64,000 nt of DNA from Streptomyces kaniharaensis (GTDB lineage: Bacteria > Actinomycetota > Actinomycetes > Streptomycetales > Streptomycetaceae), in the NCBI RefSeq assembly GCF_009569385.1, contig NZ_WBOF01000002.1:186001-250000 (forward strand). Reading direction: 5' to 3'. Each line of letters opens with the position of its first letter. Position 1 is the first letter of the stretch. This document shows, in pieces, positions 1 through 64,000 of this stretch. A program made the position numbers and the translations under genes. The notes beneath the pieces were generated by a model that was not told the DNA's origin, made no database searches, and was given only the letters and a program-made list of their open reading frames with translations.

Positions 1-2
1 GG

Positions 3-869
3 CCCTGGACCCCGGCACCGGTGCCCTCCAACCGCGACCTGTTCGAGGACAACCTCCGCGGGCATGCCCGAGCGACGGAAGGCACGCTGTCGAAGCTCCG
101 CCGACCCGCCACCACCCTGCACCAAGCCCGGAACAACTGGCCCGCGGTACGCGAGAACTACTTCAAAGGGCGAGCGCCGCAGATGAGCTTCAACATCCCC
201 GTCGGCCCGCACCGCAGGCTCGCGCTCGTCCGCAGCCGTCTCGACGACGTCAAACAGATCGCCCACAGCCACGAGGTGAAACTGAACGACGTCCTGATGG
301 CGGCCACCGCCGGCGGTCTCCGAGAACTCCTGCTCAGCCGCGGGGAAAGCGTCGAGGATCTGGTCCTGCGGGCCTTCGTGCCCGTCTCGCTCCACCAGGA
401 ACAACCTGGCAAGGCGCGCGGCAACCGGTCCGGAATGATGTTCGTGCCGCTCCCAATCGGTGAGAGCGATCCGGTTCGCCGACTGCGGCTGATAGCCGCC
501 GCGAGCGCCCGACAGAAGCACTACGTCGTCGGCCCGCCCGAAGGAATCCTCGGCCGCAACCGTCTCATCCAGCGGACCATGATGCGCGGCCTCGGCCATC
601 AACGCTGGGCGAACCTCTACGTCGGGAACATCTTCGGCCCCCCGATCCCGCTCTACCTCGCCGGAGCGCGGATCACCGAGATCTTCCCAGTGGTACCGAT
701 CACCGGAAACTTCACCCTCGCCATCGCCGCGCTCTCCTACGCCGAGCAGTTCAACATCGGCGTGGTCGTCGACGCGAACGCCTGTCCCGACGTCGAGGTC
801 CTCGCCAACGGCGTACGGAACCACCTGCATGCGTTCGACACCTCCCGTCATCACGCCGAAGCGGGGTAA
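3..869 (+). CDS. WS/DGAT-type O-acyltransferase, 3' part only
   Basis: The C-terminal part of a bifunctional wax ester synthase/diacylglycerol acyltransferase, which joins an acyl-CoA to a fatty alcohol or diacylglycerol to make storage lipid. The frame is open from the window edge, so the N-terminal half with the catalytic HHxxxDG motif lies outside. Visible family signatures are the segment VKLNDVLMAATAGGLRELL, a FVPVSL stretch, the block NIFGPPIPLYLAGA and then VVPITGNFTLAIAALSY, all typical of the WSD1 C-terminal domain. The GTG at 21 is only an internal in-frame codon and should not be taken as the start. The frame ends in TAA at 867. The converging minus-strand gene ends about 40 bp away. 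Confidence 0.85.
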   Translation, partial: PWTPAPVPSNRDLFEDNLRGHARATEGTLSKLRRPATTLHQARNNWPAVRENYFKGRAPQMSFNIPVGPHRRLALVRSRLDDVKQIAHSHEVKLNDVLMAATAGGLRELLLSRGESVEDLVLRAFVPVSLHQEQPGKARGNRSGMMFVPLPIGESDPVRRLRLIAAASARQKHYVVGPPEGILGRNRLIQRTMMRGLGHQRWANLYVGNIFGPPIPLYLAGARITEIFPVVPITGNFTLAIAALSYAEQFNIGVVVDANACPDVEVLANGVRNHLHAFDTSRHHAEAG

Positions 870-909
870 CGGGCGGAGGCGAACAAGGACTGCAATGGGG
901 CCGACCGGG

Positions 910-1566
910 TCACCGGTCCGATGACGCATCTGGCCAAGCAACCCGGGCGTGCTCTTCGGCCGCCGCCCTGACCGCTCGGAGCGTCCCACGCAGAACGACG
1001 CCGACTCCCGCGGAGACGAGCGTCCAGTAGCGGCCGAAGCGGGCGGTGGATTCCGCATCGGTGCAGGCGGTGCGCGCCTCGTAGGTGAGCAGCGAACGCC
1101 GGGTGCCGTACGGATGGACCACGAAGGCAGCAGCCATCTTCGCCCAGCCGGCCTCGTCGAACGACGTGAACTCCTCCGGTTCGACCCTCCGCCACTCGAT
1201 CGAGGCCTGCCAGGGCTTGCCGACCGCCCCGAAGACAAGTTCCCGCCCCGGAGTCTCGCCCAGCGCCACCCAGGGCTGGTCCTCCCACGCGGCCCCGGCA
1301 CCGTCGAACAGGTCGGCCACCCGCATCGACGGCGGGGTCGGCATAGGACGGCCGCGAAGTCGGTCCGGCAGCCCGCGCGCCCACATGGCCGCGTTGAGGA
1401 GCGGAGAGTCGAGGGTGAGCAGGTCCAGCCCGCGCGCCGCCCCGTAAGCGGCGGGGGGCGCCGCGGCGAGCGCCACGTATTCGAGGCGGGAGAATCCGAA
1501 GTCGGGCAGCGCACCGTCCAGCAGCAGCGGGCTGCCGACGGGATCGAAGGTCGAGCCGGTGCTCAT
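910..1566 (-). CDS. Hypothetical protein, second gene of a minus-strand pair
   Basis: A 218-residue protein that I cannot assign to a named family with confidence. It begins near STGSTFDPVGSPLLLDG, has a hydrophobic stretch near the C terminus (YWTLVSAGVGVVLRGTLRAV) and two Trp-rich segments (WEDQPWVALGE, GKPWQASIEWRRV). The length and the ligand-pocket-like pattern of beta-strand residues recall SRPBCC/START-type proteins, but that is weak. Two ATGs lie side by side at 1569 and 1566. A GGGAGG site is 5 bp from the second and only 2 bp from the first, so 1566 is preferred. It begins 20 bp after the stop of the SRPBCC membrane gene, so the two are probably co-transcribed. Confidence 0.65.
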   Translation of the reverse strand: MSTGSTFDPVGSPLLLDGALPDFGFSRLEYVALAAAPPAAYGAARGLDLLTLDSPLLNAAMWARGLPDRLRGRPMPTPPSMRVADLFDGAGAAWEDQPWVALGETPGRELVFGAVGKPWQASIEWRRVEPEEFTSFDEAGWAKMAAAFVVHPYGTRRSLLTYEARTACTDAESTARFGRYWTLVSAGVGVVLRGTLRAVRAAAEEHARVAWPDASSDR

Positions 1567-1586
1567 CATGGCCTCCCAGCTGCCCG

Positions 1587-2297
1587 TCACGTGGTCCGTC
1601 GGAGCCGGGCGCGCAGGTTGTGGAACTGGCGGGTCTGCATCACGAAGTGAGCGGGTTCCCAGAACAGCAGGTCCATCGGGCCGGTGAGCACGCGCGGCCG
1701 GCTGCGGCCGTGCGTGCGGACGACCAGGCGGGTGCCCGCATCGGCAGGTTCGAGGTGGAAGCCCCACACCGAGCTGACGAACGCCCGCGGCGCGGGTCCG
1801 TCGGCCGGATCAAACGGGCGGCCCGACGGCACTCTCGTATCATCCCGCAGCACCAGAGTCCGTTCCGGCACGAGTACCGCGACGGTGAACCAGGCGCGAC
1901 CACCGGGCACCGATGCAAGCCGCTGCCCCGCCGCCAGGCTCTGCCACTGGGGGACGATGCGATCCGCGCTCGGCCGTCCGCCGTTGTCCAGCCGGTCCCA
2001 GCTGTACCAGCCGCCGCGGTCGCAGCCCATCTGCACCAGCCATGGCCACACCTTCGAAGGCGGCGCGGGCAGGGTGGTGGCCATGGTCGAGCCGCTGTCA
2101 GCACTGGGGATGAGCTCATCGCCGGGATAGGACCGTGCAGCCTCCTCGCTCGTCGCGCCCCAGGTCAGCATCCTCGGCCGCAGGAGAAGACCGTGGAGCA
2201 CCAAGGCGACCGCGGCGGAAGCGACGGCGGCCGGCCCGACCATGGCTCGGTGCTCGCGCACACTTCGACAGTTACTCATCCGACTCGGTGGCGCCAT
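1587..2297 (-). CDS. SRPBCC-family protein with N-terminal membrane segment
   Basis: A protein of up to 236 residues. An N-terminal hydrophobic helix (VGPAAVASAAVALVLHGLLL) is followed by a soluble SRPBCC/polyketide-cyclase-like fold, recognisable from PPSKVWPWLVQMGCDRGGWY, SWDRLDNGG and a late strand TRLVVRTHG. Such proteins bind hydrophobic ligands; the ligand here is unknown. The start is uncertain: 2297 is the longest frame, but the ATG at 2243 just before the membrane helix is equally likely, and neither has a strong ribosome site. The next gene starts 20 bp downstream on the same strand. Confidence 0.7.
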   Translation of the reverse strand: MAPPSRMSNCRSVREHRAMVGPAAVASAAVALVLHGLLLRPRMLTWGATSEEAARSYPGDELIPSADSGSTMATTLPAPPSKVWPWLVQMGCDRGGWYSWDRLDNGGRPSADRIVPQWQSLAAGQRLASVPGGRAWFTVAVLVPERTLVLRDDTRVPSGRPFDPADGPAPRAFVSSVWGFHLEPADAGTRLVVRTHGRSRPRVLTGPMDLLFWEPAHFVMQTRQFHNLRARLRRTT

Positions 2298-2452
2298 CGG
2301 ACTGCTGCGCTGCAGAGGGGGTGGCTTCGAGGGCGGACATCACCACAGCGCCGCAACCACTGGTGAAGTTCAGCGAGCCGCAGCCCGCGATCCGGCGGCA
2401 TGCATCGCAATGAGGCGCCGTCCACCTCGAGCGCGGAGGCCAAGCGACTCAG

Positions 2453-2947
2453 TCAGCCTCCGCTCTGAGGGGACTGCTCGGGAGGCCTGCCGGCTTCTTC
2501 CAGGGTCGCCTTGATGGTGGCGATGTCGCGTTGGAGCTCCGGGCGCATGCGGCGGCGTAGAAGGGGCGTCGCAAGCGCGAGCACCCCGCGCAGCTGGATT
2601 TCCATCCTGAGAACGAGGTGGGCGCCGGCAGGGCCCGCTAGCACACGGCCTCGCCAGCCCGATCGCATCACCTTCGACCTGCCGAACATCTCCCAGACGC
2701 TCGGGCGCTCGAGGCGCACGCACTCGCTCATCACGGGAGGACCGGAGACGAACTCCATCCGATACCGAGCTCCGACGTCGAACGGTCCATCGGTGACCTT
2801 CTCGACGCCCTTCATCCTGACGTTCCACTGGGGCTCGTTCATGGGGTCACTGCAGTAATCGAAGGCATCCTCGGGTGACCTGGCGATGTCGGCCTCCACC
2901 TCGATCACCGCGATGCGTCCGGGGTCAGGGATAACGAATGTCTCCAT
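2453..2947 (-). CDS. SRPBCC-family protein (polyketide cyclase-like)
   Basis: A 164-residue soluble protein. The order EVEADIARSPEDAFDYCSDP, EPQWNVRMKGVEKV, then FDVGARYRMEF and a basic C-terminal helix is the usual pattern of SRPBCC proteins of the polyketide_cyc2 type, which form a deep hydrophobic pocket. The ATG at 2947 is chosen because a GGAAGG ribosome site lies about 9 bp upstream; a longer frame to 3004 adds 19 residues with no site. It is the first of three minus-strand genes, two of them SRPBCC-like, which suggests a shared lipid or ligand-handling role (inference). Confidence 0.75.
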   Translation of the reverse strand: METFVIPDPGRIAVIEVEADIARSPEDAFDYCSDPMNEPQWNVRMKGVEKVTDGPFDVGARYRMEFVSGPPVMSECVRLERPSVWEMFGRSKVMRSGWRGRVLAGPAGAHLVLRMEIQLRGVLALATPLLRRRMRPELQRDIATIKATLEEAGRPPEQSPQSGG

Positions 2948-3081
2948 GAACGCCCACCTTCCAGCACACTTCTCGTCCGCCCAGCCTCGCAGCGGCGCGG
3001 CCAACCGTCACGAGGAGTGGGCCGTGTCGCGATCTCGTGTCCATCGTGCAGCGTTACTAAGGAGTTCTACGAAAGTGCTGA

Positions 3082-3204
3082 TCACAGCCGTATGCCGTCG
3101 ATCAGCTGCCGACGCGGCCACACCGGAGGCCGCCCCGCCTTCTTCCCCAGCGGCAGCAACGGCTCCAGCCGAGCCCACTGCCAATCCGTCAGATCTCCAC
3201 GCAC
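3082..3204 (-). pseudogene. IS5-family transposase, N-terminal remnant
   Basis: Forty codons read as the start of an IS5-type (DUF4096) transposase: a GDLTDWQWARLEPLLPLG stretch followed by GKKAGRPPVWPRRQLIDGI. The frame then runs into a TGA at 3082 where the family would continue into the DDE domain. The rest of the element is absent. It sits between an SRPBCC gene and the IS630 element. Confidence 0.6.
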
Positions 3205-3252
3205 TACAGCGCGCGATCATGCACAACCTTGATCCACTTTCGCAACAGACCC

Positions 3253-4350
3253 CTAGTGTCCTGCGCCAGGAATTCGTTCAAGATATGAGGCGAGTCGTTC
3301 GAGGATTTCGTCGGCGGTCCTGGTCCAGGTGAACGGGCGGGGGTTCTCGTTCCAGCTCTTGATCCAGGCCCTGATGTCCTTTTCCAGGGCATGGACGGAC
3401 TTGTGGACGCCGCGCCGCAGCTGCTTGTCCGTCAGCAGCGCGAACCACCGCTCCACCTGGTTGAGCCAGGACGAACTGGTCGGGGTGAAGTGCAGGTGGA
3501 ACCGGGGGTGTCCGGCCAGCCACTTCTGGATCGCGGGGGTCTTGTGGGTGGCGTAGTTGTCGCAGATCAGGTGCACGTCCAGGCCGGCGGGCACTTCCTT
3601 GTCGAGCTTGGCGAGGAACTTCTTGAATTCGGCCGCGCGGTGGCGGCGGTGGAGAGAGCCGATGACCTCGCCGCTGGCCACGTTCAGGGCGGCGAACAGG
3701 GTGGTGACACCGTTGCGCAGGTAGTCGTGGGTGCGGCGCTCGGGCATGCCCGGCATCATCGGCAGCACCGGGGCGGAGCGGTCGAGCGCCTGGATCTGGG
3801 ACTTCTCGTCGACGCACAGAACCAGGGCTCGCTCCGGCGGGTCCAGATAGAGCCCGACCACGTCGCGGACCTTGTCGATGAACTGCGGGTCCTTCGACAG
3901 CTTGAAGGTGTCGGCCAGGTGGGGCTTGAGGCCGAAGGCCCGCCAGACACGGCCGACCGTGGACTTCGACAACCCGGTCTCGGCGGCCATCGACGCCCGC
4001 GACCAGTGCGTGGCGTCCTTGGGGGTGCGCTCCAGGGTGGCGACGACGATTTCCTCGATCCGTTCGTCGCTGATCTTCCGTGGAGCGCCAGGGCGTTGCT
4101 CGTCCGCGAGCCCTTCCAGGCGGTGCTCCAGGAAGCGCCGCCGCCACTTGCCGACCGTCTGTGGCCAGATGCCGAGCTCTGCGGCGACCTGCTGGTTCGT
4201 CTTGCCGTCCGCACAGCCGAGCACGATCCGGCACCGCTGGGCCAGGGCCTGCGAGGACTTCGCCCGCCGCGACCAGCGGACCAGCGCCTCACGCTCGTCG
4301 TCGGTCAAGGTCAGCTCGGCCATCGGCCGCCCCATACGCGCCATGAACAC
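3253..4350 (-). CDS. IS630-family transposase
   Basis: A full-length DDE transposase of about 365 residues. The N terminus carries two helix-turn-helix units (QQVAAELGIWPQTVGKWRRR, then SKSTVGRVWRAFGL). The catalytic region shows VLCVDEKSQIQAL (first Asp), DVHLICDNYATHKTP (second Asp) and SSWLNQVERWFALLT (final Glu). The TAG stop lies in the left inverted repeat. The most likely start is the internal Met before AELTLTDDEREAL; upstream Met codons are also possible. The gene is intact, so the element may be active. Confidence 0.93.
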   Translation of the reverse strand: MFMARMGRPMAELTLTDDEREALVRWSRRAKSSQALAQRCRIVLGCADGKTNQQVAAELGIWPQTVGKWRRRFLEHRLEGLADEQRPGAPRKISDERIEEIVVATLERTPKDATHWSRASMAAETGLSKSTVGRVWRAFGLKPHLADTFKLSKDPQFIDKVRDVVGLYLDPPERALVLCVDEKSQIQALDRSAPVLPMMPGMPERRTHDYLRNGVTTLFAALNVASGEVIGSLHRRHRAAEFKKFLAKLDKEVPAGLDVHLICDNYATHKTPAIQKWLAGHPRFHLHFTPTSSSWLNQVERWFALLTDKQLRRGVHKSVHALEKDIRAWIKSWNENPRPFTWTRTADEILERLASYLERIPGAGH

Positions 4351-4390
4351 AGACTATAGATATGAAGCGAATTCCTGGCGCAGGACACTA
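3254..4390. mobile_element. IS630-family insertion sequence, copy 1
   Basis: A 1,137-bp element bounded by perfect 23-bp inverted repeats (3254-3276 and 4368-4390) that begin TAGTGTCCTGCGCCAGGAAT. The outer TA on each side matches the TA target duplication known for IS630. A second, related element with the same first 14 bp lies at 20352-21511. Confidence 0.9.
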
Positions 4391-4621
4391 GATGGTCTCC
4401 AACCATGAGAAGGCCCTAGCGACCGCTACGAAGGGTGACACCGGTGTGGTTCAGCTGGCCACTCAGTTGGACCTTAACGATTGCACAACACATACAGACT
4501 TGACAGGGAATCCCGTGGTCTCTGTCCCGTGTCGGATGATCTTGACCGCTTGCCAAACGATCTTGGTGAGGTTGTGGAGTGTTGTGTGACCCTCAGCGAT
4601 GTCGGCGGATGGCAGTGGCAG

Positions 4622-5551
4622 ATGGCGATCGCGGAGCCAGGCACTGTTAGTGACAGTCTGACCTGGTTGGATCACCGGATGAGTGAGACCTCTGTCGACC
4701 TGGGAGTCGTCACAACACCGTCCGGCGTGCTGGTCCTGGGGATGGCCGGCTGGATCGACCAGTGGCCCGAGCACGGCGACCCGCTGTCCGTGCGTGCAAC
4801 GGCTGCTGCGGAGCAGGGTGGCGGCCACCTCCACGAGCCTGCGGACGGCCCGAGCCAGGAGTGGTTCTGCGAAGCGGTCGCGGTGCCGGCTGCGGCCGAC
4901 CGGCCGTTGAAGGTCCGCGCGCAGACGTGGGATTCGTACGACGGGCCGGTCATCGCGCTCCTGGAAGTCGATCTCGGCCTGCCCTGGCCGGGCGATCCCG
5001 GCGGAGAGCCGGTCCATCTCGGTGACCTGCCGATCGACCGGTGCGGCATGATCCTCGGGGACGCCCGAGCCCTCGACTCGTTCGTCGGACTACCAGGCGA
5101 GTCGATCGACGGGCTCGCCGATGTCACCTACTGGGGGAAGTACGAGGACGACGCCCACGTCCGTTTCGGCGGCGAGTCGATGTCCCAGGTCGACGGGCGC
5201 CGCGGCCCCTACGGCCAGCTGGATCTTCCCCTACACGAGGCCCAAGAGCTCGCCGACGAGCTCCAGAGTTGGCTGTCGAAGGGGCCCCGCACCGGCCTGG
5301 TCTTCTCCGTAGACAAGCACACCCACTTCCACCTGCTCGAACGAGCTGGAGAGGCCCACCCCCTGCTCGCCGGGCAGATCGACCTCGACGGGTCCCAGAT
5401 CCTGCACCTGGGCTGGGACCCGGGCGACCACTCCATGCGCCACCACGGCGAACGTGCCTGGGACCAGGTCTACGCCGTCACTTTGGAACAGCGCGGCACC
5501 ACCACCTTGCTGCGTTGGACCATCCCCGCGGAAGCAGAAGAACATGAGTAG
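4622..5551 (+). CDS. Hypothetical protein
   Basis: A protein of about 309 residues with no family I recognise. It is acidic and contains many Trp/Gly/Asp turns (VLVLGMAGWIDQWPEHGDP, LADVTYWGKYEDDAHVRFG, KHTHFHLLERAG). It may be made of two similar-sized beta-rich domains, split near the proline-rich stretch VDLGLPWPGDPGGEP. The frame opens at 4481, but the first 140 bp lack the third-position G/C bias of the rest, so a start at the ATG at 4622 or 4679 is more likely. No signal peptide or membrane segment is visible. Confidence 0.55.
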   Translation: MAIAEPGTVSDSLTWLDHRMSETSVDLGVVTTPSGVLVLGMAGWIDQWPEHGDPLSVRATAAAEQGGGHLHEPADGPSQEWFCEAVAVPAAADRPLKVRAQTWDSYDGPVIALLEVDLGLPWPGDPGGEPVHLGDLPIDRCGMILGDARALDSFVGLPGESIDGLADVTYWGKYEDDAHVRFGGESMSQVDGRRGPYGQLDLPLHEAQELADELQSWLSKGPRTGLVFSVDKHTHFHLLERAGEAHPLLAGQIDLDGSQILHLGWDPGDHSMRHHGERAWDQVYAVTLEQRGTTTLLRWTIPAEAEEHE

Positions 5552-5992
5552 ATCTTGACTGCGTCGGGCGGTGACCCATCGTGGACCTGATCGCCGGTCG
5601 GTTCGCTCAGCGGCGGGTGGCGGTGGATCTCCTTCCTTGGCGGAGGAAGTCGTTGATGGCGGCGTTGGTGAGTGGCGTGTCGTGGTCGTCCATCATCCGC
5701 GCCCAGATGTACGCGGTCGACCGGCCGGCTCCGGACAGGGCTCTGCTGCGTCAACTGAACAGTCGGTACTGGCCAATCGGGGGCGAAGTGGCCATGCGAA
5801 TCGGACCATTCGACTACGAATGGCAATGGTACGGTCACTTTCAGTATCGACGGGTTTCCGTAGGCGCGCCCCGGGTCGCCGGGCACCGCCCTGGCCGGCA
5901 CCGATACGCCACGGCCCGAAGGACTCCAGCGGATGCAGGGGTCCGGACGCTCCTGTGCGGGCCCATCAGTCGTCAACAGGAAGGCAGACACA
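5552..5992. other. Region without a clear gene
   Basis: No convincing gene in 441 bp. On the minus strand, 5607-5748 reads as about 46 protein-like codons ending in a stop (core AYIWARMMDDHDTPLTNAA), possibly the tail of a decayed gene. I do not recognise it. The last part holds the ribosome site of the next gene. Confidence 0.4.
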
Positions 5993-6730
5993 GTGAGCGA
6001 CGAGAACGCGCAGCTGATCTACGGCCAGGGAGAAGAGGCGTGCCCCGAAGGAAGCTTCTGCCTCTACCGCGCCACCAACTTCAACATCGGCCAGAGGCCG
6101 GGGGTCGGTGACAAGATCCTGGCCATCCCGGTGGGCTCGCACGTCAACGACTTCTCCGTGTACAGCTTCGACCACAGCGGCGACGGGGTGAGCAGCGTCG
6201 TCAACCGCACCGACGAGGACAACGCGCTCTTCTCGGCCGCCGACCAGCGGGGGCACTCGCTGCCGGTGGACCGCAGGTCCTCGATCGCGAACCTGGCGCG
6301 GATCGCGATGGCCGACAGTCCCAACGGCACCTGGAACGACCAGCCGCAGTCGGCGCTGGCGGCCCCGTTCCTGGGGAACCTGATCGTCGAGCAGTCCTTC
6401 CTGAGCAAGTGGCAGGACTGGGAGAGTCAGAAGTGGATCTACTCTTACCGGATCACGGTGCGCGCCGCCGAGACGCGCGTCGTGAAATGGGCGCTCGGCT
6501 TCGGTGACCTGCCCGACGGGACTGCCCTGTACAAGGGCTTCACCGATGTCTTCTGGGGCCAGATCCTGCGGGACGGCACCGAGGGCAGCGTCCTGCTCGG
6601 CTCCCCGGCGGGCGGCGGACACACCATCGACCCCGGCACCGGCCTCGCCATCGACATCCAGGTCCTCTACGCGAAGGAAAGCCCCGCCCAGGAACACCTC
6701 ACTAGCCTGAACGCCCAGCAACTGGGCTGA
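5993..6730 (+). CDS. I36-inhibitor/crystallin-like N-terminal protein
   Basis: A 245-residue protein. Residues about 15-60 contain ACPEGSFCLYRATNFN and then SHVNDFSVYSF, the pattern of the actinomycete peptidase inhibitor family I36 and beta/gamma-crystallin-like domains. The C-terminal part (about 110-235) is a beta-rich region with the stretch KWALGFGDLPDGTALYKGF that I do not recognise. No signal peptide is visible, unlike most secreted I36 proteins. The GTG at 5993 is preferred because an AGGAAGG site lies just upstream; the longer frame from 5933 has no such site. A strong hairpin follows the gene. Confidence 0.65.
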   Translation: MSDENAQLIYGQGEEACPEGSFCLYRATNFNIGQRPGVGDKILAIPVGSHVNDFSVYSFDHSGDGVSSVVNRTDEDNALFSAADQRGHSLPVDRRSSIANLARIAMADSPNGTWNDQPQSALAAPFLGNLIVEQSFLSKWQDWESQKWIYSYRITVRAAETRVVKWALGFGDLPDGTALYKGFTDVFWGQILRDGTEGSVLLGSPAGGGHTIDPGTGLAIDIQVLYAKESPAQEHLTSLNAQQLG

Positions 6731-6757
6731 GCGCAGACACCACCGAACCACCCAGCC

Positions 6758-6788
6758 GCGGGCCGTTCCCTTCTATGGGACGGCCCGC
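6758..6788 (+). terminator. Rho-independent-type hairpin
   Basis: A stem of about 12 bp (GCGGGCCGTTCCC pairing with GGGACGGCCCGC, one bulged T) with a 6-base loop TTCTAT, 28 bp after the stop at 6730. There is no strong T-run, as is usual in Streptomyces terminators. Confidence 0.7.
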
Positions 6789-6873
6789 GCGCCACCGCGC
6801 ACGTCACCGTGCACGTCACCCAGCAGTCGTACAGAACCGCTCTCGCACACAGCGCAGCCCCTCAAGCAGGCCC

Positions 6874-6999
6874 GGCCAGCGTCTGGTCAGGAGCGGAACC
6901 ACCAGGGCCGGGGCGGTGATCAACACGGAGCCGAGGCCCGGTTCCGCCGTGGCCTGGGGCTCGGTCGTCGTCCTCTTCGTCTCGAAGGGCAAGCCCTGA
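6874..6999 (+). pseudogene. PASTA-domain fragment
   Basis: About 41 codons ending in TGA read as the second half of a PASTA domain: VINTEPRPGSAVAWGSVVVL and then FVSKGKP, matching the usual pattern of a Pro-Gly turn, a hydrophobic strand and terminal SKG. The rest of the protein (a PASTA kinase or penicillin-binding protein in other bacteria) is missing upstream. It appears to be a gene tail left by rearrangement. Confidence 0.5.
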
Positions 7000-7193
7000 G
7001 CACGCCCAGCCGGGCGTCGGGCCCGGCGCCCGGAGAGAAGCCGCTCGAGGCGGTGTGGCGTCGGGCTTCATGACATCCGTCATCTCTCCTTGCTGACGCA
7101 TCGCCGCTACCTGCGGCCGGACCGGCATGCGAGACTGATGATCATCACCGGGGCGGGTAGGTCCCGGCAGGGGACGACACCACGGGGGACACC

Positions 7194-7673
7194 ATGGCGA
7201 GCACCGGTACCGACGCGGCCGCATCCGAACCCACCGCCGGCCTCGACGCCGCCGGCGCGGCCGGTGAGCTGCTGCCCTCGGTCGGCGAGATGCGGCTGCC
7301 CGCCTGGTTCTTCGGCTTCGAGGGCGTCCTGGCCGGCGCCTTCGACCTGCTGCGAGCATTCCCGTCCGCCTGGCCCGCCCTGATCCTCCTCGTCGCGGCC
7401 AACATCACCGTCTCGCTCACCCTGCTGCGCAAGCGACTGAAGCTCGCCAAACTGCTGTGGCGCGGCAAGGGCACCCGCAAGGTGGCCTTCGCCCTCGTGG
7501 GCCTGCGGATCGGCACCCACGTCCTGCTCGGCGCCCTCGGCTTCGCCCTCGTCTCGGCACTCGGCCATGTCCTCATGGCCCTGGCGATGGCCGGCATCAC
7601 CGTCGGCCTGATGGTGTACGTCCAGCGAACCGCACTCACCGCCCTGGTCACCGCAGGCAAGGCCACCGCCTGA
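7194..7673 (+). CDS. Small integral membrane protein
   Basis: A 159-residue protein. A low-complexity Ala/Gly-rich N terminus is followed by an FGFEGVLAGAFDLLRAF segment and three predicted membrane helices (about 60-78, 98-118, 122-142). A short basic loop (LLRKRLKLAKLLWRGKGTRK) lies between the first and second. No named family is recognised. The ATG at 7194 has a GGGGGA site 6-7 bp upstream. Third-position G/C bias is strong across the frame. Confidence 0.7.
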   Translation: MASTGTDAAASEPTAGLDAAGAAGELLPSVGEMRLPAWFFGFEGVLAGAFDLLRAFPSAWPALILLVAANITVSLTLLRKRLKLAKLLWRGKGTRKVAFALVGLRIGTHVLLGALGFALVSALGHVLMALAMAGITVGLMVYVQRTALTALVTAGKATA

Positions 7674-8390
7674 CCCCCTTCCCGACCGCACTGTGCGGGC
7701 CCGCCCCTCAGACCCTCGGCACCCTGCTCGGCAACGTCGCCAAGAGCCAGGCCCGCGTGCTCGGCCTCAACACGGCCCAGCTCGCCGCCCTGACCGCGGG
7801 CGTCACGCGCCGACGGTGGTGGTCCACTCGTCCGACCGCTCGGCCGGGAACACGGCCCTCGCCTGTGCCGACATCCGCCGGCACTCACGCCCCCGACCAC
7901 CCCGCCACCTGTCTGGACGCGGCGCGGCTCTGGCGGACCTGGTCCCCGTGGTCACCGCAGATCATCGTGGTCGAGATCCCCGACCCCTTGCTGACATCGG
8001 AGCGCCTGAGCGGACCCGATCGCCTCGAGGAGGAGGTACGTGGGCTGCGGCTGGGCGCCACCCAGGCGATCGCGCGGTCGCACCCGGACCCTTACCTGCG
8101 GCACCGGGTGGAACACCAGGTCCACGGCTGACACGCATCGCTGCGAGAGGCCCTGTAGCGGGTTGGGGCGCAGCGGGGCCGACTGTTCGCCGCACGGTGG
8201 CCGTGGTCCTTGGTCCCACCGAGCCCACGCACTTGCCGCTTGACGGTGCCGCCGCGTGCTCATGCCTACAGCTCGGGCACCCGGTCGTTGAGTGTGGGGG
8301 ACTGTCGCTCTGCCAAGTTCAGTGTGTTGAGCTTCCTCTCGATCCTGCGGGCCACCGCCGTGTGGCTGCCATCCGGGGCCTGCCGGTAGG
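7674..8390. other. Region without an intact gene
   Basis: 717 bp without an intact gene. On the plus strand, 7712-7815 contains a protein-like segment (TLLGNVAKSQARVLGLNTAQ), and the same frame near its end (7960-8131) reads IIVVEIPDPLLTSERLSGPD and continues to a TGA at 8129. The codons between look non-coding. These could be parts of one decayed gene; I do not recognise it. Confidence 0.35.
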
Positions 8391-9341
8391 TCAGTGCTGC
8401 CAGTAGTCGAGGTCGGGCAGCCGGATCCAGGTGTCGGCAGGGCCGGTGACGGCGCGGGCGCTGGTGGGTCGGAGACCCGCGAAGGCGCAGGCGTAGGCGA
8501 CGGCGTGACGGCGGTAGAGATAGCTTGCCAGGACCTCCTCAGGGGTGTCGTCAGGGAGGGCGCCACCGCCGGGGTGGAGGTCCCAGCCTTCGACGGTGCC
8601 GTTGCGGACGATGCTGCCCTGGTTGCCACTCTTGGGGTTGGCGTAGAGGCCGTAGCCGACGGTACCGGTGGTCAGGCGGATCATCGCGCCCGGGATGGAC
8701 GGGGTGTAGCCCCAGGGCTGGGTGACGATGCATCCGCCGGGAACGGTCGTGACGCCGGCGATGAGCAGGCTCTCGTCCACGTCGTACTCGTACGGGTTGT
8801 CGAGGAAGTCTGCCATGAACTCCTCGTCCACAGGCGTCGCGTCCAGGCGGCGGATCGCCTCGGTGGCGTCGATGCCGGCGATGCAGGCGATGCCGGTGCC
8901 CTCGTAGTGGAAACGTCCCAGTGCCTCGACGAGTTGCCGGCCACTCTGGATGGTGGCCCGTTCGGCTGCCGTCAGGCCGGGTTCTTCGTCGGGGACGGGG
9001 AACAGGTCGGGGACTGGCCCGGCCAGGGCGAGGCGGCCCGGCGACCAGCCGCCAAGCTGGGGCCGCCAGGGATCGGCACCGGCGGCTACGAGGGCTCGGG
9101 CATTGTCCGGTTGGTCCTGCGTGACGGCCGCCCACAGCGCCGTCGTCCCGTACTCCAGCGCGTCCACGTCCGAGACACGGCCCGCCAGTTCGGCCACCAC
9201 CTCGGGAGAGCCAAACCCTGCCGCCCGGTGCAGCGGGCGCCCCCCGCTCCACACATCCGGGTCGGCGCCAGCCTCCAGCCGCGCGCGGATGTCGCCGTGG
9301 TCTCGCCAGCTGTCCCAGGTCACACCGGCCCAGCCCGTCAT
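8391..9341 (-). CDS. Ankyrin-repeat protein with DUF6461-like C-terminal domain
   Basis: A 316-residue protein. Residues about 10-105 form two to three ankyrin repeats (GRPLHRAAGFGSPEVVAELA, then EYGTTALWAAVTQDQPDNAR). The C-terminal 170 residues (from about IACIAGIDATEAIRRLDATP to the end) resemble the actinomycete DUF6461 pattern: an EAIRRLDA helix, a GGCIVTQPWGYTPSIPG strand pair and a late YRRHAVAYACAFAGLRP helix. The ATG at 9341 is preferred for its GGAGGGG site; an upstream start at 9401 lacks one. No signal peptide. The DUF assignment is from memory of the motif layout and is moderate. Confidence 0.65.
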   Translation of the reverse strand: MTGWAGVTWDSWRDHGDIRARLEAGADPDVWSGGRPLHRAAGFGSPEVVAELAGRVSDVDALEYGTTALWAAVTQDQPDNARALVAAGADPWRPQLGGWSPGRLALAGPVPDLFPVPDEEPGLTAAERATIQSGRQLVEALGRFHYEGTGIACIAGIDATEAIRRLDATPVDEEFMADFLDNPYEYDVDESLLIAGVTTVPGGCIVTQPWGYTPSIPGAMIRLTTGTVGYGLYANPKSGNQGSIVRNGTVEGWDLHPGGGALPDDTPEEVLASYLYRRHAVAYACAFAGLRPTSARAVTGPADTWIRLPDLDYWQH

Positions 9342-9671
9342 CGTGCCCCTCCGTCCCCTCCGCACCAGCGCGGGCGTCAGCCCCTCCGCACACGATCGCA
9401 TGCGGGTCCGACAGCCGTCGTTCCGGAGCCGATCCGGTCAGCCGCGTGCCTGCTGCGACGTCAGGAGCGCCGGACAGTCGCCGTGTGAGCCCTGACAATC
9501 CGCGCCGGCGGGGGCGTCGCCCCGACCGGCACGGGCGAGGAGGCATCCGGTCGGAGCTTCTGGGACGGCTTTCGGTACGGGATCTGGAATCCGGCGGAGG
9601 CGGACGTCTGAACGGGCTTGAGGAGCAGCACTGCAGCTGTTGGCGCGTTCTCGGTCCTGGGCGCGGCGGCT

Positions 9672-10070
9672 TTACCAGGTGTCGCCGGTGAAGGTGAGCT
9701 TCACGACGCACAGCTGCAGGAGGCCGGCTGCGGCTGCGGCCGGGAACTCCAGAGGGTTGGTGAACTCCCCGGTGATCTGCAGGACGGCGCCGGTGGTCCG
9801 GGCGGCCCGGCGCCGGTCGCGGGTTGCGGCCAGCAGCCCGGAGTACCACGGGCCGCCCGGGCCGGTGATGGTGAGCTGCTGGCCGTCGAGTACGGCAGAC
9901 CAGAGCGGATGCGGCTCGGCCCAGCCTTCCGGCTGGCGCTGGCCAGACCAGCCGTCGCCGGCGCGTACCGGACCGGCGGCGAGCTGGCGCGGGTAGACGA
10001 CGGCGGGGCGGCCGTGGATCAGCTCCGGCCACGCGGTTTGGCCGCGGTAGGCGGCGAGGGTGCTCTCCAC
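9672..10070 (-). CDS. Hypothetical protein translated next to the TetR gene
   Basis: A 132-residue protein with no recognised family. Notable stretches are HGRPAVVYPRQLAAG, LDGQQLTITGPGGPWYSGLL and a C-terminal LLQLCVVKLTFTGDTW. The GTG start at 10070 is 5 bp after the TetR stop and is preceded by GAGGGG inside the end of the TetR frame, so translation is probably coupled to the regulator. It may be a small partner of the regulator (inference from position only). Confidence 0.6.
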   Translation of the reverse strand: MESTLAAYRGQTAWPELIHGRPAVVYPRQLAAGPVRAGDGWSGQRQPEGWAEPHPLWSAVLDGQQLTITGPGGPWYSGLLAATRDRRRAARTTGAVLQITGEFTNPLEFPAAAAAGLLQLCVVKLTFTGDTW

Positions 10071-10075
10071 ACGGA

Positions 10076-10753
10076 CTACATCCCCTCGGCCGCCTGCCCG
10101 GGAACGATGACTGCCCGCGCCGGGTCGGCGGCGCTGATCAGCTGGCGAAGAGCGCCGTAGTAGACCTCGTGGTCGACCACGGCGGGCAGGACCTGGGCCA
10201 GGTGGCCGGTCAGCACCGGGAACTCGTCGGGGTCGAGGGCGGCCAGGGCCTGGCGGGTGGCGGCCTGCGCGGCCTTGGGGTCGCGGTGGTCGACGAAGCT
10301 CGCACTGCCCAGGGTCAGCAGGTAGAGCCGCCGGTAGGTGACGATCGCGTCCTCGGCGGTCACGCCGGCCGCGATCGAGTCGGCGAGCTGCGGCTCCACC
10401 AGGCGCTTGAGTAGCTGCGGGCCGAGCCACGGGCGTCCGCCGCGCAGAGCGACCAGGCCCGGATGAGCCGTCAGCAGCTCGTACAGCGCGGTGAATCGCC
10501 GCTCGGTCGCCGCGGCCCAGTCAGTGCCGGGCTCGATGTCCGGGAGCTGGGCGGCGAGATGGTCGGTGACCAGGTCGAGCAGTCCGGCCAGGTCGGTGCA
10601 GCGGCGCTGGAGGGAGGCGACGGAGATGTCCAACGCGGCGGCCAGAGTGCGGAAGCTGAGCGCGGTGGGCCCGTCCTGATCCACGATCAACAGGGCTTGC
10701 TCGGCGATGTGTTCGGGAGTCGCGCGGTCCAGGGAAGTGGATTGCCTTGGCAT
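10076..10753 (-). CDS. TetR/AcrR-family transcriptional regulator
   Basis: A 225-residue one-component repressor. The DNA-binding part is at residues 10-55 (EHIAEQALLIVDQDGPTALS followed by FRTLAAALDISVASLQRRC), and a helical C-terminal ligand domain carries LLKRLVEPQLADSIAAGV. The ATG at 10753 fits the family length; a longer frame to 10834 crosses the operator. The divergent oxygenase gene starts 63 bp away and a palindrome lies between, so the regulator probably controls both itself and the oxygenase/dehydratase genes. Confidence 0.88.
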   Translation of the reverse strand: MPRQSTSLDRATPEHIAEQALLIVDQDGPTALSFRTLAAALDISVASLQRRCTDLAGLLDLVTDHLAAQLPDIEPGTDWAAATERRFTALYELLTAHPGLVALRGGRPWLGPQLLKRLVEPQLADSIAAGVTAEDAIVTYRRLYLLTLGSASFVDHRDPKAAQAATRQALAALDPDEFPVLTGHLAQVLPAVVDHEVYYGALRQLISAADPARAVIVPGQAAEGM

Positions 10754-10765
10754 GCGAGTCAGCGT

Positions 10766-10782
10766 ACGGTACAGCGTACCGT
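10766..10782. promoter_or_regulatory. Probable TetR operator
   Basis: A perfect 7-bp inverted repeat with a 3-bp spacer, ACGGTACAGCGTACCGT, in the 62-bp gap between the divergent TetR and oxygenase starts. Size and place are typical for a TetR-family operator that silences both promoters. GCGTAC also occurs twice as a direct repeat over the site. Confidence 0.65.
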
Positions 10783-10815
10783 CGCGGTAGGTCCCCGACT
10801 CCTTACGGAGGCGAC

Positions 10816-11619
10816 ATGCCCCGCACCACGGCACTCGACCCGCTGTTCACCGCGGTGGACGCTGCGGCCTTCACCGACCGGCACCTGGCCAACCTCGCGG
10901 CCGGCACCCTCGCAGCCGTCCGCGTCCCCGACTTCCTCGACCGGTCGGCCTGCGCGAGCGCGCTGTCCGCGCTGGACCGGCTTCCCACCGCCGACTACGA
11001 CCCGCCCCGCGTGCCCACCCGGATCGTCCGGTTCGGCCCGGCCCTCAACGACTACCGCGGCCCGGATGGCCGCCTGGATTCCGGCCGGTACTGGCAGGAC
11101 GCGGAGGCCGCCCGGGCGGCCTGGCAGCGGGCCGGGATGCGCCCGGACCCGATCGCCATCGCGCTGGCCCGCCTCGGCTCCGCCTGGGGCGCGGCCGTCG
11201 CCCCGGCCACGATCGGCGGCCAGGCCGTCTTCGGCGGCACCTTGCGCGAGATCAACGCGGGCGCCCTGGTCCACTACGACGACATCAACCGCGAGTTCCC
11301 CATCGGCCTATTCGACCAGGAGGTGCTCGCCCAGCTCGCCTTCAACGTCTGGGTGTCGGTGCCGGAGGCAGGTGGGGCGACCACCGTGTGGCGCCACCGC
11401 TGGGAGCCGGCCGACGAGCAGTACCGCCAGACGTACGGCTTCCGGGTGGAGGCGGTCGAGCGCTGCCAGCACGTCGACCTGAGGCCGCAGCTCGGCGACG
11501 GGCTGCTGTTCAACCCCGCGAACTTCCACGCCGTCGAACCCAACCCCACCGGCCGCCGGATCGCGTTCGCGTTCTTCCTCGGCCTGACCACCACCGGCCA
11601 GCTCATCGCCTGGTCGTGA
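10816..11619 (+). CDS. Fe(II)/2-oxoglutarate-dependent oxygenase
   Basis: A 267-residue protein with the facial triad of the cupin-fold 2OG oxygenases: GALVHYDDIN gives His-x-Asp, and LLFNPANFHAVEPNPTGRRI gives the distal His and the Arg that would bind 2-oxoglutarate. Such enzymes hydroxylate or otherwise oxidise small molecules or peptides using O2. The substrate cannot be read from the sequence. The ATG at 10816 is preceded by an ACGGAGG site. It is 24 bp upstream of the dehydratase gene, which argues for one operon under the TetR protein. Confidence 0.82.
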   Translation: MPRTTALDPLFTAVDAAAFTDRHLANLAAGTLAAVRVPDFLDRSACASALSALDRLPTADYDPPRVPTRIVRFGPALNDYRGPDGRLDSGRYWQDAEAARAAWQRAGMRPDPIAIALARLGSAWGAAVAPATIGGQAVFGGTLREINAGALVHYDDINREFPIGLFDQEVLAQLAFNVWVSVPEAGGATTVWRHRWEPADEQYRQTYGFRVEAVERCQHVDLRPQLGDGLLFNPANFHAVEPNPTGRRIAFAFFLGLTTTGQLIAWS

Positions 11620-11643
11620 ACCTCTCATCGCAGGAGCAACGAC

Positions 11644-12693
11644 GTGCACCAGCTCACGTACGGCGACATCAAGGCCGCCACCGACCGCATCGCCGGACGC
11701 ATCCGCCCCGTCACCTTGGCCCAGGTCGACCCGGGCGCGATCCGCACCGCCCACCGCGACCCCCTGGACGACCGTGTGGTCGAGCCGTGCGAGGTGTGGC
11801 TGGCGCTGGAGTTCATGCAGCACACCGGCTCGTTCAAGGCCCGCGGCGCGCAGAACTTCATCCAGGCCCACGGCGACGCCGCCACCCTGCCCGACGCCGG
11901 GGTGACCATCGCCTCGGGCGGTAACGCCGGGCTGGCGTGTGCCTGGGCCGCCCAGCAACAGGGCGTCCGCGCCACCGTCTTCCTGCCGCAGACCGCTCCG
12001 GCGGTGAAGGTGGCCAAGCTCCGCGGCTACGGCGCCGAGGTGCGCCTGGTAGGCGCCGAGTACGCCGAGGCGCTGGCCGCCTGCGAGGAGTTCGCCGCCG
12101 CCACCGGCGCGCTCGCCTCCCACGCCTACGACCACCCACTGATCGCCGCCGGCGCCGGCACCCTGCTGGAGGAGATCCACGCCCAGATCCCCGACCTGGA
12201 CACCGTGGTCGTCGCGGTCGGCGGCGGCGGCCTGTTCGCCGGCGTCGCCACCGCCGCCCAGCACCACGGCATCCGCACCGTCGCGGTCGAGCCGGAGAAC
12301 TGCCGCGCACTCAACGCCGCCCTGGAAGCCGGACATCTGGTCGACGTCCCCGTCGACTCGATCGCCGCCGACTCCCTCGGCGCCCGCCGCACCTCCACCA
12401 TGGCCCTCGCCGCCGCCCAGCACGACGGCGTCCACTCCGTGCTGGTACCGGACACCGAGATCGTCCGCGCCCGCCAGGCGCTGTGGGACCACCGCCGGGT
12501 CGCCGTCGAACACGGCGCCGCCACCGCCCTCGCCGCGCTCACCTCCCCGGACCAACACGCTCCCGGCCGGGACCTGCCCACCCGCCCCGCCACGGCGAGC
12601 CGCAGCTACCGGCCCGGCAACGGCGAGAAGGTCTGCGTGGTGCTCTGCGGCGCCAACACCGACGCCGCCACGCTCGTCCAGCCCGCGAACTGA
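11644..12693 (+). CDS. PLP-dependent serine/threonine dehydratase-like enzyme
   Basis: A 349-residue fold-type II PLP enzyme. The PLP lysine is in TGSFKARGAQNF, the substrate Ser/Asn loop is IASGGNAGLACAWAA, and the phosphate-binding glycine loop is VAVGGGGLFAGVA. The family deaminates serine or threonine to a 2-oxoacid and ammonia; diaminopropionate or other amino-acid chemistry is possible. GTG start with CAGGAG upstream. It probably shares a transcript with the 2OG oxygenase. A truncated second copy of its 3' half lies at 51965-52438. A hairpin follows the stop. Confidence 0.88.
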   Translation: MHQLTYGDIKAATDRIAGRIRPVTLAQVDPGAIRTAHRDPLDDRVVEPCEVWLALEFMQHTGSFKARGAQNFIQAHGDAATLPDAGVTIASGGNAGLACAWAAQQQGVRATVFLPQTAPAVKVAKLRGYGAEVRLVGAEYAEALAACEEFAAATGALASHAYDHPLIAAGAGTLLEEIHAQIPDLDTVVVAVGGGGLFAGVATAAQHHGIRTVAVEPENCRALNAALEAGHLVDVPVDSIAADSLGARRTSTMALAAAQHDGVHSVLVPDTEIVRARQALWDHRRVAVEHGAATALAALTSPDQHAPGRDLPTRPATASRSYRPGNGEKVCVVLCGANTDAATLVQPAN

Positions 12694-12703
12694 CCGAAGT
12701 GCC

Positions 12704-12740
12704 AGGGGCAGCCAGACGGATGACCGCCCGGCTGCCCCCT
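12704..12740 (+). terminator. Terminator hairpin after the dehydratase
   Basis: Stem AGGGGCAGCC pairing with GGCTGCCCCCT, loop of about 16 bases, starting 11 bp after the dehydratase stop. A related hairpin follows the truncated dehydratase copy near 52450. Confidence 0.7.
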
Positions 12741-12818
12741 CCGGCGTTCGCCGGGCGTCGCTCGCGGCTGGCCGACTTGAGCGTCCGTGGTGTCAGCATG
12801 CGCCCCTAGCGTGTGCGC

Positions 12819-13668
12819 ATGACCGCACCCCAGCCGCTGCCGGCTGAACTTCACCAGCTTTTCCCGGCCCAGACCGCCAACCACCTTGCCCTGGCGACCC
12901 CTCTCCCGGCCGGCCGTCTCCTCGGTTCCAACGAAGGCGACGACCGCACACCGGTCATGTGGATGAGCATCGGACCGGCCCCCCGCCGGGCTCTGGGAGA
13001 GCCTCCACCGCGAACGGCAGCGCTCGGGGCTGTGGCCGCTGCTCCTCGCTCCCCTGCGCGACGAGCCTGACTTCCGCCCCTGGCAGTCCGAGGAGCTGTA
13101 CCCGCAGCAGATGTCGTCCCCCGCCGGGCATGATGCGGCCGCTCTGCTGCGCGAATGGTGGGATGGCGTGGCGGTGTGCCGGACGGACGATCCGGAAGAA
13201 GCCGGGGAACGGCACGCCATCACGGCCCCGTTCGGCTCCACCTGGCCCGGGCCGGCCCCTTCCCCCGACCTGGTGGCGGACCCGGACGAGCACGCCCGCG
13301 CACTCGCCACCCGGCTGCTGCAAGGCCGTCCCGCTCTTCGGATCGGACTGATCCCAGCTGGCAGCGGCGCCGATGCGCTGTCCGCGTGCGGATGGAGCGG
13401 CCCGGTCAACCACGAGAACGACACCGGCAAGATCGCCGCAGTGCTCCGCAGCTGGGAGGAGCGCTTCGGGGCCCGGGTCGTCGGCGCCGGCTTCAACACC
13501 CTCCACCTCAGCATCGCGGCCCCGCCCGCCAGCATGAGCCAGGCCCGCGTGGTCGCCGCCGAACACCTGGCACTCTGCCCCGACAACATCCTCCAGGGAA
13601 CTGGCACCCTGACCGCCTACGCGCAGTGCCTCGTCAGCGCCGACAGCTGGATGCTGTGGTGGGACTGA
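12819..13668 (+). pseudogene. DUF4253 protein, frameshifted
   Basis: One gene read in two frames. The 5' frame (12819 to about 12980) gives the N terminus (LPAELHQLFPAQTANHLALA). The 3' frame (to 13668) gives the DUF4253 core: VLRSWEERFGARVVGAGFNT, AAEHLALCPDNILQGTG and the terminal WMLWWD. The frames join if one C is removed from the six-C run at 12979-12984, which restores AGLWESLHRERQRSGLWPLL. DUF4253 has no known function. This may be a true mutation or an assembly error. An ATG at 12819 and a GTG at 12813 are both possible starts. The first 67 bp recur at 58249-58315. Confidence 0.75.
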
Positions 13669-13837
13669 CCGCCCTGCGGACCAGACGATGCCAGCAGCGG
13701 TCGGAAGTGTCGAAGCCCAAGGCCGGCGGCGCGGTTGATGAGGGCCGCGAGTGGCTTGTGCTCCGGGTCCTGTAGACCGGCGAGCAGGACGGTGGCCTCA
13801 TGGAACAGCGAGCGGTAGTCGACCCCGTGCGCCGCGC

Positions 13838-14221
13838 TCAGCGCGCGGCAGATCTCGAGCCCGACGGCCACCTCACGCCGGGGTGTGTCTCGGCGGTCGG
13901 CTCGACCGGTGCCTGAAGGCAGGCCCGGGCGTGCGCCAGAGCAACCGCGGCGCAGCGTAGGTGGTGGGTGACGATGGGCAGGAGGGTGCCGCGGAAGCGG
14001 TCGGCGGTGCGCAGTTCGGTGGCGGCTTGGGCGAGCAGGTTGCCGGCCTGGTGGAGGTGGGGGCCCCGGTCGCTGGTGCGGTACTCCCCGGCGAGGGTCT
14101 CGGTGGTGTGGGCGAGTTCGCCGATGCCGGGGTCCTCGACCACGTCGGCGCCGAAGAACACCAGCGCGTCTGCCAGTTCCGCCAGGAGGGCGTCCCTGCG
14201 CCCGGCCCACCACATGCTCAC
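13838..14221 (-). CDS. Repeated hypothetical protein, copy 1
   Basis: A 127-residue, mostly helical protein of unknown function. It starts VSMWWAGRRDALLAELADAL, then has GPHLHQAGNLLAQAATELRT and LPIVTHHLRCAAVALAHARA. The GTG at 14221 is preferred: in copy 2 (58337-58708) the neighbouring ATG is changed to ATA while the GTG is kept. Partial copies lie at about 18418-18678 and 21655-21765, and the upstream flank recurs inverted at 21973-22035. The minus-strand stretch just downstream (13670-13840) also reads as protein (AALINRAAGLGLRHFRPLLA) in another frame, perhaps the tail of a neighbouring gene. Confidence 0.55.
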   Translation of the reverse strand: MSMWWAGRRDALLAELADALVFFGADVVEDPGIGELAHTTETLAGEYRTSDRGPHLHQAGNLLAQAATELRTADRFRGTLLPIVTHHLRCAAVALAHARACLQAPVEPTAETHPGVRWPSGSRSAAR

Positions 14222-14505
14222 GCTGTGATCATGCCCCACGACACGGCGCGGCGGGTCGGAAACAGGCCAACTCCCCTCCCCCACCGGCTGGCGGGCTCGC
14301 TCGGCGCGCCGCCGCGCACACATCGGCCCTCGGCCGGGCAGCGGTGGTGAGCAGGTCACGCTGAGGTCGACGGCGTCGTCAGCAGGAAGCAGCGGTGGGC
14401 GGTCCGTTCATGGCACAGGGGCAGCATGTCGGTCGCGGCTGGACACCGGCTTGGGCATCGTCCGTCTGGCACACCGCTCACGCCTCGCGCAGCAGGACGG
14501 CCGCA

Positions 14506-15340
14506 TCATGCCCGGCGGGGGAAGACAGGAACGAGGGACGCGGGGAGTACGCACCATCTCCAACCCGGTGCGCGCTCCCCGCGCGGACTGCTGCCTCGTC
14601 TTGGCTCTCGTCGGTTGGGCCGGTCGTTGCCCCGATACAGGTGGGCACCGGCGACGACCACTTGCCGGTCCGGGTCGGGGTGGGCGTCGAGCTCGTCTGC
14701 GCTGCGGTAGCCGAGGTCCGCGCTGGTGCGGGTCGAGCCGCCGTTGTTGGGGCCGACGGTGTGAAAGACGGTGCCGTCGAGGAACAGGACGCCGCCGGCC
14801 GGGACCGGCACGGGGACGGCCTGATCCGCGAGCTCGGCGAGTTCGGGGTGCTCGTCCATCCAGGTGCCGCCGCCGTCGGGCTGCGGAACGCCGACGTAGG
14901 GGGCGTGGTGGGAGCCGGGGACGATCCAGGTGCAGCCGGTCTCCACGGTGGCGTCCTCGAAGTACACGACGGCGGTCAGCAGGCCGCGGGTGGGTTGGAG
15001 GATGTCGCGGTGCAACCGCACCTCCTGGGCGCCGGGGGCGTTCAGGGAGCCCTGGTTGTTGCCGGTTGAGGACGTAGACCACGTTGGGGCCGAGCAGCGC
15101 GGTCAGCGGCCCGGTAAGGGCGGGGTGGGCGACCAGCCGGTGCATCAGGGCCCGGTTGTGCTGGTAGAGCCGGTAGACCTTGGCCTGCCCGGCGGGCAGG
15201 CGGGCGGCGCGGGCGCGGACCACCTCGGCGACGTCGGACAGGAGGTTGCGGGGCAGGCCGGGATTGGGCAGGCGAAGGTAGCCGAGGTCGCGGAAGTGGC
15301 GGGTCTGCTGCTCGGTCAGGGCGGACTGTTCGGTGAGCAC
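14506..15340 (-). pseudogene. Phytanoyl-CoA dioxygenase (PhyH)-like protein, frameshifted
   Basis: A second Fe(II)/2OG oxygenase, of the PhyH/ectoine-hydroxylase type, in two frames. The N-terminal frame from the GTG at 15340 (AAAGGAG site) runs to TALLGPNVVYVLNR. The second frame continues with VRLHRDILQPTRGLLTAVVY (His-x-Asp) and VLFLDGTVFHTVGPNNGGST (distal His). Removing one base of the CC at 15062-15063 joins them. It starts 15 bp after the nucleotidyltransferase stop, as third gene of a NUDIX, nucleotidyltransferase, PhyH operon. The exact C terminus after LYRGNDRPNRREP is uncertain. Confidence 0.78.
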
Positions 15341-15355
15341 GGTGCTGATCTCCTT

Positions 15356-16222
15356 TCAGGCGGTGCGGCCGAAGGCGGCCAGGCGGTCGGGGGTGCCGAG
15401 GTCGGGGGCCGGAGTACGGATGTCGTAGGCGCCGACCCGGTGGCCCTGGCTGATCGCCCAGGGCATGAACTGCCGGTACAAGTCCGCCTCGGCGGGTTGT
15501 GCGAGCCGCTGGGCGTACTCCTCGAACAGAGCCTGGAACGGGGTGGGCGTGAGGATGACGGCGCCGGTACTGGTGGCCTGCTGTAGGCCTTGCCGGCTGT
15601 CGGGGGGCAGGGTGGCGTCCACGCCTTCCAGCGCGTGGACGATGTGCTCGCTGCCGGGGTCGAGGAAGAGTCGGCCCGCGTTCTGGGCCGAGCGTCCGGG
15701 CGCGGTGGTGACCGTCCAGGTCACTGCGGCCGAGCGGGCGTTGTGCGCAGCGACGGCGGAGGGCAGCAGGGCGGCGGGGAAGAGGGTGTCGGCGGGCAGC
15801 ACCACGGCGGCCGGGGTGTCGGGCAGGTGGGCCAGGGCGGCGTAGGCGGCGCCGGCGGTGCCGAGCGGGTGGTCCTCGCGGTGGATGGTCAGCTCCACGT
15901 GCCGAGCCGAGTGGGTCAAGGCGTAGGTCTCGACGGTGTCGGCGCCGCTGGCCGGGTCGGTGCTTGTGAGCACGGCGATGCGGCGGAACCCGACGGCGGC
16001 GAGTTCGGTGAGGACGTGGCCGAGCATCGGGGTGCGACCGGCGGGGGTGTCGATCGGCACCAGCACTTTCGGCGTGCCCTGAAGCTCCGGGTCGGCCGCA
16101 GTGCGCAGCCGGCTGCCTTTGCCGCCGGCCAGGACCAGGGCGACCGCACGGGCGGGCAGGCAGACGAGAGCGCTGGTGTACCAGTGGGCGGGGCGGGTTT
16201 CGGTGGTGCTCCGTTCGGTCAC
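15356..16222 (-). CDS. Sugar-nucleotidyltransferase-like protein
   Basis: A 288-residue protein with the nucleotidyltransferase signature LVLAGGKGSRLR (G-G-x-G-x-R loop), followed by KVLVPIDTPAGRTPMLGHVL and PAAVVLPADTLFPAALLP with the metal-binding Asp. The family transfers NMP to a sugar phosphate or related acceptor; the substrate is unknown. The GTG at 16222 is preferred for its GGGAGG site. It lies 59 bp after the NUDIX gene and 15 bp before the PhyH gene, so all three are probably one transcript. Confidence 0.82.
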   Translation of the reverse strand: MTERSTTETRPAHWYTSALVCLPARAVALVLAGGKGSRLRTAADPELQGTPKVLVPIDTPAGRTPMLGHVLTELAAVGFRRIAVLTSTDPASGADTVETYALTHSARHVELTIHREDHPLGTAGAAYAALAHLPDTPAAVVLPADTLFPAALLPSAVAAHNARSAAVTWTVTTAPGRSAQNAGRLFLDPGSEHIVHALEGVDATLPPDSRQGLQQATSTGAVILTPTPFQALFEEYAQRLAQPAEADLYRQFMPWAISQGHRVGAYDIRTPAPDLGTPDRLAAFGRTA

Positions 16223-16281
16223 GGGGTCCTCCCGGGTGGCGGGTGAGCTGGGGTGCCGGGGCCCGCCCGCCGTCTCCTGGG

Positions 16282-16821
16282 CTACAGGAGCGCAAGAGCG
16301 TCCAGGGCGAGGTAAGCCGCAGCGGTGTCGGTCAGCCCTCCTTGGCGGAGCACGCGGGTGCGGAACTCGTCCAGGGTGAGGGTGACGACGTCGATGAACT
16401 CGGTGCGTTCCGGCTGCGGTTCGGCGACCTTGACGCAGTCGGTGGCAAAGAAGGCAAAGCGCAGGGCGTTGGAGTAGGCGTCGTGCCAAAACGGTCCGGC
16501 GGCGTGCACCTCGCCTTGGTAACCGGTCTCCTCAAGCAGCTCCCGAGCGATGGCCTCGGTCGCCTGCTCGCCGGGTTCGATGAAGCCGCCGGGGAGTTCG
16601 TACAGCACGCGGTCGGGACCGGGCCGGTACTGGCGGGCGAGGATGACGCGCTGGTCGGGGGTGAGGGCGAGCACCGCGCCGGCCGAGCGCTCGCGTTTGA
16701 GATAGAACTCCTCCTTCCGCCCGTTCGGCAGCTCGAAGTCAACTCGGTCGACGGACCGGCCGAACTTGCTGAATACGGTGGTGCGTTCGATCTCGCGCCA
16801 CGACGCAGTGTTGTCGTTCAT
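16282..16821 (-). CDS. NUDIX hydrolase
   Basis: A 179-residue protein with a complete NUDIX box, GGFIEPGEQATEAIARELLE followed by ETGY, and the strand QRVILARQYRPGPDRVLYEL typical of ADP-ribose/nucleotide-sugar pyrophosphatases. It would cleave a nucleoside diphosphate linked to another group. ATG at 16821. It is first in the minus-strand operon with the nucleotidyltransferase, which fits nucleotide-sugar metabolism. The XRE regulator is transcribed divergently from 17008. Confidence 0.9.
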   Translation of the reverse strand: MNDNTASWREIERTTVFSKFGRSVDRVDFELPNGRKEEFYLKRERSAGAVLALTPDQRVILARQYRPGPDRVLYELPGGFIEPGEQATEAIARELLEETGYQGEVHAAGPFWHDAYSNALRFAFFATDCVKVAEPQPERTEFIDVVTLTLDEFRTRVLRQGGLTDTAAAYLALDALALL

Positions 16822-17007
16822 GGCCAGGACTGTACGGTCCCGGCCGGGCTTGGGGTGCCCATTCGCCCTGGTACCTGTCGGCGGGTTGGGCACATCCAGG
16901 AGACCACCGGATCGGGTGACATCCACAGGGCAGATCGGTGGGCAGTCCGTGCGGCGGTCGATACGATGAATCCTCGTCCTGAACCGAGAGTTGGGGGTGG
17001 GACGCCC

Positions 17008-18202
17008 GTGGTGAACGCGCTGTTCAGGCGCGCGCGACTGGCTCTCGGCCTGACGCAGCGCCAGGTCGCCGACCAGGTTCGAGGGGTGGTCGAGGCGGCG
17101 ACCGCGCGGGAATCGTCGTTTGACGCCGGCTACGTCTCCCGCATAGAACGTGGCCTCATCACCTGGCCGCACGAGCACTACCGGCAGGCCCTCTGCCTGG
17201 TGTTGGGGGTGGGGACGGCGGCCGAGCTGGGCCTGGTCGCCAAGCAGGTCCACCACGATCATCCCGATGAGGTGAGTGACTCGAACCGCCGAGACGTCCT
17301 CGCCGTCGCGCTGGCGGCCCTGCTGCCGCCCGCCCGACCCGTCTCCCGCCTGCGAAAGGCGGATGTCACCGCGATCGCCGAGCGCACCACCGTGCTGGAG
17401 CACTGGGACCGCACCTGCGGGGGGCGGGCCGTACGCGACTTCGCGCTGCGCGAGCTGCACGCCGCCATCGACCTCACCACGGCGTCCACCACCCCCCGCC
17501 GTACGAGGCGCGCTGCTCGGCGCGATCGCCCGCCTCGCGAACCTGACCGCCTGGTCCAGCTTCGACGCCGGCCTGTACGACGAGGCCCGCCCGCTGTTCC
17601 AGCTCGGCCTGACCGCCGGCCGCGGGCACGGCGACCCCGGGCTGCTGTGCCACCTGGCCACCAACGCCGCCCGCCAGGAGATCCACCTGCGCCACCCCGA
17701 CCAGGCCCTCTTGCTGGCCGAGCAGGTGGACGGTCGCCTGCCCGCCGCGACGCGGGCGATGCTCGCCGCCGTCCGCGCCCAGGCCCACGCCCTCACTGGC
17801 GATGAGCGGCAGGCGGCTCGGCACCTGCTGGCCGCCGAGCGCACCTACGAACGCGTCACCGATCCCGCCGCTGGACCGGCCTGGACACAGACCATCACTG
17901 CAGCCAAGGTCGGCAGTGACACCGGCTTCGCCCTCTACCTGCTGTCCGCCACCACCGGCCGCCTGCATCCACAGGTCGTCGCCGACCTGCGCCGGGCCGC
18001 CGACGCCGACACCACCCAGGCCCGGGTGCGGGCGATGGCCACCGCACGCCTGGCCACCGTGCTCTACCGGCAGGGCGAGCGCACCGAAGCCGACCACCAC
18101 GCCGCCCAGGCCACCGCACTCGCAGCCACCGTCGGCTCCACACGCCTGACCTCCGCCCTCACCGACATGCACCACGCCGCCAGCGCGCCAGCCGCCTGGT
18201 GA
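17008..18202 (+). pseudogene. XRE-family regulator with TPR-like C-terminal part, frameshifted
   Basis: A Streptomyces-type HTH regulator in two frames. The first (17008 to about 17495) holds the DNA-binding domain RRARLALGLTQRQVADQV with DAGYVSRIERGLITWPHEHY. The second (to 18202) holds the helical repeat region FDAGLYDEARPLFQLGLTAG and later QARVRAMATARLATVLYRQG. Deleting one C of the six-C run at 17492-17497 joins them through PAVRGALLGAIARLANLTAW. The GTG at 17008 follows a GGGGTGGGA site. It is divergent from the NUDIX operon, so it probably controls that operon (inference). Confidence 0.78.
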
Positions 18203-18417
18203 CGCTCGGTTCCGCCTTGGAGTGCGACGAGCTCTTCCACGAGTGGGGCCGAAAGCTCGGTGGGGTCCGTACGGCGAGGACCACCTTGCCGGTGGCTTGG
18301 GCTTGCCCGCAGCGGCACAGGATGCCCAGGAGGCAGGCTCTGTCGAGGCGTGCGGCGATCGCCCGAGGGGAGGCCTCGAAGTAGCCAACTGCGGACGATC
18401 GAGTCGGCGCTGGAACG

Positions 18418-18678
18418 GTAGTCGGCCTTGTGCGCGACGCTCAGCGCGCGGCAGTTCTCGAGCCTGATGGCCACCCGGCGCCCGGGTGCGTCTCGGCGGT
18501 CGGCCCGGCCGGTGCCTGAAGGCGGGCCCGGGCGTGCGCCAGAACGGCGGCGGCGCAGCGTAGGTGGCGGATGACGACGGGCAGGAGGGTGCCGCGGAAG
18601 CGGTCGGCGGTGCGCAGCTCGGTGGCGGCCTTCTCCAGGAGGCCGCCGACCTGGTGGAGGTGGGGGCCCGGTCGCTAG
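18418..18678 (-). pseudogene. Repeated hypothetical gene, copy 3, truncated
   Basis: About 260 bp matching the 3' half of the gene at 13838-14221 (ATELRTADRFRGTLLPVV and following helices). The match stops at 18674, where IS DNA begins: the CTAG at 18675-18678 is followed by the IS1380 end. The 5' part is not continuous; a short match to the start codon region is found beyond both IS elements at 21655-21765. Confidence 0.6.
18675..18678. other. 4-bp target duplication of IS1380 copy 1
   Basis: CTAG directly left of the element; the same CTAG at 20351-20354 lies directly right of it. The right copy is also the outer end of the IS630 element at 20352. Confidence 0.75.
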
Positions 18679-20350
18679 CCTCGCGCTTTCACGAGCAGCG
18701 CTGTCCGAGGCGTGATCAAAAGAACGAGGAGTGCCGCTGACCTGGGACGATTGGACTTGTCTAGGGTCATGATCGTCATCAAGAAAGCTGCACTCCTCAG
18801 GTGAAGAAGCGTAGCGGGTTGTATCCGAGTGTCCGCGTCGAGGGCGATGGTCGCGGGGTGGTCTCGCAGTCCGGCGCCGTGCTGCTGGTCGAGACCGCCC
18901 GCAAGGCGGGGCTGGACGCGGCGCTGTCGGCGGCGCTGACGCCGTGGCGCAAGCAGCGGGCGGTTCATGATCCCGGCAAGATCCTTCTGGACGTCGCGCT
19001 CGCCGTGGCCCTGGGCGGGGACTGCCTGGCCGATATCGCGATGCTGCGGGCCGAGCCCGCCCTGTTCGGCCCGGTGGCCTCCGACCCGACCGTCTCCCGC
19101 CTGGTCGACACCCTGGCCATGGCCGGACCGCGAGCGCTCGCGGCGATCCGCCGGGCCAGGGCCGAAGTCCGCGAGCAGGTCTGGCGGTTGGCCGGCAACG
19201 CTGCCCCGGACGCGGGCGGCGAGGTGATCGTGGACATCGACGGGGTCCTGGTCCTGGCGCACTCCGAGAAAGAGCACGCCGCCAAGACCTGGAAGAAGAC
19301 CTTCGGCCACCACCCGCTGTTCGCGTTCGTCGACCACGGCCGCGATGGTTCCGGGGAACCGGTCGCCGGCCTGCTGAGACCGGGCAACGCGGGCAGCAAC
19401 ACCGCCGCCGACCACATCGAAGCGGCCCGTCTGGCGCTGGCCCAGTTGCCGAGGAAGCACCGGCGCGGACGCCGAACGCTGATCCGGACGGACTCCGGCG
19501 GGGGCACCCACAAGTTCCTCAACTGGCTCACCACACGCGGCCGATGGCTGTCCTACTCGGTCGGGATGACTATCACCGATGCGATCCACCAGGCCGTGCT
19601 CCTGGTCCCGGCCTCGACCTGGACGGCGGCCGTCGAGCCGGACGGCGAGGTCCGTGACGGCGCCTGGGTCGCCGAGCTCGCCGGTGACGTGCTCAAGGGC
19701 TGGCCGAAGGGGATGCGGCTGATCGTCCGCAAGGAACGGCCGCACCCCGGAGCCCAGTTGCGCTTCACCGACGCCGACGGCATGCGGCTCACCTGCTTCG
19801 CCACCAACACCACCCACGCCCCGATCGCGCACCTGGAACTGCGGCACCGCCAGCGGGCCCGCGCCGAGGACCGCATCCGCGCCGCCCGTGACACCGGACT
19901 GCGCAACCTGCCCCTGCACGACGCCGCCCAGAACCAGGTCTGGCTGGAGATCGTCCAGATCGCGCTCGACCTACTGGCCTGGATGCCGATGCTCGCCCTG
20001 ACCGGGTCCGCTCGCCGGTGGGAGCCCAAGCGCCTGCGGCTGCGGCTGTTCTCCGCCGCCGCCCAGCTCGTCACCACCGGCCGCCGCTGGCACCTCCGCC
20101 TCGCCCGCCACTGGCCCTGGACCGACCTGATCACAGACGCCTTCGCACGCCTGCAAGCCCTGCCGAACCCCGGCTGACCAGCGACAACACCCCGTCCCGA
20201 CGAGCACCCGCCACTTTCCGGAGCCGTGGAACCCGGCGCCCACCCGACGCGACAGCCGGGCCCTCGCCATACCCGTCGGCAGAACACCCAGCCCAGCCAA
20301 GCAGAAACGGCCCGCCAGCCAGGCTGACGAGCCGTCATGCAAGATCGAGG
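18679..20350. mobile_element. IS1380-family insertion sequence, copy 1
   Basis: A 1,672-bp element with imperfect terminal repeats: CCTCGCGCTTTCACGA at the left and, read inward from the right, CCTCGATCTTGCATGA. It is flanked by CTAG on both sides, and IS1380 elements make 4-bp duplications. The left end is 5' of the transposase. Confidence 0.88.
18801..20177 (+). CDS. IS1380-family transposase
   Basis: A full-length 458-residue DDE transposase. Characteristic segments are KILLDVALAVALGGDCLADI, ASDPTVSRLVDTL, the catalytic EVIVDIDGVLVLAHSEKEHA, a long central FLNWLTTRGRWLSYSVGM region and the C-terminal VWLEIVQIALDLLAWMPML. The ATG at 18801 begins KKRSGLYPSVRVEG. It is very similar to the copy at 28320-29696; the differences are scattered substitutions, so neither copy looks decayed. 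Confidence 0.93.
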   Translation: MKKRSGLYPSVRVEGDGRGVVSQSGAVLLVETARKAGLDAALSAALTPWRKQRAVHDPGKILLDVALAVALGGDCLADIAMLRAEPALFGPVASDPTVSRLVDTLAMAGPRALAAIRRARAEVREQVWRLAGNAAPDAGGEVIVDIDGVLVLAHSEKEHAAKTWKKTFGHHPLFAFVDHGRDGSGEPVAGLLRPGNAGSNTAADHIEAARLALAQLPRKHRRGRRTLIRTDSGGGTHKFLNWLTTRGRWLSYSVGMTITDAIHQAVLLVPASTWTAAVEPDGEVRDGAWVAELAGDVLKGWPKGMRLIVRKERPHPGAQLRFTDADGMRLTCFATNTTHAPIAHLELRHRQRARAEDRIRAARDTGLRNLPLHDAAQNQVWLEIVQIALDLLAWMPMLALTGSARRWEPKRLRLRLFSAAAQLVTTGRRWHLRLARHWPWTDLITDAFARLQALPNPG

Positions 20351-21481
20351 CTAGTGTCCTGCGCCGGAGATCCGTCGGCAGAATCGGGCGAGGGAGTCGA
20401 GGATCTCGTCGGCGGTCTTGGTCCAGGTGAACGGTTTGGGGTCCTCGTTCCAGTTCTTGATCCAGGCGCGGATGTCCCTCTCAAGGGCCTGAACGTTCTT
20501 GTGGGCACCACGTCGGATCATCTGGTCGGTGAGAAAGCCGAACCACCGCTCCACCTGGTTGATCCACGAGGACCCGGTCGGGGTGAAGTGCATATGGAAT
20601 CGGGGATGTTGCGCCAGCCAGGCACGGATGGCCGGGGTCTTGTGGGTGCCGTAATTGTCGCAGATCAGGTGGATGTCGAGCCCGTCGGGAACCTCGCGGT
20701 CGATCTTGACGAGGAACTTCTTGAACTCCGCCGCACGGTGCCGGCGGTGCAGTGAAGTGATGACCTTCCCGCTGCTGGTGTCGAACGCGGCGAACAGGGT
20801 GGTCAGACCGTTGCGCACGTAGTCGTGGGTTCGACGCTCCGGCATGCCCGGCATCATGGGCAGGACCGGCTGGGAGCGGTCGAGGGCCTGGATCTGCGAC
20901 TTCTCGTCGACCGACAGCACCACCGCACCTTCGGGCGGGTCGAAGTACAGGCCGATCACGTCGTGGACCTTCTCGATGAAGAGCGGGTCGGTGGACAGCT
21001 TGAAGGTGCCGACCAGGTGGGGCTTGAGCTGGAACTTCCGCCAGATCCGTCCGACGGTCGACTTCGAGAGGCCGCTGCGGGCGGCCATCGAGCTCCGGGA
21101 CCAGTGTGTCGCGTTCTTCGGGATCTCCTCCAGCGTCGCCACGACGACCGCCTCGATCTCGTCGACCGCGATCGTGGGCGGCCGGCCCGGTCGGGGTTCG
21201 TCTACCAGGCCGTCCAGCCTCTCGGCGAGGAACCGGCGTCGCCACTTGCGGACCGTGTCCGCAGTGATGCCCAACTCCCTTGCCACGCCGACGATCGACG
21301 GCACATCAGGACCGTCGCAGGCCAGCACGATCCGGGCCCGCAGAGCCAACGCCTGGGCGGACGAGGCTCTGCGGGCCCACCGCGTCAGCGTGGCCCGTTC
21401 CTCGTCGGACAGCAACAACGGTTCCAAGGCGGGACCACGACGGCGCACCGGGAGATCAGGAGAAGAAGAGCTCACACACAA
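20351..21481 (-). CDS. IS630-family transposase
   Basis: A 376-residue transposase with the same plan as the gene at 3253-4350: HTH units (GVARELGITADTVRKWRRRF and SKSTVGRIWRKFQLKP), first Asp in VVLSVDEKSQIQAL, second in DIHLICDNYGTHKTP, Glu in SSWINQVERWFGFLT. Its N terminus is longer than in copy 1, so an internal Met or other start near LEPLLLSDEERATL is possible. The TAG stop is formed where the inverted repeat meets the CTAG target duplicate. Intact. Confidence 0.92.
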   Translation of the reverse strand: MCVSSSSPDLPVRRRGPALEPLLLSDEERATLTRWARRASSAQALALRARIVLACDGPDVPSIVGVARELGITADTVRKWRRRFLAERLDGLVDEPRPGRPPTIAVDEIEAVVVATLEEIPKNATHWSRSSMAARSGLSKSTVGRIWRKFQLKPHLVGTFKLSTDPLFIEKVHDVIGLYFDPPEGAVVLSVDEKSQIQALDRSQPVLPMMPGMPERRTHDYVRNGLTTLFAAFDTSSGKVITSLHRRHRAAEFKKFLVKIDREVPDGLDIHLICDNYGTHKTPAIRAWLAQHPRFHMHFTPTGSSWINQVERWFGFLTDQMIRRGAHKNVQALERDIRAWIKNWNEDPKPFTWTKTADEILDSLARFCRRISGAGH

Positions 21482-21511
21482 CTAACGACGGATCTCCGGC
21501 GCAGGACACTA
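20352..21511. mobile_element. IS630-family insertion sequence, copy 2
   Basis: A 1,160-bp element with perfect 26-bp inverted repeats (20352-20377 and 21486-21511) starting TAGTGTCCTGCGCCGGAGAT. IS1380 copy 1 is inserted at its left end. The first 14 bp match copy 1 at 3254. Confidence 0.9.
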
Positions 21512-21654
21512 GTGCCACGTCAGGCAACGTTTGCCCCGAATCAGCCCGTGAGGGCTACCCGTCGCAGGTATATCGGTAGCTGGTAGCGGGCAGCCGGTGG
21601 CATGCTTGCCACTCGCATGTGATCAACCGGGCTATCCGTGTCTGCAGAACCATC

Positions 21655-22035
21655 ACCAGCAGGGTGTCCCTGCGCCCGGCCCACCACATGCTCACGCTGT
21701 GATCATGCCCCACCACACCGCGCGGCAGGTCGGAAACAGGCCAACTCCCCTCCCCCACCCCGACGGCCGGTACGCGTTCGAACCCGACCCGCAGCCGCAG
21801 GACGACGTGTGTACCTGCCCCCGCCTGCGGCCCTGGCTGCGCGTGGCCCTCACCCGGCCCGAGCGCACCCCGGCGGAACCGCCCTTCTGACCCACGCACC
21901 GCACCTTGCTGCCGGGGGCACCCCTGCCCCGCCAGCCCCCGCCCGGCCCTGCCCCAACAGCGGCAACCCGAATGCCCGGCCGAGAGCCGATGTGTGCGCG
22001 ACGGCGCGTCGAGCGAGCCCGCCAGCTGGGGCGGG
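21655..22035. repeat. Rearranged copy of the repeated segment, partly inverted
   Basis: 21655-21765 matches in direct orientation the start-codon region of the repeated gene (compare 14190-14290 and 58690-58780), including its HDHSVSMWWAGRRD coding. 21973-22035 matches, inverted, the flank at about 14280-14345. Between them, 21766-21890 on the plus strand reads as the tail of an unknown protein (GRYAFEPDPQPQDDVCTCP, stop at 21888). There is no intact gene between 21512 and 22058. Confidence 0.5.
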
Positions 22036-22058
22036 GGTCGTCGGAGGGTTGTCGAGGC

Positions 22059-23900
22059 TTATGGCCTTTTTCCTCCTGCTTGGGGGCTCCTGTCGGGATA
22101 TGTGTAGGTTTCTGGTCGGTCTTTGTCATCGAACGAGATATCTGCGCCGAGAGGACGCACGTCGACCCACGCCTGGCGACCGTCGAAGGCCAGCAGCCGT
22201 TTCTGGTCTCGTCCGCCTGGGTGATCAGGCCCCCCAAACTCGGGCTGTGGCGCCACCTCCGATGCTATGTAGGTGATGCTGGCCCCTTCATCGAAGGTGA
22301 TCGACACCCGGGCGTTCTTCGCGTCTGAGGAGTAGTAGTCTATGGGCCGCTTGCCGTCGGTGCCATAAAAGTCCCGCCTCAAGGCGAATCCCTCTACGGC
22401 ATCGATCGCCTGAAGGGCATCGATGATGTCAGTCATCTCAACTCTCGAAAGCTGTTGACCTCCACTCGTCTGCAGAATGTTGTCGCGCGCCCCAATGAGG
22501 CTGTCGTCTGCCATCTCAGCTGAGGAGCCGAACCACCGAAGACTACGGGGGTACTTTTCCTTGTATTCGTCTGCCCGGACGTGGACCTCAGACCGCTTAA
22601 GGAGGCCGTCGAGGTACCCTTGGGCGTCTTCCTTGATGGCGTCGCTCACTGGAAGCCCGGCGATCGCCTTCTCGATGTCCTCGGCCCCCTGCATGTTGCC
22701 CTGCTCCCGGAGGATGTCCTGCTCCTGGCGAGCCGCAACAATGATTTCCGCCATGCTCCGGTCCTCGGCCGACTCCCAGTTGAAGTTGGAGTAGCTATCC
22801 CAGCGTTCGTTGGCTTCGGCGGGCCGATGGACCACCTCGACCGGGAACTGCATTCCTACAAGGTCGTTGTCGTTGAGCTGTTCCCGGATGACATCGGGAA
22901 AATCCTCCGGCCCGTTCACCGTCAAGGTCCACGGCGCGTCGGCTCGTGCGTCAGGTTGAATCGGCAGCCGGTCGTCGATGTCGGTGGGCGGCGTGTCAAC
23001 GGGGTCGGAGACCGCCTTGTCCAGGCTGTCGAGGTACGCCTGGGCGTCTTCCTTGATGGCGTCGCTCACTGGAAGCCCGGCGATCGCCTTCTCGATGTCC
23101 TCGGCCCCGTCCGTGTTGCCCTGCTTCCGGAGGATGTCCTGCTCCTGGCGAGCGGCGACGTCGTCCATCTGGTAGGTCGATGAGTCGTATTTCCATGGGA
23201 AGTTTGGCGCCCCTGTCATGTTCTCCCATGGTCGGATTACGTTGGGAAAATTCTCGATGGCGCCCAACTCCATTTCGTAGGGAGCCTCCGGCCAGTCCCT
23301 GCGTCGTGTCGGCTCAGGGTAATGTTCGCGCGGCTCGGCAGGCCCAGTGTCGATGATGAGCCGCCCCTCGTCCTTCATCTGGTTGATCCAGGCGTGGTTG
23401 TGCTCAAGCTGAGCGGCTTTGAGTTCTGCGCTACCCTCCGGCAGCCCGGCTTGCTCAGCAGTCAGCCCTGGATAGGTTTCGGCGCCGAACCGCTTCGCGG
23501 CGTATTCGACCCTGTCTTGCTGCTCGCCGATCACAACGGGGGCGCGTTCGACGGGCTTGATGTCTTGAATCGGACGATCGTTCCGGTCGGTGGCGGGCGT
23601 CCCTTCGTCACGATGCGGGCCGGCGTCTGGCCTTCCGGGGGACCTGTCACTGCCCGACAGCGGGGCGTCAGCGGTGGGTACGTCGGCTGTGGTCGGGGCA
23701 GTACGAGCGGCGTCACCGGAGGCCTGGCCCTTTGGGGCGCGTTGGACGGGCTTGATGTCTTGAATCGGACGATCGTTCCGGTCGGTGGCGGGCGTCCCTT
23801 CGTCACGATGCGGGCCCGCGTCTGGCCTTCCAGGGGACCTGTCACTGCCCGACAGCGGGGCGTCTGGCCGACGGGGGCCGATCGTGCCATCTGCGCCCAT
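22059..23900 (-). CDS. Repeat-containing hypothetical protein of the ATPase operon
   Basis: A 613-residue acidic protein of unknown function. Residues about 12-120 are low-complexity and hold two copies of a 43-residue unit (APLSGSDRSPGRPDAGPHRD and onward), 65 residues apart. Residues about 248-288 and 388-428 are two copies of a helical unit (VAARQEQDILRKQGN, then GAEDIEKAIAGLPVSDAIKE), 140 residues apart. The C-terminal 130 residues contain KNARVSITFDEGASITYIAS. No signal peptide or membrane helix. ATG at 23900 with a GAAGGA site at the end of the ATPase gene, whose stop is 3 bp away, so the genes are tightly coupled. It may be an effector or substrate of the ATPase (inference). Confidence 0.7.
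   Translation of the reverse strand: MGADGTIGPRRPDAPLSGSDRSPGRPDAGPHRDEGTPATDRNDRPIQDIKPVQRAPKGQASGDAARTAPTTADVPTADAPLSGSDRSPGRPDAGPHRDEGTPATDRNDRPIQDIKPVERAPVVIGEQQDRVEYAAKRFGAETYPGLTAEQAGLPEGSAELKAAQLEHNHAWINQMKDEGRLIIDTGPAEPREHYPEPTRRRDWPEAPYEMELGAIENFPNVIRPWENMTGAPNFPWKYDSSTYQMDDVAARQEQDILRKQGNTDGAEDIEKAIAGLPVSDAIKEDAQAYLDSLDKAVSDPVDTPPTDIDDRLPIQPDARADAPWTLTVNGPEDFPDVIREQLNDNDLVGMQFPVEVVHRPAEANERWDSYSNFNWESAEDRSMAEIIVAARQEQDILREQGNMQGAEDIEKAIAGLPVSDAIKEDAQGYLDGLLKRSEVHVRADEYKEKYPRSLRWFGSSAEMADDSLIGARDNILQTSGGQQLSRVEMTDIIDALQAIDAVEGFALRRDFYGTDGKRPIDYYSSDAKNARVSITFDEGASITYIASEVAPQPEFGGPDHPGGRDQKRLLAFDGRQAWVDVRPLGADISFDDKDRPETYTYPDRSPQAGGKRP
22621..23157. repeat. Internal DNA duplication, 117-bp units 420 bp apart
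   Basis: 22621-22737 and 23041-23157 are nearly identical and keep the reading frame of the 613-residue protein. They encode its helical EDIEKAIAGLP unit. The near-identity at the DNA level points to a recent or conversion-maintained duplication. Confidence 0.8.
23541..23864. repeat. Internal DNA duplication, 129-bp units 195 bp apart
   Basis: 23541-23669 and 23736-23864 differ at only a few positions and are in frame (65 codons apart). They encode the Pro/Asp/Arg-rich N-terminal unit of the 613-residue protein. Confidence 0.8.
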
Positions 23901-23903
23901 GGT

Positions 23904-26900
23904 TCATCCTTCCGTCGATGAGACGTCCTCCTGCGGGCAAAGCCGAGATACGAGCCACTCGGGCGGCTGCATCTCGAGTCGCTTCAGAGCGGTGAAGACG
24001 GCGGTACGGTCTCGTGCCTCGGCTGAGCCAGCCAGTGCCCGGATCGCGCCCGTTAGTGGCGTCTCCGGTCCTGCGCCCCAGTACAGCGTCTGCTGGCCGG
24101 CATAGGTGGCCCAGCGGTGATTGCGGAGCACCTCCAGCGCCTGCGCTGCAGTGCTTCTATCGCCAAGCCTGGAAGCGCCGCGACGACGGCCTTCCTGGGC
24201 CAGCCAATTCGGGATCACAGCTCCGGGTTCCATGCTGCCCAACTCTTCGAGTAGGTCGATGAATCGGCGCTGCCCTGCCTGGAATTCCGGCTCCGAGCGG
24301 TCACACTGACGGGTCGCCGGCCAACATGGAGCCTCAGCACGGCATCGGTCCACTGCCCCAATGGCAGCCGAGCTCAGGTGTTCGCCGAGCAGGCCGGGGT
24401 CATAGAACTCGGCCAGCGGACCGTACCTTGCGTCGATGCTGCCGTGCACGACTGAGGCGACAGTGCACTGCACGGTGCGGGGGTCGAGAGCGCGGAGCTG
24501 CTCGAACATGGTGCCGGTCAGTACGGGCAGCTTGTAGCCGCCGCCGATCAGGTGGGTGATGAGCTCGGCCTCCAACCATAGGGTCAGCTCCGGCAGGGCC
24601 GCGGCCAGCTCCTCCGCCGTGCTGATCTGGCGGAGCGTGCAGGCCTCTGCAGAGGAGGCGGAGCACATCGAGCCGCACTCCCTGTGGCGCGACGTGGCTC
24701 GCGGCGGCACGAATGCCGGGGTGCCGCCCTCATGTACCTCACCATTGCGCGCGTGCACCAGACAGGGGCGGTCCATCCCATCGGCATGCACGACCGCCAT
24801 GCCGGGACGCAGCGTTACGACGTATTCAGAGCCGGCATCGTCCAAGTTCATGGTGGCCCCGACGAAGTCGCGGTCGTCGGTGGCGGGCAGCCGGTGCATC
24901 ACCTTCACCGCGCTGTTCTTCACCACGTCGGAAATAATCTTGGAGGGGATCTGCTCTACGACCGCGATGCCCTCGCCGTAAGCACGAATTTCTGCCAGCA
25001 AATCAGCGAAGAGCGACACGGCCTGTGCCGCCGGGCTCCCCGGTGGCATGTTCTTGAGCAATCGGTGAGCCTCCTCGATCACCGTCAGGTGCATGAGGCT
25101 GGTGGCCTTCGCGCGGTGCACCCGCAGGTGCTCGACCAGGCGAATGAGGACGATGCCTATGAGGAATGCCTTGTCGGCATCAGAGCCGAGGCCTTCCAAC
25201 TCGATGACGACGTTCTGCTCAAGCAGGGCGCCGATATCGAGCGGATGGCCTCCTTCGAAGAACCGCCCCGGGCTGCCTAGACGCAGGCTCCCTATTCGTA
25301 CGTCGATGAACCCGCGGACGTTGTCGGCTACCTCCCGGCCGTATCCGATGTCGTCGACGACCTGGCGGGCGGCCGCTTGCAGGTCGGAGAGGCTTGGCCA
25401 GGCCGGAGGGTGTTGCGGGCTGTGCATGCGCCAAGACTGTGCGGGCTCGCCGGTTCCGAGATTCCAGCGACGGTCCTGGTAGCAGCGCACCAACGCCCGG
25501 CTGAGTACCTGCGGGAATGGCTCGTCCGCCTCGAAGGCGGCCATGAACAGGGCCTGGACCAGGTCGATGTGCGTCTGCAGCCCAAAACCGGGTTCGGGCT
25601 CGAGGGGGTTAAGCCCGCCGGGGATGAGGTCTGGATCTCCTGGCCGAAGAACGACGACATCCTGGTCTGCTGGCAACCGGGCTGCCAGTCCGGCGTATTC
25701 GGCCTTCGCTGGCTCTATGACCAGCCACGGTACGCGCTTCTCGGCGGTGCTCAGGGCTTCGAGCAGGATGCGGATCGTCTGCGACTTGCCGGAGCCGGTC
25801 GCCCCACACACAAATGCGTGCCGGTTCAAGCTTGACAGAGGTATCGACCACTGGCCGCACGGCAGGAGGTTGGCGTCGAGCAGTTCGCCGATCTGGACAG
25901 GACCCGCAGTCTCGGCGGTGAGGTCAAAGCGAGGCGCTTTCACAACGCGCACGCCAGGCACCTCACGCACGGGCGGCCGCGTGAGCGAGGCCAGCAGGTA
26001 CGCAGATCCCCACCCCTCCGGTCCGTCTGGGGCGCCGGCGAGGCCTGGACGGTCTACACCCTGGTTTCCGTCGGGGATGTCTGGACTCGCGGCAAACGTC
26101 TCATACAGTTGTACCGGTGCCAGGGTGTACATGCTTTGACGCAGCTCCGGCGCACCGGTGAGTGCGGCGGCGGCTTGATGGGCCACCGACTCGTCGCAGG
26201 CTCCCACGTACACGTCGACTTGCCACCAGCCATTCGGCCGCCAAGTGGAGATCTCGCGGAACCACGCCTCGGCGCGCTCCAGGGCCAGCTTGTGGCTCTC
26301 CGCGGACCCGGCCCTGTTGCGAAGGCCGGGCATCAGGTGCGCCAGGCGAGTCAGCTCGCGGCCCGCCGCCGCATCCGGCACCGGGTGGGCGTGGATCAAC
26401 CATGCGAGCGGCTGAGCGGCAAGGAGTTCGAAGCAATCCTCGACACTGCCGCGCATGGCACCGCGCAGGCCCGCCACCGTTGACTCCCCCGCAAGCTCGG
26501 TACTGAGCGGGTCGAAGACCGGCGTATAACGGAGCCACTGCCATCGTGCGGTATCCGGCTCCGGAGCAATGTAGTCACCAGCAGCGTCCTTGCGATCTGC
26601 CGGCCCATCGAGCAGGGCAGCCCACGCGGGACCGTCGGCTGGTCTCGCCAACGCTGTGGCCGGGGCGGCCAGCCGCCGCAGACCAGACTCTTCCTGGGCT
26701 GGCCCGAGGTCGAAGCCACCGTTCAAGATGACGACCGGGCCGTGAGCGCGGCTCCGGACCCAGACCGACACCACTGGCTGGCCGAGTACGTTCGCTGCAA
26801 GCAGCGCTGGGGTAATCGACAGGGCCGCAGCACGCTGAGGCAGCTCAGTCACCGCGTTGCCATACTGAGGAACCTCCGCGACCGACTCGAGCTGCCACAG

Positions 26901-26978
26901 TGGGGCGCTCCGGGCGAGGGCAAGTAGTCCCGCAACGTCGTGTCCAGGTTCCCCGGTTGGCCTGGTCTTCGTTCTCAT
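23904..26978 (-). CDS. HerA/FtsK-like P-loop ATPase
   Basis: A 1,024-residue ATPase of the HerA (DUF87-type) group, motors that pump or remodel DNA as hexamers. From the ATG at 26978: Walker A GATGSGKSQT at about residues 392-401, a strand WLVIEPAKAEYAGL after it, Walker B HLTVIEEAHRLL at about 630-641, and a sensor-like GIAVVEQIPSKI at about 671-682. The first 380 residues are a large unknown domain, and about 760-1024 is an unknown C-terminal domain with several Cys (MCSASSAEAC, CRAEAPCWPATRQC). The ATG overlaps the upstream stop as ATGA. An alternative upstream start at 27017 would overlap the neighbour by 43 bp. Confidence 0.85.
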   Translation of the reverse strand: MRTKTRPTGEPGHDVAGLLALARSAPLWQLESVAEVPQYGNAVTELPQRAAALSITPALLAANVLGQPVVSVWVRSRAHGPVVILNGGFDLGPAQEESGLRRLAAPATALARPADGPAWAALLDGPADRKDAAGDYIAPEPDTARWQWLRYTPVFDPLSTELAGESTVAGLRGAMRGSVEDCFELLAAQPLAWLIHAHPVPDAAAGRELTRLAHLMPGLRNRAGSAESHKLALERAEAWFREISTWRPNGWWQVDVYVGACDESVAHQAAAALTGAPELRQSMYTLAPVQLYETFAASPDIPDGNQGVDRPGLAGAPDGPEGWGSAYLLASLTRPPVREVPGVRVVKAPRFDLTAETAGPVQIGELLDANLLPCGQWSIPLSSLNRHAFVCGATGSGKSQTIRILLEALSTAEKRVPWLVIEPAKAEYAGLAARLPADQDVVVLRPGDPDLIPGGLNPLEPEPGFGLQTHIDLVQALFMAAFEADEPFPQVLSRALVRCYQDRRWNLGTGEPAQSWRMHSPQHPPAWPSLSDLQAAARQVVDDIGYGREVADNVRGFIDVRIGSLRLGSPGRFFEGGHPLDIGALLEQNVVIELEGLGSDADKAFLIGIVLIRLVEHLRVHRAKATSLMHLTVIEEAHRLLKNMPPGSPAAQAVSLFADLLAEIRAYGEGIAVVEQIPSKIISDVVKNSAVKVMHRLPATDDRDFVGATMNLDDAGSEYVVTLRPGMAVVHADGMDRPCLVHARNGEVHEGGTPAFVPPRATSRHRECGSMCSASSAEACTLRQISTAEELAAALPELTLWLEAELITHLIGGGYKLPVLTGTMFEQLRALDPRTVQCTVASVVHGSIDARYGPLAEFYDPGLLGEHLSSAAIGAVDRCRAEAPCWPATRQCDRSEPEFQAGQRRFIDLLEELGSMEPGAVIPNWLAQEGRRRGASRLGDRSTAAQALEVLRNHRWATYAGQQTLYWGAGPETPLTGAIRALAGSAEARDRTAVFTALKRLEMQPPEWLVSRLCPQEDVSSTEG

Positions 26979-27619
26979 CTCAGCCACCGCCAGCTGCCGA
27001 GCATCGTCCACAGGCATGGCAAGTAGCGCTCGTGGTCAATAGAGTCGGCGCGGAACTCCATCCGGAACCCCTGCCCGCGCCGGGCGAAGTATGCCTCGGT
27101 CATGCTCACCGGGACGATGGGGACGGACGGTTGCCCCCTGTTGGCGCCATCGTCGTCGAGCCCATAGTGGAGGAACAGCCCCAGCTCACCATCGATGAGA
27201 ATCTTCCCTGGCGATCCCAGCGGATGCCCATTAGGCACGTTCGAGAACCTGCGCCGGTGAAACTCATCCATATTCATCATGAGTTCCGCCAGACCTGGAC
27301 CTTCTAGCTGGAACGGGCTGACCAGCATTCCCGTCCAGGCATCGTCCGCTCGGTCGGCTGCGACGCCGGCCACCACAGGCAGCCCCATCTGCATGACCGC
27401 ATAGTCAACCTCCTGGCGGGACAGATCTCGCCAGCCCCATGGCACACCCAGCTGGAAGAAGTAGCCGTCCGTGATGACCCGGTCGATATCCAGCAAAGGC
27501 TCGGCGACAGCAGCACCGGCAGGACTCATTGCCGCCCTCAGTCGCGCCCTGTCGGCAGCACTGACTACTGCCTTGCGAATGCCGAGTCCAGCGAGGTAAC
27601 CGGCCGTCTGCCAGGCCAT
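26975..27619 (-). CDS. Hypothetical protein, first gene of the ATPase operon
   Basis: A 214-residue protein of no family I recognise. Features are an Ala-rich N terminus, DIDRVITDGYFFQLGVPWGW in the middle, and a Trp/Arg-rich C terminus (CLWTMLGSWRWLR). No membrane helix or signal peptide. ATG at 27619 with a GGGGGAGG site. Its stop overlaps the ATPase start by 4 bp (ATGA), so the two proteins are likely made in fixed ratio and may act together. The 133-bp gap to the divergent gene at 27753 should hold both promoters. Confidence 0.7.
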   Translation of the reverse strand: MAWQTAGYLAGLGIRKAVVSAADRARLRAAMSPAGAAVAEPLLDIDRVITDGYFFQLGVPWGWRDLSRQEVDYAVMQMGLPVVAGVAADRADDAWTGMLVSPFQLEGPGLAELMMNMDEFHRRRFSNVPNGHPLGSPGKILIDGELGLFLHYGLDDDGANRGQPSVPIVPVSMTEAYFARRGQGFRMEFRADSIDHERYLPCLWTMLGSWRWLR

Positions 27620-27672
27620 CCGTCACCTCCCCCTTCACGCAGTTGCCGAGCCGGAGCATCTACCAGACCATT

Positions 27673-27682
27673 GTCTTAAGAC
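27673..27682. promoter_or_regulatory. Palindrome in the divergent promoter region of the ATPase island
   Basis: GTCTTAAGAC, a perfect 10-bp palindrome that is AT-rich for this genome, lies in the 133-bp gap between the divergent genes at 27619 and 27753. It could be an operator; no regulator gene is present next to it. Confidence 0.3.
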
Positions 27683-28154
27683 TTTTCGTGCCTGTCCACC
27701 CACGCGTGAAGCGGTGCGCGCGCTGCAGGGGGGCTGAACGGAGGTTCACGCGGTGACTGCCGGGCCTGACGTCCCCCCATCGCCAGTGGAGATCTTGTTC
27801 GCACACACCGAACGCTGGGGCTGGGAGTTCCGGCGACCCCAGCCGGCGAGGCGCTCGCTTGAGCGAAACAGGCCGCCCGCAGCCCAGCACGGTGAGAATA
27901 TTGCCGTGACGTGGCGGAAATGGAGAAAGCGAATCCTGGAGTTCGAAGCGGAGGACGCGCACCGATATCTGAACGCCCCATTGTGGTTCTCCATTCGGCC
28001 AGAGCAGCCCTGGTCCGTGGTACCGGTCTTCGGCGGAACCCATATCGGCTGGGAGGCGCTCCTGCTGACCCTGGGGACTTCCATGCTCGCCAGTGGCAAC
28101 AACCTGACTATCGCCAACCTCAGCGAATGGCATGTCACCGCGAGCCTTGCCGAG

Positions 28155-28158
28155 TTAG
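28155..28158. other. 4-bp target duplication of IS1380 copy 2
   Basis: TTAG directly left of the element; the second copy is at 29819-29822 directly right of it. Confidence 0.85.
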
Positions 28159-29818
28159 CCTCGATCTTTCGTGACGGTCCGTCGGTTCATCCGGCGGGCC
28201 GTTTCGGCTTTCTGGCGGTGGCGAGGATGCCTGTGGCCCGGCTGTCGCGTCGGGTGGGCGCCGGGTTCCACGTCTCCGGGGAGGGTCAGTTGCTGGCTGG
28301 GATAGGGCATCGACGCTGGTCAGCCCGGGTTCGGCAGGGCTTGTAGCCGTTCGAAGGCGCTGGTGATCACATCGGTCCAGGGCCAGTGTCGAGCGAGGCG
28401 GAGCACGCGGCGGCGGCTGGTGGTGACGAGTTGGGCGGCGGCGGAGAACAGCCGTAGCCGCAGGCGTTTGGGTTCCCACCGGCGGGCGGGCCCAGTGAGG
28501 GCGAGCATGGGCATCCAGGCGAGCAGGTCGAGCGCGAGCTGGATGATCTCGAGCCAGACCTGGTTCTGCGCGGCCGCTTGGAGGGGGAGGTTGCGCAGGC
28601 CGGTGTCGCGGGCGGCGCGGATGCGGTCCTCGGCGCGGGCGCGCTGGCGGTGCCGCAGCTCCAGGTGGGCGATCGGGACGTGGGCGGTGTTGGTGGCGAA
28701 GCAGGTCAGCCGCATTCCGTCGGCGTCGGTGAAGCGCAACTGGGCTCCGGGGTGCGGCCGTTCCTTGCGGACGATCAGCCGCATGCCCTTCGGCCAGCCA
28801 GTGAGGACGTCCCCGGCGAGTTCGGCCACCCAGGCGCCGTCCCGGATCTCGCCGTCCGGCCCGATCGCGGGCGTCCAGGCCGAGGCCGGCACGAGCAGGA
28901 CGGTCTGGTGGATGGCGTCGGTGATGGTCATCCCCACCGAGTAGGAAAGCCACCTTCCGCGTGCAGTGATCCAGTTGAGGAACTTGTGGGTGCCGCCGCC
29001 GGAGTCGGCGCGGATCAGGGTGTGGCGTCCACGCCGGTACTTCTTCGGCAGCTGGCCCAGGGCCATTCGGGCGGCCTCGATGTGGTCGGCGGCGGTGTTG
29101 CTGCCCGCGTTCCCGCGCCTGAGCAGGCCGGCGACAGGTTCCCCGGACCCGTCTCGGCCGTGGTCGACGAACGCGAACAGCGGGTGATGGCCGAACGTCT
29201 TCTTCCAGGTCTTGGCGGCGTGCTCCTTCTCGGAATGCGCCATGACCAGCACGCCGTCGATGTCCACGATCACCTCGCCGCCCGCGTCCGGGGCCGCCTC
29301 GCGGGCCAACCGCCAGACCCGCTCGCGGACTTCGGCCCGAGCACGGCGGATTGCCGTCAGTGCCTTGGGTCCAGCCGCCGCCAGGGTGTCGACCAGGCGG
29401 GAAACAGTCGGATCCGATGCCACCGGCCCGAACACGGCGGGCTCGGCCCGCAGCATCGCGACGTCCGCCAGGCAGTCCCCGCCCAATGCCACTGTCAGCG
29501 CGAGATCCAACAGGATCTTGCCGGGGTCATGAACCGCCCTGGGCTTGCGCCACGGCGCGAGCGCCGCAGACAGCGCATCAGCCAGCCCTGTTCTTCGGGT
29601 CGTTTCCACCAGCAGCACCCCGCCGGCCTGCGAGACAATCCCGCCACCGCCACCCGACACCCGCACACGCGGATACGACCCGATACGCTTACTCACCTGG
29701 GAAGTGCCTCCGGCTGGTGCGGGAACAAGGGCCTAGACAATCCTTATTCTCGCAGGTCAGAGGCCCTTTCTGCTTTGCTGATCACCTGCCGGACAGCCCA
29801 CTTCGTGAAAGCGCGAGG
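28159..29818. mobile_element. IS1380-family insertion sequence, copy 2
   Basis: A 1,660-bp element, inverted relative to copy 1. The ends are CCTCGATCTTTCGTGA (left) and CCTCGCGCTTTCACGA (right, read inward), flanked by TTAG on both sides. It interrupts the HerA-like gene after codon 135. Confidence 0.92.
28320..29696 (-). CDS. IS1380-family transposase
   Basis: A 458-residue transposase, intact and very similar to the one at 18801-20177: same KILLDLALTVALGGDCLADV, EVIVDIDGVLVMAHSEKEHA and LALDLLAWMPMLALTGPARR segments, with a few conservative changes. Both copies begin K-R-x-G-x-Y-P and end QALPNPG. The start at 29696 matches the other copy. Confidence 0.93.
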   Translation of the reverse strand: MSKRIGSYPRVRVSGGGGGIVSQAGGVLLVETTRRTGLADALSAALAPWRKPRAVHDPGKILLDLALTVALGGDCLADVAMLRAEPAVFGPVASDPTVSRLVDTLAAAGPKALTAIRRARAEVRERVWRLAREAAPDAGGEVIVDIDGVLVMAHSEKEHAAKTWKKTFGHHPLFAFVDHGRDGSGEPVAGLLRRGNAGSNTAADHIEAARMALGQLPKKYRRGRHTLIRADSGGGTHKFLNWITARGRWLSYSVGMTITDAIHQTVLLVPASAWTPAIGPDGEIRDGAWVAELAGDVLTGWPKGMRLIVRKERPHPGAQLRFTDADGMRLTCFATNTAHVPIAHLELRHRQRARAEDRIRAARDTGLRNLPLQAAAQNQVWLEIIQLALDLLAWMPMLALTGPARRWEPKRLRLRLFSAAAQLVTTSRRRVLRLARHWPWTDVITSAFERLQALPNPG

Positions 29819-31019
29819 TTAGTCAGCGCCTGGGGAGTCTCCGTCGAGCGGGCCACGATTTCCGCCAGGGAATCCTCGCTCGATCTGTTCGAGGGCCTCA
29901 GCTCCGAGGAGCTCATCTCGCTAGTGCTCGATGCCCTTGCAACAGAGGACCCAAGTGCCCATCGCAGGGAGCACATGGAAGACCGCGCAACGCTCCGTAG
30001 TATCGCAATGCAACTGGAGCCCCACGTGAGCTTGGGCCGACTGCGTTCGGCGTTGCGCATCCTTCTGCGCGAGGCGCCTCTCACAGAGGAGGACGCTCAG
30101 CTATCCGCAGACGAGTTCGACGCGCTCACCGAGATGTTCGGCCAGGAGATCCGCACCGGCACGGATCTGCTGGGCCGTTCCTATCAGCTGGAACATGCCC
30201 TGCAAGAGCTCTCGTTCTTCGCCCGCCTCCCCGGACCCACCGGCGGTGCTGGTGGGGCACCGACCCCAGCGGCGAAGACGGCCGGTCAGGTCCCGCACCT
30301 CCTCCTCTTTGACGTCGCGCACGACATGAATGTGTATGAGCACGACCTCGGAGCGGACCTGCTGGTGCAGCGGCTGCTCCGGCAGCTCACAGACAACGGC
30401 GGGAGTAGTGGTGCCGGCGACGTGCTGGTCGTCGCCGGCGCCGACCGGCTCTACCAGCGCACACTCGACAGGCTGCTCGCTCTTGCCGAGACGCGCCGCC
30501 TGCGGGTCTTGCTGATGTTCAACCGCCTGGGTGATCACGCGCTTGGTGCGCTCGGCGCCAGCAACATCTGCGTCTTCATGCGACTATCCGACTACCGGGA
30601 GGCCACTCACGCGGCTGAACAGGTTGGCCGCAGCCACAAGTTTGTCCTCAGCGAGATAACTAAGACGCGCGGCGTCGCCTACGACCAAGGTACCAGCCGC
30701 GGCTCTGGCCGCGAGCAAGGACGCAGCACGTCCTCTACCTTCGGCGGGCAGTTCTCCGTCAGCCATTCGGCGAATGTCGGGGTGAGTCAAAGCCAGGGCA
30801 GCAGCGCGTCGCGAAACGTTTCAACCAGCGACAGTGAGAGCTCCGAACGGGTGTATGAGTTTGACCTGGAGCCACGTGAGGTCCAGGCGCTGCCAGCGAC
30901 GGCCATGTTCCTTGTTGAACAGGCTCGCGGTACCTCACGCCTAATCGACTGCGACCCGCTGATCGCCTTGCAGGCAAAGCTCGGCTGAGCCGATGAGAAA
31001 GATCGATGATAAAACGAAA

Positions 31020-31071
31020 CAAATAGGTGCCCCAAGTACGAGGCTGGGCCCATGTTCTAGAGACCTATTTG
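31020..31071. promoter_or_regulatory. AT-rich inverted repeat before the RDD gene
   Basis: CAAATAGGT (31020-31028) and ACCTATTTG (31063-31071) form a perfect 9-bp inverted repeat, 34 bp apart, between the split ATPase-like gene and the RDD gene. It may be an operator or part of a transcription signal. It stands out by base composition. Confidence 0.35.
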
Positions 31072-31147
31072 GGTCACAGGCCTCAGGTTCAAAGCTGGTC
31101 GCGCGAGCGGCTGACCTAGTGTTCCAGGACTCCGAGTGGGGGCAGAA

Positions 31148-31801
31148 ATGACCGACCAAGATGATCACTCAGGCCAGTACGACCAGCCGCCCGGTGCGTC
31201 CGGCCCGGGGCAGTACGGCCAGCCGCCCGGTGCGTCCGGCCCGGGGCAGTACGGCCAGCCGCCCGGTGCGTCCGGCCCGGGGCAGTACGGCCAGCCGCCC
31301 GGTGCGTCCGGCCCGGGGCAGTACGGCCAGCCGCCCGGTGCGTCCGGCCCGGGGCAGTACGGCCAGCCGCCCGGGTCCACGGGCACCGCGGCGCCGTACC
31401 CAGGCATCAAATCACCTGCCATCCCATATACCGACTGGTTCCACCGCGCCGGAGGGTACCTCCTCGACATTGTTCCCGTGCTCATCATCGTCTTCATCGG
31501 AGCCATCACCCGTACCTCTTTCGTCATCGTGCTCGCTTACCTTGTGGCGCTGGCCTTTTGGTTTTACAACCGCTGCATCCTGGGTGGGCAAGGCCAGAGT
31601 TTTGGCAAAAGAGTGATGGGCATCAAGCTCGTCTCGGAGGAGACCGGCCGGCCGATCGGCACCCTGATGACTTTCGCCCGTGACCTGTGCCACATCCTAG
31701 ATTCGCTCGCCTGCTACATCGGCTGGCTCTTTCCGCTGTGGGACGCCAAGCGGCAGACGTTTGCTGACAAGATCGTTCGGACAGTGGTAGTTCCTGTGTG
31801 A
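31148..31801 (+). CDS. RDD-family membrane protein with PGQYGQ repeats
   Basis: A 217-residue protein. Residues about 14-75 are a soluble Pro/Gly/Gln repeat of 12 residues (PPGASGPGQYGQ) in five identical copies. An RDD domain follows: YTDWFHRAGGYLLDIVPVLI (first helix with the Arg/Asp motif), TSFVIVLAYLVALAFWFYN (second helix), GQGQSFGKRVMGIKLVSEE, and a final helix CHILDSLACYIGWLFPLWD. RDD proteins are small membrane proteins of mostly unknown role; some act as transporters. The ATG at 31148 is preferred over an upstream frame start for its GGGGGC site. Confidence 0.82.
   Translation: MTDQDDHSGQYDQPPGASGPGQYGQPPGASGPGQYGQPPGASGPGQYGQPPGASGPGQYGQPPGASGPGQYGQPPGSTGTAAPYPGIKSPAIPYTDWFHRAGGYLLDIVPVLIIVFIGAITRTSFVIVLAYLVALAFWFYNRCILGGQGQSFGKRVMGIKLVSEETGRPIGTLMTFARDLCHILDSLACYIGWLFPLWDAKRQTFADKIVRTVVVPV
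31187..31366 (+). repeat. Five perfect 36-bp tandem repeats in the RDD gene
   Basis: The 36-bp unit beginning CCGCCCGGTGCGTCCGGCCC occurs five times without a mismatch (31187, 31223, 31259, 31295, 31331), then degenerates at 31367. Being a multiple of three, it could change copy number by slippage without breaking the frame. Confidence 0.95.
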
Positions 31802-31887
31802 CCAGAAATCGAGGCAGTTCACGGCCTGTGTTGCGCATAATTCGTTGAATGAGGGTTCTGGCGATCTGCCGGTATGGGGACCACGTA

Positions 31888-32220
31888 CTACAGCGGCGGA
31901 TCTTGCTGGTGTGACCGGTTCGGTTCGGCGGGGCGGAGGTGCGCGGGGATGGGGTTGCCGAGTCGCTGGTAGTGGCTGATGGCGGCGGCGGTCTGATGTT
32001 CGACGCGCCAGTGGTGCTGGCGGAGGAGTTCGGCGTCGTTGTGGCGGACGGCCAGGCCGGTGAGGGCCAAGAGTGTGGCGACAGCGGAGAGGGTGAGTCG
32101 GATCATCGGACCGGCCCTGCACGAGGAGTCCTCCGTTGTCGGCGCCGGCGTATCGGGCTCGCTGGCGCGGGCGGCTGCCAGCAGGTCTGTGGGTGCCGAT
32201 AAATCATCCGGCCTGGTCAC
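31888..32220 (-). CDS. Small hypothetical protein with one membrane segment
   Basis: Up to 110 residues. A hydrophobic segment (MIRLTLSAVATLLALTGLAV) is followed by a charged C terminus (DAELLRQHHWRVEHQ). The longest frame starts at a GTG at 32220, but its first 11 codons lie inside the inverted repeat of the neighbouring IS. The ATG at 32106, just before the hydrophobic segment, is therefore a likely original start. No family is recognised. Confidence 0.5.
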   Translation of the reverse strand: MTRPDDLSAPTDLLAAARASEPDTPAPTTEDSSCRAGPMIRLTLSAVATLLALTGLAVRHNDAELLRQHHWRVEHQTAAAISHYQRLGNPIPAHLRPAEPNRSHQQDPPL

Positions 32221-33614
32221 GCGGCATGTTGGTATTCGTGGAGGGTTCCGCCCAGTCGGTCTCGCCGACGGACCACCAGACGTCTGATCTGTGCTGGTTC
32301 GTTGATCGGTTCGGGTAGCGGGCGGAGTGGCGCGGCTTGCTTCAGAGTTCGGTGCGGCCGGTGCTCGTTGTAGAAGGTCTCGAACTCGCGCAACGCGTGG
32401 AGAAGGTGGCGCTGGTTCCAGATCAAGGCGCGGTCCAGCAGCTCGCGTCGGCAGGTCTGTATCCAGCGCTCCATGACGGAGTTCATCTGCGGTATCCGGA
32501 TGCCGGTGACCACGACGTTCAGGCCAGTGTCGGTCATCAGGGCGTCGAAGGAGGCCGTGAACTTCGAGTCGCGGTCCCGGATCAAGAACCTGACCTTGTT
32601 GCCCGCGTCCTCGAGGTCCATGAGCAGGTTACGTCCGAGCTGCACGATCCACTCCGAGGTGGGGTGTGCGGTGGCCCCGAGGATCCGCATGCGCCGGGTG
32701 CCGTGCTCAATGACGGCGAAGACCTACAGGCGAGCGCCGGTCAAGGTGCGGGTCTCGAAGAGGTCGCAGGCGAGCAGGGCCTCGGCCTGGCCGCGCAGGA
32801 AGTCGGCCCAGGTCGTGCTCTGCCGCTCGGGCGCGGGCGGGATGCCGTGCTCGCGAAGGATCTCCCAGACGGTGGAGGCGGCGACCTTGATCCCGAGGGC
32901 TGCGAGTTCGCCATGGATCCGGCGATACCCCCACGAGGCATTCTCGCGCGCGAGGCGCAGCACCAGGGCGCGGATCGACCTGACCGTGGGCGGGCGTCCA
33001 CGGCGCTTGGGCACGCAGGTGGTGGCATGGCGCCGCTTGAGCAGGTCGCGGTGCCAGCGCAGGATCGTGTCCGGGCGGACCAGGACCAGAAGGTGCCGCA
33101 GCTTGTCGGTGGGGAGGTGGTGGAGCAGGCCGGCAAGGACAGCACGGTCGGTGTCGGTGAAGGCGGGCTTGCCGACCTGGCGCTGCAGGATGAGGAGTTG
33201 GTGCCGGAGCGCGAGGGTCTCGATGTCCTTCTCGCGCCCGCTCATCGGCAGCAGGCGTAGTAGGGCGAAAGCGTTGGTTACGGCGAGATAGGCCAGGCGC
33301 AGCAGCACAACAGATCATCATGCCGTGGGTGCGTTTCTTCCTGGGTGAGCGCCATGCACCTGCCAGTCCTTCAGGCCCGATGCTGTGGACCGCTGGGCCC
33401 TACGAGTCTCGGAACCGGCTACCGAATCGCGTGCGGTCGGTCGCATCGCGGCTGGTCAGTGGGGTGGTCACTCAAGGAGAAACGCACCCGGAGAAATGCA
33501 CCCTCATGCCGTCCGTGCTGCCCCGCGGGGAAGACAACCACGAGGCCGACAGACGCAGACCCGCGGCCAGGTGACAAGGCCGTGACCAGGCCGGATGATT
33601 TATCGGCACCCACA
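32188..33614. mobile_element. Integrase-type insertion sequence with 33-bp inverted repeats
   Basis: 32188-32220 and 33582-33614 are perfect 33-bp inverted repeats beginning TGTGGGTGCCGATAAATCAT. Their TG...CA outer ends and the transposase between them suggest terminal repeats of one element of 1,427 bp. No target duplication is visible. The 270 bp between the transposase start and the right repeat are longer than usual and hold no gene that I can see. Confidence 0.6.
32217..33308 (-). pseudogene. Integrase-core (rve) transposase with in-frame amber codon
   Basis: A transposase of about 363 codons. The N-terminal part has LALRHQLLILQRQVGKPAFT and an HTH-like NASWGYRRIHGELAALGIKV. The catalytic part has LLACDLFETRTLTGARL (first Asp), RFLIRDRDSKFT (second Asp) and MNSVMERWIQTCRRELLDR (Glu). 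At 32730 or so, a TAG interrupts the frame after GARL where the family has Tyr followed by VFAVIEHG; a single base change would repair it. The frame is otherwise open to the stop at 32217. Confidence 0.8.
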
Positions 33615-34180
33615 ACGCCCGGGTGATACCCGAAGGGTCGTTCGCCGTCTTCACTGCGGCATTTGCCGATATCCACCGTGCGATGGGCGACGGACGGCGG
33701 GGTGATCTCGTGGGGTCCCTCTGGCTGCGCTGCCCCCTGTGAGGGCTCTGCACTTCGAGCCGGCCTACTTCTACGGGCCGGATTACCGTAATCTGAATCC
33801 GGTCGGTGGAAGCATGCGTTACTGGCTGAACAACAAGACCGGCGGGCACGCAGCGGCCCAGCCGGGGGCCGATCGTGTTCGTGGCGGGGCTTACACGCGA
33901 GCTCTGTCGGGTTCCACCACCGAGAGGATCTCGGAGGCGACTCCGGCCCCCGGGGACCAATTCGACATCACCTCCTCATAGAGCAGCCAGAGACCTTGCA
34001 CAGCAAGGCCCGGCAAAGGACGGCGAAGAAGCTCTCGGCGGCGGCGTTATTCAGGCCGACTCCTTGATCTTCGAAGTCGGCCTGTCGGAGGTCATTTGCT
34101 GCCGGGGACCCGAGCGGCGTTGGCAAGCGGCAGGGCTGGTAGCTCCGCTCGCAGTCCCTCCCTCGTCGTCGCTCGGGTGG
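33615..34180. other. Region of gene fragments
   Basis: No intact gene. On the plus strand, 33613-33741 reads about 42 codons that look like a protein tail (SFAVFTAAFADIHRAMGDGR) ending in TGA; family unknown. The next 230 bp have weak codon bias. An IS3-like fragment lies at 33968-34054. Confidence 0.4.
33968..34054 (-). pseudogene. IS3-family OrfB fragment
   Basis: Twenty-eight codons beginning LNNAAAESFFAVL, the conserved catalytic Glu region of IS3 OrfB (usually DNAxAESFF), then running into unrelated codons and a stop. Too short for certain assignment. Confidence 0.4.
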
Positions 34181-35380
34181 TCACTTCCCGAACAGGACCC
34201 GGCGGCCCGACGGCTCCTCGACCGGCTTCCGCAGCGGCGGGAGGGGGGCGTTCGGTGCAGTGGTGCGCAGTGGCTTGGCCCACCGGTAGGTGCCGGGCCG
34301 GCGGCGTTCGGCGTTCAGAGCGCCGAGGGTGTAGCGGTTGATCCACTCGTTGATCCTGGCGGCGGGGCGGCCGGTGATCACTAGGTGGTGGGGTGAGTCG
34401 TCCGCGCGGACCGCTTGGATCACCGCGTCGTTGCGGCCCAGGGACACACACTGGGCAAGGTAGCGGAAGCGGAACGGAGCAGGCTGTCGGCCACGGGAGA
34501 GCGCGTCGATGACCTCGGCGGCGTAGGCGCCGGTCGGCATGGCGGTTGCGCAGGCCATGCGAAGTTCCCCGATGCCGGGTGCGCTCACGCGGGCAGCGTC
34601 GCCGACGACGAACACATCGGGGTGCGAGCTTGAGCGAAGAGTGGCGTCGACCAGGGCGCGCCCCCTGGCGTCGACGGCCAGTCCGGCCTCGGCGGCAAGG
34701 GACGGGACGGTGAGCGTCGCCGTCCAGACCACCACGTCGGCGGGGATCTCGCCGCGGTCCGTCGACAGCCCGTGCGGGTGGACGGCCGTCACCCTGGTGT
34801 CGGCGTGGATGCGGGCGCCGAGCCGTTCGAGTGCGGCCGTGACGTGCCGGCGTCCGGCGGGGGACAGGCCCGCGCCCGGTTCTTGTCCGGTGACCAGACA
34901 GGTTTTCCAGCCTGCAGCGGACTCGGCGAGCTCGGCGGCCACCTCGATACCGGTCAGCCCGCCTCCGACGGCCGCCACCGTGCCGTCGCCCCCGGCCAGT
35001 CGGGCGCTCAGCTCGCCCGCCCGCTCGACGGTGTAGGCATGGTCCGCCGCCCCGGGCACTGAGGCGGTGTCGGTCCTGCTGCCGAGGGCGTACACCAGGC
35101 GGTCATAGCCGACCACCGTGCCGTCGTCGAGCGAGACGCTGCGGCCGTCCAGGTCGATCGCGACGGCGCGGGCGGTGACCGTGGAGATGTCACGCCCGGC
35201 CACCAACTCACGCAGTGGAACGCCGGTGGATCCGCGACCGGCGGCCACCTCGTGGAGCCGGATGCGCTCGCTGAACTCGGTCTTGGGATCGATCAACGTC
35301 ACCCGGTGGCGGCGGCTTACCCGAAGTGCCGCCGTCAGGCCCGCGTACCCGGCACCGATGACCACGATGTGCTGCTTCAT
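34181..35380 (-). CDS. FAD-dependent pyridine nucleotide-disulphide oxidoreductase (NDH-2-like)
   Basis: A 399-residue flavoprotein. FAD-binding loop HIVVIGAGYAGLTAALRVSR at the N terminus, a second Rossmann motif GTVAAVGGGLTGIEVAAELA for NAD(P)H at about 140, and the FAD-binding PDVFVVGDAARVSAPGI at about 270. The overall plan matches type-2 NADH dehydrogenases and related quinone reductases. The ATG at 35380 has a GGAGGAG site; the upstream extension in the same frame is not supported. It ends about 200 bp from IS fragments and starts 220 bp from the ISAzo13 transposase. Confidence 0.88.
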   Translation of the reverse strand: MKQHIVVIGAGYAGLTAALRVSRRHRVTLIDPKTEFSERIRLHEVAAGRGSTGVPLRELVAGRDISTVTARAVAIDLDGRSVSLDDGTVVGYDRLVYALGSRTDTASVPGAADHAYTVERAGELSARLAGGDGTVAAVGGGLTGIEVAAELAESAAGWKTCLVTGQEPGAGLSPAGRRHVTAALERLGARIHADTRVTAVHPHGLSTDRGEIPADVVVWTATLTVPSLAAEAGLAVDARGRALVDATLRSSSHPDVFVVGDAARVSAPGIGELRMACATAMPTGAYAAEVIDALSRGRQPAPFRFRYLAQCVSLGRNDAVIQAVRADDSPHHLVITGRPAARINEWINRYTLGALNAERRRPGTYRWAKPLRTTAPNAPLPPLRKPVEEPSGRRVLFGK

Positions 35381-35601
35381 TCCGCTGCTCCTCCGCCGGC
35401 TGCGCTCCCGTCCGCGCGGCTTCGCAAGAGTGGACCGCACAGCCCAGCAGGATGTGACATCGATTCGAAAACTGGTTTCGACGAATCCGTAGGGGTGTCG
35501 ATGGCGGAAAGGCGATCTGTCCGTTGCTGTGCGCATGGAGCCGGGCAGCGCCGAACCGGACGTCACACGACTACGCCGAAGCCCTGGGAGCTGCCGAAAA
35601 A

Positions 35602-37266
35602 CTACTTGCTGATCTTGGCGGGCTCGTCGGAGGTCAGGGTGTGGCCTGCGATGGAGGCGAGTTGGTCGGCTGTGGTCACGGTGATCGCTCCGCGGGGGAT
35701 GGGGTGGCCGAGGGCGTCGAGGATCCGGTTCGCTTCGTGGACTGCTTCGGTGATCCGCGCCTGTGAGGTGCCGAGCAGGGCTGCGAGCGGCGGGTTGTGG
35801 ATCTTCCAGCGCGCCTTGAGGACGCCGACCAGCAGGCGGTCGGCGGCGGACAGGTAGCGACTGCCGGTGCCCGGCCCCGTCTTCTTCCCCGGGATCATGA
35901 TCGGTGGGTAGTCAGCGAGGTAGCGGCGGTAGCGCTCCTGGAGGTCCTGCCAGTCGGGTTGCTCCATGCCGGTCAGGCTGGGGTGGTGTAGCCAGGCGGG
36001 TGCCTTGTCGCCGACGGGAAAGCGGCCGAACTCTGCTGAGACAGCTGGAGGTTCGGGAGCGAGCGGCTCGGGGCGGAGAGTGTAGTTCCAGGTGCCGTGC
36101 CACGCGTGGGTGTCCAGCGGAAGTCGGTCCATGACATGGTCGGGGACGGTGACGCCGGTGGGGTAGCTGCCTGGGTCGAGTTCGGCGTGGACCGTGAGTC
36201 CGGTGCGGGTGGTCGTCGCGCCGATGCAGCCGACGACGACTTCGTGGCTGGTCAGCGGGCGTCCGCGCCAGTTGGTGCTGATCTGCGAGAACAGCCGGTG
36301 CTCTATCTTGTTCCACTTCGAAGTGCCCGGCGGAAAGTGACAGACAGTCACGGTCAGGCCGGTGGCGAAGGCGAAGTCGGCGAGTTCCTTCTTCCAGGCC
36401 CGCACCCGGTAGCCGTTCGCCCCGCCCGCGTCGGCGGTGATCAGCAGTCGCGTCGCGTCCGGGTAACGGTGCCGGCCCTCGGCCTCCCACCAGCGGCGCA
36501 GGGTGGCCACCGCGAACGCGGCGGTGTCCCAGTCGCAGCCCACCGACACCCAGCCGGCGTCCGCGGCAAGGTCGTAGATCCCGTACGGCACCGCCTTCTG
36601 CGCGTCCTTCTCGGGGAAGTCGTGCGCGCGCACGCGCACCGGCTCTCCGGCGCGGTGCCATTCGCGCCCGCCGACCGCGTAGTCGCCGAGCACCTCCTTC
36701 TTCTTGGTGTCCACGCTGATGACCGGCTGCCCGGCCGCGGTGAACTCCTTGACCCGCGCGTTGATGTAGCCGAACTGGACGTCGCGGTCCGGATGCCTGG
36801 CGCCCTCGGTCGTTCGCGAGGTGCCCTGCAAGGAGAAGCCCTCGGCCTTCAGCAGCGCGGCGACCGTATCCGACCCGATCCGGTGGCCCTCGCGGGTCAG
36901 CTCGGCCGCCAGATTCCGGGTGGACTTCACCGTCCAGCGCAACGGCGACTCCGGATCCCCACGCTGGTCCGGCTCGACCAGTGCCAGCAGCGCCGCCACC
37001 AGGCCGGGATCACTCTCACGCAGCAGTTTCCGCCCGCCCCCTTCGGCCCGGACCCGGCCAGCGGGCTCCAGGTCCGACCCCAGCTCCCGGGCGCCGCGCG
37101 CCACGGTGGACTCCGCCGCCCCCGCAAGGCGGGCAACCCGGCGCACGCCCCCGTATCCCAGCACCCTGGCCGCGGCCCCAAGCGTCAGGCGCCGCTGCCG
37201 CTCATCCAGCTGCGGCAACAGCCGGGCGAGCACCTCCCCGAGCACCGTTGCCATCTCATCCGTCAC
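35602..37266 (-). CDS. ISAzo13-family transposase
   Basis: A 554-residue transposase. N-terminal HTH-like region (VLGYGGVRRVARLAGAAEST), then the family's catalytic core: QPVISVDTKKKEVLGDYA, ATRLLITADAGGANGYRVRA, CHFPPGTSKWNKIEHRLFSQ and NWRGRPLTSHEVVV. About 130 residues follow the core (with SRYLSAADRLLVGVLKARWK). GTG start at 37266. I could not define terminal repeats; the AT-rich segments near 35595 and 37300 are only roughly inverted. The frame is intact. Confidence 0.88.
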   Translation of the reverse strand: MTDEMATVLGEVLARLLPQLDERQRRLTLGAAARVLGYGGVRRVARLAGAAESTVARGARELGSDLEPAGRVRAEGGGRKLLRESDPGLVAALLALVEPDQRGDPESPLRWTVKSTRNLAAELTREGHRIGSDTVAALLKAEGFSLQGTSRTTEGARHPDRDVQFGYINARVKEFTAAGQPVISVDTKKKEVLGDYAVGGREWHRAGEPVRVRAHDFPEKDAQKAVPYGIYDLAADAGWVSVGCDWDTAAFAVATLRRWWEAEGRHRYPDATRLLITADAGGANGYRVRAWKKELADFAFATGLTVTVCHFPPGTSKWNKIEHRLFSQISTNWRGRPLTSHEVVVGCIGATTTRTGLTVHAELDPGSYPTGVTVPDHVMDRLPLDTHAWHGTWNYTLRPEPLAPEPPAVSAEFGRFPVGDKAPAWLHHPSLTGMEQPDWQDLQERYRRYLADYPPIMIPGKKTGPGTGSRYLSAADRLLVGVLKARWKIHNPPLAALLGTSQARITEAVHEANRILDALGHPIPRGAITVTTADQLASIAGHTLTSDEPAKISK

Positions 37267-37330
37267 ACCCTGATCCTATGACCCAACCAGCCCACCAGAT
37301 CAAGGAGTTATTAATCGTCAGGCCCCTGGG

Positions 37331-38263
37331 TCAGTTCAGTCCGTTCTCAGTCCACGAGCGGAGTTTCTCCGGGTTGCGGACCGCCCAAATGCGGGTGATG
37401 CGGCCGCCGGTGAGGCTGAACGCCGCCACGGTCGCGGTCACGCCGGCGTGTTGGGCGACCAGGCCGGGATGGCCGTTGACCATCCGTTCGAGGAGCGTGA
37501 GTCCGGGGGCGTTGTCGGCGATGTGGATCAGGTACTGGGCGATGCGCTCGCTGCCGCGGACCGGGCGAAGGACGGCGCCGACCATGCCGCCCCCGTCGGC
37601 GGTCATCGTGGCATCAGGGTCGAGCAGACCAACCAGGGTCTCGATGTCCCTGGCCTCCCACGCCTGCTTGAAGTGCCGCACCACACGGGCCTGTCCGGCC
37701 GCGGGAACGGCCGGCGCCTGTACGGCGCGCACCCGTCGGCGGGCGGAGGACGCCAGCTGCCGGCAGGCCGTCGGAGTCCGGCCGACCATCTCGGCGACCT
37801 CGGCGAAGCGGTAGCGGAAGACGTCGTGCAGGATGAACGCCACGCGCTCGGCCGGCGTCATCGACTCCAGGATGACCAGGAAGGCCATGTTCACCGACTC
37901 GTCCAGGGTGACCCAGTCGGCGGGGTCGACCGGCTCGGCCCTGCCGCCGCCCGCCGGTCCGCCGATCCACTCCGTACGGTCGGGCAGCGGCTCGGGTATC
38001 CACTCACCGACGTAGCGCTCGCGCCGGAGGCGCGCCGACCCGAGCAGGTCCAGACAGATGCGGGTGGCCACCGTCGTCAGCCAGGCGCCGGGCGACTCGA
38101 TGGCCTCCTGCCGGGCCTGCGACATCGCGTACCAGCGGGCGCACGTCTCCTGCACGACGTCCTCTGCCTCGACCAGGGAACCGAGCAGCCGGTAGGCGAG
38201 ATTGATCAGGTGGCGCCGCTCGTCGACGATCACACTCAGCCCCGGCTCGGATGGGGTGCTCAT
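37331..38263 (-). CDS. sigJ: ECF sigma factor of the SigJ (ECF41-like) type
   Basis: A 310-residue sigma factor. Region 2 (HLINLAYRLLGSLVEAEDVV, then WLTTVATRICLDLLGSAR) and region 4 (ESMTPAERVAFILHDVFRYR, then EMVGRTPTACRQLASSARRR) are followed by a SnoaL-like C-terminal domain (VRHFKQAWEARDIETLVGLL to WTENGLN) with the DPDATMTADGGG strand. In this class the extra domain regulates the factor in place of an anti-sigma protein. The ATG at 38263 precedes STPSEPGL. The small membrane proteins at 38437 and 38910 are plausible targets, since DoxX-type genes often accompany SigJ factors. Confidence 0.88.
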   Translation of the reverse strand: MSTPSEPGLSVIVDERRHLINLAYRLLGSLVEAEDVVQETCARWYAMSQARQEAIESPGAWLTTVATRICLDLLGSARLRRERYVGEWIPEPLPDRTEWIGGPAGGGRAEPVDPADWVTLDESVNMAFLVILESMTPAERVAFILHDVFRYRFAEVAEMVGRTPTACRQLASSARRRVRAVQAPAVPAAGQARVVRHFKQAWEARDIETLVGLLDPDATMTADGGGMVGAVLRPVRGSERIAQYLIHIADNAPGLTLLERMVNGHPGLVAQHAGVTATVAAFSLTGGRITRIWAVRNPEKLRSWTENGLN

Positions 38264-38436
38264 GGGTCGGACCCGCTCCCTGGTTATCCGCTTCCGCTCT
38301 TGCCGCGCCCGCCGCTCCGATGACACCGCATCGGCGTGTGAGGCCGGAAGCCCGCCTCACATTTCGCGGGCCCGCGTCGTCGGACTGCCAAGACACTATC
38401 GACCAACCGCCGCGAGGCAGAAGAGGGGACCGCGAA

Positions 38437-38838
38437 ATGGCCAACCCGAGGACGGCAGGACAGCGCAGCCTCACGTTCCCGCAGGTCGCCATCGCCCTGC
38501 AAACCCTGGCCATCTTCTTCCAGGCGGCCACCGCCGGCCTGCTGTTGGCCTCACACGGCGAGACGCTGCACAGTGTCGGAGCGCGCGTGATGTACGGCGC
38601 ATCGATGCTGTACCTGCTCGCCGCGATCCTGGCCTGGCGGCCCGGCGGCGGCTCTCCCCGCCCCATGCTGAACGCGGCTGGCTTCCTGGTGCTCGCCTCG
38701 GTGCAGGTCGTGCTGGGCATCGCGCACATACCGTCGCTCCACGTCCCCTTGGGCGTCCTGATGTTCGGCCTCAGCGTGCTGGCGCTGAGCCAGGTGTCGG
38801 CAGCCCACTTCTCGGAGCGCTCCGGCACCCGGCCGTAA
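38437..38838 (+). CDS. Small four-helix membrane protein
   Basis: A 133-residue protein with four hydrophobic helices (QVAIALQTLAIFFQAATAGL; GASMLYLLAAILAW; LNAAGFLVLASVQVVLGIAH; LGVLMFGLSVLALSQVSA). The family is unnamed to me. ATG at 38437 with GAGGGG 8 bp upstream. Divergent from the sigma factor with a gap of 173 bp, so it may be under the sigma factor's own control. Confidence 0.72.
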   Translation: MANPRTAGQRSLTFPQVAIALQTLAIFFQAATAGLLLASHGETLHSVGARVMYGASMLYLLAAILAWRPGGGSPRPMLNAAGFLVLASVQVVLGIAHIPSLHVPLGVLMFGLSVLALSQVSAAHFSERSGTRP

Positions 38839-38909
38839 CCGCCGCGCCACTCCCCAGGCATCCGTACTCGTCCAGGCCTTCACACCTTCCGTCCGTGTCA
38901 AGTGCCTTA

Positions 38910-39281
38910 TCACGAGGCCGCCTTGGCAACCATGACCGACCAGCAGATGTAGAGGAGGTTGACCACCAGCCGGGCTGCTACTCCCACTGGTCGTTCCAGG
39001 AACCGGGCCCGGTGGGCCCGGGCGGACCGCAGGGCGTCGAGGTGGGAGACCAGGTAGGCGCTGATGAGTGCAGCGGCGGACCACCCGCCCGCCGCACGCC
39101 ACCGCGGGGTCAGCACCACTACACCCACCACGATCTCCGCCGCACCGGTGGCGGCGACCAGCAGCGCGGGCCGAGTGAGCCACCGCGGAATGAGGGTGCG
39201 GAAGTAGCCGGGCACCAGTAAGTGCGCCACCCCCGCCGCCAGCAGGAAGATCCCCAACGAAACTGCCGCGATACGGTTCAC
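38910..39281 (-). CDS. DoxX-family membrane protein
   Basis: A 123-residue protein with four helices in DoxX order: RIAAVSLGIFLLAAGVAHLL, LLVAATGAAEIVVGVVVL, AALISAYLVSHLDALR and the last LVVNLLYICWSVMV. DoxX proteins are linked to respiration or thiol stress in some bacteria. GTG start at 39281, placed only 3 bp from the GTG of the divergent AraC gene. No convincing ribosome site outside that gene. Confidence 0.7.
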   Translation of the reverse strand: MNRIAAVSLGIFLLAAGVAHLLVPGYFRTLIPRWLTRPALLVAATGAAEIVVGVVVLTPRWRAAGGWSAAALISAYLVSHLDALRSARAHRARFLERPVGVAARLVVNLLYICWSVMVAKAAS

Positions 39282-39284
39282 GGC

Positions 39285-40043
39285 GTGAGCATCGTCCCCG
39301 CCCGCGCCTGGGCGCTTGAACGAAACGATCGCCGTCTGGTGTTCGCCTCGGGCCCCGACGGGGCGATGTTCGCCGAGACCGGCGCGTTCGACGTCACCGC
39401 GCACCGCCACCCGGTCTGGAAGGTCGTCCTGTCGCCCGACGGACTCGTCGAGACCCGGCCGGCCGGAAGGCGCCCGGTCGCCTCGGCCGGCGTGATAGTG
39501 CCGCCTCAACTCCGCCACACCGCTGCCGCCTCCTCCTCCTACACCGCCCTGTTCCTCGACCCGTGGCGGCTGCGTCCGGAACTGGGCCTGACCTGCCTCG
39601 ACCGGGCCGCCGTGCGCCGCATCCTCGCCGCGCTCGACCGCGGCGCGGCACCCGGCCCGGGCGCCGACCTCGCCGCCGCCGCAGCGGAGCTCACCGCCCT
39701 GACCGGCGCGGCACACCGCCTCGATCCCCGCGTCGCCCACGCGATCGCGGAAAGCACCCGCGCCGACCCACCCGCCGCCATCGGCTCCGTCGCCGCCGAC
39801 GTCGGGCTGTCCCCGCCCCGGCTGCGCGCCCTGGTCCGCGCATCGGTGGGAGTCCCGCTCGTACAGCTGAGGACGTGGACGCGACTGCGTACCGCCGTCG
39901 CCGCCCTCCACGACGGCTCGGTGGCCGCGGCCGCCGCGTCGTCCGGCTTCGCCGACCAGGCCCACCTGGCCCGCACCGCCCGCAGTCTCCTCGGGCGCAC
40001 GCCCGCCTCGATCGGGCGGTCCCCGACCCGTCAGGCGCGCTGA
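39285..40043 (+). CDS. AraC-family transcriptional regulator
   Basis: A 252-residue regulator. The N-terminal part has a cupin-like MFAETGAFDVTAHRHPVWKV with a His-rich strand. The C-terminal part has two HTH units (AAIGSVAADVGLSPPRLRAL; AAAAASSGFADQAHLARTAR), the second with the usual GFxDQxH pattern. GTG start at 39285; no clear ribosome site, so a leaderless message or a later start is possible. It probably controls the divergent DoxX gene. Confidence 0.8.
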   Translation: MSIVPARAWALERNDRRLVFASGPDGAMFAETGAFDVTAHRHPVWKVVLSPDGLVETRPAGRRPVASAGVIVPPQLRHTAAASSSYTALFLDPWRLRPELGLTCLDRAAVRRILAALDRGAAPGPGADLAAAAAELTALTGAAHRLDPRVAHAIAESTRADPPAAIGSVAADVGLSPPRLRALVRASVGVPLVQLRTWTRLRTAVAALHDGSVAAAAASSGFADQAHLARTARSLLGRTPASIGRSPTRQAR

Positions 40044-40146
40044 AACAGGTCCCCGGTCCAGAAGCCCTTCCTGACAGCTGACCAGGCTCTGGTCGGCTCG
40101 CCGGGGAGGGCCCATCCTGTGCCGTTCGGTTACTGGTCGCTGCTGG

Positions 40147-40257
40147 TCAGGCCGCGTATCTGTACTCGTTGATGACGCCGCCGAGCACTCGGGTGCGGAG
40201 GAGCCGGTGAGCGGTCAGGTCGGCTTTGGGCGCTGGGTGCTCTTGAGCCAGGACGTG
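40147..40257 (-). pseudogene. Integrase-type transposase, C-terminal remnant
   Basis: Thirty-six codons ending LRTRVLGGVINEYRYAA and a stop, like the tail DRLGGTLHEYQHAA of the transposase at 32217-33308. Only the tail remains. It lies in the gap between the AraC gene and the DoxX-like gene. Confidence 0.5.
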
Positions 40258-40368
40258 TATCGAAAGTGTGTGCGGCGACTGACGTACGGGGGCATGTCAC
40301 TTTTTAGGGCGCTGCCTTGTCCGAGAGACGGATACCCAGCTGTCGTTCTCGCGAAGAAGGAGACTTTC

Positions 40369-40725
40369 GTGTTCGCCACCTACCTCGTGGTCATCATCCT
40401 CACCTCGGCCGTCAACGGCTTGGCCGCCATGGCCAACTTCATCGGCCACGAGTACCCCAAGAGCCAGGCGGACAAATTGCGCGTGCCTCGGTCCTGGATG
40501 CGCCCACTGGGCGCACTGTTGGCGGCGGGGGCGCTGGGACTGCTGGCCGGGTTCGCTGTGCCGGCGCTGGGCACGCTCGCCGCCGCTTGTCTCGTGCTGT
40601 ACTTCCTGGGTGCGTTGTGTGCCCACCTGCGGGTCCGTGACTACCAGTTGGGCCCCTGGTCCGTATTTTTCTGTCTGCCGGTGGCCGCCCTGGCCGTGAG
40701 CTTGGTGTACCACGGCGCGTGGTGA
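40369..40725 (+). CDS. DoxX-like membrane protein
   Basis: A 118-residue protein with four helices: FATYLVVIILTSAVNGLAAM, a second MRPLGALLAAGALGLLAGFA, TLAAACLVLYFLGALCAHLR and VFFCLPVAALAVSLVYHG, with the IGHEYP loop and LRVPRSW motif of DoxX-like proteins. GTG at 40369 follows an AAGGAG site at good spacing. No co-transcribed neighbour. Confidence 0.75.
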   Translation: MFATYLVVIILTSAVNGLAAMANFIGHEYPKSQADKLRVPRSWMRPLGALLAAGALGLLAGFAVPALGTLAAACLVLYFLGALCAHLRVRDYQLGPWSVFFCLPVAALAVSLVYHGAW

Positions 40726-40849
40726 ACTGGTGGCGTGATCAGCCCCGCCCCTCAGGAGGAGTTCTCCCAGCCTGTGGGTGGGGGTGCTGGGTCACAGCCA
40801 TTCGTTGATGGCCGCGACGAGCACGGCTGCTGCGTAGCGGACGGCGAGC

Positions 40850-41309
40850 TTGTCAGAGGGCGGTATGTGGCGTGTTGTCGTATATGGCGTCACTGGAACG
40901 TGTGGCATCGCCGTATCTCCGCTGCCCGTGAGGCCCGGCAGTGCTGGAGTGTCACCCGTGAGCGACCGCCAGTCCTACAAGAGCGACTTGTCCGACGAGC
41001 GCTGGGCTCTGATCGAGCCCGTGATCACCTCGTGGAAGGCCCAGCACCCCTCCGTCAGCGGCCACCAGGGCAACTACGACATGCGGGCGCGGACGGTGTG
41101 TGAAGCGATGGACATGGAGATCGCTCCCAGCGACATCAACAACGTCCGCCTCAAGCTCAAGCGGCTCGCCGAGCGGGGAATCCTGGTCGAGACCGAGCGG
41201 GGGCTGTTCGCGTGGCCGCGACCATAGCCGCCCAGCGAGCCCGCACCCAGGCCGCTTGCCCCGGCCGAAAGGACAAACGGGCGCCAGTTCACGTACCGCC
41301 CTCTGACAA
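40850..41309. mobile_element. Miniature IS5-type element
   Basis: 460 bp between inverted repeats that share TTGTCAGAGGGCGGTA at both ends (40850 and, inverted, 41309), with one mismatch in the next five bases. Inside is a single ORF joining the start of an IS5-type transposase to the end of a passenger protein. It looks like an internal-deletion derivative of an element like the one at 56854-58212, although the terminal repeats differ. No clear target duplication. Confidence 0.6.
40958..41227 (+). CDS. Chimeric ORF: transposase N terminus joined to passenger C terminus
   Basis: An 89-residue in-frame fusion. Residues 1-43 (SDRQSYKSDLSDERWALIEP and onward) match the N terminus of an IS5-type transposase, as in the gene at 56956. 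Residues 44-89 end RLKLKRLAERGILVETERGL and FAWPRP, a winged-helix-like end similar in layout to the passenger protein at 57807. The deletion kept the frame open. GTG start, no strong ribosome site. It may be only a relic. Confidence 0.55.
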   Translation: MSDRQSYKSDLSDERWALIEPVITSWKAQHPSVSGHQGNYDMRARTVCEAMDMEIAPSDINNVRLKLKRLAERGILVETERGLFAWPRP

Positions 41310-41516
41310 CTGGGCACCATGCCCACCGGCTGCTGGTCGGCTTGACAAGGCACAGCTCGTTGAGTGAGCACGACAGGATCACCGCCGCGCCGGCCGCGGT
41401 GGTGATCCATGTGAGGCTGTTGGCAAACGCGCACTATGTGGCACGAGAGGGCGTTGCCCGTTGGTGTCGGGCTGCGACAGGCGCGGCGGCTGCGGTAGAT
41501 GAGTGGTGATGCCGGG

Positions 41517-42518
41517 TCAGTGTGGCGCGTTTTGGACGGCGAAGCCGTGCAGGAGGGCTCCGGTGGTGTCGGGGTCCTCGAACATGGGTGTGTGGCCGAC
41601 ACCGTCGAGGATCTCGATTCGGGCGTGGGGGATTCGGTGGTAGTCCTGGGCGGAGGACGGCTGCCATCGCCGGTCCTGGGAGCCGAAGATCACCAGAGTG
41701 GGCAGGTCGAGGCCGGCGAGTCGGTCGGGGATGGGCCGTTCCTTCGTGTACGCGGTGGACGCATCGTCGGTCGCGGTGAGGCTGCGGTAGGTCATGCCCC
41801 GGATGTCGGTGATGATCTGGTCGGGGATCCGCACCTGACGGGTGAACGCGGTGCTCAGCGCGTCACGGATGGTACCGTCGGTGCGCAGCCGCCAGAGCAG
41901 TTCCCCCACCACCGGCGTGGCCACGAGCTGGCCGGTGAAGCTGTCGCCGATGTACGCGTCCAACCGCGGGCCAGTGTCGATCAGCGCGATCGCCGCCACC
42001 AGGTCGCGGCGCTGTTCGGCCAGCGCCGTGGCGACGTCGCCGCCGGTCGAATGCCCGACGACGGTCGCGCGGCGCACCCCGAGCCGATCGAGCACGGCCC
42101 CGACCCGGCGTGCCTGCTCCGCCATGCCGTAGCCATCGGCCGGTTTGGCCGATCCGCCGTGCCCGAGCAGGTCCACCCGCACCACGTGCAGGTCCCGCAA
42201 GGCCGGCAGCACTGGATCCCACCATGCCGTCGAGCCGCCCAGGCCGTGCAGGAGCACCACCGTGGGCGCGCCGGGCGGCCCATCCTGCACGACGTGGATG
42301 TCCCCGCCGGGAAGGCGGACGATCTGCCCGCCGGAAGCTTCGGCTGTCGCCGTGCGCACGGACACCGTGTTCGCCGTGAGGAGGGCGGCCAGCACGCCGA
42401 CGGCCAGCAGCGTGATCCGCCACCGCCGACTCCACGCCCGCCGTCCGCGCGGGGTGCGCGGCGCAGCATCTGCGCGGCTGCGGGTGCGTGGGTCTTGCGG
42501 GGTGGTCGTCTCGTCCAT
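41517..42518 (-). CDS. Alpha/beta hydrolase with N-terminal membrane anchor
   Basis: A 333-residue protein. Residues about 32-50 (RWRITLLAVGVLAALLTAN) form a membrane anchor or signal segment after a basic tail. The hydrolase fold follows: oxyanion HGLGGSTAWW, nucleophile GHSTGG, acid VIFGSQDRRW, and the histidine in GVGHTPMFEDPD. The substrate is unknown. ATG at 42518 with GGAGGAG upstream. The divergent AraC gene starts 68 bp away and probably regulates it. Confidence 0.87.
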   Translation of the reverse strand: MDETTTPQDPRTRSRADAAPRTPRGRRAWSRRWRITLLAVGVLAALLTANTVSVRTATAEASGGQIVRLPGGDIHVVQDGPPGAPTVVLLHGLGGSTAWWDPVLPALRDLHVVRVDLLGHGGSAKPADGYGMAEQARRVGAVLDRLGVRRATVVGHSTGGDVATALAEQRRDLVAAIALIDTGPRLDAYIGDSFTGQLVATPVVGELLWRLRTDGTIRDALSTAFTRQVRIPDQIITDIRGMTYRSLTATDDASTAYTKERPIPDRLAGLDLPTLVIFGSQDRRWQPSSAQDYHRIPHARIEILDGVGHTPMFEDPDTTGALLHGFAVQNAPH

Positions 42519-42586
42519 GACTCCTCCGTCGCTCGGTCCGTGGCACCACCACCCTGCCGACGGCCGGCGCAACGCGTCTTGGAGAA

Positions 42587-43492
42587 ATGTCCGCGCCTCA
42601 CGCATGGTTGATCCCGCCGCCGAGCCGCTCGTACAGTCGAGATGTGCTACCAGTTCGCCGGAAGGCAGACCCCACTGCGGCCTGGGAGATCGCGCGACCG
42701 CCGCGGGCCACCGCGCTGCCCGGTGTCGACATGGCCGGATTCCGCATTCGCGGCGAGAGCCCGATCGAACTACGAGCCATCCCCCACCCAGCCGTCACCG
42801 TGGCCGTCGAGTTCGGTGACCGCCCGTTCGACATCCACGGCGCCGGCGGCGGAATGCGGTCGGCGAGCCTGGCCGCCGGGCTCGCCTTCAGCGCGTTCCA
42901 GGTGCGCGCCGACGGCATCGAGTGCGTGCAGATACGCCTGTCTCCGCTCATTGCGCCCCCCGTGCTCGGGCTCCCGCTCGCGGAGTTGCGCGGGAGCGTC
43001 GTCACACTTGACGACCTGTGGGGCCGCGACACGCCGCGTCTGCGGGAGCGGCTTCACCGGGCGCGGACCTGGCCGGAGCGCTTCGCGCTGATCGACATCG
43101 AACTGATGACCCGGCTCCGTGCAGGCAAGCCGGTCGATCCCGAGGTGGCCTGGGCCTGGCGCCAGATCGCCGCCAGCCACGGCCAAGCCCGCGTGAGCGA
43201 CCTCGCGGCCCGCACCGGGTGGAGCCGCCAGCGCATGTGGTCACGCTTCGGCTCGCAGATCGGCCTGACACCCAAACGCGCCGCCATGCTGGTCCGCTTC
43301 GATCACGCCATCCATCGCCTGGCATGCGGGCACACCCCCGCACGGGTCGCAGCGGACTGCGGCTATTCGGACCAGTCCCACCTCAACCACGACGTCCGCG
43401 CGTTCACCGGGAAACCCCCCACCGCCGCTGCGAACGAGCCATGGCTGGCCGCCGACGACAGGGCCTGGCCGGCACACGGCGGCGCGGCCTGA
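42587..43492 (+). CDS. AraC-family transcriptional regulator
   Basis: A 301-residue regulator. The N-terminal 150 residues form a ligand-type domain (AVTVAVEFGDRPFDIHGAGG; QIRLSPLIAPPVLGLPLAEL). The C-terminal domain has QARVSDLAARTGWSRQRMWS and then ARVAADCGYSDQSHLNHDVR, with the GYSDQSH signature. The ATG at 42587 is the longest frame; the Met before AGFRIRGESP at about 42731 is an alternative. It is divergent from the hydrolase. Confidence 0.82.
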   Translation: MSAPHAWLIPPPSRSYSRDVLPVRRKADPTAAWEIARPPRATALPGVDMAGFRIRGESPIELRAIPHPAVTVAVEFGDRPFDIHGAGGGMRSASLAAGLAFSAFQVRADGIECVQIRLSPLIAPPVLGLPLAELRGSVVTLDDLWGRDTPRLRERLHRARTWPERFALIDIELMTRLRAGKPVDPEVAWAWRQIAASHGQARVSDLAARTGWSRQRMWSRFGSQIGLTPKRAAMLVRFDHAIHRLACGHTPARVAADCGYSDQSHLNHDVRAFTGKPPTAAANEPWLAADDRAWPAHGGAA

Positions 43493-43553
43493 CCGGCACC
43501 ACAAGTGACCGGTCTGCCGATCTGAGCTTCCCCCGCTGCGCGGGAGGTGCTGA

Positions 43554-43874
43554 TTACCTGGTCAGGGCGGGTGTGGGTCGTTCGACGGCCACTGGTTCGG
43601 CCGTCGCCTGGTCGGCGTAGTACTTCGCCTCGTACTCGTCGGGGCTGAGCCAGCCGAGGCGCTTTTGGATGCGGCGGGTGTTGTACCAGCCGTCGATATA
43701 GGCGAACAGTGCGAGGTCGGCGTCTGTGCGGGTCGCGAAGGTCGTGCGGCGCACACACTCGGTCTTCAGGACGCTCCAGAAGTTCTCCGCGAGGGCGTTG
43801 TCGAACGAGTCGCCCACGCTTCCCATGCTCGGCTCGATTCCCGCCTTCAGCAGGCGAGTTGTGAGCTTGATGGA
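43554..43874 (-). pseudogene. IS3-family OrfB, C-terminal fragment
   Basis: The 3' end of an IS3 transposase: MGSVGDSFDNALAENFWSVL (catalytic Glu), then FAYIDGWYNTRRIQKRLGWL. It is cut at 43874 by the second IS3 element. The OrfA at 45578-45844 on the far side has the typical partner sequence, so both may be ends of one older element. Confidence 0.75.
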
Positions 43875-43905
43875 TGTCAATCCCCTGTAACCGTGGAGTC
43901 CTCCG

Positions 43906-44820
43906 CTATGCGGCCTGGGCCTCCTGATGGGCCTCGGCTCGTGCCTTGCTGATGATCCGTTCGAACTCGACCGGTGGCAGCCCGCCGGCCGCGCTGTGTC
44001 TGCGCCGGGTGTTGTAGAAGTCCGTGATCCAGGTCGCGATCTTCAACCGGGCCTCTGTCCGGGTCGCGAAGCGGTGCCGGTGGATGTACTCGACCTTGAT
44101 CGTCGAGTGGAAGCTCTCAGCGGCGGCGTTGTCCAGGGCCGACCCGACGCGCCCCATGGACTGGACGACGCCGAGGCGGTCACACAGCTCGTTGTAGGCC
44201 GCGCTGCTGTACTCGCTGCCGCGGTCCGAGTGGAAGATCACCCCGTCCACCTGGCCGCCCCGGGTGGCCGCGGCCATCTTGAGCGAGGCGCTGACCAGGG
44301 CGGCGTTATGGTGAGCACCCATCGCGTAGCCGAGCAGGCGGCGGGAGAACAGGTCGATCACCGTGGCCAGGTAGAGCTTGCCCTCGCCGGTGTCGATCTC
44401 GGTCATGTCACCGACCCAGAGCACGTTCGGCGCCACGGCGTCGAAGTGGCGATGCACCAGGTCGCGGGCCGCCTTCCGCTTGCCCTGCCTGGTCAGCGAC
44501 CGGCGTCGACGCGGGGGCTTTCGGCCCTGGAGCCCGAGGTCGGCCATGATCTTGGCGACGGTGTTCTCCGAGACCTGCCAGCCCTCCGCCCACAGGTCGA
44601 GAGTGATCCTCGGCGACCCGTACGTGTTGCCGGACGCGGCGAAGAAATGCCGTATCCGCTCGGCGAGTTCAGCCCTTCGCACCTCGCGGCTGGTCGGCTC
44701 GGCCGGGCGGCGGCGCCACTTGTAGAACCAGGACTCGGACACCCCAAGTGCCCGGCAGGCGGTCGTGTGCGGGACGCCGTGCTCGGTCCTCTGTTCGGCG
44801 ATGAAGCCCGCAACCGTCAC
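43906..44820 (-). CDS. IS3 transposase OrfB
   Basis: A 304-residue integrase-core transposase. The HTH_21-like N terminus is GVPHTTACRALGVSESWFYK. The catalytic triad is in VLWVGDMTEIDTGEG, GVIFHSDRGSEYSS and ALDNAAAESFHSTIKVEY. The GTG start overlaps the OrfA stop by 4 bp (GTGA), so expression may depend on coupling or on programmed frameshifting, as in other IS3 elements. Intact. Confidence 0.9.
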   Translation of the reverse strand: MTVAGFIAEQRTEHGVPHTTACRALGVSESWFYKWRRRPAEPTSREVRRAELAERIRHFFAASGNTYGSPRITLDLWAEGWQVSENTVAKIMADLGLQGRKPPRRRRSLTRQGKRKAARDLVHRHFDAVAPNVLWVGDMTEIDTGEGKLYLATVIDLFSRRLLGYAMGAHHNAALVSASLKMAAATRGGQVDGVIFHSDRGSEYSSAAYNELCDRLGVVQSMGRVGSALDNAAAESFHSTIKVEYIHRHRFATRTEARLKIATWITDFYNTRRRHSAAGGLPPVEFERIISKARAEAHQEAQAA

Positions 44821-45134
44821 TTCATCGCCTCCTTCACCCACAGGACCACCGATCGCTTGAGGACATCGCGCTCCATCCCGAGCTCGGCGATCTCCTTGCG
44901 CTGCCGGGCGTTCTCCTCCCGCAGCCGCCTCAGTTCGTCGCGCTCGGACTCGCTCAGGCCTCCGGCCGCCTCGGCATCCGCCCGGGCCCGGGCGCGGTGC
45001 ACCCAGTTCTGCAATGTGCTCGTCTGCACGCCCAGGTCCCGCGCGACCTCCGCGGCTGACTTCCCGGTCTCCATCACGATGCGTACCGCCCCCGCGCGGA
45101 ACTCCGCGTCGTACGAGCGCCTCTTCCCCGCCAT
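44817..45134 (-). CDS. IS3 transposase OrfA
   Basis: A 105-residue HTH_Tnp_1 protein: RRSYDAEFRAGAVRIVMETG, then AAEVARDLGVQTSTLQNWVH and a coiled coil (LRRLREENARQRKEIAELGM, ERDVLKRSVVLWV). ATG at 45134 with GAGGG upstream. It overlaps OrfB. Confidence 0.9.
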   Translation of the reverse strand: MAGKRRSYDAEFRAGAVRIVMETGKSAAEVARDLGVQTSTLQNWVHRARARADAEAAGGLSESERDELRRLREENARQRKEIAELGMERDVLKRSVVLWVKEAMK

Positions 45135-45185
45135 GACCCTCAACTTCCCCTCTGGTCACGACTCCACGCTACGAGGGGAATGTCA

Positions 45186-45527
45186 CTCGGCATCAACGGC
45201 CCGGTAGCGGGCGGGCCCCTTGTTGCGAGCGATCTCCCGGCTGACGGTCGAGGCGGCCCGACCCAGGGCACGGGCCATCGAGCGGATCGAGTCGCCCCGA
45301 GCAAGACCGCGCGAGATCGACTCCCGCTCGGGAAGCGTCAGTTGGCCCGATCTCCGCTGCCGGACCGGTGGCACGTATCCGCCGTTGGACTTGATGATCG
45401 TGAAGATCGAGCCTGGTGGCCTGCCCAATGCCCGCGAGATCTCGCTGATCGACTCTCCGGCCTTCCAGCGGTCCCACAACTCTCGCTTCTGTGTGTCCGA
45501 CATGCCCGGACGCCCCAACCTCGCCAT
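45186..45527 (-). pseudogene. IS30-family transposase, N-terminal fragment
   Basis: 114 codons giving the IS30 N terminus: LWDRWKAGESISEISRALGR, then LTLPERESISRGLARGDSIR and SMARALGRAASTVSREIARN. The IS3 end at 45185 cuts the gene before the catalytic domain, which is absent on the other side. Confidence 0.8.
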
Positions 45528-45577
45528 GCGTCACATCCTCCGTCATCTGGGATGTTGCGCTGACGGGTTGACTGCAC

Positions 45578-45844
45578 CGAGGCGGCCTTGAGGATCTCGC
45601 AGGACCGGCGAAGTTCGGCGTTCTCCTTGCGCAAAGCGGCCAGCTCCTCCTTCTCGGCGGTGGTCAGCCGGTCGTCGCGCTCGCCCCGGTCCGCCTCGTC
45701 CTGGCGGATCCAGTTCCGCAGTGCCTCGTGGTGCACCCCGAGGTCGCGGGCCAGCTTGCGGATCACGGGCTTCGGGTCGGCGGCCCGGTACGCGGCAACG
45801 GCTCGCTGCCGCAACTCGGGCGGGTACTTCATCGGTGCGGCCAT
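45578..45844 (-). pseudogene. IS3-family OrfA, cut by IS30 remnant
   Basis: An IS3 OrfA of about 89 codons: MKYPPELRQRAVAAYRAADP, then LARDLGVHHEALRNWIRQDE and the coiled coil EELAALRKENAELRRSCEIL KAAS. After KAAS the sequence changes to the IS30 end. Start ATG at 45844 with GGGAGCC upstream. Confidence 0.75.
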
Positions 45845-46027
45845 GGCAGAGGCTCCCTTCTCATGGCCCATCAGGCCATCTCCGGCAACCTTCCGCACGT
45901 CGGGGGAACCTCACCTTCGCACACAAGCCCGTCGACCCGCTGCTCGGGCAGGCCATCGAGGCCTGGCAGGCCGTGCGGCCAGATCAGCCGAAGATGTTGG
46001 CCTCACCGCCCGGGTCATTGGCCCGTC

Positions 46028-47329
46028 TCACATGTTGTCGAGGTTGTCGACAACGGTGGAGGTCGGGGTGTGGAGGATGGCGTCGAACGCCTCAAGGACG
46101 GGGGTGTGAAGGTATGCACTTTGGATCCGGATGCGGTCGGGGCCCGGGGCAAGGTCGGCGTTTCCATGGGCTTCCTGCAGGCGTGCCTGGTGGAGATCGG
46201 CGATGCTGAGCCCGAGTTCGGCGTCGGCGAAGGCGGCTTCGATGCTTCCCGGCTCGGCCGGCTCCAGGGCGGTGGCGTCGATGGTGAAGCCGAAGGGTGT
46301 GTTCTCGTCGCGGGGCATGTCTGCGGTATGTCCGGTGGTGCTCGCCAGGCCGAGGGCGAAGTAATCGTCGCCGAGCGCGCGGTGCAGGTGCTGTCCCATG
46401 GGGAGCCCCGTGAGGTGCCCGTTGAAGGACACCGGTGTCTTCTGGATGTGGGCGTTGTGAGCCGCCAGCACGACGCGGGTGCCGGGTGGGAAGCGGTCCA
46501 GGTGCCACAGGACCGACTCGGCCATGTAGACGTCGCGGGCTGAGGTGTCGGCGGTCAGCCCTTTGCCGGCGAAGAGGTCGGCCATGGCGCGGAAGGTGTA
46601 GTCGGCGTGGCAGGCGCCTTCGAGTCGGCGCACGGCGGTGTCGTAGCTGTGCTGGTCGGCGCGGGAGACATACAGCGGTTCGACGGAGCGGAACCGGATG
46701 AGCAGGCGTGTCAGGGTCGCGCTGAGGGCGTCCTGTTCGGCGGTGGCCAGGCGTGCCCACGCGGGCGCGGCGACGGCCGCGGAGCCACCGGCGAACGATT
46801 CGGCGATCCGCATCGCCTCCTGGACGAGCGGCAGGGTTTCGGGATCGATCCGGCGAAGGTAGTCGGCGACGGGAGCCAGGGCGGGAAGCAAGGAACCACC
46901 GGCCGCCGGGATGTCGATGCCCATGAAGCGCACCGGTGTTGAGGCGGTTTGGTTGTGCCGGCGTATCCAGCGCAGCGGCTCGTCGACTCCCACGGGGATC
47001 GTCCCGGTGAGGTGCGCCGCCAGGTCGTCGTTCGTCCCCTCACCCTGGGCCCATGCGTCAAGGGGGAAGCCTTCGCTGAAGCCGTACTCGAAGGCCAGGA
47101 CGGTGAATCCGCAGCGCTCGGTCAGGAACCGCAGGATGCGCTCGCGCATGGATGCGAACTCGTTGATGAAGTGGGAACTTTCGCCGATCGCGACGACACG
47201 TGCGTCGCCGATGACGGCGCGCAGCGGCTCCAGGTCGTCGAGTGGTGCCTCGGGGTCGAGGTGGTCGAGGGGGACGGCGTGGGTGCGAAGCCAGTCGGTG
47301 AACGGGTTGTGGTGGGGCGAAGCAGGCAT
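46028..47329 (-). CDS. Erythromycin esterase-family protein
   Basis: A 433-residue hydrolase of the Ere family, which opens the macrolide lactone ring; family members can have other substrates. Motifs visible: ARVVAIGESSHFINEFASMR (catalytic-region His and Glu), TVLAFEYGFSEGFPLDAW, the central MAESVLWHLDRFPPGTRVVL, and AAHNAHIQKTPVSFNGH. ATG at 47329; the ribosome site is weak. The gene is on the same strand as the acetyltransferase and efflux genes upstream, 86 bp after the first of these. Confidence 0.85.
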   Translation of the reverse strand: MPASPHHNPFTDWLRTHAVPLDHLDPEAPLDDLEPLRAVIGDARVVAIGESSHFINEFASMRERILRFLTERCGFTVLAFEYGFSEGFPLDAWAQGEGTNDDLAAHLTGTIPVGVDEPLRWIRRHNQTASTPVRFMGIDIPAAGGSLLPALAPVADYLRRIDPETLPLVQEAMRIAESFAGGSAAVAAPAWARLATAEQDALSATLTRLLIRFRSVEPLYVSRADQHSYDTAVRRLEGACHADYTFRAMADLFAGKGLTADTSARDVYMAESVLWHLDRFPPGTRVVLAAHNAHIQKTPVSFNGHLTGLPMGQHLHRALGDDYFALGLASTTGHTADMPRDENTPFGFTIDATALEPAEPGSIEAAFADAELGLSIADLHQARLQEAHGNADLAPGPDRIRIQSAYLHTPVLEAFDAILHTPTSTVVDNLDNM

Positions 47330-47415
47330 ACGGGCAGCTCGATTCTCGGTGCTGGAATGGTGGATCGCGGATAGGGGAGCGGGGCACCGCGCAGGTCGTC
47401 CTGGGCCGGGTTCGT

Positions 47416-48108
47416 TCAACGGTCCGTGGCACTGGGGGTTGTTGGGTCCAGACGTTCCGTGTCCATGTGCCCGGGCGCCGCGTTCTCCAGGTCGTCGATG
47501 GTGCCGGACATGATCGTGCGGATGTGTTCGGTGATGTGCTGGAGCGGCCAGTCCCACCACGCCACGGCGAGGAGCCGGGCGATGTCCGCAGCGTCGTAGC
47601 GGGTGCGGATGAGCCGGGCGGGGTTGCCGCCGACGATGCCGTAGTCGGGGACGTCGCCGGTGACCACGGCGCCGGCGGCGATGATCGCGCCGTGCCCGAT
47701 GCGTACGCCCGGCATGACCGTGGCGCCGCGGCCGAACCACACGTCGTTGCCGACGATGGTGTCGCCCCGGCCGGGCAGGTCGGTGATCAGGTCGAAGTGC
47801 TCCGTCCAGGAGCCCCCCATGGTGGGGAACGGGAAGGTCGAAGGGCCGTCCATGCGGTGGTTGGCGCCGTTCATGATGAACCGGGTGCCCGTCCCCAGCG
47901 CGCAGTACTTGCCGATGACGAGCCGCTCGGGCCCGTAGTGGTACAGGACGTTGCGCGTCTCGAACGCGGTCGGGTCGTCCGGATCGTCGTAGTAGGTGAA
48001 GTCACCGACCTCGATCAGCGGCGACTTCACCAGCTGCTTGAGCAGAATCACGCGCGGGTGCTCGGGCATCGGGTGGAGCACGGTGGGGTCAGCGGGAATG
48101 GGCGGCAT
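47416..48108 (-). CDS. Vat/CatB-type xenobiotic O-acetyltransferase
   Basis: A 230-residue left-handed beta-helix acetyltransferase similar to streptogramin A acetyltransferases. Diagnostic stretches: RLVIGKYCALGTGTRFIMNG, the catalytic-His NGANHRMDGPSTFPF, GDTIVGNDVWFGRGATVMPG, GHGAIIAAGAVVTGDV, YGIVGGNPARLIRTRY and LLAVAWWDWPLQHITEHI. It would acetylate a hydroxyl group using acetyl-CoA. ATG at 48108. It sits between the Ere and MFS genes on one strand. Confidence 0.88.
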   Translation of the reverse strand: MPPIPADPTVLHPMPEHPRVILLKQLVKSPLIEVGDFTYYDDPDDPTAFETRNVLYHYGPERLVIGKYCALGTGTRFIMNGANHRMDGPSTFPFPTMGGSWTEHFDLITDLPGRGDTIVGNDVWFGRGATVMPGVRIGHGAIIAAGAVVTGDVPDYGIVGGNPARLIRTRYDAADIARLLAVAWWDWPLQHITEHIRTIMSGTIDDLENAAPGHMDTERLDPTTPSATDR

Positions 48109-48180
48109 CGTGGAGGCGATTCCTCTCCAGTGGGGGTGTGTCCCGGATACGGCAGAAACGGGCCATGGGATGATCTTGGT

Positions 48181-49653
48181 CTAGTGCGGGCTGTTCGCGG
48201 ATGCCTCGTTCAAGGCGGTGACCGCACCTGGATCGGTGGCCCGTTGCGGGGCCGTGGAGCCTTCCGCAACCTTGGACCTCGCGAGCCACAGGCCGGTGAA
48301 CACGGCGGTGGCCAGGGTGACGGCGCCGGCTGCAAGGAAGGCGTTGTTGAGGCCGGTCTCGAAGGAGGCGCCGTCGGCTTGCCGGGTGCGGACGATGGCT
48401 CCGAGTACCGCCACGCCGAGCACCGCGCCGATCTGGCGGGTGGTGCTGCTGATGCCTGAGGCGAGGCCTCCTTCCTGCGGGCTGACTGCCTGGATGGCGG
48501 CTCCCGTCAGTGGGGACATGGTCAGGGCGAAGCCGGTGCCGACGATTGCCAGCCGCCACCACACGTTCCCGTAGCCGGTGTCGGCGTGCACCGTGCCGAG
48601 CGCCAGCAGTCCCAGGCCGGCCAGGGCCAGGCCGGTGGTGACCACGATGCGGTAGCCGTACCGGGCGGCGAGCCGGCCCGCGTACGGGCTGACGATCACC
48701 ATGGCGAGGGACACCGGCAGGGTCTGCAGGCCGGCGCGCAGGACCGAGCTGCCCTGGACGTACACGAAGAACTGGGAGAAGAAGAACGACGAGCCCATGA
48801 GCGCGAACCCGACCACGACCATGGCGGTGTTGGACACGGTGAACAGGCGCTGCCGGAACAGCCGCAGCGGCAGCATCGGCGCGGAGCGGCGCGCTTCGAC
48901 GGCGGCGAAGGCGGCGAGGAGGATCACCGCGGCGGTGAAGCTGCCCAGGATCAGCGGGGAGGTCCAGCCGCGGGCACCACCCTCGATCAGCCCGTAGGTC
49001 ATCGCCCCCACACCCAGAACGGACAGCACCGTCCCCGGGACGTCGATCGCGGGGGCGCTGGGATTGCGGGTCTCTTCGAGGCTGCGCAGGCCGGCCAGCA
49101 GGAGGACCACGCCGATGGGCAGATTGACCAGGAAGATGGCGGGCCAGCCGAAAGCGTCCGTCAGCGCACCGCCGGCCACGGGTCCCGCGGCCAGGCCGAT
49201 TCCGCTGAGTCCGGCCCACAGCCCGATCGCCTTGACGCGTTCCTGCGGCACGGGATAGGCGGCGGCGAGTAGCGCGAGCGAGGCCGGGCTCAGCGCGGCG
49301 GCCCCGATGCCCTGCAACACCCGGCCGGTGATCAGCCAGCCGAGCGAGGGCGCGAGGCTGCACAGCGCCGACGCGGCGGTGAACACCGCCACGCCGGTCA
49401 GGTACACCTGCTTGCGGCCGAACCGGTCGGCGAAGACACCGCCGGACAGCAGCAGCATGGCGACCAGCAGTACGTACGCGTCGACGATCCATTGCAGACC
49501 GGTCAGTTGAGTGTGCAGCCGGTGCTGCATGTCGGGCAGCGCCGCCCCGACGATCGTGTTGTCCAGCAGGACCATGAACTGGCCCAGGCAGGTCACCGTG
49601 AGCAGCGCGGCCCGGTGTGAACGACTGCCTACGGCCGCAGGCGAAGCCGCCAT
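48181..49653 (-). CDS. MFS efflux pump, DHA2 (14-helix) family
   Basis: A 490-residue proton-driven exporter with about 14 membrane helices. Family motifs: LGQFMVLLDNTIVGAALPDM in helix 1, the antiporter-type GGVFADRFGRKQVYLTGVAV (motif A), RVLQGIGAAALSPASLALLA, and GLAAGPVAGGALTDAFGWPA (motif C). ATG at 49653 with a GAGAGGAA site. The TetR gene is divergent, with an inverted repeat before it, so the pump and probably the two downstream genes are under that repressor. Confidence 0.92.
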   Translation of the reverse strand: MAASPAAVGSRSHRAALLTVTCLGQFMVLLDNTIVGAALPDMQHRLHTQLTGLQWIVDAYVLLVAMLLLSGGVFADRFGRKQVYLTGVAVFTAASALCSLAPSLGWLITGRVLQGIGAAALSPASLALLAAAYPVPQERVKAIGLWAGLSGIGLAAGPVAGGALTDAFGWPAIFLVNLPIGVVLLLAGLRSLEETRNPSAPAIDVPGTVLSVLGVGAMTYGLIEGGARGWTSPLILGSFTAAVILLAAFAAVEARRSAPMLPLRLFRQRLFTVSNTAMVVVGFALMGSSFFFSQFFVYVQGSSVLRAGLQTLPVSLAMVIVSPYAGRLAARYGYRIVVTTGLALAGLGLLALGTVHADTGYGNVWWRLAIVGTGFALTMSPLTGAAIQAVSPQEGGLASGISSTTRQIGAVLGVAVLGAIVRTRQADGASFETGLNNAFLAAGAVTLATAVFTGLWLARSKVAEGSTAPQRATDPGAVTALNEASANSPH

Positions 49654-49771
49654 GGGGATTCCTCTCGATCGTTGGTCGCGCCTGGCCATGGCCGATGGGG
49701 CCGATGGTGCAGCTGAGCGCTTTAAAGCAGCCAGTGACTGCGTTAGGCGACTGTATGAGGCACCACCCATA

Positions 49772-49792
49772 AACGCAAGTAGCGGCTGCGTT
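49772..49792. promoter_or_regulatory. Probable TetR operator
   Basis: AACGCA and TGCGTT form a perfect inverted repeat with a 9-bp spacer just before the TetR start at 49804. A further TGCGTTA half-site is at about 49738. The site lies in the gap between the divergent MFS and TetR genes. Confidence 0.5.
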
Positions 49793-49803
49793 AAGGTGGG
49801 GGT

Positions 49804-50367
49804 ATGAACGAGAAGGAGCAGGCCCGGCGGCCCGGCGGGCGCAGCGCCCGCGTCGGCGCGCAGGTGCACCAGGCCGTCACCGAACTGATCAGCGAGCGCG
49901 GCTACGGCAACTTCACCGTCGGCGAGGTGGCGGCCCGCGCGGGCGTGGCCGACAGCAGCATCTACCGCCGGTGGGGCAGCCTGGAGACCCTGCTCAGCGA
50001 GGTGGCGCTCACCCACCTCAATGCGCAGTCGCCGATGCCCGACACCGGGAGCCTGTCCGGCGACCTGCGCACATACGCGGCGCAAGTGGCCCGCGAAATC
50101 ACCGGACCCGACGGTCCGGCGGTGCTGCACCTGGCCGTCGCCCTGTCGAGCAGCGGTCAGCGGGGCCTGCAGGCCGGTGCCGACATCCGCGCCGAACGCA
50201 CCCGGCAACTGCAGTCCATGCTCGATCGGGCCCGCGACCGTGGCGAGCGCGCACCCGACGCGTTCGACGTGCTGGACCACATCCTGGCCCCGATGTATAT
50301 CCGCGTCTTGTTCGGCATGGGGCTCACCCCGGACTACGTCGACGGGCTGGTCGACCGAATGCTGTGA
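49804..50367 (+). CDS. TetR/AcrR-family transcriptional regulator
   Basis: A 187-residue repressor. The DNA-binding domain is VHQAVTELISERGYGNFTVG, then EVAARAGVADSSIYRRWGSL. The C-terminal helical domain carries LAPMYIRVLFGMGLTPDYVD. ATG at 49804, shortly after the inverted repeat. It is divergent from the MFS efflux gene and is its likely local regulator; a drug ligand is possible. Confidence 0.9.
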   Translation: MNEKEQARRPGGRSARVGAQVHQAVTELISERGYGNFTVGEVAARAGVADSSIYRRWGSLETLLSEVALTHLNAQSPMPDTGSLSGDLRTYAAQVAREITGPDGPAVLHLAVALSSSGQRGLQAGADIRAERTRQLQSMLDRARDRGERAPDAFDVLDHILAPMYIRVLFGMGLTPDYVDGLVDRML

Positions 50368-50505
50368 CCTCACCCCAGTCCCCACGATCAGCCCTCGGGC
50401 GCGGTGCCAAGGCTCCGTGCTCGCCGACACCCGCCCGGCCGGCTCAGGCATCCGGCCCTTGGCTGGCTCACGCGACCTGGCGATCCTCACCAACGGCCCG
50501 CTCTC

Positions 50506-50741
50506 CTGAAGAAGCAGGGCCGGGTACGCCGCACCCCCGATCCGGACAACGGCCGCTACACCCTCGCCGTCCTCACCGAAACGGGCTGGGAAAAAGTCGT
50601 CGCCACCGCCCCGGGCCACGTCGAGGAGGTCCGCCGCCTCGTCCTCGACCCCCTCACCAGGCCCAGCAGCGCACCCGGCGCACCATCGGCCACCGCGTCA
50701 ACCAGGCCGTCGACCCCACCGGCACCTACCGCCTGGACTGA
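50506..50741 (+). pseudogene. MarR-family regulator, 3' remnant
   Basis: The tail of a MarR-type regulator: the wing region KKQGRVRRTPDPDNGRYTLA, then TETGWEKVVATAPGHVEEVR in one frame, and RTIGHRVNQAVDPTGTYRLD with the stop in another frame, so at least one frameshift lies near 50660. The N-terminal half is missing. Confidence 0.6.
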
Positions 50742-51133
50742 CGATGCGCCTCACCCCTCGATCCGGCCCGCGCACGGAATGAGGGGCGGGCACGATCCGC
50801 CTCCGCCCGCTCGACGGCCAGCAACTCGTCGCCGTCCGGGTTGTCGAGCGCGTCGGTGAGGGTCTGCCGGCCGTTGGGGCGGATGCCGTACTGCTTGCCG
50901 AGGAAGACGAAGCGGGTGCCGGCTCCATCCAGGGTCTGCCTCAGCCGGCCACAGGCACACTCGCACCCCAAGACGGTTGCTGACCTGCGGGGTCTTCGGT
51001 CCGTCAGCAATTCATGGTGACAGCTGTCATACGGATCCGGGCACAGGAGTCACTGACGGGAAGTCGGCTCCGCACGGCAGGCTGGACGCACGCGAACAGT
51101 CGCCGAGCACCCGGCAGAGGAGCAGACAAGGCC
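50742..51133. other. Region with a possible minus-strand fragment
   Basis: On the minus strand, about 50760-50960 reads FVFLGKQYGIRPNGRQTLTD followed by ALDNPDGDELLAVERAEADR, which looks like protein but has no clear start or family. The rest is the upstream region of the VC0807-type gene. Confidence 0.3.
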
Positions 51134-51859
51134 ATGGACAAGAAGCCCGCCGCGCCGCCGACCAGCCCCGTGATGCTGGTCCTCCGTCCGCTGGTGATGG
51201 ATGTCGGCATTCCGCTGGCGCTCTCCTATCTGCTGCACTCGGTGCTCGGGCTGAGCCAGATCCTCGCGCTCGTGTTGAGCAGCGTGCTGCCGGTGGTGCG
51301 GACGGTGGCGAGTCTTGTCTCCAGGCGGTCGGTCAACGGGCTGGCCGGTCTGATGCTGCTGGTCAACACGGCCGGGATCGGGCTGTCGCTGGTGTCCGGG
51401 GACGCCCGGCTGGCGGTGGCCAAGGACGGCGCGCTGAGCAGCGTGGTGGGCATGGCGATGGTCTGGTCGGCCTTCGCCGGGCAGCCCATGGTGAGCGCGG
51501 GGCTCAAGCCCGTTCTCACCAAGGGTGAGCCTGTCAGGATCGCCGCCTGGGACCGGCTGAGCGTGGGGTCGGCCCGGTTCCGGCGGGCCGAGAGGGGGTT
51601 CACGCTCGCCTGGGGCCTGTCGCTGGTCGGTGAGTGCGCGGCCCGGGTCGTGGGTGCCTACACGCTGCCGGTGTCGACGATGGTCTGGCTGTCAACGGTC
51701 TTCCTGCTCGGAGCGTTCGTCGTGGCCTTCATCGCCGGTGCGCCGTTCCACAACCGGATCGAGAAGCTGGTCGAGACCGAGACCGCCCTGTCCGGCGTGG
51801 CAACCCCCATCAACACGGAAGATCCCGCGCCCGGGGACCCCGCGATCACCGTGGCGTGA
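51134..51859 (+). CDS. VC0807-family membrane protein
   Basis: A 241-residue protein with about six membrane helices: RPLVMDVGIPLALSYLLHSV, LALVLSSVLPVVRTVASL, SVNGLAGLMLLVNTAGIGLS, WGLSLVGECAARVVGAYTL and STVFLLGAFVVAFIAG. The layout (paired helices with SRRSVNGLAG between) matches the VC0807-like proteins of unknown function. ATG at 51134 with GGAG upstream. No operon partner. Confidence 0.72.
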   Translation: MDKKPAAPPTSPVMLVLRPLVMDVGIPLALSYLLHSVLGLSQILALVLSSVLPVVRTVASLVSRRSVNGLAGLMLLVNTAGIGLSLVSGDARLAVAKDGALSSVVGMAMVWSAFAGQPMVSAGLKPVLTKGEPVRIAAWDRLSVGSARFRRAERGFTLAWGLSLVGECAARVVGAYTLPVSTMVWLSTVFLLGAFVVAFIAGAPFHNRIEKLVETETALSGVATPINTEDPAPGDPAITVA

Positions 51860-51964
51860 GGTCAGCGTCGAGCCGGGAAGCACCGGCGGCGGCCCGGCGC
51901 CGACAGACCCGGCCCGCCGTCTTCCTGCGGGTCCACCGATGACGCGCCGGCCCGGCATCCCGGT

Positions 51965-52438
51965 TACCGTGGTCGTCGCGGTCGGCGGCGGACTGTTCGC
52001 CGGCGTCGCCACCGCTGCCCAGCACCACGGCATCCGCACCATCGCCGTCGAACCAGAGAACTGCCGCACGCTCAACGCCGCCATCGAGGCCGGCCACCTG
52101 GTCGACGTCCCCGTCGACTCGATCGCCGCCGACTCCCTCGGCGCCCGCCGCACCAGCTCCATGGCCCTGAACGCCGCCCAGCACGAAGGCGTCCACTCCG
52201 TGCTGGTACAGGACACCGAGATCGCCCGGGCCCGCCAGGCGCTGTGGGACCACCGCCGTGTCGCGGTCGAACACCGCGCCGCGACCGCCCTGGCCGCGCT
52301 CACCTCCCCGGACCAGCACATCCCCGCCCGAGACCTACCGACCCGACCCGCCACCGCGAGCCGCAGCTACCGGCCCGGCAACGGGGAGAGGTCTGCGTGG
52401 TGCTCTGCGGCGCGAACACCGATCCCGCCGAACGCTGA
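51965..52438 (+). pseudogene. Truncated second copy of the serine/threonine dehydratase
   Basis: This 474-bp segment repeats the 3' half of the gene at 11644-12693, from VVVAVGGGLFAGVATAAQHH to SRSYRPGNGE, with scattered substitutions. The part with the PLP lysine is missing, one Gly codon of the loop is lost, and a one-base deletion after NGE (GAGAGG against GAGAAGG) shifts the last codons. No start codon is apparent. It cannot encode an active enzyme. Confidence 0.88.
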
Positions 52439-52449
52439 CCAGCGGCCCG

Positions 52450-52490
52450 AAGGGGGCAGCCGAGCGCACACCCGCCCGGCTGCCGCTTCG
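52450..52490 (+). terminator. Copy of the dehydratase terminator
   Basis: GGGGGCAGCC and, 17 bases later, GGCTGCCGC form a hairpin like the one at 12704-12740, with one base pair disturbed. It shows that the duplication ran past the gene's end. Confidence 0.55.
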
Positions 52491-52879
52491 GCACCGAGCT
52501 GCGGCGCACCGCCCTCGACCGCGCCGGCCTCCACCACCCCACCGACGCAGACCATCAGGCCGTCCGCGACCTTATCCGCCACCTCGACCCCGTCACGCTG
52601 CGCCGGCCCATGGGCTGGCTGGAGTGCACCCCGTACCGCGGCGCTCGTTCTGCGCGGCGAGCAGGTCCCGCCGTTCCGGCCCATGGCACGCCGCAGTCGG
52701 TTCTGACGGGCCGTCCGGGGCTCCCAGGGCCGGCCGCTTCGTTTCACTGCACGCGGCCTGGCTTTCTGATGGCGCGCGAACGGACACGCGGAATGAGTCA
52801 CCGGAACTCGGCCGACTGAGCGTCCCCGCGCTCTTCCTGCTCGGCGAGCGCAGCGCCCGCCACGAGGCCCGGACCGTGG
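52491..52879. other. Region with a short protein-like fragment
   Basis: On the plus strand, about 52484-52630 reads FGTELRRTALDRAGLHHPTD, then HQAVRDLIRHLDPVTLRRPM with no stop but no start either; family unknown. The remaining 240 bp show nothing recognisable. Confidence 0.35.
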
Positions 52880-55705
52880 TCAGGGTCGGCGCATCTCCTC
52901 GGGGCAGCCCCGCAGCCGGTCGAGTTCGTCGAGGCCTTCGGTGGCCCGCGCGGTCAGCGCCTGCAGGTCGTGTTCGCGGGCGATGTCCATGGCCTGCTGG
53001 AAGCACGTCCGGGCGTCGTCCCAGCCGCCGAAGTGGAGGTGGGTGCGGCCGGCGACCACCAGGCAGTCGGCGACGCCTTCGTTGTTTCCCAGACGCTGGT
53101 GGTGCCGGCGGGCCTCATCCAGCGCGGCGAGGGCTTCATCGCGCCGCCCCAGGCCGCGCAACGCGTCACCGAGGTTGGCCAGGGTGATCGCGGTGTTGTT
53201 GACGTTGCCGTGGCAGCGCCAGATCTCCAGCGCCTGCCGGAGCCCGGCTTCGGCCGCCGCGAAGTCCTCCAGGAGCAGGTGGGAGACGGCCATCGTGTTC
53301 AGCATGAAGCCGCTCGACTCCTCCGAGTCGTCGCGGGTGAGAGCCTGTCGGGCGTAGGCGAGGCTCGCTGCACCGTCGCGCTTGTGGTTGTGGGCCACGG
53401 CGAGGTTCTGCAGGACTGCGATGGCCAGGTCCTCGCGTCGGGCCTGTTCGGCCGCGTCGAGAGCGGCCTGAAGGGCGTCGATCGCCTGCTCGTTGCGGTA
53501 GGCCATGCCGTGCACGATGCCGATGCGCTCGAGCACCCGGGCCTGGCCGACCAGGTCGCCCTGCTCTCTGGCGGAGCGCAGGGCCATGGCCCGCAGGTCG
53601 TCGGTCTCGCCGGTCCAGAACCACGTGGCGTCGTACCCGGACAGGCCGACGACGAGCCGCCAGGCGAAGTCCGGCCGGGAGGAGCAGGTTGCCTGCCTGA
53701 CCACTTCCCTGATGTTGGCCAGTTCCCGGTTGCACCACCGGGTCGCGTCCTCCCCCTCGGCGAAGACCGGGGGCGGCGCGGTCGGCGCCTCCTCCAGGAC
53801 GGGCGTGATCGACACGCCGGCGTAGATCGCGGCCCGCGTGTTCTCCAGCGCGGCGGCGTACCAGACCATGAGCCGCACCCGGGCCGCGTCGCGGCTCTCG
53901 GGCGTCTCCTCGTACTCGGCGCGTTCGGCCGCGTACTCGCCCAGCAGGTCGTGGAAGCGATACCGCCACGGCTCGGGGCTCTGGAGCAGGTGGTAGTCGG
54001 TCAGCAGCTCCAGCAGGTCGGCCGTGTCCGCCACAGGGCGTTGCCCCAGGGCGGCGGCCTGCTCGACGCCGAGCACCAGGCCCGGCCACAGCCCCAGCAG
54101 CCGGAACAGCCGGGCCGCCTCCCGCTCCACCATCTCGTCGCTCTCGCGCAGAACCAGGTAACTGGTGGCGAACGTGTCCCGGACACTGAGTTGCCCCGCC
54201 GACAGCGACCGCAGGCGCCGGCCGTCGTCGCTCAGGTGCTGCGCCATCGTCTCCAGCGACCAGGCCGGCCGTGCGGCGAGGCGGGCGGCCACAACGCGCA
54301 GCGCCAGCGGGAGCCCGCCGCAGGCCGCGAGCAGCCGCAGGGCGTTGTCCAGATCGGCGCACGCCCGGTCGGGTCCGCACACCGCCGACAGCAGTCGCCG
54401 CTGCTCCTCGATGTCCAGCGGCTCCAACCGGACCTGGACGGCGCCCGGCAGGTCGGTGAGCGTGTTGCGGCTGGTGGCGAGCACGGCGCTGCGGCCGTCG
54501 CCGGGCATCAGCGGTAGCAGGTGCTGCGCGTCGCGCGCGTTGTCGAGCAGCAGCAGGAGCCGCCGGGTGGCGAGGACGTCGCGCAGCCGGGCGGCCCGGT
54601 CGTCGGTGTGCTCGGGCAGCGGGCTGGCGCACGGGTCGGGGCTGAGGTCGGCCAGGAAGCGTGCCAGGATCTCGTGGGCCTCGCGCCGCTCGCCGTTGCC
54701 GAAGCCGTGCAGGTCGACGTACAACTGCCCGTCCGGGAAGAGCTCCTTGGCCTGGTGGGCCGCCCGGACAGCCAGCGCGGTCTTGCCGACGCCTCCCATG
54801 CCGGAGACGACCAGCACGGACGGGCCGCAGCCGGAGGCGGCCTTCGCGAGGTGGTCGCGGAGCCGCCCCAGTTCCTCCTCGCGGCCGGTGAAGTCGGCGG
54901 TGTCAGCGGGGAGTTGTGCCGGTCGGCCGGGGGCCGCCGGCCGGGCGGGCGGGGCCGCCGGCTCGGGCTCTGGCGCAAGCAGGATGTCCTGGTGGATCCG
55001 CTGCGCCTCCCGGCCCGGTTCGACGCCGAGTTCGTCGCGCAGGGTCCGGTGCAGGCGCCGGTAGGCGGCGAGGGCCTGGGCGCGACGGCCGGCCCGGTGG
55101 AGAGCGAGCATCAGCTGCTGGTGGAAGGTCTCGCGCAGCGGGTGCTCGTCGACGAGCCGGGCGAGTTCGGGGACGAGGCCGGTGGACCGGCCGAGCCGCA
55201 GCTCCGCGTCGAGGCGCCATTCGAGCGCCTGCAGCCGCGCCTCCTGCCACCGTTCGCGCGCGGGCCCGGCATCGGCGAGCTCGGGCAGCTCGGCGAGCGG
55301 GACCCCGCGCCACAGTGCCAGGGCGCCAGACGCCTCCCGGTGGACGGACTCCCATTCGGCGGCAAGGACGGCGGCGCGGGCCGTGGCGAGGTGCTGCTCG
55401 AAGAGCGCGCTGTCGAGCTCGCCGTCGTCGACCCGGAGCAGATAGCCGAGCGGCGTGGCCGTCAGCCGGTCCGGCTCGTCGCCGAACACAGTGCGGCGCA
55501 GCCGCGCCGCCAGGTTGTGCACCGCCGCCGCACCGGAGGCCGGTGGCTCCTCGCCCCACAGGGCGTCCTGGAGCCGGTCCGTGGTGACCCGCTGATTGGC
55601 GTTCAGCAGCAGGACGGCCAGGAGCGAGCGGAGCCGGACACCCCGAACGGCACGTTTCCCAGTGCCGTCTTCGACGTCCAGCTCGCCGAGTACGCGAAAG
55701 AGCAT
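52880..55705 (-). CDS. AfsR/SARP-family pathway regulator with NB-ARC and TPR domains
   Basis: A 941-residue activator. Winged-helix DNA-binding domain at 1-95 (MLFRVLGELDVEDGTGKRAV; RLQDALWGEEPPASGAAAVH). BTAD domain at about 98-240 (WRLDAELRLGRSTGLVPELA; RRLHRTLRDELGVEPG). NB-ARC ATPase from about 270, with Walker A VVSGMGGVGKTALAVRAAH and LLLLLDNARDAQHLLPLMPG. TPR repeats in the last 250 residues. SARPs switch on antibiotic clusters in Streptomyces. ATG at 55705 with GGGGGAAA upstream. No biosynthetic core gene is nearby in this window, so its target is unknown. Confidence 0.92.
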   Translation of the reverse strand: MLFRVLGELDVEDGTGKRAVRGVRLRSLLAVLLLNANQRVTTDRLQDALWGEEPPASGAAAVHNLAARLRRTVFGDEPDRLTATPLGYLLRVDDGELDSALFEQHLATARAAVLAAEWESVHREASGALALWRGVPLAELPELADAGPARERWQEARLQALEWRLDAELRLGRSTGLVPELARLVDEHPLRETFHQQLMLALHRAGRRAQALAAYRRLHRTLRDELGVEPGREAQRIHQDILLAPEPEPAAPPARPAAPGRPAQLPADTADFTGREEELGRLRDHLAKAASGCGPSVLVVSGMGGVGKTALAVRAAHQAKELFPDGQLYVDLHGFGNGERREAHEILARFLADLSPDPCASPLPEHTDDRAARLRDVLATRRLLLLLDNARDAQHLLPLMPGDGRSAVLATSRNTLTDLPGAVQVRLEPLDIEEQRRLLSAVCGPDRACADLDNALRLLAACGGLPLALRVVAARLAARPAWSLETMAQHLSDDGRRLRSLSAGQLSVRDTFATSYLVLRESDEMVEREAARLFRLLGLWPGLVLGVEQAAALGQRPVADTADLLELLTDYHLLQSPEPWRYRFHDLLGEYAAERAEYEETPESRDAARVRLMVWYAAALENTRAAIYAGVSITPVLEEAPTAPPPVFAEGEDATRWCNRELANIREVVRQATCSSRPDFAWRLVVGLSGYDATWFWTGETDDLRAMALRSAREQGDLVGQARVLERIGIVHGMAYRNEQAIDALQAALDAAEQARREDLAIAVLQNLAVAHNHKRDGAASLAYARQALTRDDSEESSGFMLNTMAVSHLLLEDFAAAEAGLRQALEIWRCHGNVNNTAITLANLGDALRGLGRRDEALAALDEARRHHQRLGNNEGVADCLVVAGRTHLHFGGWDDARTCFQQAMDIAREHDLQALTARATEGLDELDRLRGCPEEMRRP

Positions 55706-55945
55706 CTGTTTCCCCCCGGTCGGCCGTGGCTGACAACCCCGGCCGTAAATGATCTTCGCCAGATGATAGGGCCGTGATAGGCGCCCCCGCGATGGTTGTC
55801 CACAGCGCGGAGCGAGGGGAACTGTGCAGAAGCCTCCGCCTGCGGCCACGTCCGAGCACCTCCTGCCGCTCCACGTGGCCGCCACCACCTGGTAACCGGG
55901 CCCTCAGCCGGACCACAACACCAACACACAGACGGGGAAAGCCAC

Positions 55946-56368
55946 ATGAGCTTCAAGTCCAGGATCGTCAAGGGCGGCATGGTCGTCGCCATGGCAGGCA
56001 CCGCCCTCATGGGCTTCACGACCGCCGCCAACGCCAGCCCGAGCGCCGGATACATCGGCGCCGGCTACACCAACAACCCCCACGGCGTCTGGTGCGCCCA
56101 GCACAACATCTCCTACTGGTTCCACACCTCTGGCTCCGACCACCACCAGCCCGCCGAGGACGGCAGCTTCGGTCCCGAGACCAAGCAGGCCATCAAGAAC
56201 TTCCAGGAGGAGATGGGTCTCCCGCAGGACGGCGTCCTCGGCCCCCAGACCGGCAACGCCCTCATGGCCCACGGCGACCCAGCCTACACCGGCTCGGACA
56301 TGCCCTACCGCGCGGGCGGCGGCACCAGCACCTCCTACTGCTACACGTACCTGCCCACCACCTGGTAA
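55946..56368 (+). CDS. Secreted peptidoglycan-binding-domain protein
   Basis: A 140-residue protein with a signal peptide (basic KSRIVKGG, hydrophobic MVVAMAGTALMGFTTAA, cleavage near ANA-SPS) and a PG_binding_1 domain: DGSFGPETKQAIKNFQEEMG, then LPQDGVLGPQTGNALM. Four Cys or Trp residues near WCAQHN and SYCYTYLP may make a disulphide. ATG at 55946 with GGGGAA upstream. Divergent from the SARP gene with a 240-bp gap. Confidence 0.85.
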   Translation: MSFKSRIVKGGMVVAMAGTALMGFTTAANASPSAGYIGAGYTNNPHGVWCAQHNISYWFHTSGSDHHQPAEDGSFGPETKQAIKNFQEEMGLPQDGVLGPQTGNALMAHGDPAYTGSDMPYRAGGGTSTSYCYTYLPTTW

Positions 56369-56469
56369 CCACCCGGCACGGCACTGACACCGCCGCCCCC
56401 GCCCTCCACACGCGGGGCGGCGGACAGCCGACCTGATGCCCGAGAAATCGACCCGCGCGCACGCAGCTC

Positions 56470-56707
56470 AGACCGGTCTGGATCTGCTTCAGATCGACCC
56501 GGCGGTCCTCGGGTGACCGTACTTGACCTGCGGGAACCGCTCGTCCTGGTCCTCGTAGGCGCCGAAGAGGGACATCGAGGTCATGTCCCAGTGGATCCGG
56601 GACACGTCGGCGCGCAGGCCATCGCCGACGTCCAGGTGCGGCGCGATTCGCGTCCAGCGCGCGGGCGAGCCGGTCATCACCCAGCAGGTCCGGCTCGCCG
56701 TTCCCAC
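56470..56707 (-). pseudogene. IS1634-type transposase fragment
   Basis: The minus strand reads DVSRIHWDMTSMSLFGAYED and QDERFPQVKYGHP, then in another frame EDRRVDLKQIQTGL. This is the conserved D-S-R-I-H-W-D-M-T-S region of IS1634-like transposases with a frameshift. The rest of the gene is absent. Confidence 0.65.
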
Positions 56708-56712
56708 TGAGC

Positions 56713-56853
56713 ATGTGCTGCGGCCCCGACGGCGAACTGGTCCCGTCCTGGGTCAACCCGGTTCTGGTAGCCGGTCTGACTCTCGCCCTGGCCGCCCTCA
56801 CCGCCGCCGCATTGACGGCCTACCGCACACGCGGCCGCACCTGGGCGTCCTGA
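56713..56853 (+). CDS. Short membrane-segment ORF (small protein or C-terminal fragment)
   Basis: A 46-codon frame reading MCCGPDGELVPSWVNPVLVA, then a continuous hydrophobic helix (GLTLALAALTAAALTAY) and RTRGRTWAS with a TGA. It could be a tiny membrane protein or the tail of a larger one. No ribosome site is visible. Its TGA stop is the left copy of the target duplication of the next IS. Confidence 0.4.
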   Translation: MCCGPDGELVPSWVNPVLVAGLTLALAALTAAALTAYRTRGRTWAS

Positions 56854-56955
56854 GTGGACGTTAAGTCCCTTTTCTCTCGGCTCGTGATCGCTCGTTCGTG
56901 TGAACGTTGGCCGTACTGGCGTGCCAGTCGTGGTTCGGGTGATGTTCTGCGGCGC

Positions 56956-57810
56956 ATGGACAGACGGGCGTATCCGAGCGACTTATCGGACGAGCAATGG
57001 GCGTTGATCGAGCCGATGATCACGGCCTGGAAGCAGGACCGGGTGGCGCGATCGGCGACCGGGGATCCGGGGTCCTGTGATCTGCGGGAGATCGTGAACG
57101 CGGTCTTCTACCAGAACCGGACGGGCTGTCAGTGGCGCTACCTGCCCCATGACCTGCCGTCCTGGTCGGCGGTGTTCTACTACTTCGGCCTGTGGCGCCA
57201 GGATGGGCTCGACCAGCGGATCCAGGAACTCCTGCGTTGCCAAATCCGGGAGAGGGCCCGCCGATTAGAGGACCCGTCCCTCGTGATCATCGACACCCAG
57301 TCCGTCCGCGCGGCCGCCGGTGTTCCGAAGAGCACCACGGGACTGGACGCGAACAAGAAGGTGTCGGGCCGCAAGCGGGGACTGGCCGTCGACGTCATGG
57401 GGCTGATCATCGGTGTCGTCGTCCTGGCCGCCTCCGCCCACGACAACGCCGCCGGCACCGCCCTGCTCGACCAGGCCGCCGAACGGTGCGGGATGCGTCT
57501 GGAGAAGGCCCTGGTGGACCAGGGCTTCAAGGACGAGGTCGTCATCCACGGTGCACTGCTGGACATCGACGTCGAAGTCGTCCGCCGCAACCCGGCCGAC
57601 CAGGGCAAGGGCTTCGTCCCGCAGCCGAAACGGTGGGTGGTGGAGCAGACGAACGGCACCTTGATGCTGCATCGGCGCCTCGCCCACGAGTACGACCACC
57701 GGCCCGACACCTCCGCCTCACGCGTCTACTGGGCCTCCACCGCGAACATGACCCGCCGCCTCACCACACCAGCCCCGGCCTGGCGCGACACCCTTGGACT
57801 GGCCGCGTGA
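56956..57810 (+). CDS. IS5-family transposase
   Basis: A 284-residue DDE transposase: DUF4096-type N terminus (AYPSDLSDEQWALIEPMITA), CQWRYLPHDLPSWSAVFYYF, first Asp LVIIDTQSVRAAAGVPKSTT, ANKKVSGRKRGLAVDVMG, second Asp KALVDQGFKDEVV, and the Glu in WVVEQTNGTLMLHRRLAHEY. ATG at 56956 starts DRRAYPSDLSD; the longer frame from 56854 runs into the inverted repeat. Its stop overlaps the next ORF by 4 bp. Intact. Confidence 0.93.
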   Translation: MDRRAYPSDLSDEQWALIEPMITAWKQDRVARSATGDPGSCDLREIVNAVFYQNRTGCQWRYLPHDLPSWSAVFYYFGLWRQDGLDQRIQELLRCQIRERARRLEDPSLVIIDTQSVRAAAGVPKSTTGLDANKKVSGRKRGLAVDVMGLIIGVVVLAASAHDNAAGTALLDQAAERCGMRLEKALVDQGFKDEVVIHGALLDIDVEVVRRNPADQGKGFVPQPKRWVVEQTNGTLMLHRRLAHEYDHRPDTSASRVYWASTANMTRRLTTPAPAWRDTLGLAA

Positions 57811-58205
57811 ACGTCGCCGAACTCCTGGCAGACCTCCAGACCCGGCAGGACGAGGCCACCGCCCGGGCCGCAGAACTACGAGTCCGGATCGAAGAGCTCG
57901 CCGCCGACCTGACCGAGACCGAAGCGCGGCTCACGGACCTGGCCACCACCCGAAAGATCATCGCGGAGGTCACGCCGGCAGGAGCCGAATCCGAACCACC
58001 CGAGACGAACACCACCTACCAGGCCATCGTGAATACCTTCAACCAGCACCCCGACCAGGCATTCCGGGCACGCGAGCTGCACGAACTCCTCGGCATACCC
58101 ACCGACGAGGCGTCCGTCAACATCACCCGCAGCCGCCTCGGACGCCTCACCCGCCAAGGCTTCCTCACCCAACCCGGACGAGGCCGCTACCAGAAACGGA
58201 CTTAA
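57807..58205 (+). CDS. IS5 passenger protein: coiled coil plus winged helix
   Basis: A 132-residue protein. Residues 1-55 form a coiled coil (ELLADLQTRQDEATARAAEL; RIEELAADLTETEARLTDLA). Residues about 75-132 look like a winged helix-turn-helix (NTFNQHPDQAFRARELHELL; SVNITRSRLGRLTRQGFLTQ). The GTG overlaps the transposase TGA as GTGA, so translation is coupled. It is inside the inverted repeats, so it moves with the IS. It may bind DNA and modulate transposition, but that is untested. A related C terminus is in the miniature element at 40850-41309. Confidence 0.75.
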   Translation: MNVAELLADLQTRQDEATARAAELRVRIEELAADLTETEARLTDLATTRKIIAEVTPAGAESEPPETNTTYQAIVNTFNQHPDQAFRARELHELLGIPTDEASVNITRSRLGRLTRQGFLTQPGRGRYQKRT

Positions 58206-58248
58206 CGTCCACTGAGTCGCACCCGCCCCACCGCGACCGGCCGATGCC

Positions 58249-58850
58249 CCCAGCCGCTGCCGGCTGAACGTCACCAGCTGTTCCCGGCCCAGATCGCCAA
58301 CCACCTTGCCCTGGCAGTCGGCCCCGTGCGCCGCGCTCAGCGCGCAGCAGATCTCAACCCCGCGCCGGGGTGCGTCTCGGCGGTCGGCCCGACCGGTATC
58401 TGAAGGCGGGCCCGGGCGTGCGCCAGAACAACCGCGGCGCAGCGTAGGTGGTGGGTGACGATGGGCAGGAGGGTGCCGCGGAAGCGGTCGGCGGTGCGCA
58501 GTTCGGTGGCGGCTTGGGCGAGCAGGTTGCCGGCCTGGTGGAGGTGGGGGCCCCGGTCGCTGGTGCGGTATTCCTGGGCGAGGGTCTGGGTGGTGTGCGC
58601 GAGTTCGTCGATGCCTGGGTCCTCGACCGGGTCGGCGCCGAAGAACACCAGCGCGTCTGCCAGTTCCGTCAGGAGGGCGTCCCTGCGCCCGGCCCACCAT
58701 ATGCTCACGCTGTGATCATGCCCCACCACACCGTGCGGCAGGTCGGAAACAGGCCAACTCCCCTCCCCCACCGACAAACCCGCCCCGGCCAGCAGGCTCG
58801 CTCGGCGCGTCGCCGCGCACACGTCGGCCCTCGGCCGGGCAGCGGCGGTC
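58249..58850. repeat. Deletion copy of the 12.8-14.3 kb segment
   Basis: 58249-58315 matches 12829-12895 (start of the DUF4253 gene). At 58316 the match jumps to 13817 and continues to about 14345. Thus 921 bp (12896-13816) are missing here. The IS5 element ends 33 bp before this copy. Confidence 0.75.
58337..58708 (-). CDS. Repeated hypothetical protein, copy 2
   Basis: A 123-residue paralogue of the protein at 13838-14221: VSIWWAGRRDALLTELADAL, GPHLHQAGNLLAQAATELRT and the terminal HARARLQIPVGPTAETHPG. The GTG at 58708 is retained whereas the ATG two codons on became ATA, which supports GTG as the start in both copies. Function unknown. Confidence 0.55.
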   Translation of the reverse strand: MSIWWAGRRDALLTELADALVFFGADPVEDPGIDELAHTTQTLAQEYRTSDRGPHLHQAGNLLAQAATELRTADRFRGTLLPIVTHHLRCAAVVLAHARARLQIPVGPTAETHPGAGLRSAAR

Positions 58851-59532
58851 GCGCCGCGGGCGGCGGCGCGACGGCGGGCCGGGCGTCTGTCGGCGTCATG
58901 GCGGGACCGCTCGGAGATCAGCCTCGCCATGGACTCCGTCTCCGTCGACCATCCGCGCCTTCGAGCCGCCACGTCTTGTGCCGGGCAGCGGTGTTGCCGT
59001 CAGGGCCGGCCAGACCGTCAAGACGAGGTCGCCGGACGCCTGGCGCAGCAGCTCGTGTCGCCATAAGGCCGTGGCGGGGCGCGGGTCGTCCGCAGAGAGC
59101 AGGTTCCCTGCGCGTTCGTACCGGGACAGTGCCAGCCCCATGCAGAAAATACCGGTCGGCGGACGTCAAACTCGAGACCGCCAGCCTCAGCGGCCTCCCG
59201 GTCGACCTCTCCGAGGCGCACGTCCGAGGCCGGCCACCAAAACTTCCTCCAGGGCCCCGCGAAGGACTGCGGCGCCCGGAAGCGGCTCCGCGCGCCGCAT
59301 AAGCGGGCTGCGCCCCACAGCTGGAAGATCCGCACCCCGCCACCTGCGAGACCGCCGGCGCAGTCCACACCCGCCTGCTCACGGCCATCGAGGACGCCTG
59401 ACCCCTGATAGGAGATCTTGCCTGATTGCCACACGAGTTTGACCGGTCAGCGTCGGTCACCAGTCTGCGGAAACATGCCCACGAACAGCTCAACGGGGAA
59501 GCGGGTGGGAGCTGGTTGCCTACTGTTTCGGT
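58851..59532. other. Region without a recognised gene
   Basis: 682 bp with several overlapping open frames on both strands, none with a family resemblance. The plus strand around 59160-59230 reads ADVKLETASLSGLPVDLSEA, which could be a fragment. The minus-strand start near 58930 (MARLISERSRHDADR) leads into the repeated segment. Confidence 0.35.
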
Positions 59533-59952
59533 GTGGGGACCTACGGACCTTCTGGTGTCGCCGTTGCCATCGTCGCTGTGCTCTCGATGGCCGGCTGCAG
59601 CTCGGGCAACGGTACGCCTGCGCCGGTGTCGAGCAGCGAGCCCACCGTTGCCACGGCGACGGCTTCGCCGACCAGCGAGTCCCCCACGGCGTTGCCTTCC
59701 AGCGCCTCTCCCACAGCGATTCCCAGCAGCGCGCCGCCGACTGCTCCTTCAGCAAGCACCGCTTCGAGCAGCCACGCGCCCGCCACCAGCAATGCCGGCG
59801 GGACGTGCAGCATCACAACAAACTCCGGAAAGTGCTACAGCGCGGGCGAGTTCTGCCGTAAGAGCGATGTCGGCCGCTCGACCACCGACGCGCACGGGCG
59901 ACCGATCACCTGCGGCTACGAAGGGGGAGAAGCCCAACCGCGCTGGCACTGA
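59533..59952 (+). CDS. Lipoprotein with Ser/Pro-rich linker and Cys-rich end
   Basis: A 139-residue protein. A signal peptide ends in the lipobox LSMAGC (Cys about residue 22), so it is a likely membrane-anchored lipoprotein. A long Ser/Thr/Pro/Ala linker follows to about residue 88. The C-terminal 50 residues hold four Cys (CSITTNSGKCYSAGEFC; then PITCGYEG) with an S-x-x-D-x-x-G-R-x-I-T-C pattern seen in small secreted actinomycete domains. GTG start at 59533. Confidence 0.72.
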   Translation: MGTYGPSGVAVAIVAVLSMAGCSSGNGTPAPVSSSEPTVATATASPTSESPTALPSSASPTAIPSSAPPTAPSASTASSSHAPATSNAGGTCSITTNSGKCYSAGEFCRKSDVGRSTTDAHGRPITCGYEGGEAQPRWH

Positions 59953-59997
59953 GCCCCCAGCGCGCCCGCCATGCTCCAGGAGCAGCCAGCTCGGTCC

Positions 59998-60558
59998 TCA
60001 GTGGCGGGTGACGGCGAAGCCGCTGTCGTTCATGGCCTCGGTCCACACCCGCCGGTCGAACCACTTGTCGATGTCCGGGATCTGCGCGGTGATCGCCTTC
60101 ATGCGGGCTTCCCAGTCGTGTCCGGCCGGGCCGCGGCTGCCCTCGCATCCGGCGCAGCCGTCCTCGCCGTGGATGTGGCCTGCCATCCAGGCGTTGACGG
60201 CGACGTTGACGATCACCTGGTACAGGTCGCCGCCGGTCTCGGCGAGGGCGTCGGGTACGCCGGCGAGGATCAGCGCGAGCTCGGGGTTGCCGACGGGCGG
60301 CATCGGCGTCTGGCCGACCCCACCTGCGTCGCTGGAGTCCTTGAACTCCTGGTGCTGGCCGGCGATGGAATCCGCGAGGGCGGCCGCGTCGAAGTACCGC
60401 CAGGCCGAGCGCTCCTGAATGCCCAGGCGCTGCGCGACTGTGGTGATGTTCCGTTCGATGACATCGGCGACCGATCCCGGTCGCACCGTCACTCCCCTGT
60501 GGGCCAGCTCGGTGAGCGTCTGCGCCACCGCGTCCTTGAACGCCTTCGTCTTCCGCAC
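59998..60558 (-). CDS. Helix-turn-helix protein of unknown family
   Basis: A 186-residue protein. Residues about 15-65 carry ADVIERNITTVAQRLGIQER and SAWRYFDAAALADSIAGQHQ, an HTH-like region. The middle has helices (NPELALILAGVPDALAET), and GHIHGEDGCAGCEGSRGPAG has a His/Cys cluster that could bind a metal. The GTG at 60558 is preferred over the longer frame to 60708, whose first 50 residues look non-coding. It is upstream of nothing obvious, but lies beside the toxin-antitoxin pair on the same strand. Confidence 0.6.
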   Translation of the reverse strand: MRKTKAFKDAVAQTLTELAHRGVTVRPGSVADVIERNITTVAQRLGIQERSAWRYFDAAALADSIAGQHQEFKDSSDAGGVGQTPMPPVGNPELALILAGVPDALAETGGDLYQVIVNVAVNAWMAGHIHGEDGCAGCEGSRGPAGHDWEARMKAITAQIPDIDKWFDRRVWTEAMNDSGFAVTRH

Positions 60559-60728
60559 GCCGCTCAGCGTAGTGCCCAGCGGGTACCGGCTCGGCGGCCG
60601 ACAAACCCGGGCCACCGGGCTGCGCAGCGCAGGGGCTCGGCTCGGCAGCTCGGTCCAACCCGCCGCGGCCTTGGACCGTGGTGTTGTTGCAGCGGCTTGG
60701 CCGGGCATCTACGCCCGAACGGGGCTGC

Positions 60729-60989
60729 CTACACCTCGACGTAGCCGACGACCACGATCGTGCGCAGCACGGTGACGTGGTAGATCACGCGTACGCCTTC
60801 GATGTCGTCGCGGTAGTCGCGTAGCCGGCCGTCCGGCATCGGCTGGCCGAGGTCGGGGCGCACCGAGATGGTGACCAGGGCGCGGTCGAGGCGGTGGATC
60901 TGGGCGGCGGTCAGCTTCTCGAGCTGGCGGGCGGCCAGGTCGGAGAAGGCGACCTCGGCACGGCGCGGGGGCGGGGATTCAGGCGACAC
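60729..60989 (-). CDS. RelE/ParE-type toxin
   Basis: An 86-residue small basic protein of the RelE/ParE superfamily: EVAFSDLAARQLEKLTAAQI, then MPDGRLRDYRDDIEGVRVIY and a final HVTVLRTIVVVGYVEV strand. It would cleave mRNA on the ribosome or poison gyrase; which cannot be told. The GTG at 60989 overlaps the antitoxin stop by 11 bp. Confidence 0.82.
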   Translation of the reverse strand: MSPESPPPRRAEVAFSDLAARQLEKLTAAQIHRLDRALVTISVRPDLGQPMPDGRLRDYRDDIEGVRVIYHVTVLRTIVVVGYVEV

Positions 60990-61206
60990 GCTGCTCAGTG
61001 TGCCCGTTCGCCAGCTCCGACAGGCGGCGTTCGCGCAACTCCTCCCACGGCACGCACTCCTCAAGCGAGGGCAGGCCGTGCTCGGCGACGTCCTCCAGGA
61101 ACGCGGCCAGCTGTTCCGCCTTGCCCAGTTCCTCCTGGGCCATGGCGCGCAGCGAGTCGGCGGACTTGCTGTCGAGCGGCACGCGCCCGCTGTGGTTCGA
61201 CGTCAT
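60979..61206 (-). CDS. Antitoxin of the RelE/ParE pair
   Basis: A 75-residue acidic protein upstream of the toxin and overlapping it by 11 bp, the classical order of a type II pair. It has SKSADSLRAMAQEELGKAEQ, LEDVAEHGLPSLEECVPWEE and a charged tail. No DNA-binding fold is clear. The ATG at 61206 is preferred for the GGAG before it; an ATG at 61218 is also in frame. Confidence 0.75.
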   Translation of the reverse strand: MTSNHSGRVPLDSKSADSLRAMAQEELGKAEQLAAFLEDVAEHGLPSLEECVPWEELRERRLSELANGHTEQRVA

Positions 61207-61218
61207 CACGCTCTCCAT

Positions 61219-62020
61219 CCGTCCCCGGTGGACTGGGCCCGGGGGTAGTACAAGCCACGGTATCCATCAATTCGGGATTGGGAACCGTAGTCGGGCCAAG
61301 TCCACGGATTCGGCCTTCTCGCACGGCACTCATCCGGACGTTCGCCACAGTGCCTGGGCGGTACGGGTCCAGGAGCCGTGTCGTTCAGGAGCCCCGCGTC
61401 GGCCGGGGCTGCGCCTTGGCCTGCCGCTGGACCTGGATGCCTTCGACGGACGCCGGGCGCGGCGCAGCGGTGCGCGGTGCGGACGATTACACTTTCGATT
61501 TCCAACCGGTCGGCTGTCGAGCGCCGCCTCCCGGACCGTCTCGTCCTGGTCGGCAGACGGCCGCCAGGATGCGCAGCGCGGTGGCGGACCTGCGGCTGGC
61601 CGCCGAGGAGAACCCGACCGTCGCAGAGATGCTGGCCGCCGTCCCGGCCGGCGCCGCCAGGATCGAGGACCTGGTGCAGCGCGGGCCCGTCCGGGCCGGT
61701 CTGGCACCGCCTCGGCACCCGGAGCGGCGGGCGTGCGGGTGGATGGAGCGGTGGGCGGGAACGGGGCGTGGGCGTTGTCGTCGCCTCCTGGCGGGTGGTC
61801 ACCGGCGCCAACCGGGTCCGGCGGCGAATCCGCTGTGCGGACTGTTGTCCCGGACACCGGGTGGTGGTTCCCGCCGGGCGGGATCACTGCGGCCCCGGCC
61901 TTGTCGCTGCGGGCGCCGTCGTGGGACGCCGGGGTACGGCGCCGGCCCGAAGGCGCCGGTTTCCCTCACCTGCGCGGAGGCGACGTTGTCGGCGGATGTG
62001 TTCCCCGGCCCAAACGAGCT
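61219..62020. other. Region without a clear intact gene
   Basis: 802 bp. One short plus-strand frame from the ATG at 61569 reads MRSAVADLRLAAEENPTVAE, MLAAVPAGAARIEDLVQRG, protein-like for about 40 codons, then loses codon bias. At 61999-62050 the frame VFPGPNELWPDPLPDA precedes the TPR gene one base out of phase. These may be parts of one decayed or misread gene. Confidence 0.35.
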
Positions 62021-63361
62021 GTGGCCCGATCCGCTGCCGGACGCGGGGAGGACAGCGACGAGGGCGAGGTCCTGATCGCGAACCTCCTGGGCCTGCTGCA
62101 TGCCCGGCCCGACGACCTCGCGGTGCGGCGGGAGCTGGGTTTCGAACTGACCGGGGCCGAGTGCTGGGAGGTGGCCGTTGAGGTGCTGTCGCCCGCCGTG
62201 GAGCTCGCGCCCCGGGACGCGGATGTCCGGCTGGACCTGGGCTGTGCGCTCTCGGCCCTCGAGCGGTGGGCGGATGCCGAGGAGCAGCTGACGAAGGCGG
62301 TGGCGCTGAGTCCCGGGCTCGCGTGCACCTACGCCGAGTTGGGCTATGTGCTGCTGTGCCAGCAGCGTCTGGAGGAAGCCGGGATCGCCTCCCACAAGGC
62401 CCTGGTCCACGACCCGGGTTCCGCCCTCGGGCACCTGTGCCTGGCCGAGGTCCTGCAGACGGCACGCACGCGTGCTGGCGACGTCGCCACGCATGCCCGG
62501 GTGGCGGTGGACGCGTGGCCGGACTCGGCCTGGGGCCACGCGGTGCTCGCGCAGGCACTGCTGGACACCGGCGACTACGGCGGCGCGCACCAGGCCGCCT
62601 CCCGCGCACACGAGCTGGATCCCGGGTCGGACCGTGCCGCGCAGCTGCTCTGCTGGGCTCTGGGAGAGCTACAGCGCTGGAGAGAGGCAGTAAGGGCGGC
62701 CGAGCAAGCCGCCGCGAGGAAGGCGACGCCGTGGACGCTCAACGCCCTCGGCTGGGCGCTCATCGGGCGCGGGCATCTCCACGCCGCCGAGCAGGTGCTG
62801 CGCCGGGCCGTCGCCCTGGATCCCGCAGTGCGTATCTGCCGGTGGAATCTGGCCTGGCTGCTCGCCCGGGTCGGCCGCATGCGGGAGGCCGAAGCCAACC
62901 TCACGGTCCTCCTGCACCACGACCGCGACGACGGCCAGGCCCTCGGGCTGCTGGGCTGGATCCACCTCGCGTCAGGACGAGGTGAGCAGGCACGCGAGGA
63001 ACTGCGCCGGGCCGTGCGGCTGCTGGGAACGACACGGACCGCCGCCAGGCCACTGCTTCTGATCGGAGCGCTGGAGCGGGCCGAGAATCCGCCGCTTGCG
63101 CGGCGGTACTTCCTGGCCGCCACCGCGGTGGCCGACCGCCTGCCGTCGCCGGACATCTACTCCCACCCGTGTGGAACAGGCGAAATCCAAGCTCTCGCCT
63201 TCGCCGCACTCGGCGAGGGCGACCGGGCCCGGCAGTGCTTGGAGCAGGCCCTGGCCGCGCGGGACGGATCGGACCGGTTCGATCCCCGCTTGTACGAGCA
63301 GTTCACGCAGCCACCGCTGCCCGGGCTGGACGTCCTGATCAGGCTGTGGAAGGACCCGTGA
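62021..63361 (+). CDS. Tetratricopeptide-repeat protein, start uncertain
   Basis: Up to 446 residues of mostly TPR helices. Repeats are visible as CWEVAVEVLSPAVELAPRDA, LSALERWADAEEQLTKAVAL, ALGWALIGRGHLHAAEQVLR and GWIHLASGRGEQAREELRRA. TPR proteins act as scaffolds; there is no catalytic motif. The frame is open far upstream, but codon bias starts near 62050. GTG at 62021 is the nearest candidate. One base missing in the GGGG near 62044 would join the out-of-phase VFPGPNELWPDPLPDA segment to the TPR frame, so the true start may be at about 61999. Confidence 0.65.
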   Translation: MARSAAGRGEDSDEGEVLIANLLGLLHARPDDLAVRRELGFELTGAECWEVAVEVLSPAVELAPRDADVRLDLGCALSALERWADAEEQLTKAVALSPGLACTYAELGYVLLCQQRLEEAGIASHKALVHDPGSALGHLCLAEVLQTARTRAGDVATHARVAVDAWPDSAWGHAVLAQALLDTGDYGGAHQAASRAHELDPGSDRAAQLLCWALGELQRWREAVRAAEQAAARKATPWTLNALGWALIGRGHLHAAEQVLRRAVALDPAVRICRWNLAWLLARVGRMREAEANLTVLLHHDRDDGQALGLLGWIHLASGRGEQAREELRRAVRLLGTTRTAARPLLLIGALERAENPPLARRYFLAATAVADRLPSPDIYSHPCGTGEIQALAFAALGEGDRARQCLEQALAARDGSDRFDPRLYEQFTQPPLPGLDVLIRLWKDP

Positions 63362-63508
63362 CGGGCGAACGAGTCCCGCTTCCCCGCCCGGTGAAGGCTT
63401 CCTGCCGCGCGGATGGCGCGCCACAGATGACGGGTAGTCATGTCCCGGTGTCCGTGCCCGGCGCAGTGCCCGGGCGCGGGGAGAGTGCCGGGCGCGAGGG
63501 GGCGGAGA

Positions 63509-64000
63509 GTGAAGGACGATCTGCTGGTGGTCGGGTTCGACCTCGAGACGCGGCGCGAGGTCCATATCGGCGAGCGCCCTCTGGAGCAGTGGCGGGCGCT
63601 GGGCTAGGGGCGGCGCGAGAGGGTCGTGTGCTTCTACTGCTGGCAGGGCATCGACGCGCCTGCCGGCACCCGGGTGCCGCTGCTGGCCCGCGGCAGGATC
63701 GGCGGCCTGGTGCGCCCGCACTTCGCGCATCCACCGGGCACCGCCCCCGGCCCCCGCCCCCGGCCACGCCGGCGGGGACGGTGTGGCACATCAACGCCAA
63801 GCACCGCCTCGCCCGCTGGGCCTCCTTGCCCAACACGGTGCGGGTGCGGCTCGAGCAGTGGACGCCACAGCGCGACCGCCGTGCGGATGTCCACGTCGAG
63901 CTGGACTGCGGGACCCGGCTTGCCCTGGAGGCGCAGCGGGAGGTGATCACGGACGAGGTGTGGCGGGCACGGCACCGCGACTATGCGGTGGCGGGGGTGC
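63509..64000 (+). pseudogene. CoiA-like protein, broken and cut by the window end
   Basis: A competence-CoiA-like gene with two defects. GTG at 63509 (GGCGGAGA site) reads DDLLVVGFDLETRREVHIGE to an in-frame TAG at 63605. The frame then continues with VVCFYCWQGIDAPAG (zinc-type Cys pair) and RPHFAHPPGTAP. After the C-rich stretch 63740-63770 the frame shifts, and from 63781 it reads VWHINAKHRLARWA, then LDCGTRLALEAQREVITDEV. The nuclease-like core of CoiA has this H-N-A-K-H pattern. Whether both defects are real cannot be told from here. Confidence 0.65.

What the first reader, a model, noticed from the sequence alone, without database searches (positions are those of the whole stretch)
27753..30988. 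Gene split by IS1380, exactly restorable
27753-28158 and 29823-30988 join in one frame of 524 codons when the IS (28159-29818) and one TTAG copy are removed. The junction reads ASLAEL-VSAWGVSVERA. The disruption is recent and clean, so the module was probably functional until this insertion.
Basis: seen in the sequence. Interest (0 to 1): 0.6.

Follow-up and report, generated by a model that had tools for sequence, protein, structure and literature searches.

The report
Toxin-delivery gene split by insertion sequence
A mobile DNA element has recently cut in two a gene whose intact relatives in soil bacteria look like catalytically dead, membrane-anchored conjugation motors sitting beside a live motor and often beside a changing toxin gene, which points to a little-described toxin-delivery machine.

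Summary
A 1660-bp IS1380 element (28159-29818) with 4-bp target duplications splits one gene; the flanks share a 524-codon frame and homologues cross the junction. Five further copies in the genome differ by 0-1 bases, so the insertion is recent. The gene, here called fam0, has no Pfam family. An intact homologue is predicted to fold like a type IV coupling protein (TrwB, Z 22.3), but the Walker A lysine is missing in 56 of 56 homologues: a pseudo-ATPase. Beside it lies an intact VirB4/HerA-like ATPase (23904-27017). Among the best 80 named actinobacterial loci found through that ATPase, 72 have fam0. The gene after the ATPase tends to encode an acidic or Pro-rich start without signal peptide; up to 17 of 59 scanned carry a recognised, changing toxin domain (calpain, deaminase, ADP-ribosyltransferase, RelA/SpoT, nuclease). 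I read this as a compact polymorphic-toxin delivery module with fam0 as coupling part; export is inferred, not shown. 'Functional until the insertion' is plausible but unproven: the window copy lacks the transmembrane segment seen in 71 of 72 homologues. One published sentence (S. albireticuli, 2025) hints at such a locus.

The parts
27753..28158 (+). N-terminal part of the split gene (fam0): 135 codons plus the first base of the shared codon; holds the degenerate P-loop GGTHIGWE at about 28032-28055
28155..28158 (.). left copy of the 4-bp target duplication TTAG
28159..29818 (.). IS1380-family insertion sequence, 1660 bp; five further near-identical copies in the genome
28320..29696 (-). IS1380 transposase, 458 aa
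29819..29822 (.). right copy of the target duplication TTAG
29823..30988 (+). C-terminal part of the split gene (fam0): degenerate Walker-B region, FMRL motif, Ser/Gly-rich loop
23904..27017 (-). partner ATPase, 1037 aa, VirB4/HerA-like, Walker motifs intact; divergent from the split gene
22059..23900 (-). candidate effector, 613 aa, in the toxin position 3 bp after the ATPase; repetitive N-terminus without hydrophobic signal, orphan C-terminus
   Evidence: position and make-up only; no domain hit
26975..27619 (-). 214-aa orphan gene overlapping the ATPase start; possible accessory of a subtype without transmembrane segment (weak resemblance to a gene of L086)
31136..31801 (+). RDD-domain membrane protein downstream of the split gene; membership in the module uncertain (no relative in the other loci)

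Best explanation
The split gene encoded the coupling-protein-like pseudo-ATPase of a two-motor delivery module for polymorphic toxins in actinobacteria. Shown by computation: fam0 has the predicted fold of VirD4/TrwB/VirB4/HerA motors without the Walker A lysine; it is linked to, and co-diverges with, a live VirB4/HerA-like ATPase; the gene after that ATPase carries different C-terminal toxin domains in different loci, and in the few cases examined is followed by a partner gene that looks like immunity. Inferred: fam0, held in the membrane by its N-terminal segment, recruits the toxin through the toxin's acidic or Pro-rich N-terminus and passes it to or through the ATPase, which spends the ATP. 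The IS1380 insertion falls between the P-loop-like part and the rest of the core, so neither fragment should form it, and the module here is very probably inactive. No second copy was found in the genome.
For: Predicted fold of intact fam0 (L035; 57-row alignment; pLDDT 84.5): TrwB 1e9s Z 22.3 over 350 residues at 4.2 A, VirB4 4ag5 Z 21.9, HerA 4d2i Z 18.7; Foldseek best hits TrwB, E 5e-9. Walker A position: K in 0 of 56 homologues (W 51, R 3, C 1, S 1); the Walker B acids of the ATPase face G-A in fam0, aligned by eye. The ATPase keeps its Walker residues in 43 of 43 rows, window included. fam0 in 72 of the 80 loci kept from at least 300 found through the ATPase alone, and in 0 of 10 loci of more distant ATPases (10 of 11 such matches fetched). 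In the family samples the 10 genomes with a close ATPase (339 bits or more) are the 10 with strong fam0 hits. Mantel r 0.85 between the two proteins over 56 loci, 0 of 999 permutations as high. Downstream proteins: 17 family-member matches to toxin-type Pfam families among 59 scanned, 58 of 59 without an N-terminal hydrophobic stretch; none of these families among the 25 of 100 families displayed for 54 control genes of the same loci. Cassette exchange: a RelA/SpoT domain 89-90% identical, with an HD_4 gene 94-96% identical, in modules of different arrangement (L023 versus L032, L035). S. clavuligerus megaplasmid: fam0, ATPase, ADP-ribosyltransferase and small ORF in one tight row. No second copy.
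Against: Export is not shown. At least 42 of the 59 downstream proteins have no toxin-family match at E 0.001. No VirB3/6/8-type gene was recognised among the 28 largest neighbour clusters listed (judged from the first 70 residues of representatives, no profile search); the largest cluster beyond the pair is an M48 membrane peptidase in 11 of 90 loci. HerA-family motors also serve intracellular anti-phage systems, and PADLOC defence models (mad8, HerA) match the ATPase at E down to 1e-13. Two or more hydrophobic segments were seen in only 42 of 72 homologues (41 plus L083). The window copy has none, its effector has no recognised domain, and no immunity gene was identified there. 8 of 80 loci lack an intact fam0, 3 of them (L060, L068, L090) with the ATPase near a contig start. 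HD_4 genes also occur without a RelA/SpoT hit (L019, L059, L113). Two genomes with weak fam0 hits (G147, G265) have no close ATPase.
Confidence: 0.65

Rival explanations
1. Intracellular anti-invader system: the HerA-like pair captures foreign DNA at the membrane and the variable domain is a suicide or nuclease effector.
For: Motor domain close to DndH, SIR2-HerA and DUF4297-HerA structures; HerA/FtsK capture systems are described (PMC12839542, passages); PADLOC mad8 and HerA models match at E 1e-13 (that library has no cutoffs).
Against: Downstream proteins include calpain-type proteases, an RHS-repeat protein, CdiA C-terminal domains and a glutamine deamidase, which I know as typical of exported polymorphic toxins; the score against the NCBIfam anti-phage HerA models is 28 and 16 against cutoffs of 800 and 850; fam0 has a transmembrane-type segment in 71 of 72 homologues.
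Confidence: 0.2
2. A reduced type IV secretion or DNA-conjugation apparatus with other T4SS parts elsewhere in the genome, the toxin being a passenger.
For: VirD4/TrwB and VirB4/TrwK folds; Ahmad et al. 2025 name such neighbours TrwB, TrwK and TrwI.
Against: No relaxase or VirB3/6/8-type gene recognised among the recurring neighbours (no T4SS profile search was made).
Confidence: 0.12
3. The window module was already decaying before the insertion; the IS landed in a dead gene. (This can hold together with any of the functional readings.)
For: Missing transmembrane segment in the window copy; IS-rich surroundings; fam0 also degraded in L032 and L046.
Against: No stop or frameshift in either half, in the ATPase or in the effector; one other locus (L086) also has fam0 without the segment, so this may be a subtype.
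Confidence: 0.3

Closest known systems
Type IV coupling proteins (VirD4/TrwB)
   Same: predicted fold over the RecA-like core with a helical insertion; N-terminal transmembrane-type segment in 71 of 72 homologues
   Different: Walker A lysine lost and Walker B acids apparently replaced; Ser/Gly-rich loop; segment missing in the window copy; about 12% identity
VirB4/HerA ATPases (partner gene)
   Same: DUF87 domain above the Pfam cutoff, intact Walker motifs, motor fold Z 28-33
   Different: extra C-terminal helical region; its neighbour is a dead member of the same superfamily; below every curated NCBIfam cutoff it matches
[quoted passage not shown] 2012, PMC3482391, passages read)
   Same: constant genomic position, exchangeable C-terminal toxin domains, adjacent immunity-like genes
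   Different: no WXG/LXG, PAAR, MuF or PrsW family among the 17 Pfam families found in 59 effectors and no Sec-like start by hydropathy in 58 of 59; N-terminus acidic or Pro-rich
Exported alarmone synthetase of Streptomyces albireticuli (Ahmad et al. 2025, PMC12691689)
   Same: RelA/SpoT enzyme without signal peptide beside genes called TrwB, TrwK, TrwI; probably this module (inference)
   Different: one sentence suggesting a T4SS; the pseudo-ATPase, the other toxin types and the breadth are not in the section read; its supplementary figure was not seen
IS1380 family
   Same: DDE_Tnp_1_4 transposase, terminal repeats, 4-bp target duplication
   Different: nothing notable

Membership tests
IS1380 | IS1380-type DDE transposase | tested here: met
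   NF033539, 341 bits against cutoff 180
IS1380 | terminal inverted repeats and short target duplication | tested here: met
   six copies, each with a 4-bp YTAR duplication
Type IV coupling protein | RecA-like core with helical insertion | tested here: met
   predicted model of homologue L035, TrwB Z 22.3
Type IV coupling protein | Walker A lysine / active ATPase | tested here: not met
   K in 0 of 56 homologues; the window reads GGTHIGWE
Type IV coupling protein | N-terminal transmembrane hairpin | tested here: inconclusive
   at least one hydrophobic segment in 71 of 72 homologues, two or more in 42 of 72, none in the window copy
VirB4/HerA ATPase (partner) | HerA/DUF87 motor with intact Walker motifs | tested here: met
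   PF01935 30.8 bits against 23.2; motifs invariant in 43 of 43
VirB4/HerA ATPase (partner) | VirB4-type N-terminal domain | tested here: inconclusive
   565 residues align to TrwK but at 16 A rmsd
Type IV secretion system | VirB3/6/8-type channel genes | tested here: inconclusive
   none recognised among the listed neighbour clusters of 90 loci; no profile search made
Polymorphic toxin system | constant position, exchangeable C-terminal toxin domains | tested here: met
   not for the window effector itself
Polymorphic toxin system | immunity gene next to toxin | tested here: inconclusive
   HD_4 beside RelA/SpoT in 3 of 3 loci with that toxin domain; a related small ORF after the ART in the 2 loci compared; none identified in the window
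Type VII secretion | WXG/LXG effector domain | tested here: not met
   absent from the 17 Pfam families found in 59 effectors at E 0.001
Anti-phage HerA systems | curated anti-phage HerA models | tested here: not met
   28.3 bits against cutoff 800 and 16.2 against 850; PADLOC HerA models match at E 1e-13 without a cutoff
Any secretion system | effector leaves the cell | not testable with these tools
   needs an experiment

The most novel reading that the evidence does not exclude
A minimal, so far unnamed actinobacterial export machine in which two HerA/FtsK-superfamily proteins, one live and one catalytically dead and membrane-anchored, move polymorphic toxins without the rest of a type IV secretion system.
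Probability: 0.35. Interest if true: 0.85.

Novelty: new variant of a known kind. Interest (0 to 1): 0.55.

Why it matters
How Streptomyces and other actinobacteria deliver toxins that lack Sec and type VII signals is poorly known. A widespread pair made of a dead coupling-protein fold and a live motor, tied to exchangeable toxins, gives a concrete, deletable candidate. The IS insertion itself is ordinary, but it marks a natural loss of the coupling component.

Tried and rejected
Chance open frame: insufficient alone (136 of 3000), replaced by homology. NF033849 serine-rich match to fam0: weak (22 of 57 members, best 2e-6) and possibly compositional; a lead only. Rfam, promoter and tRNA scans were not run. 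The 214-aa gene: best PDB match E 0.5, no plasmid match, in 394 genomes of the class only two weak matches besides itself; its resemblance to an L086 gene is E 0.022, a lead only. Candidate effector, 214-aa gene and RDD gene: no hit in the 99 other loci at E 0.001. Effector C-terminus: no relative in 296 other genomes or in plasmids. Plasmids: 39 records match the ATPase at E 1e-30, 18 match the C-half, 17 of these Streptomyces. Phages: two records match the ATPase at 27-31% identity over about 36% of it. The hydrophobic-segment count was first 70 of 72; L083 had been misplaced and has two segments, hence 71 of 72. L026 and L027, fetched for weak fam0 hits, showed neither gene. Left out before the effector count: 14 of the 73 downstream ORFs, judged by eye (four membrane proteins L063, L068, L087, L088; two fam0 genes L078, L097; six likely frame artefacts or truncated ORFs L048, L073, L079, L081, L095, L100; two from plant-pathogenic Streptomyces, L070, L080). 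7 of 80 loci gave no downstream ORF of 120 aa or more. Of the Pfam hits I did not count as toxin: HD_4, HD, DUF6531, SNase, AAA_33, AAA_17, Trypan_PARP. Disorder of the effector N-termini was not computed. The alignments called A4 and A6 are only containers for scanning. Fold lists do not exclude folds that are not listed.

Full report
The observation. The IS1380 element lies at 28159-29818 with TTAG on both sides. The same 1660-bp unit occurs six times in the genome; the other five copies differ from the window copy by 0-1 bases and each has its own 4-bp YTAR duplication. The two flanks form 135 codons, one shared codon and 388 codons. Because an open frame of this length arises in 136 of 3000 random draws here, I relied on homologues. 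A search with the C-terminal half found relatives in 3 of 70 genomes of the genus and 12 of 394 of the family, own genome included in each, mostly at about 30% identity. Searched separately in 99 loci, both halves hit 58; in 57 the best hits are in order and in frame, in 24 with exactly the expected spacing. An HMM made without window sequence finds the core in one open frame across the junction position in 72 of 80 named loci (71 over nearly the whole model, L073 up to its contig end) and finds the window as two pieces, model positions 6-58 and 50-313. I never joined the flanks.

What the gene is. No Pfam family matches either half. The alignment of homologues shows a hydrophobic N-terminal region, a GGTxxGW loop, a VAGADxL strand, an FMRLGNxxEA motif and a Ser/Gly-rich loop. 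The model of an intact homologue has pLDDT 84.5 and matches TrwB (Z 22.3, 350 aligned, 4.2 A), VirB4 (21.9), DndH (21.3) and HerA (18.7). At the Walker A lysine position there is no lysine in 56 homologues; the Walker B acids appear replaced, aligned by eye. So it is a dead member of the VirD4/VirB4/HerA superfamily. The insertion falls between the P-loop-like part and the rest of the core.

The partner. The divergent gene at 23904-27017 is a HerA/DUF87 ATPase with invariant Walker residues and a model (pLDDT 84.4) close to DndH (Z 33.1), VirB4 (32.0) and HerA (28.2); residues 20-768 also align to TrwK/VirB4, at high rmsd. In the family samples (394 and 388 genomes, not quite the same sets) the ten genomes with a close ATPase (339 bits or more) are the ten with strong split-gene hits; two further genomes have weak split-gene hits only. 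Of eleven more distant ATPase matches I fetched ten; none has fam0 nearby. Of these 80, 45 have fam0 upstream on the same strand, 16 upstream on the opposite strand as in the window, 11 downstream, 8 none. The two proteins diverge together (Mantel r 0.85 over 56 loci). Some of these loci are close relatives, so they are not all independent.

The cargo. Of 80 loci, 73 have an ORF of 120 aa or more starting at the end of the ATPase gene. After 14 were left out (listed under Tried and rejected), 59 were scanned: calpain protease 4, YwqJ deaminase 3, zeta toxin 2, CdiA tRNase 2, and one each of RHS, ADP-ribosyltransferase, DNA/RNA endonuclease, glutamine deamidase, CdiA_C and RelA/SpoT: 17 family-member matches, so at least 42 of 59 have no recognised toxin domain. 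58 of 59 have no N-terminal hydrophobic stretch and 34 of 59 have at least 12% proline in the first 120 residues. Four further Streptomycetaceae loci carry calpain (L022 by Pfam; L024 by its likeness to L022), RelA/SpoT (L023) and ADP-ribosyltransferase (L025) in the same position. Genes about 4.5 kb away in 54 of the 59 loci are ordinary in the 25 of 100 families displayed. The RelA/SpoT cassette with its HD_4 gene is shared at about 89-96% identity between modules of different arrangement; HD_4 genes also occur without that toxin in three loci. In S. clavuligerus the order is hypothetical protein (fam0), ATP-binding protein, ADP-ribosyltransferase, hypothetical protein, tightly packed. In the window the cargo position holds a 613-aa repetitive protein without known domain.

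State of the window module. ATPase and effector are open; fam0 is cut. fam0 here lacks the hydrophobic segment that 71 of 72 homologues have; one relative, L086, lacks it too, so this may be a subtype. fam0 is also degraded in L032 and L046, whose ATPases still cover the model. The module has lower GC (63-67%) than the window (69.7%), which suggests acquisition.

Against the export reading. No channel protein was recognised among recurring neighbours (no profile search), the motor also resembles anti-phage HerA proteins, and nothing here shows a protein leaving a cell.

Literature. In the listings of searches, and in what I opened of six papers, I saw no description of this pair beyond the sentence below. 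Passages only were read of PMC3482391, PMC7159879, PMC12419801, PMC12857230 and PMC12839542. Of PMC12691689 I read abstract, outline, passages and section 9: it states that a Streptomyces albireticuli alarmone synthetase without signal peptide co-occurs with TrwB, TrwK and TrwI, suggesting a type IV secretion system. This is probably the same module; its supplement was not seen.

Host. A contig of G344 has the same length as a Streptomyces cirratus contig, so the family is Streptomycetaceae; the window's genus is another one, perhaps Kitasatospora (inference).

Noticed in passing
window 18679-20350: A second IS1380-type element (83% identical) with CTAG duplications; its right duplication supplies the stop codon of an IS630-type transposase ORF (20351-21481), a nested insertion.
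   Followed up: partly
L032 about 9295-9630; L046 about 9165-9509: Two Streptomyces loci keep an ATPase that covers the whole model but only fragments of fam0, so loss of this component recurs.
   Followed up: partly
L108-L117: A more distant group of HerA-like ATPases (166-370 bits) without fam0 nearby; L113 has an HD_4-like stretch.
   Followed up: partly
window 22059-23900: The candidate effector has internal repeats, including a 36-residue unit at 83% identity.
   Followed up: no
L086 7939-8439 and window 26975-27619: Small genes beside fam0 copies without transmembrane segment share an F..G.PW.W start and an MLGS..W end (by eye; E 0.022); possibly a third component of a subtype.
   Followed up: partly
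L051 7539-9542 and 14607-16562: One locus carries two fam0 copies.
   Followed up: no
window 35602-37266 and 3253-4350: ISAzo13-type and IS630-like transposases, further signs that this part of the genome is rich in insertion sequences.
   Followed up: no
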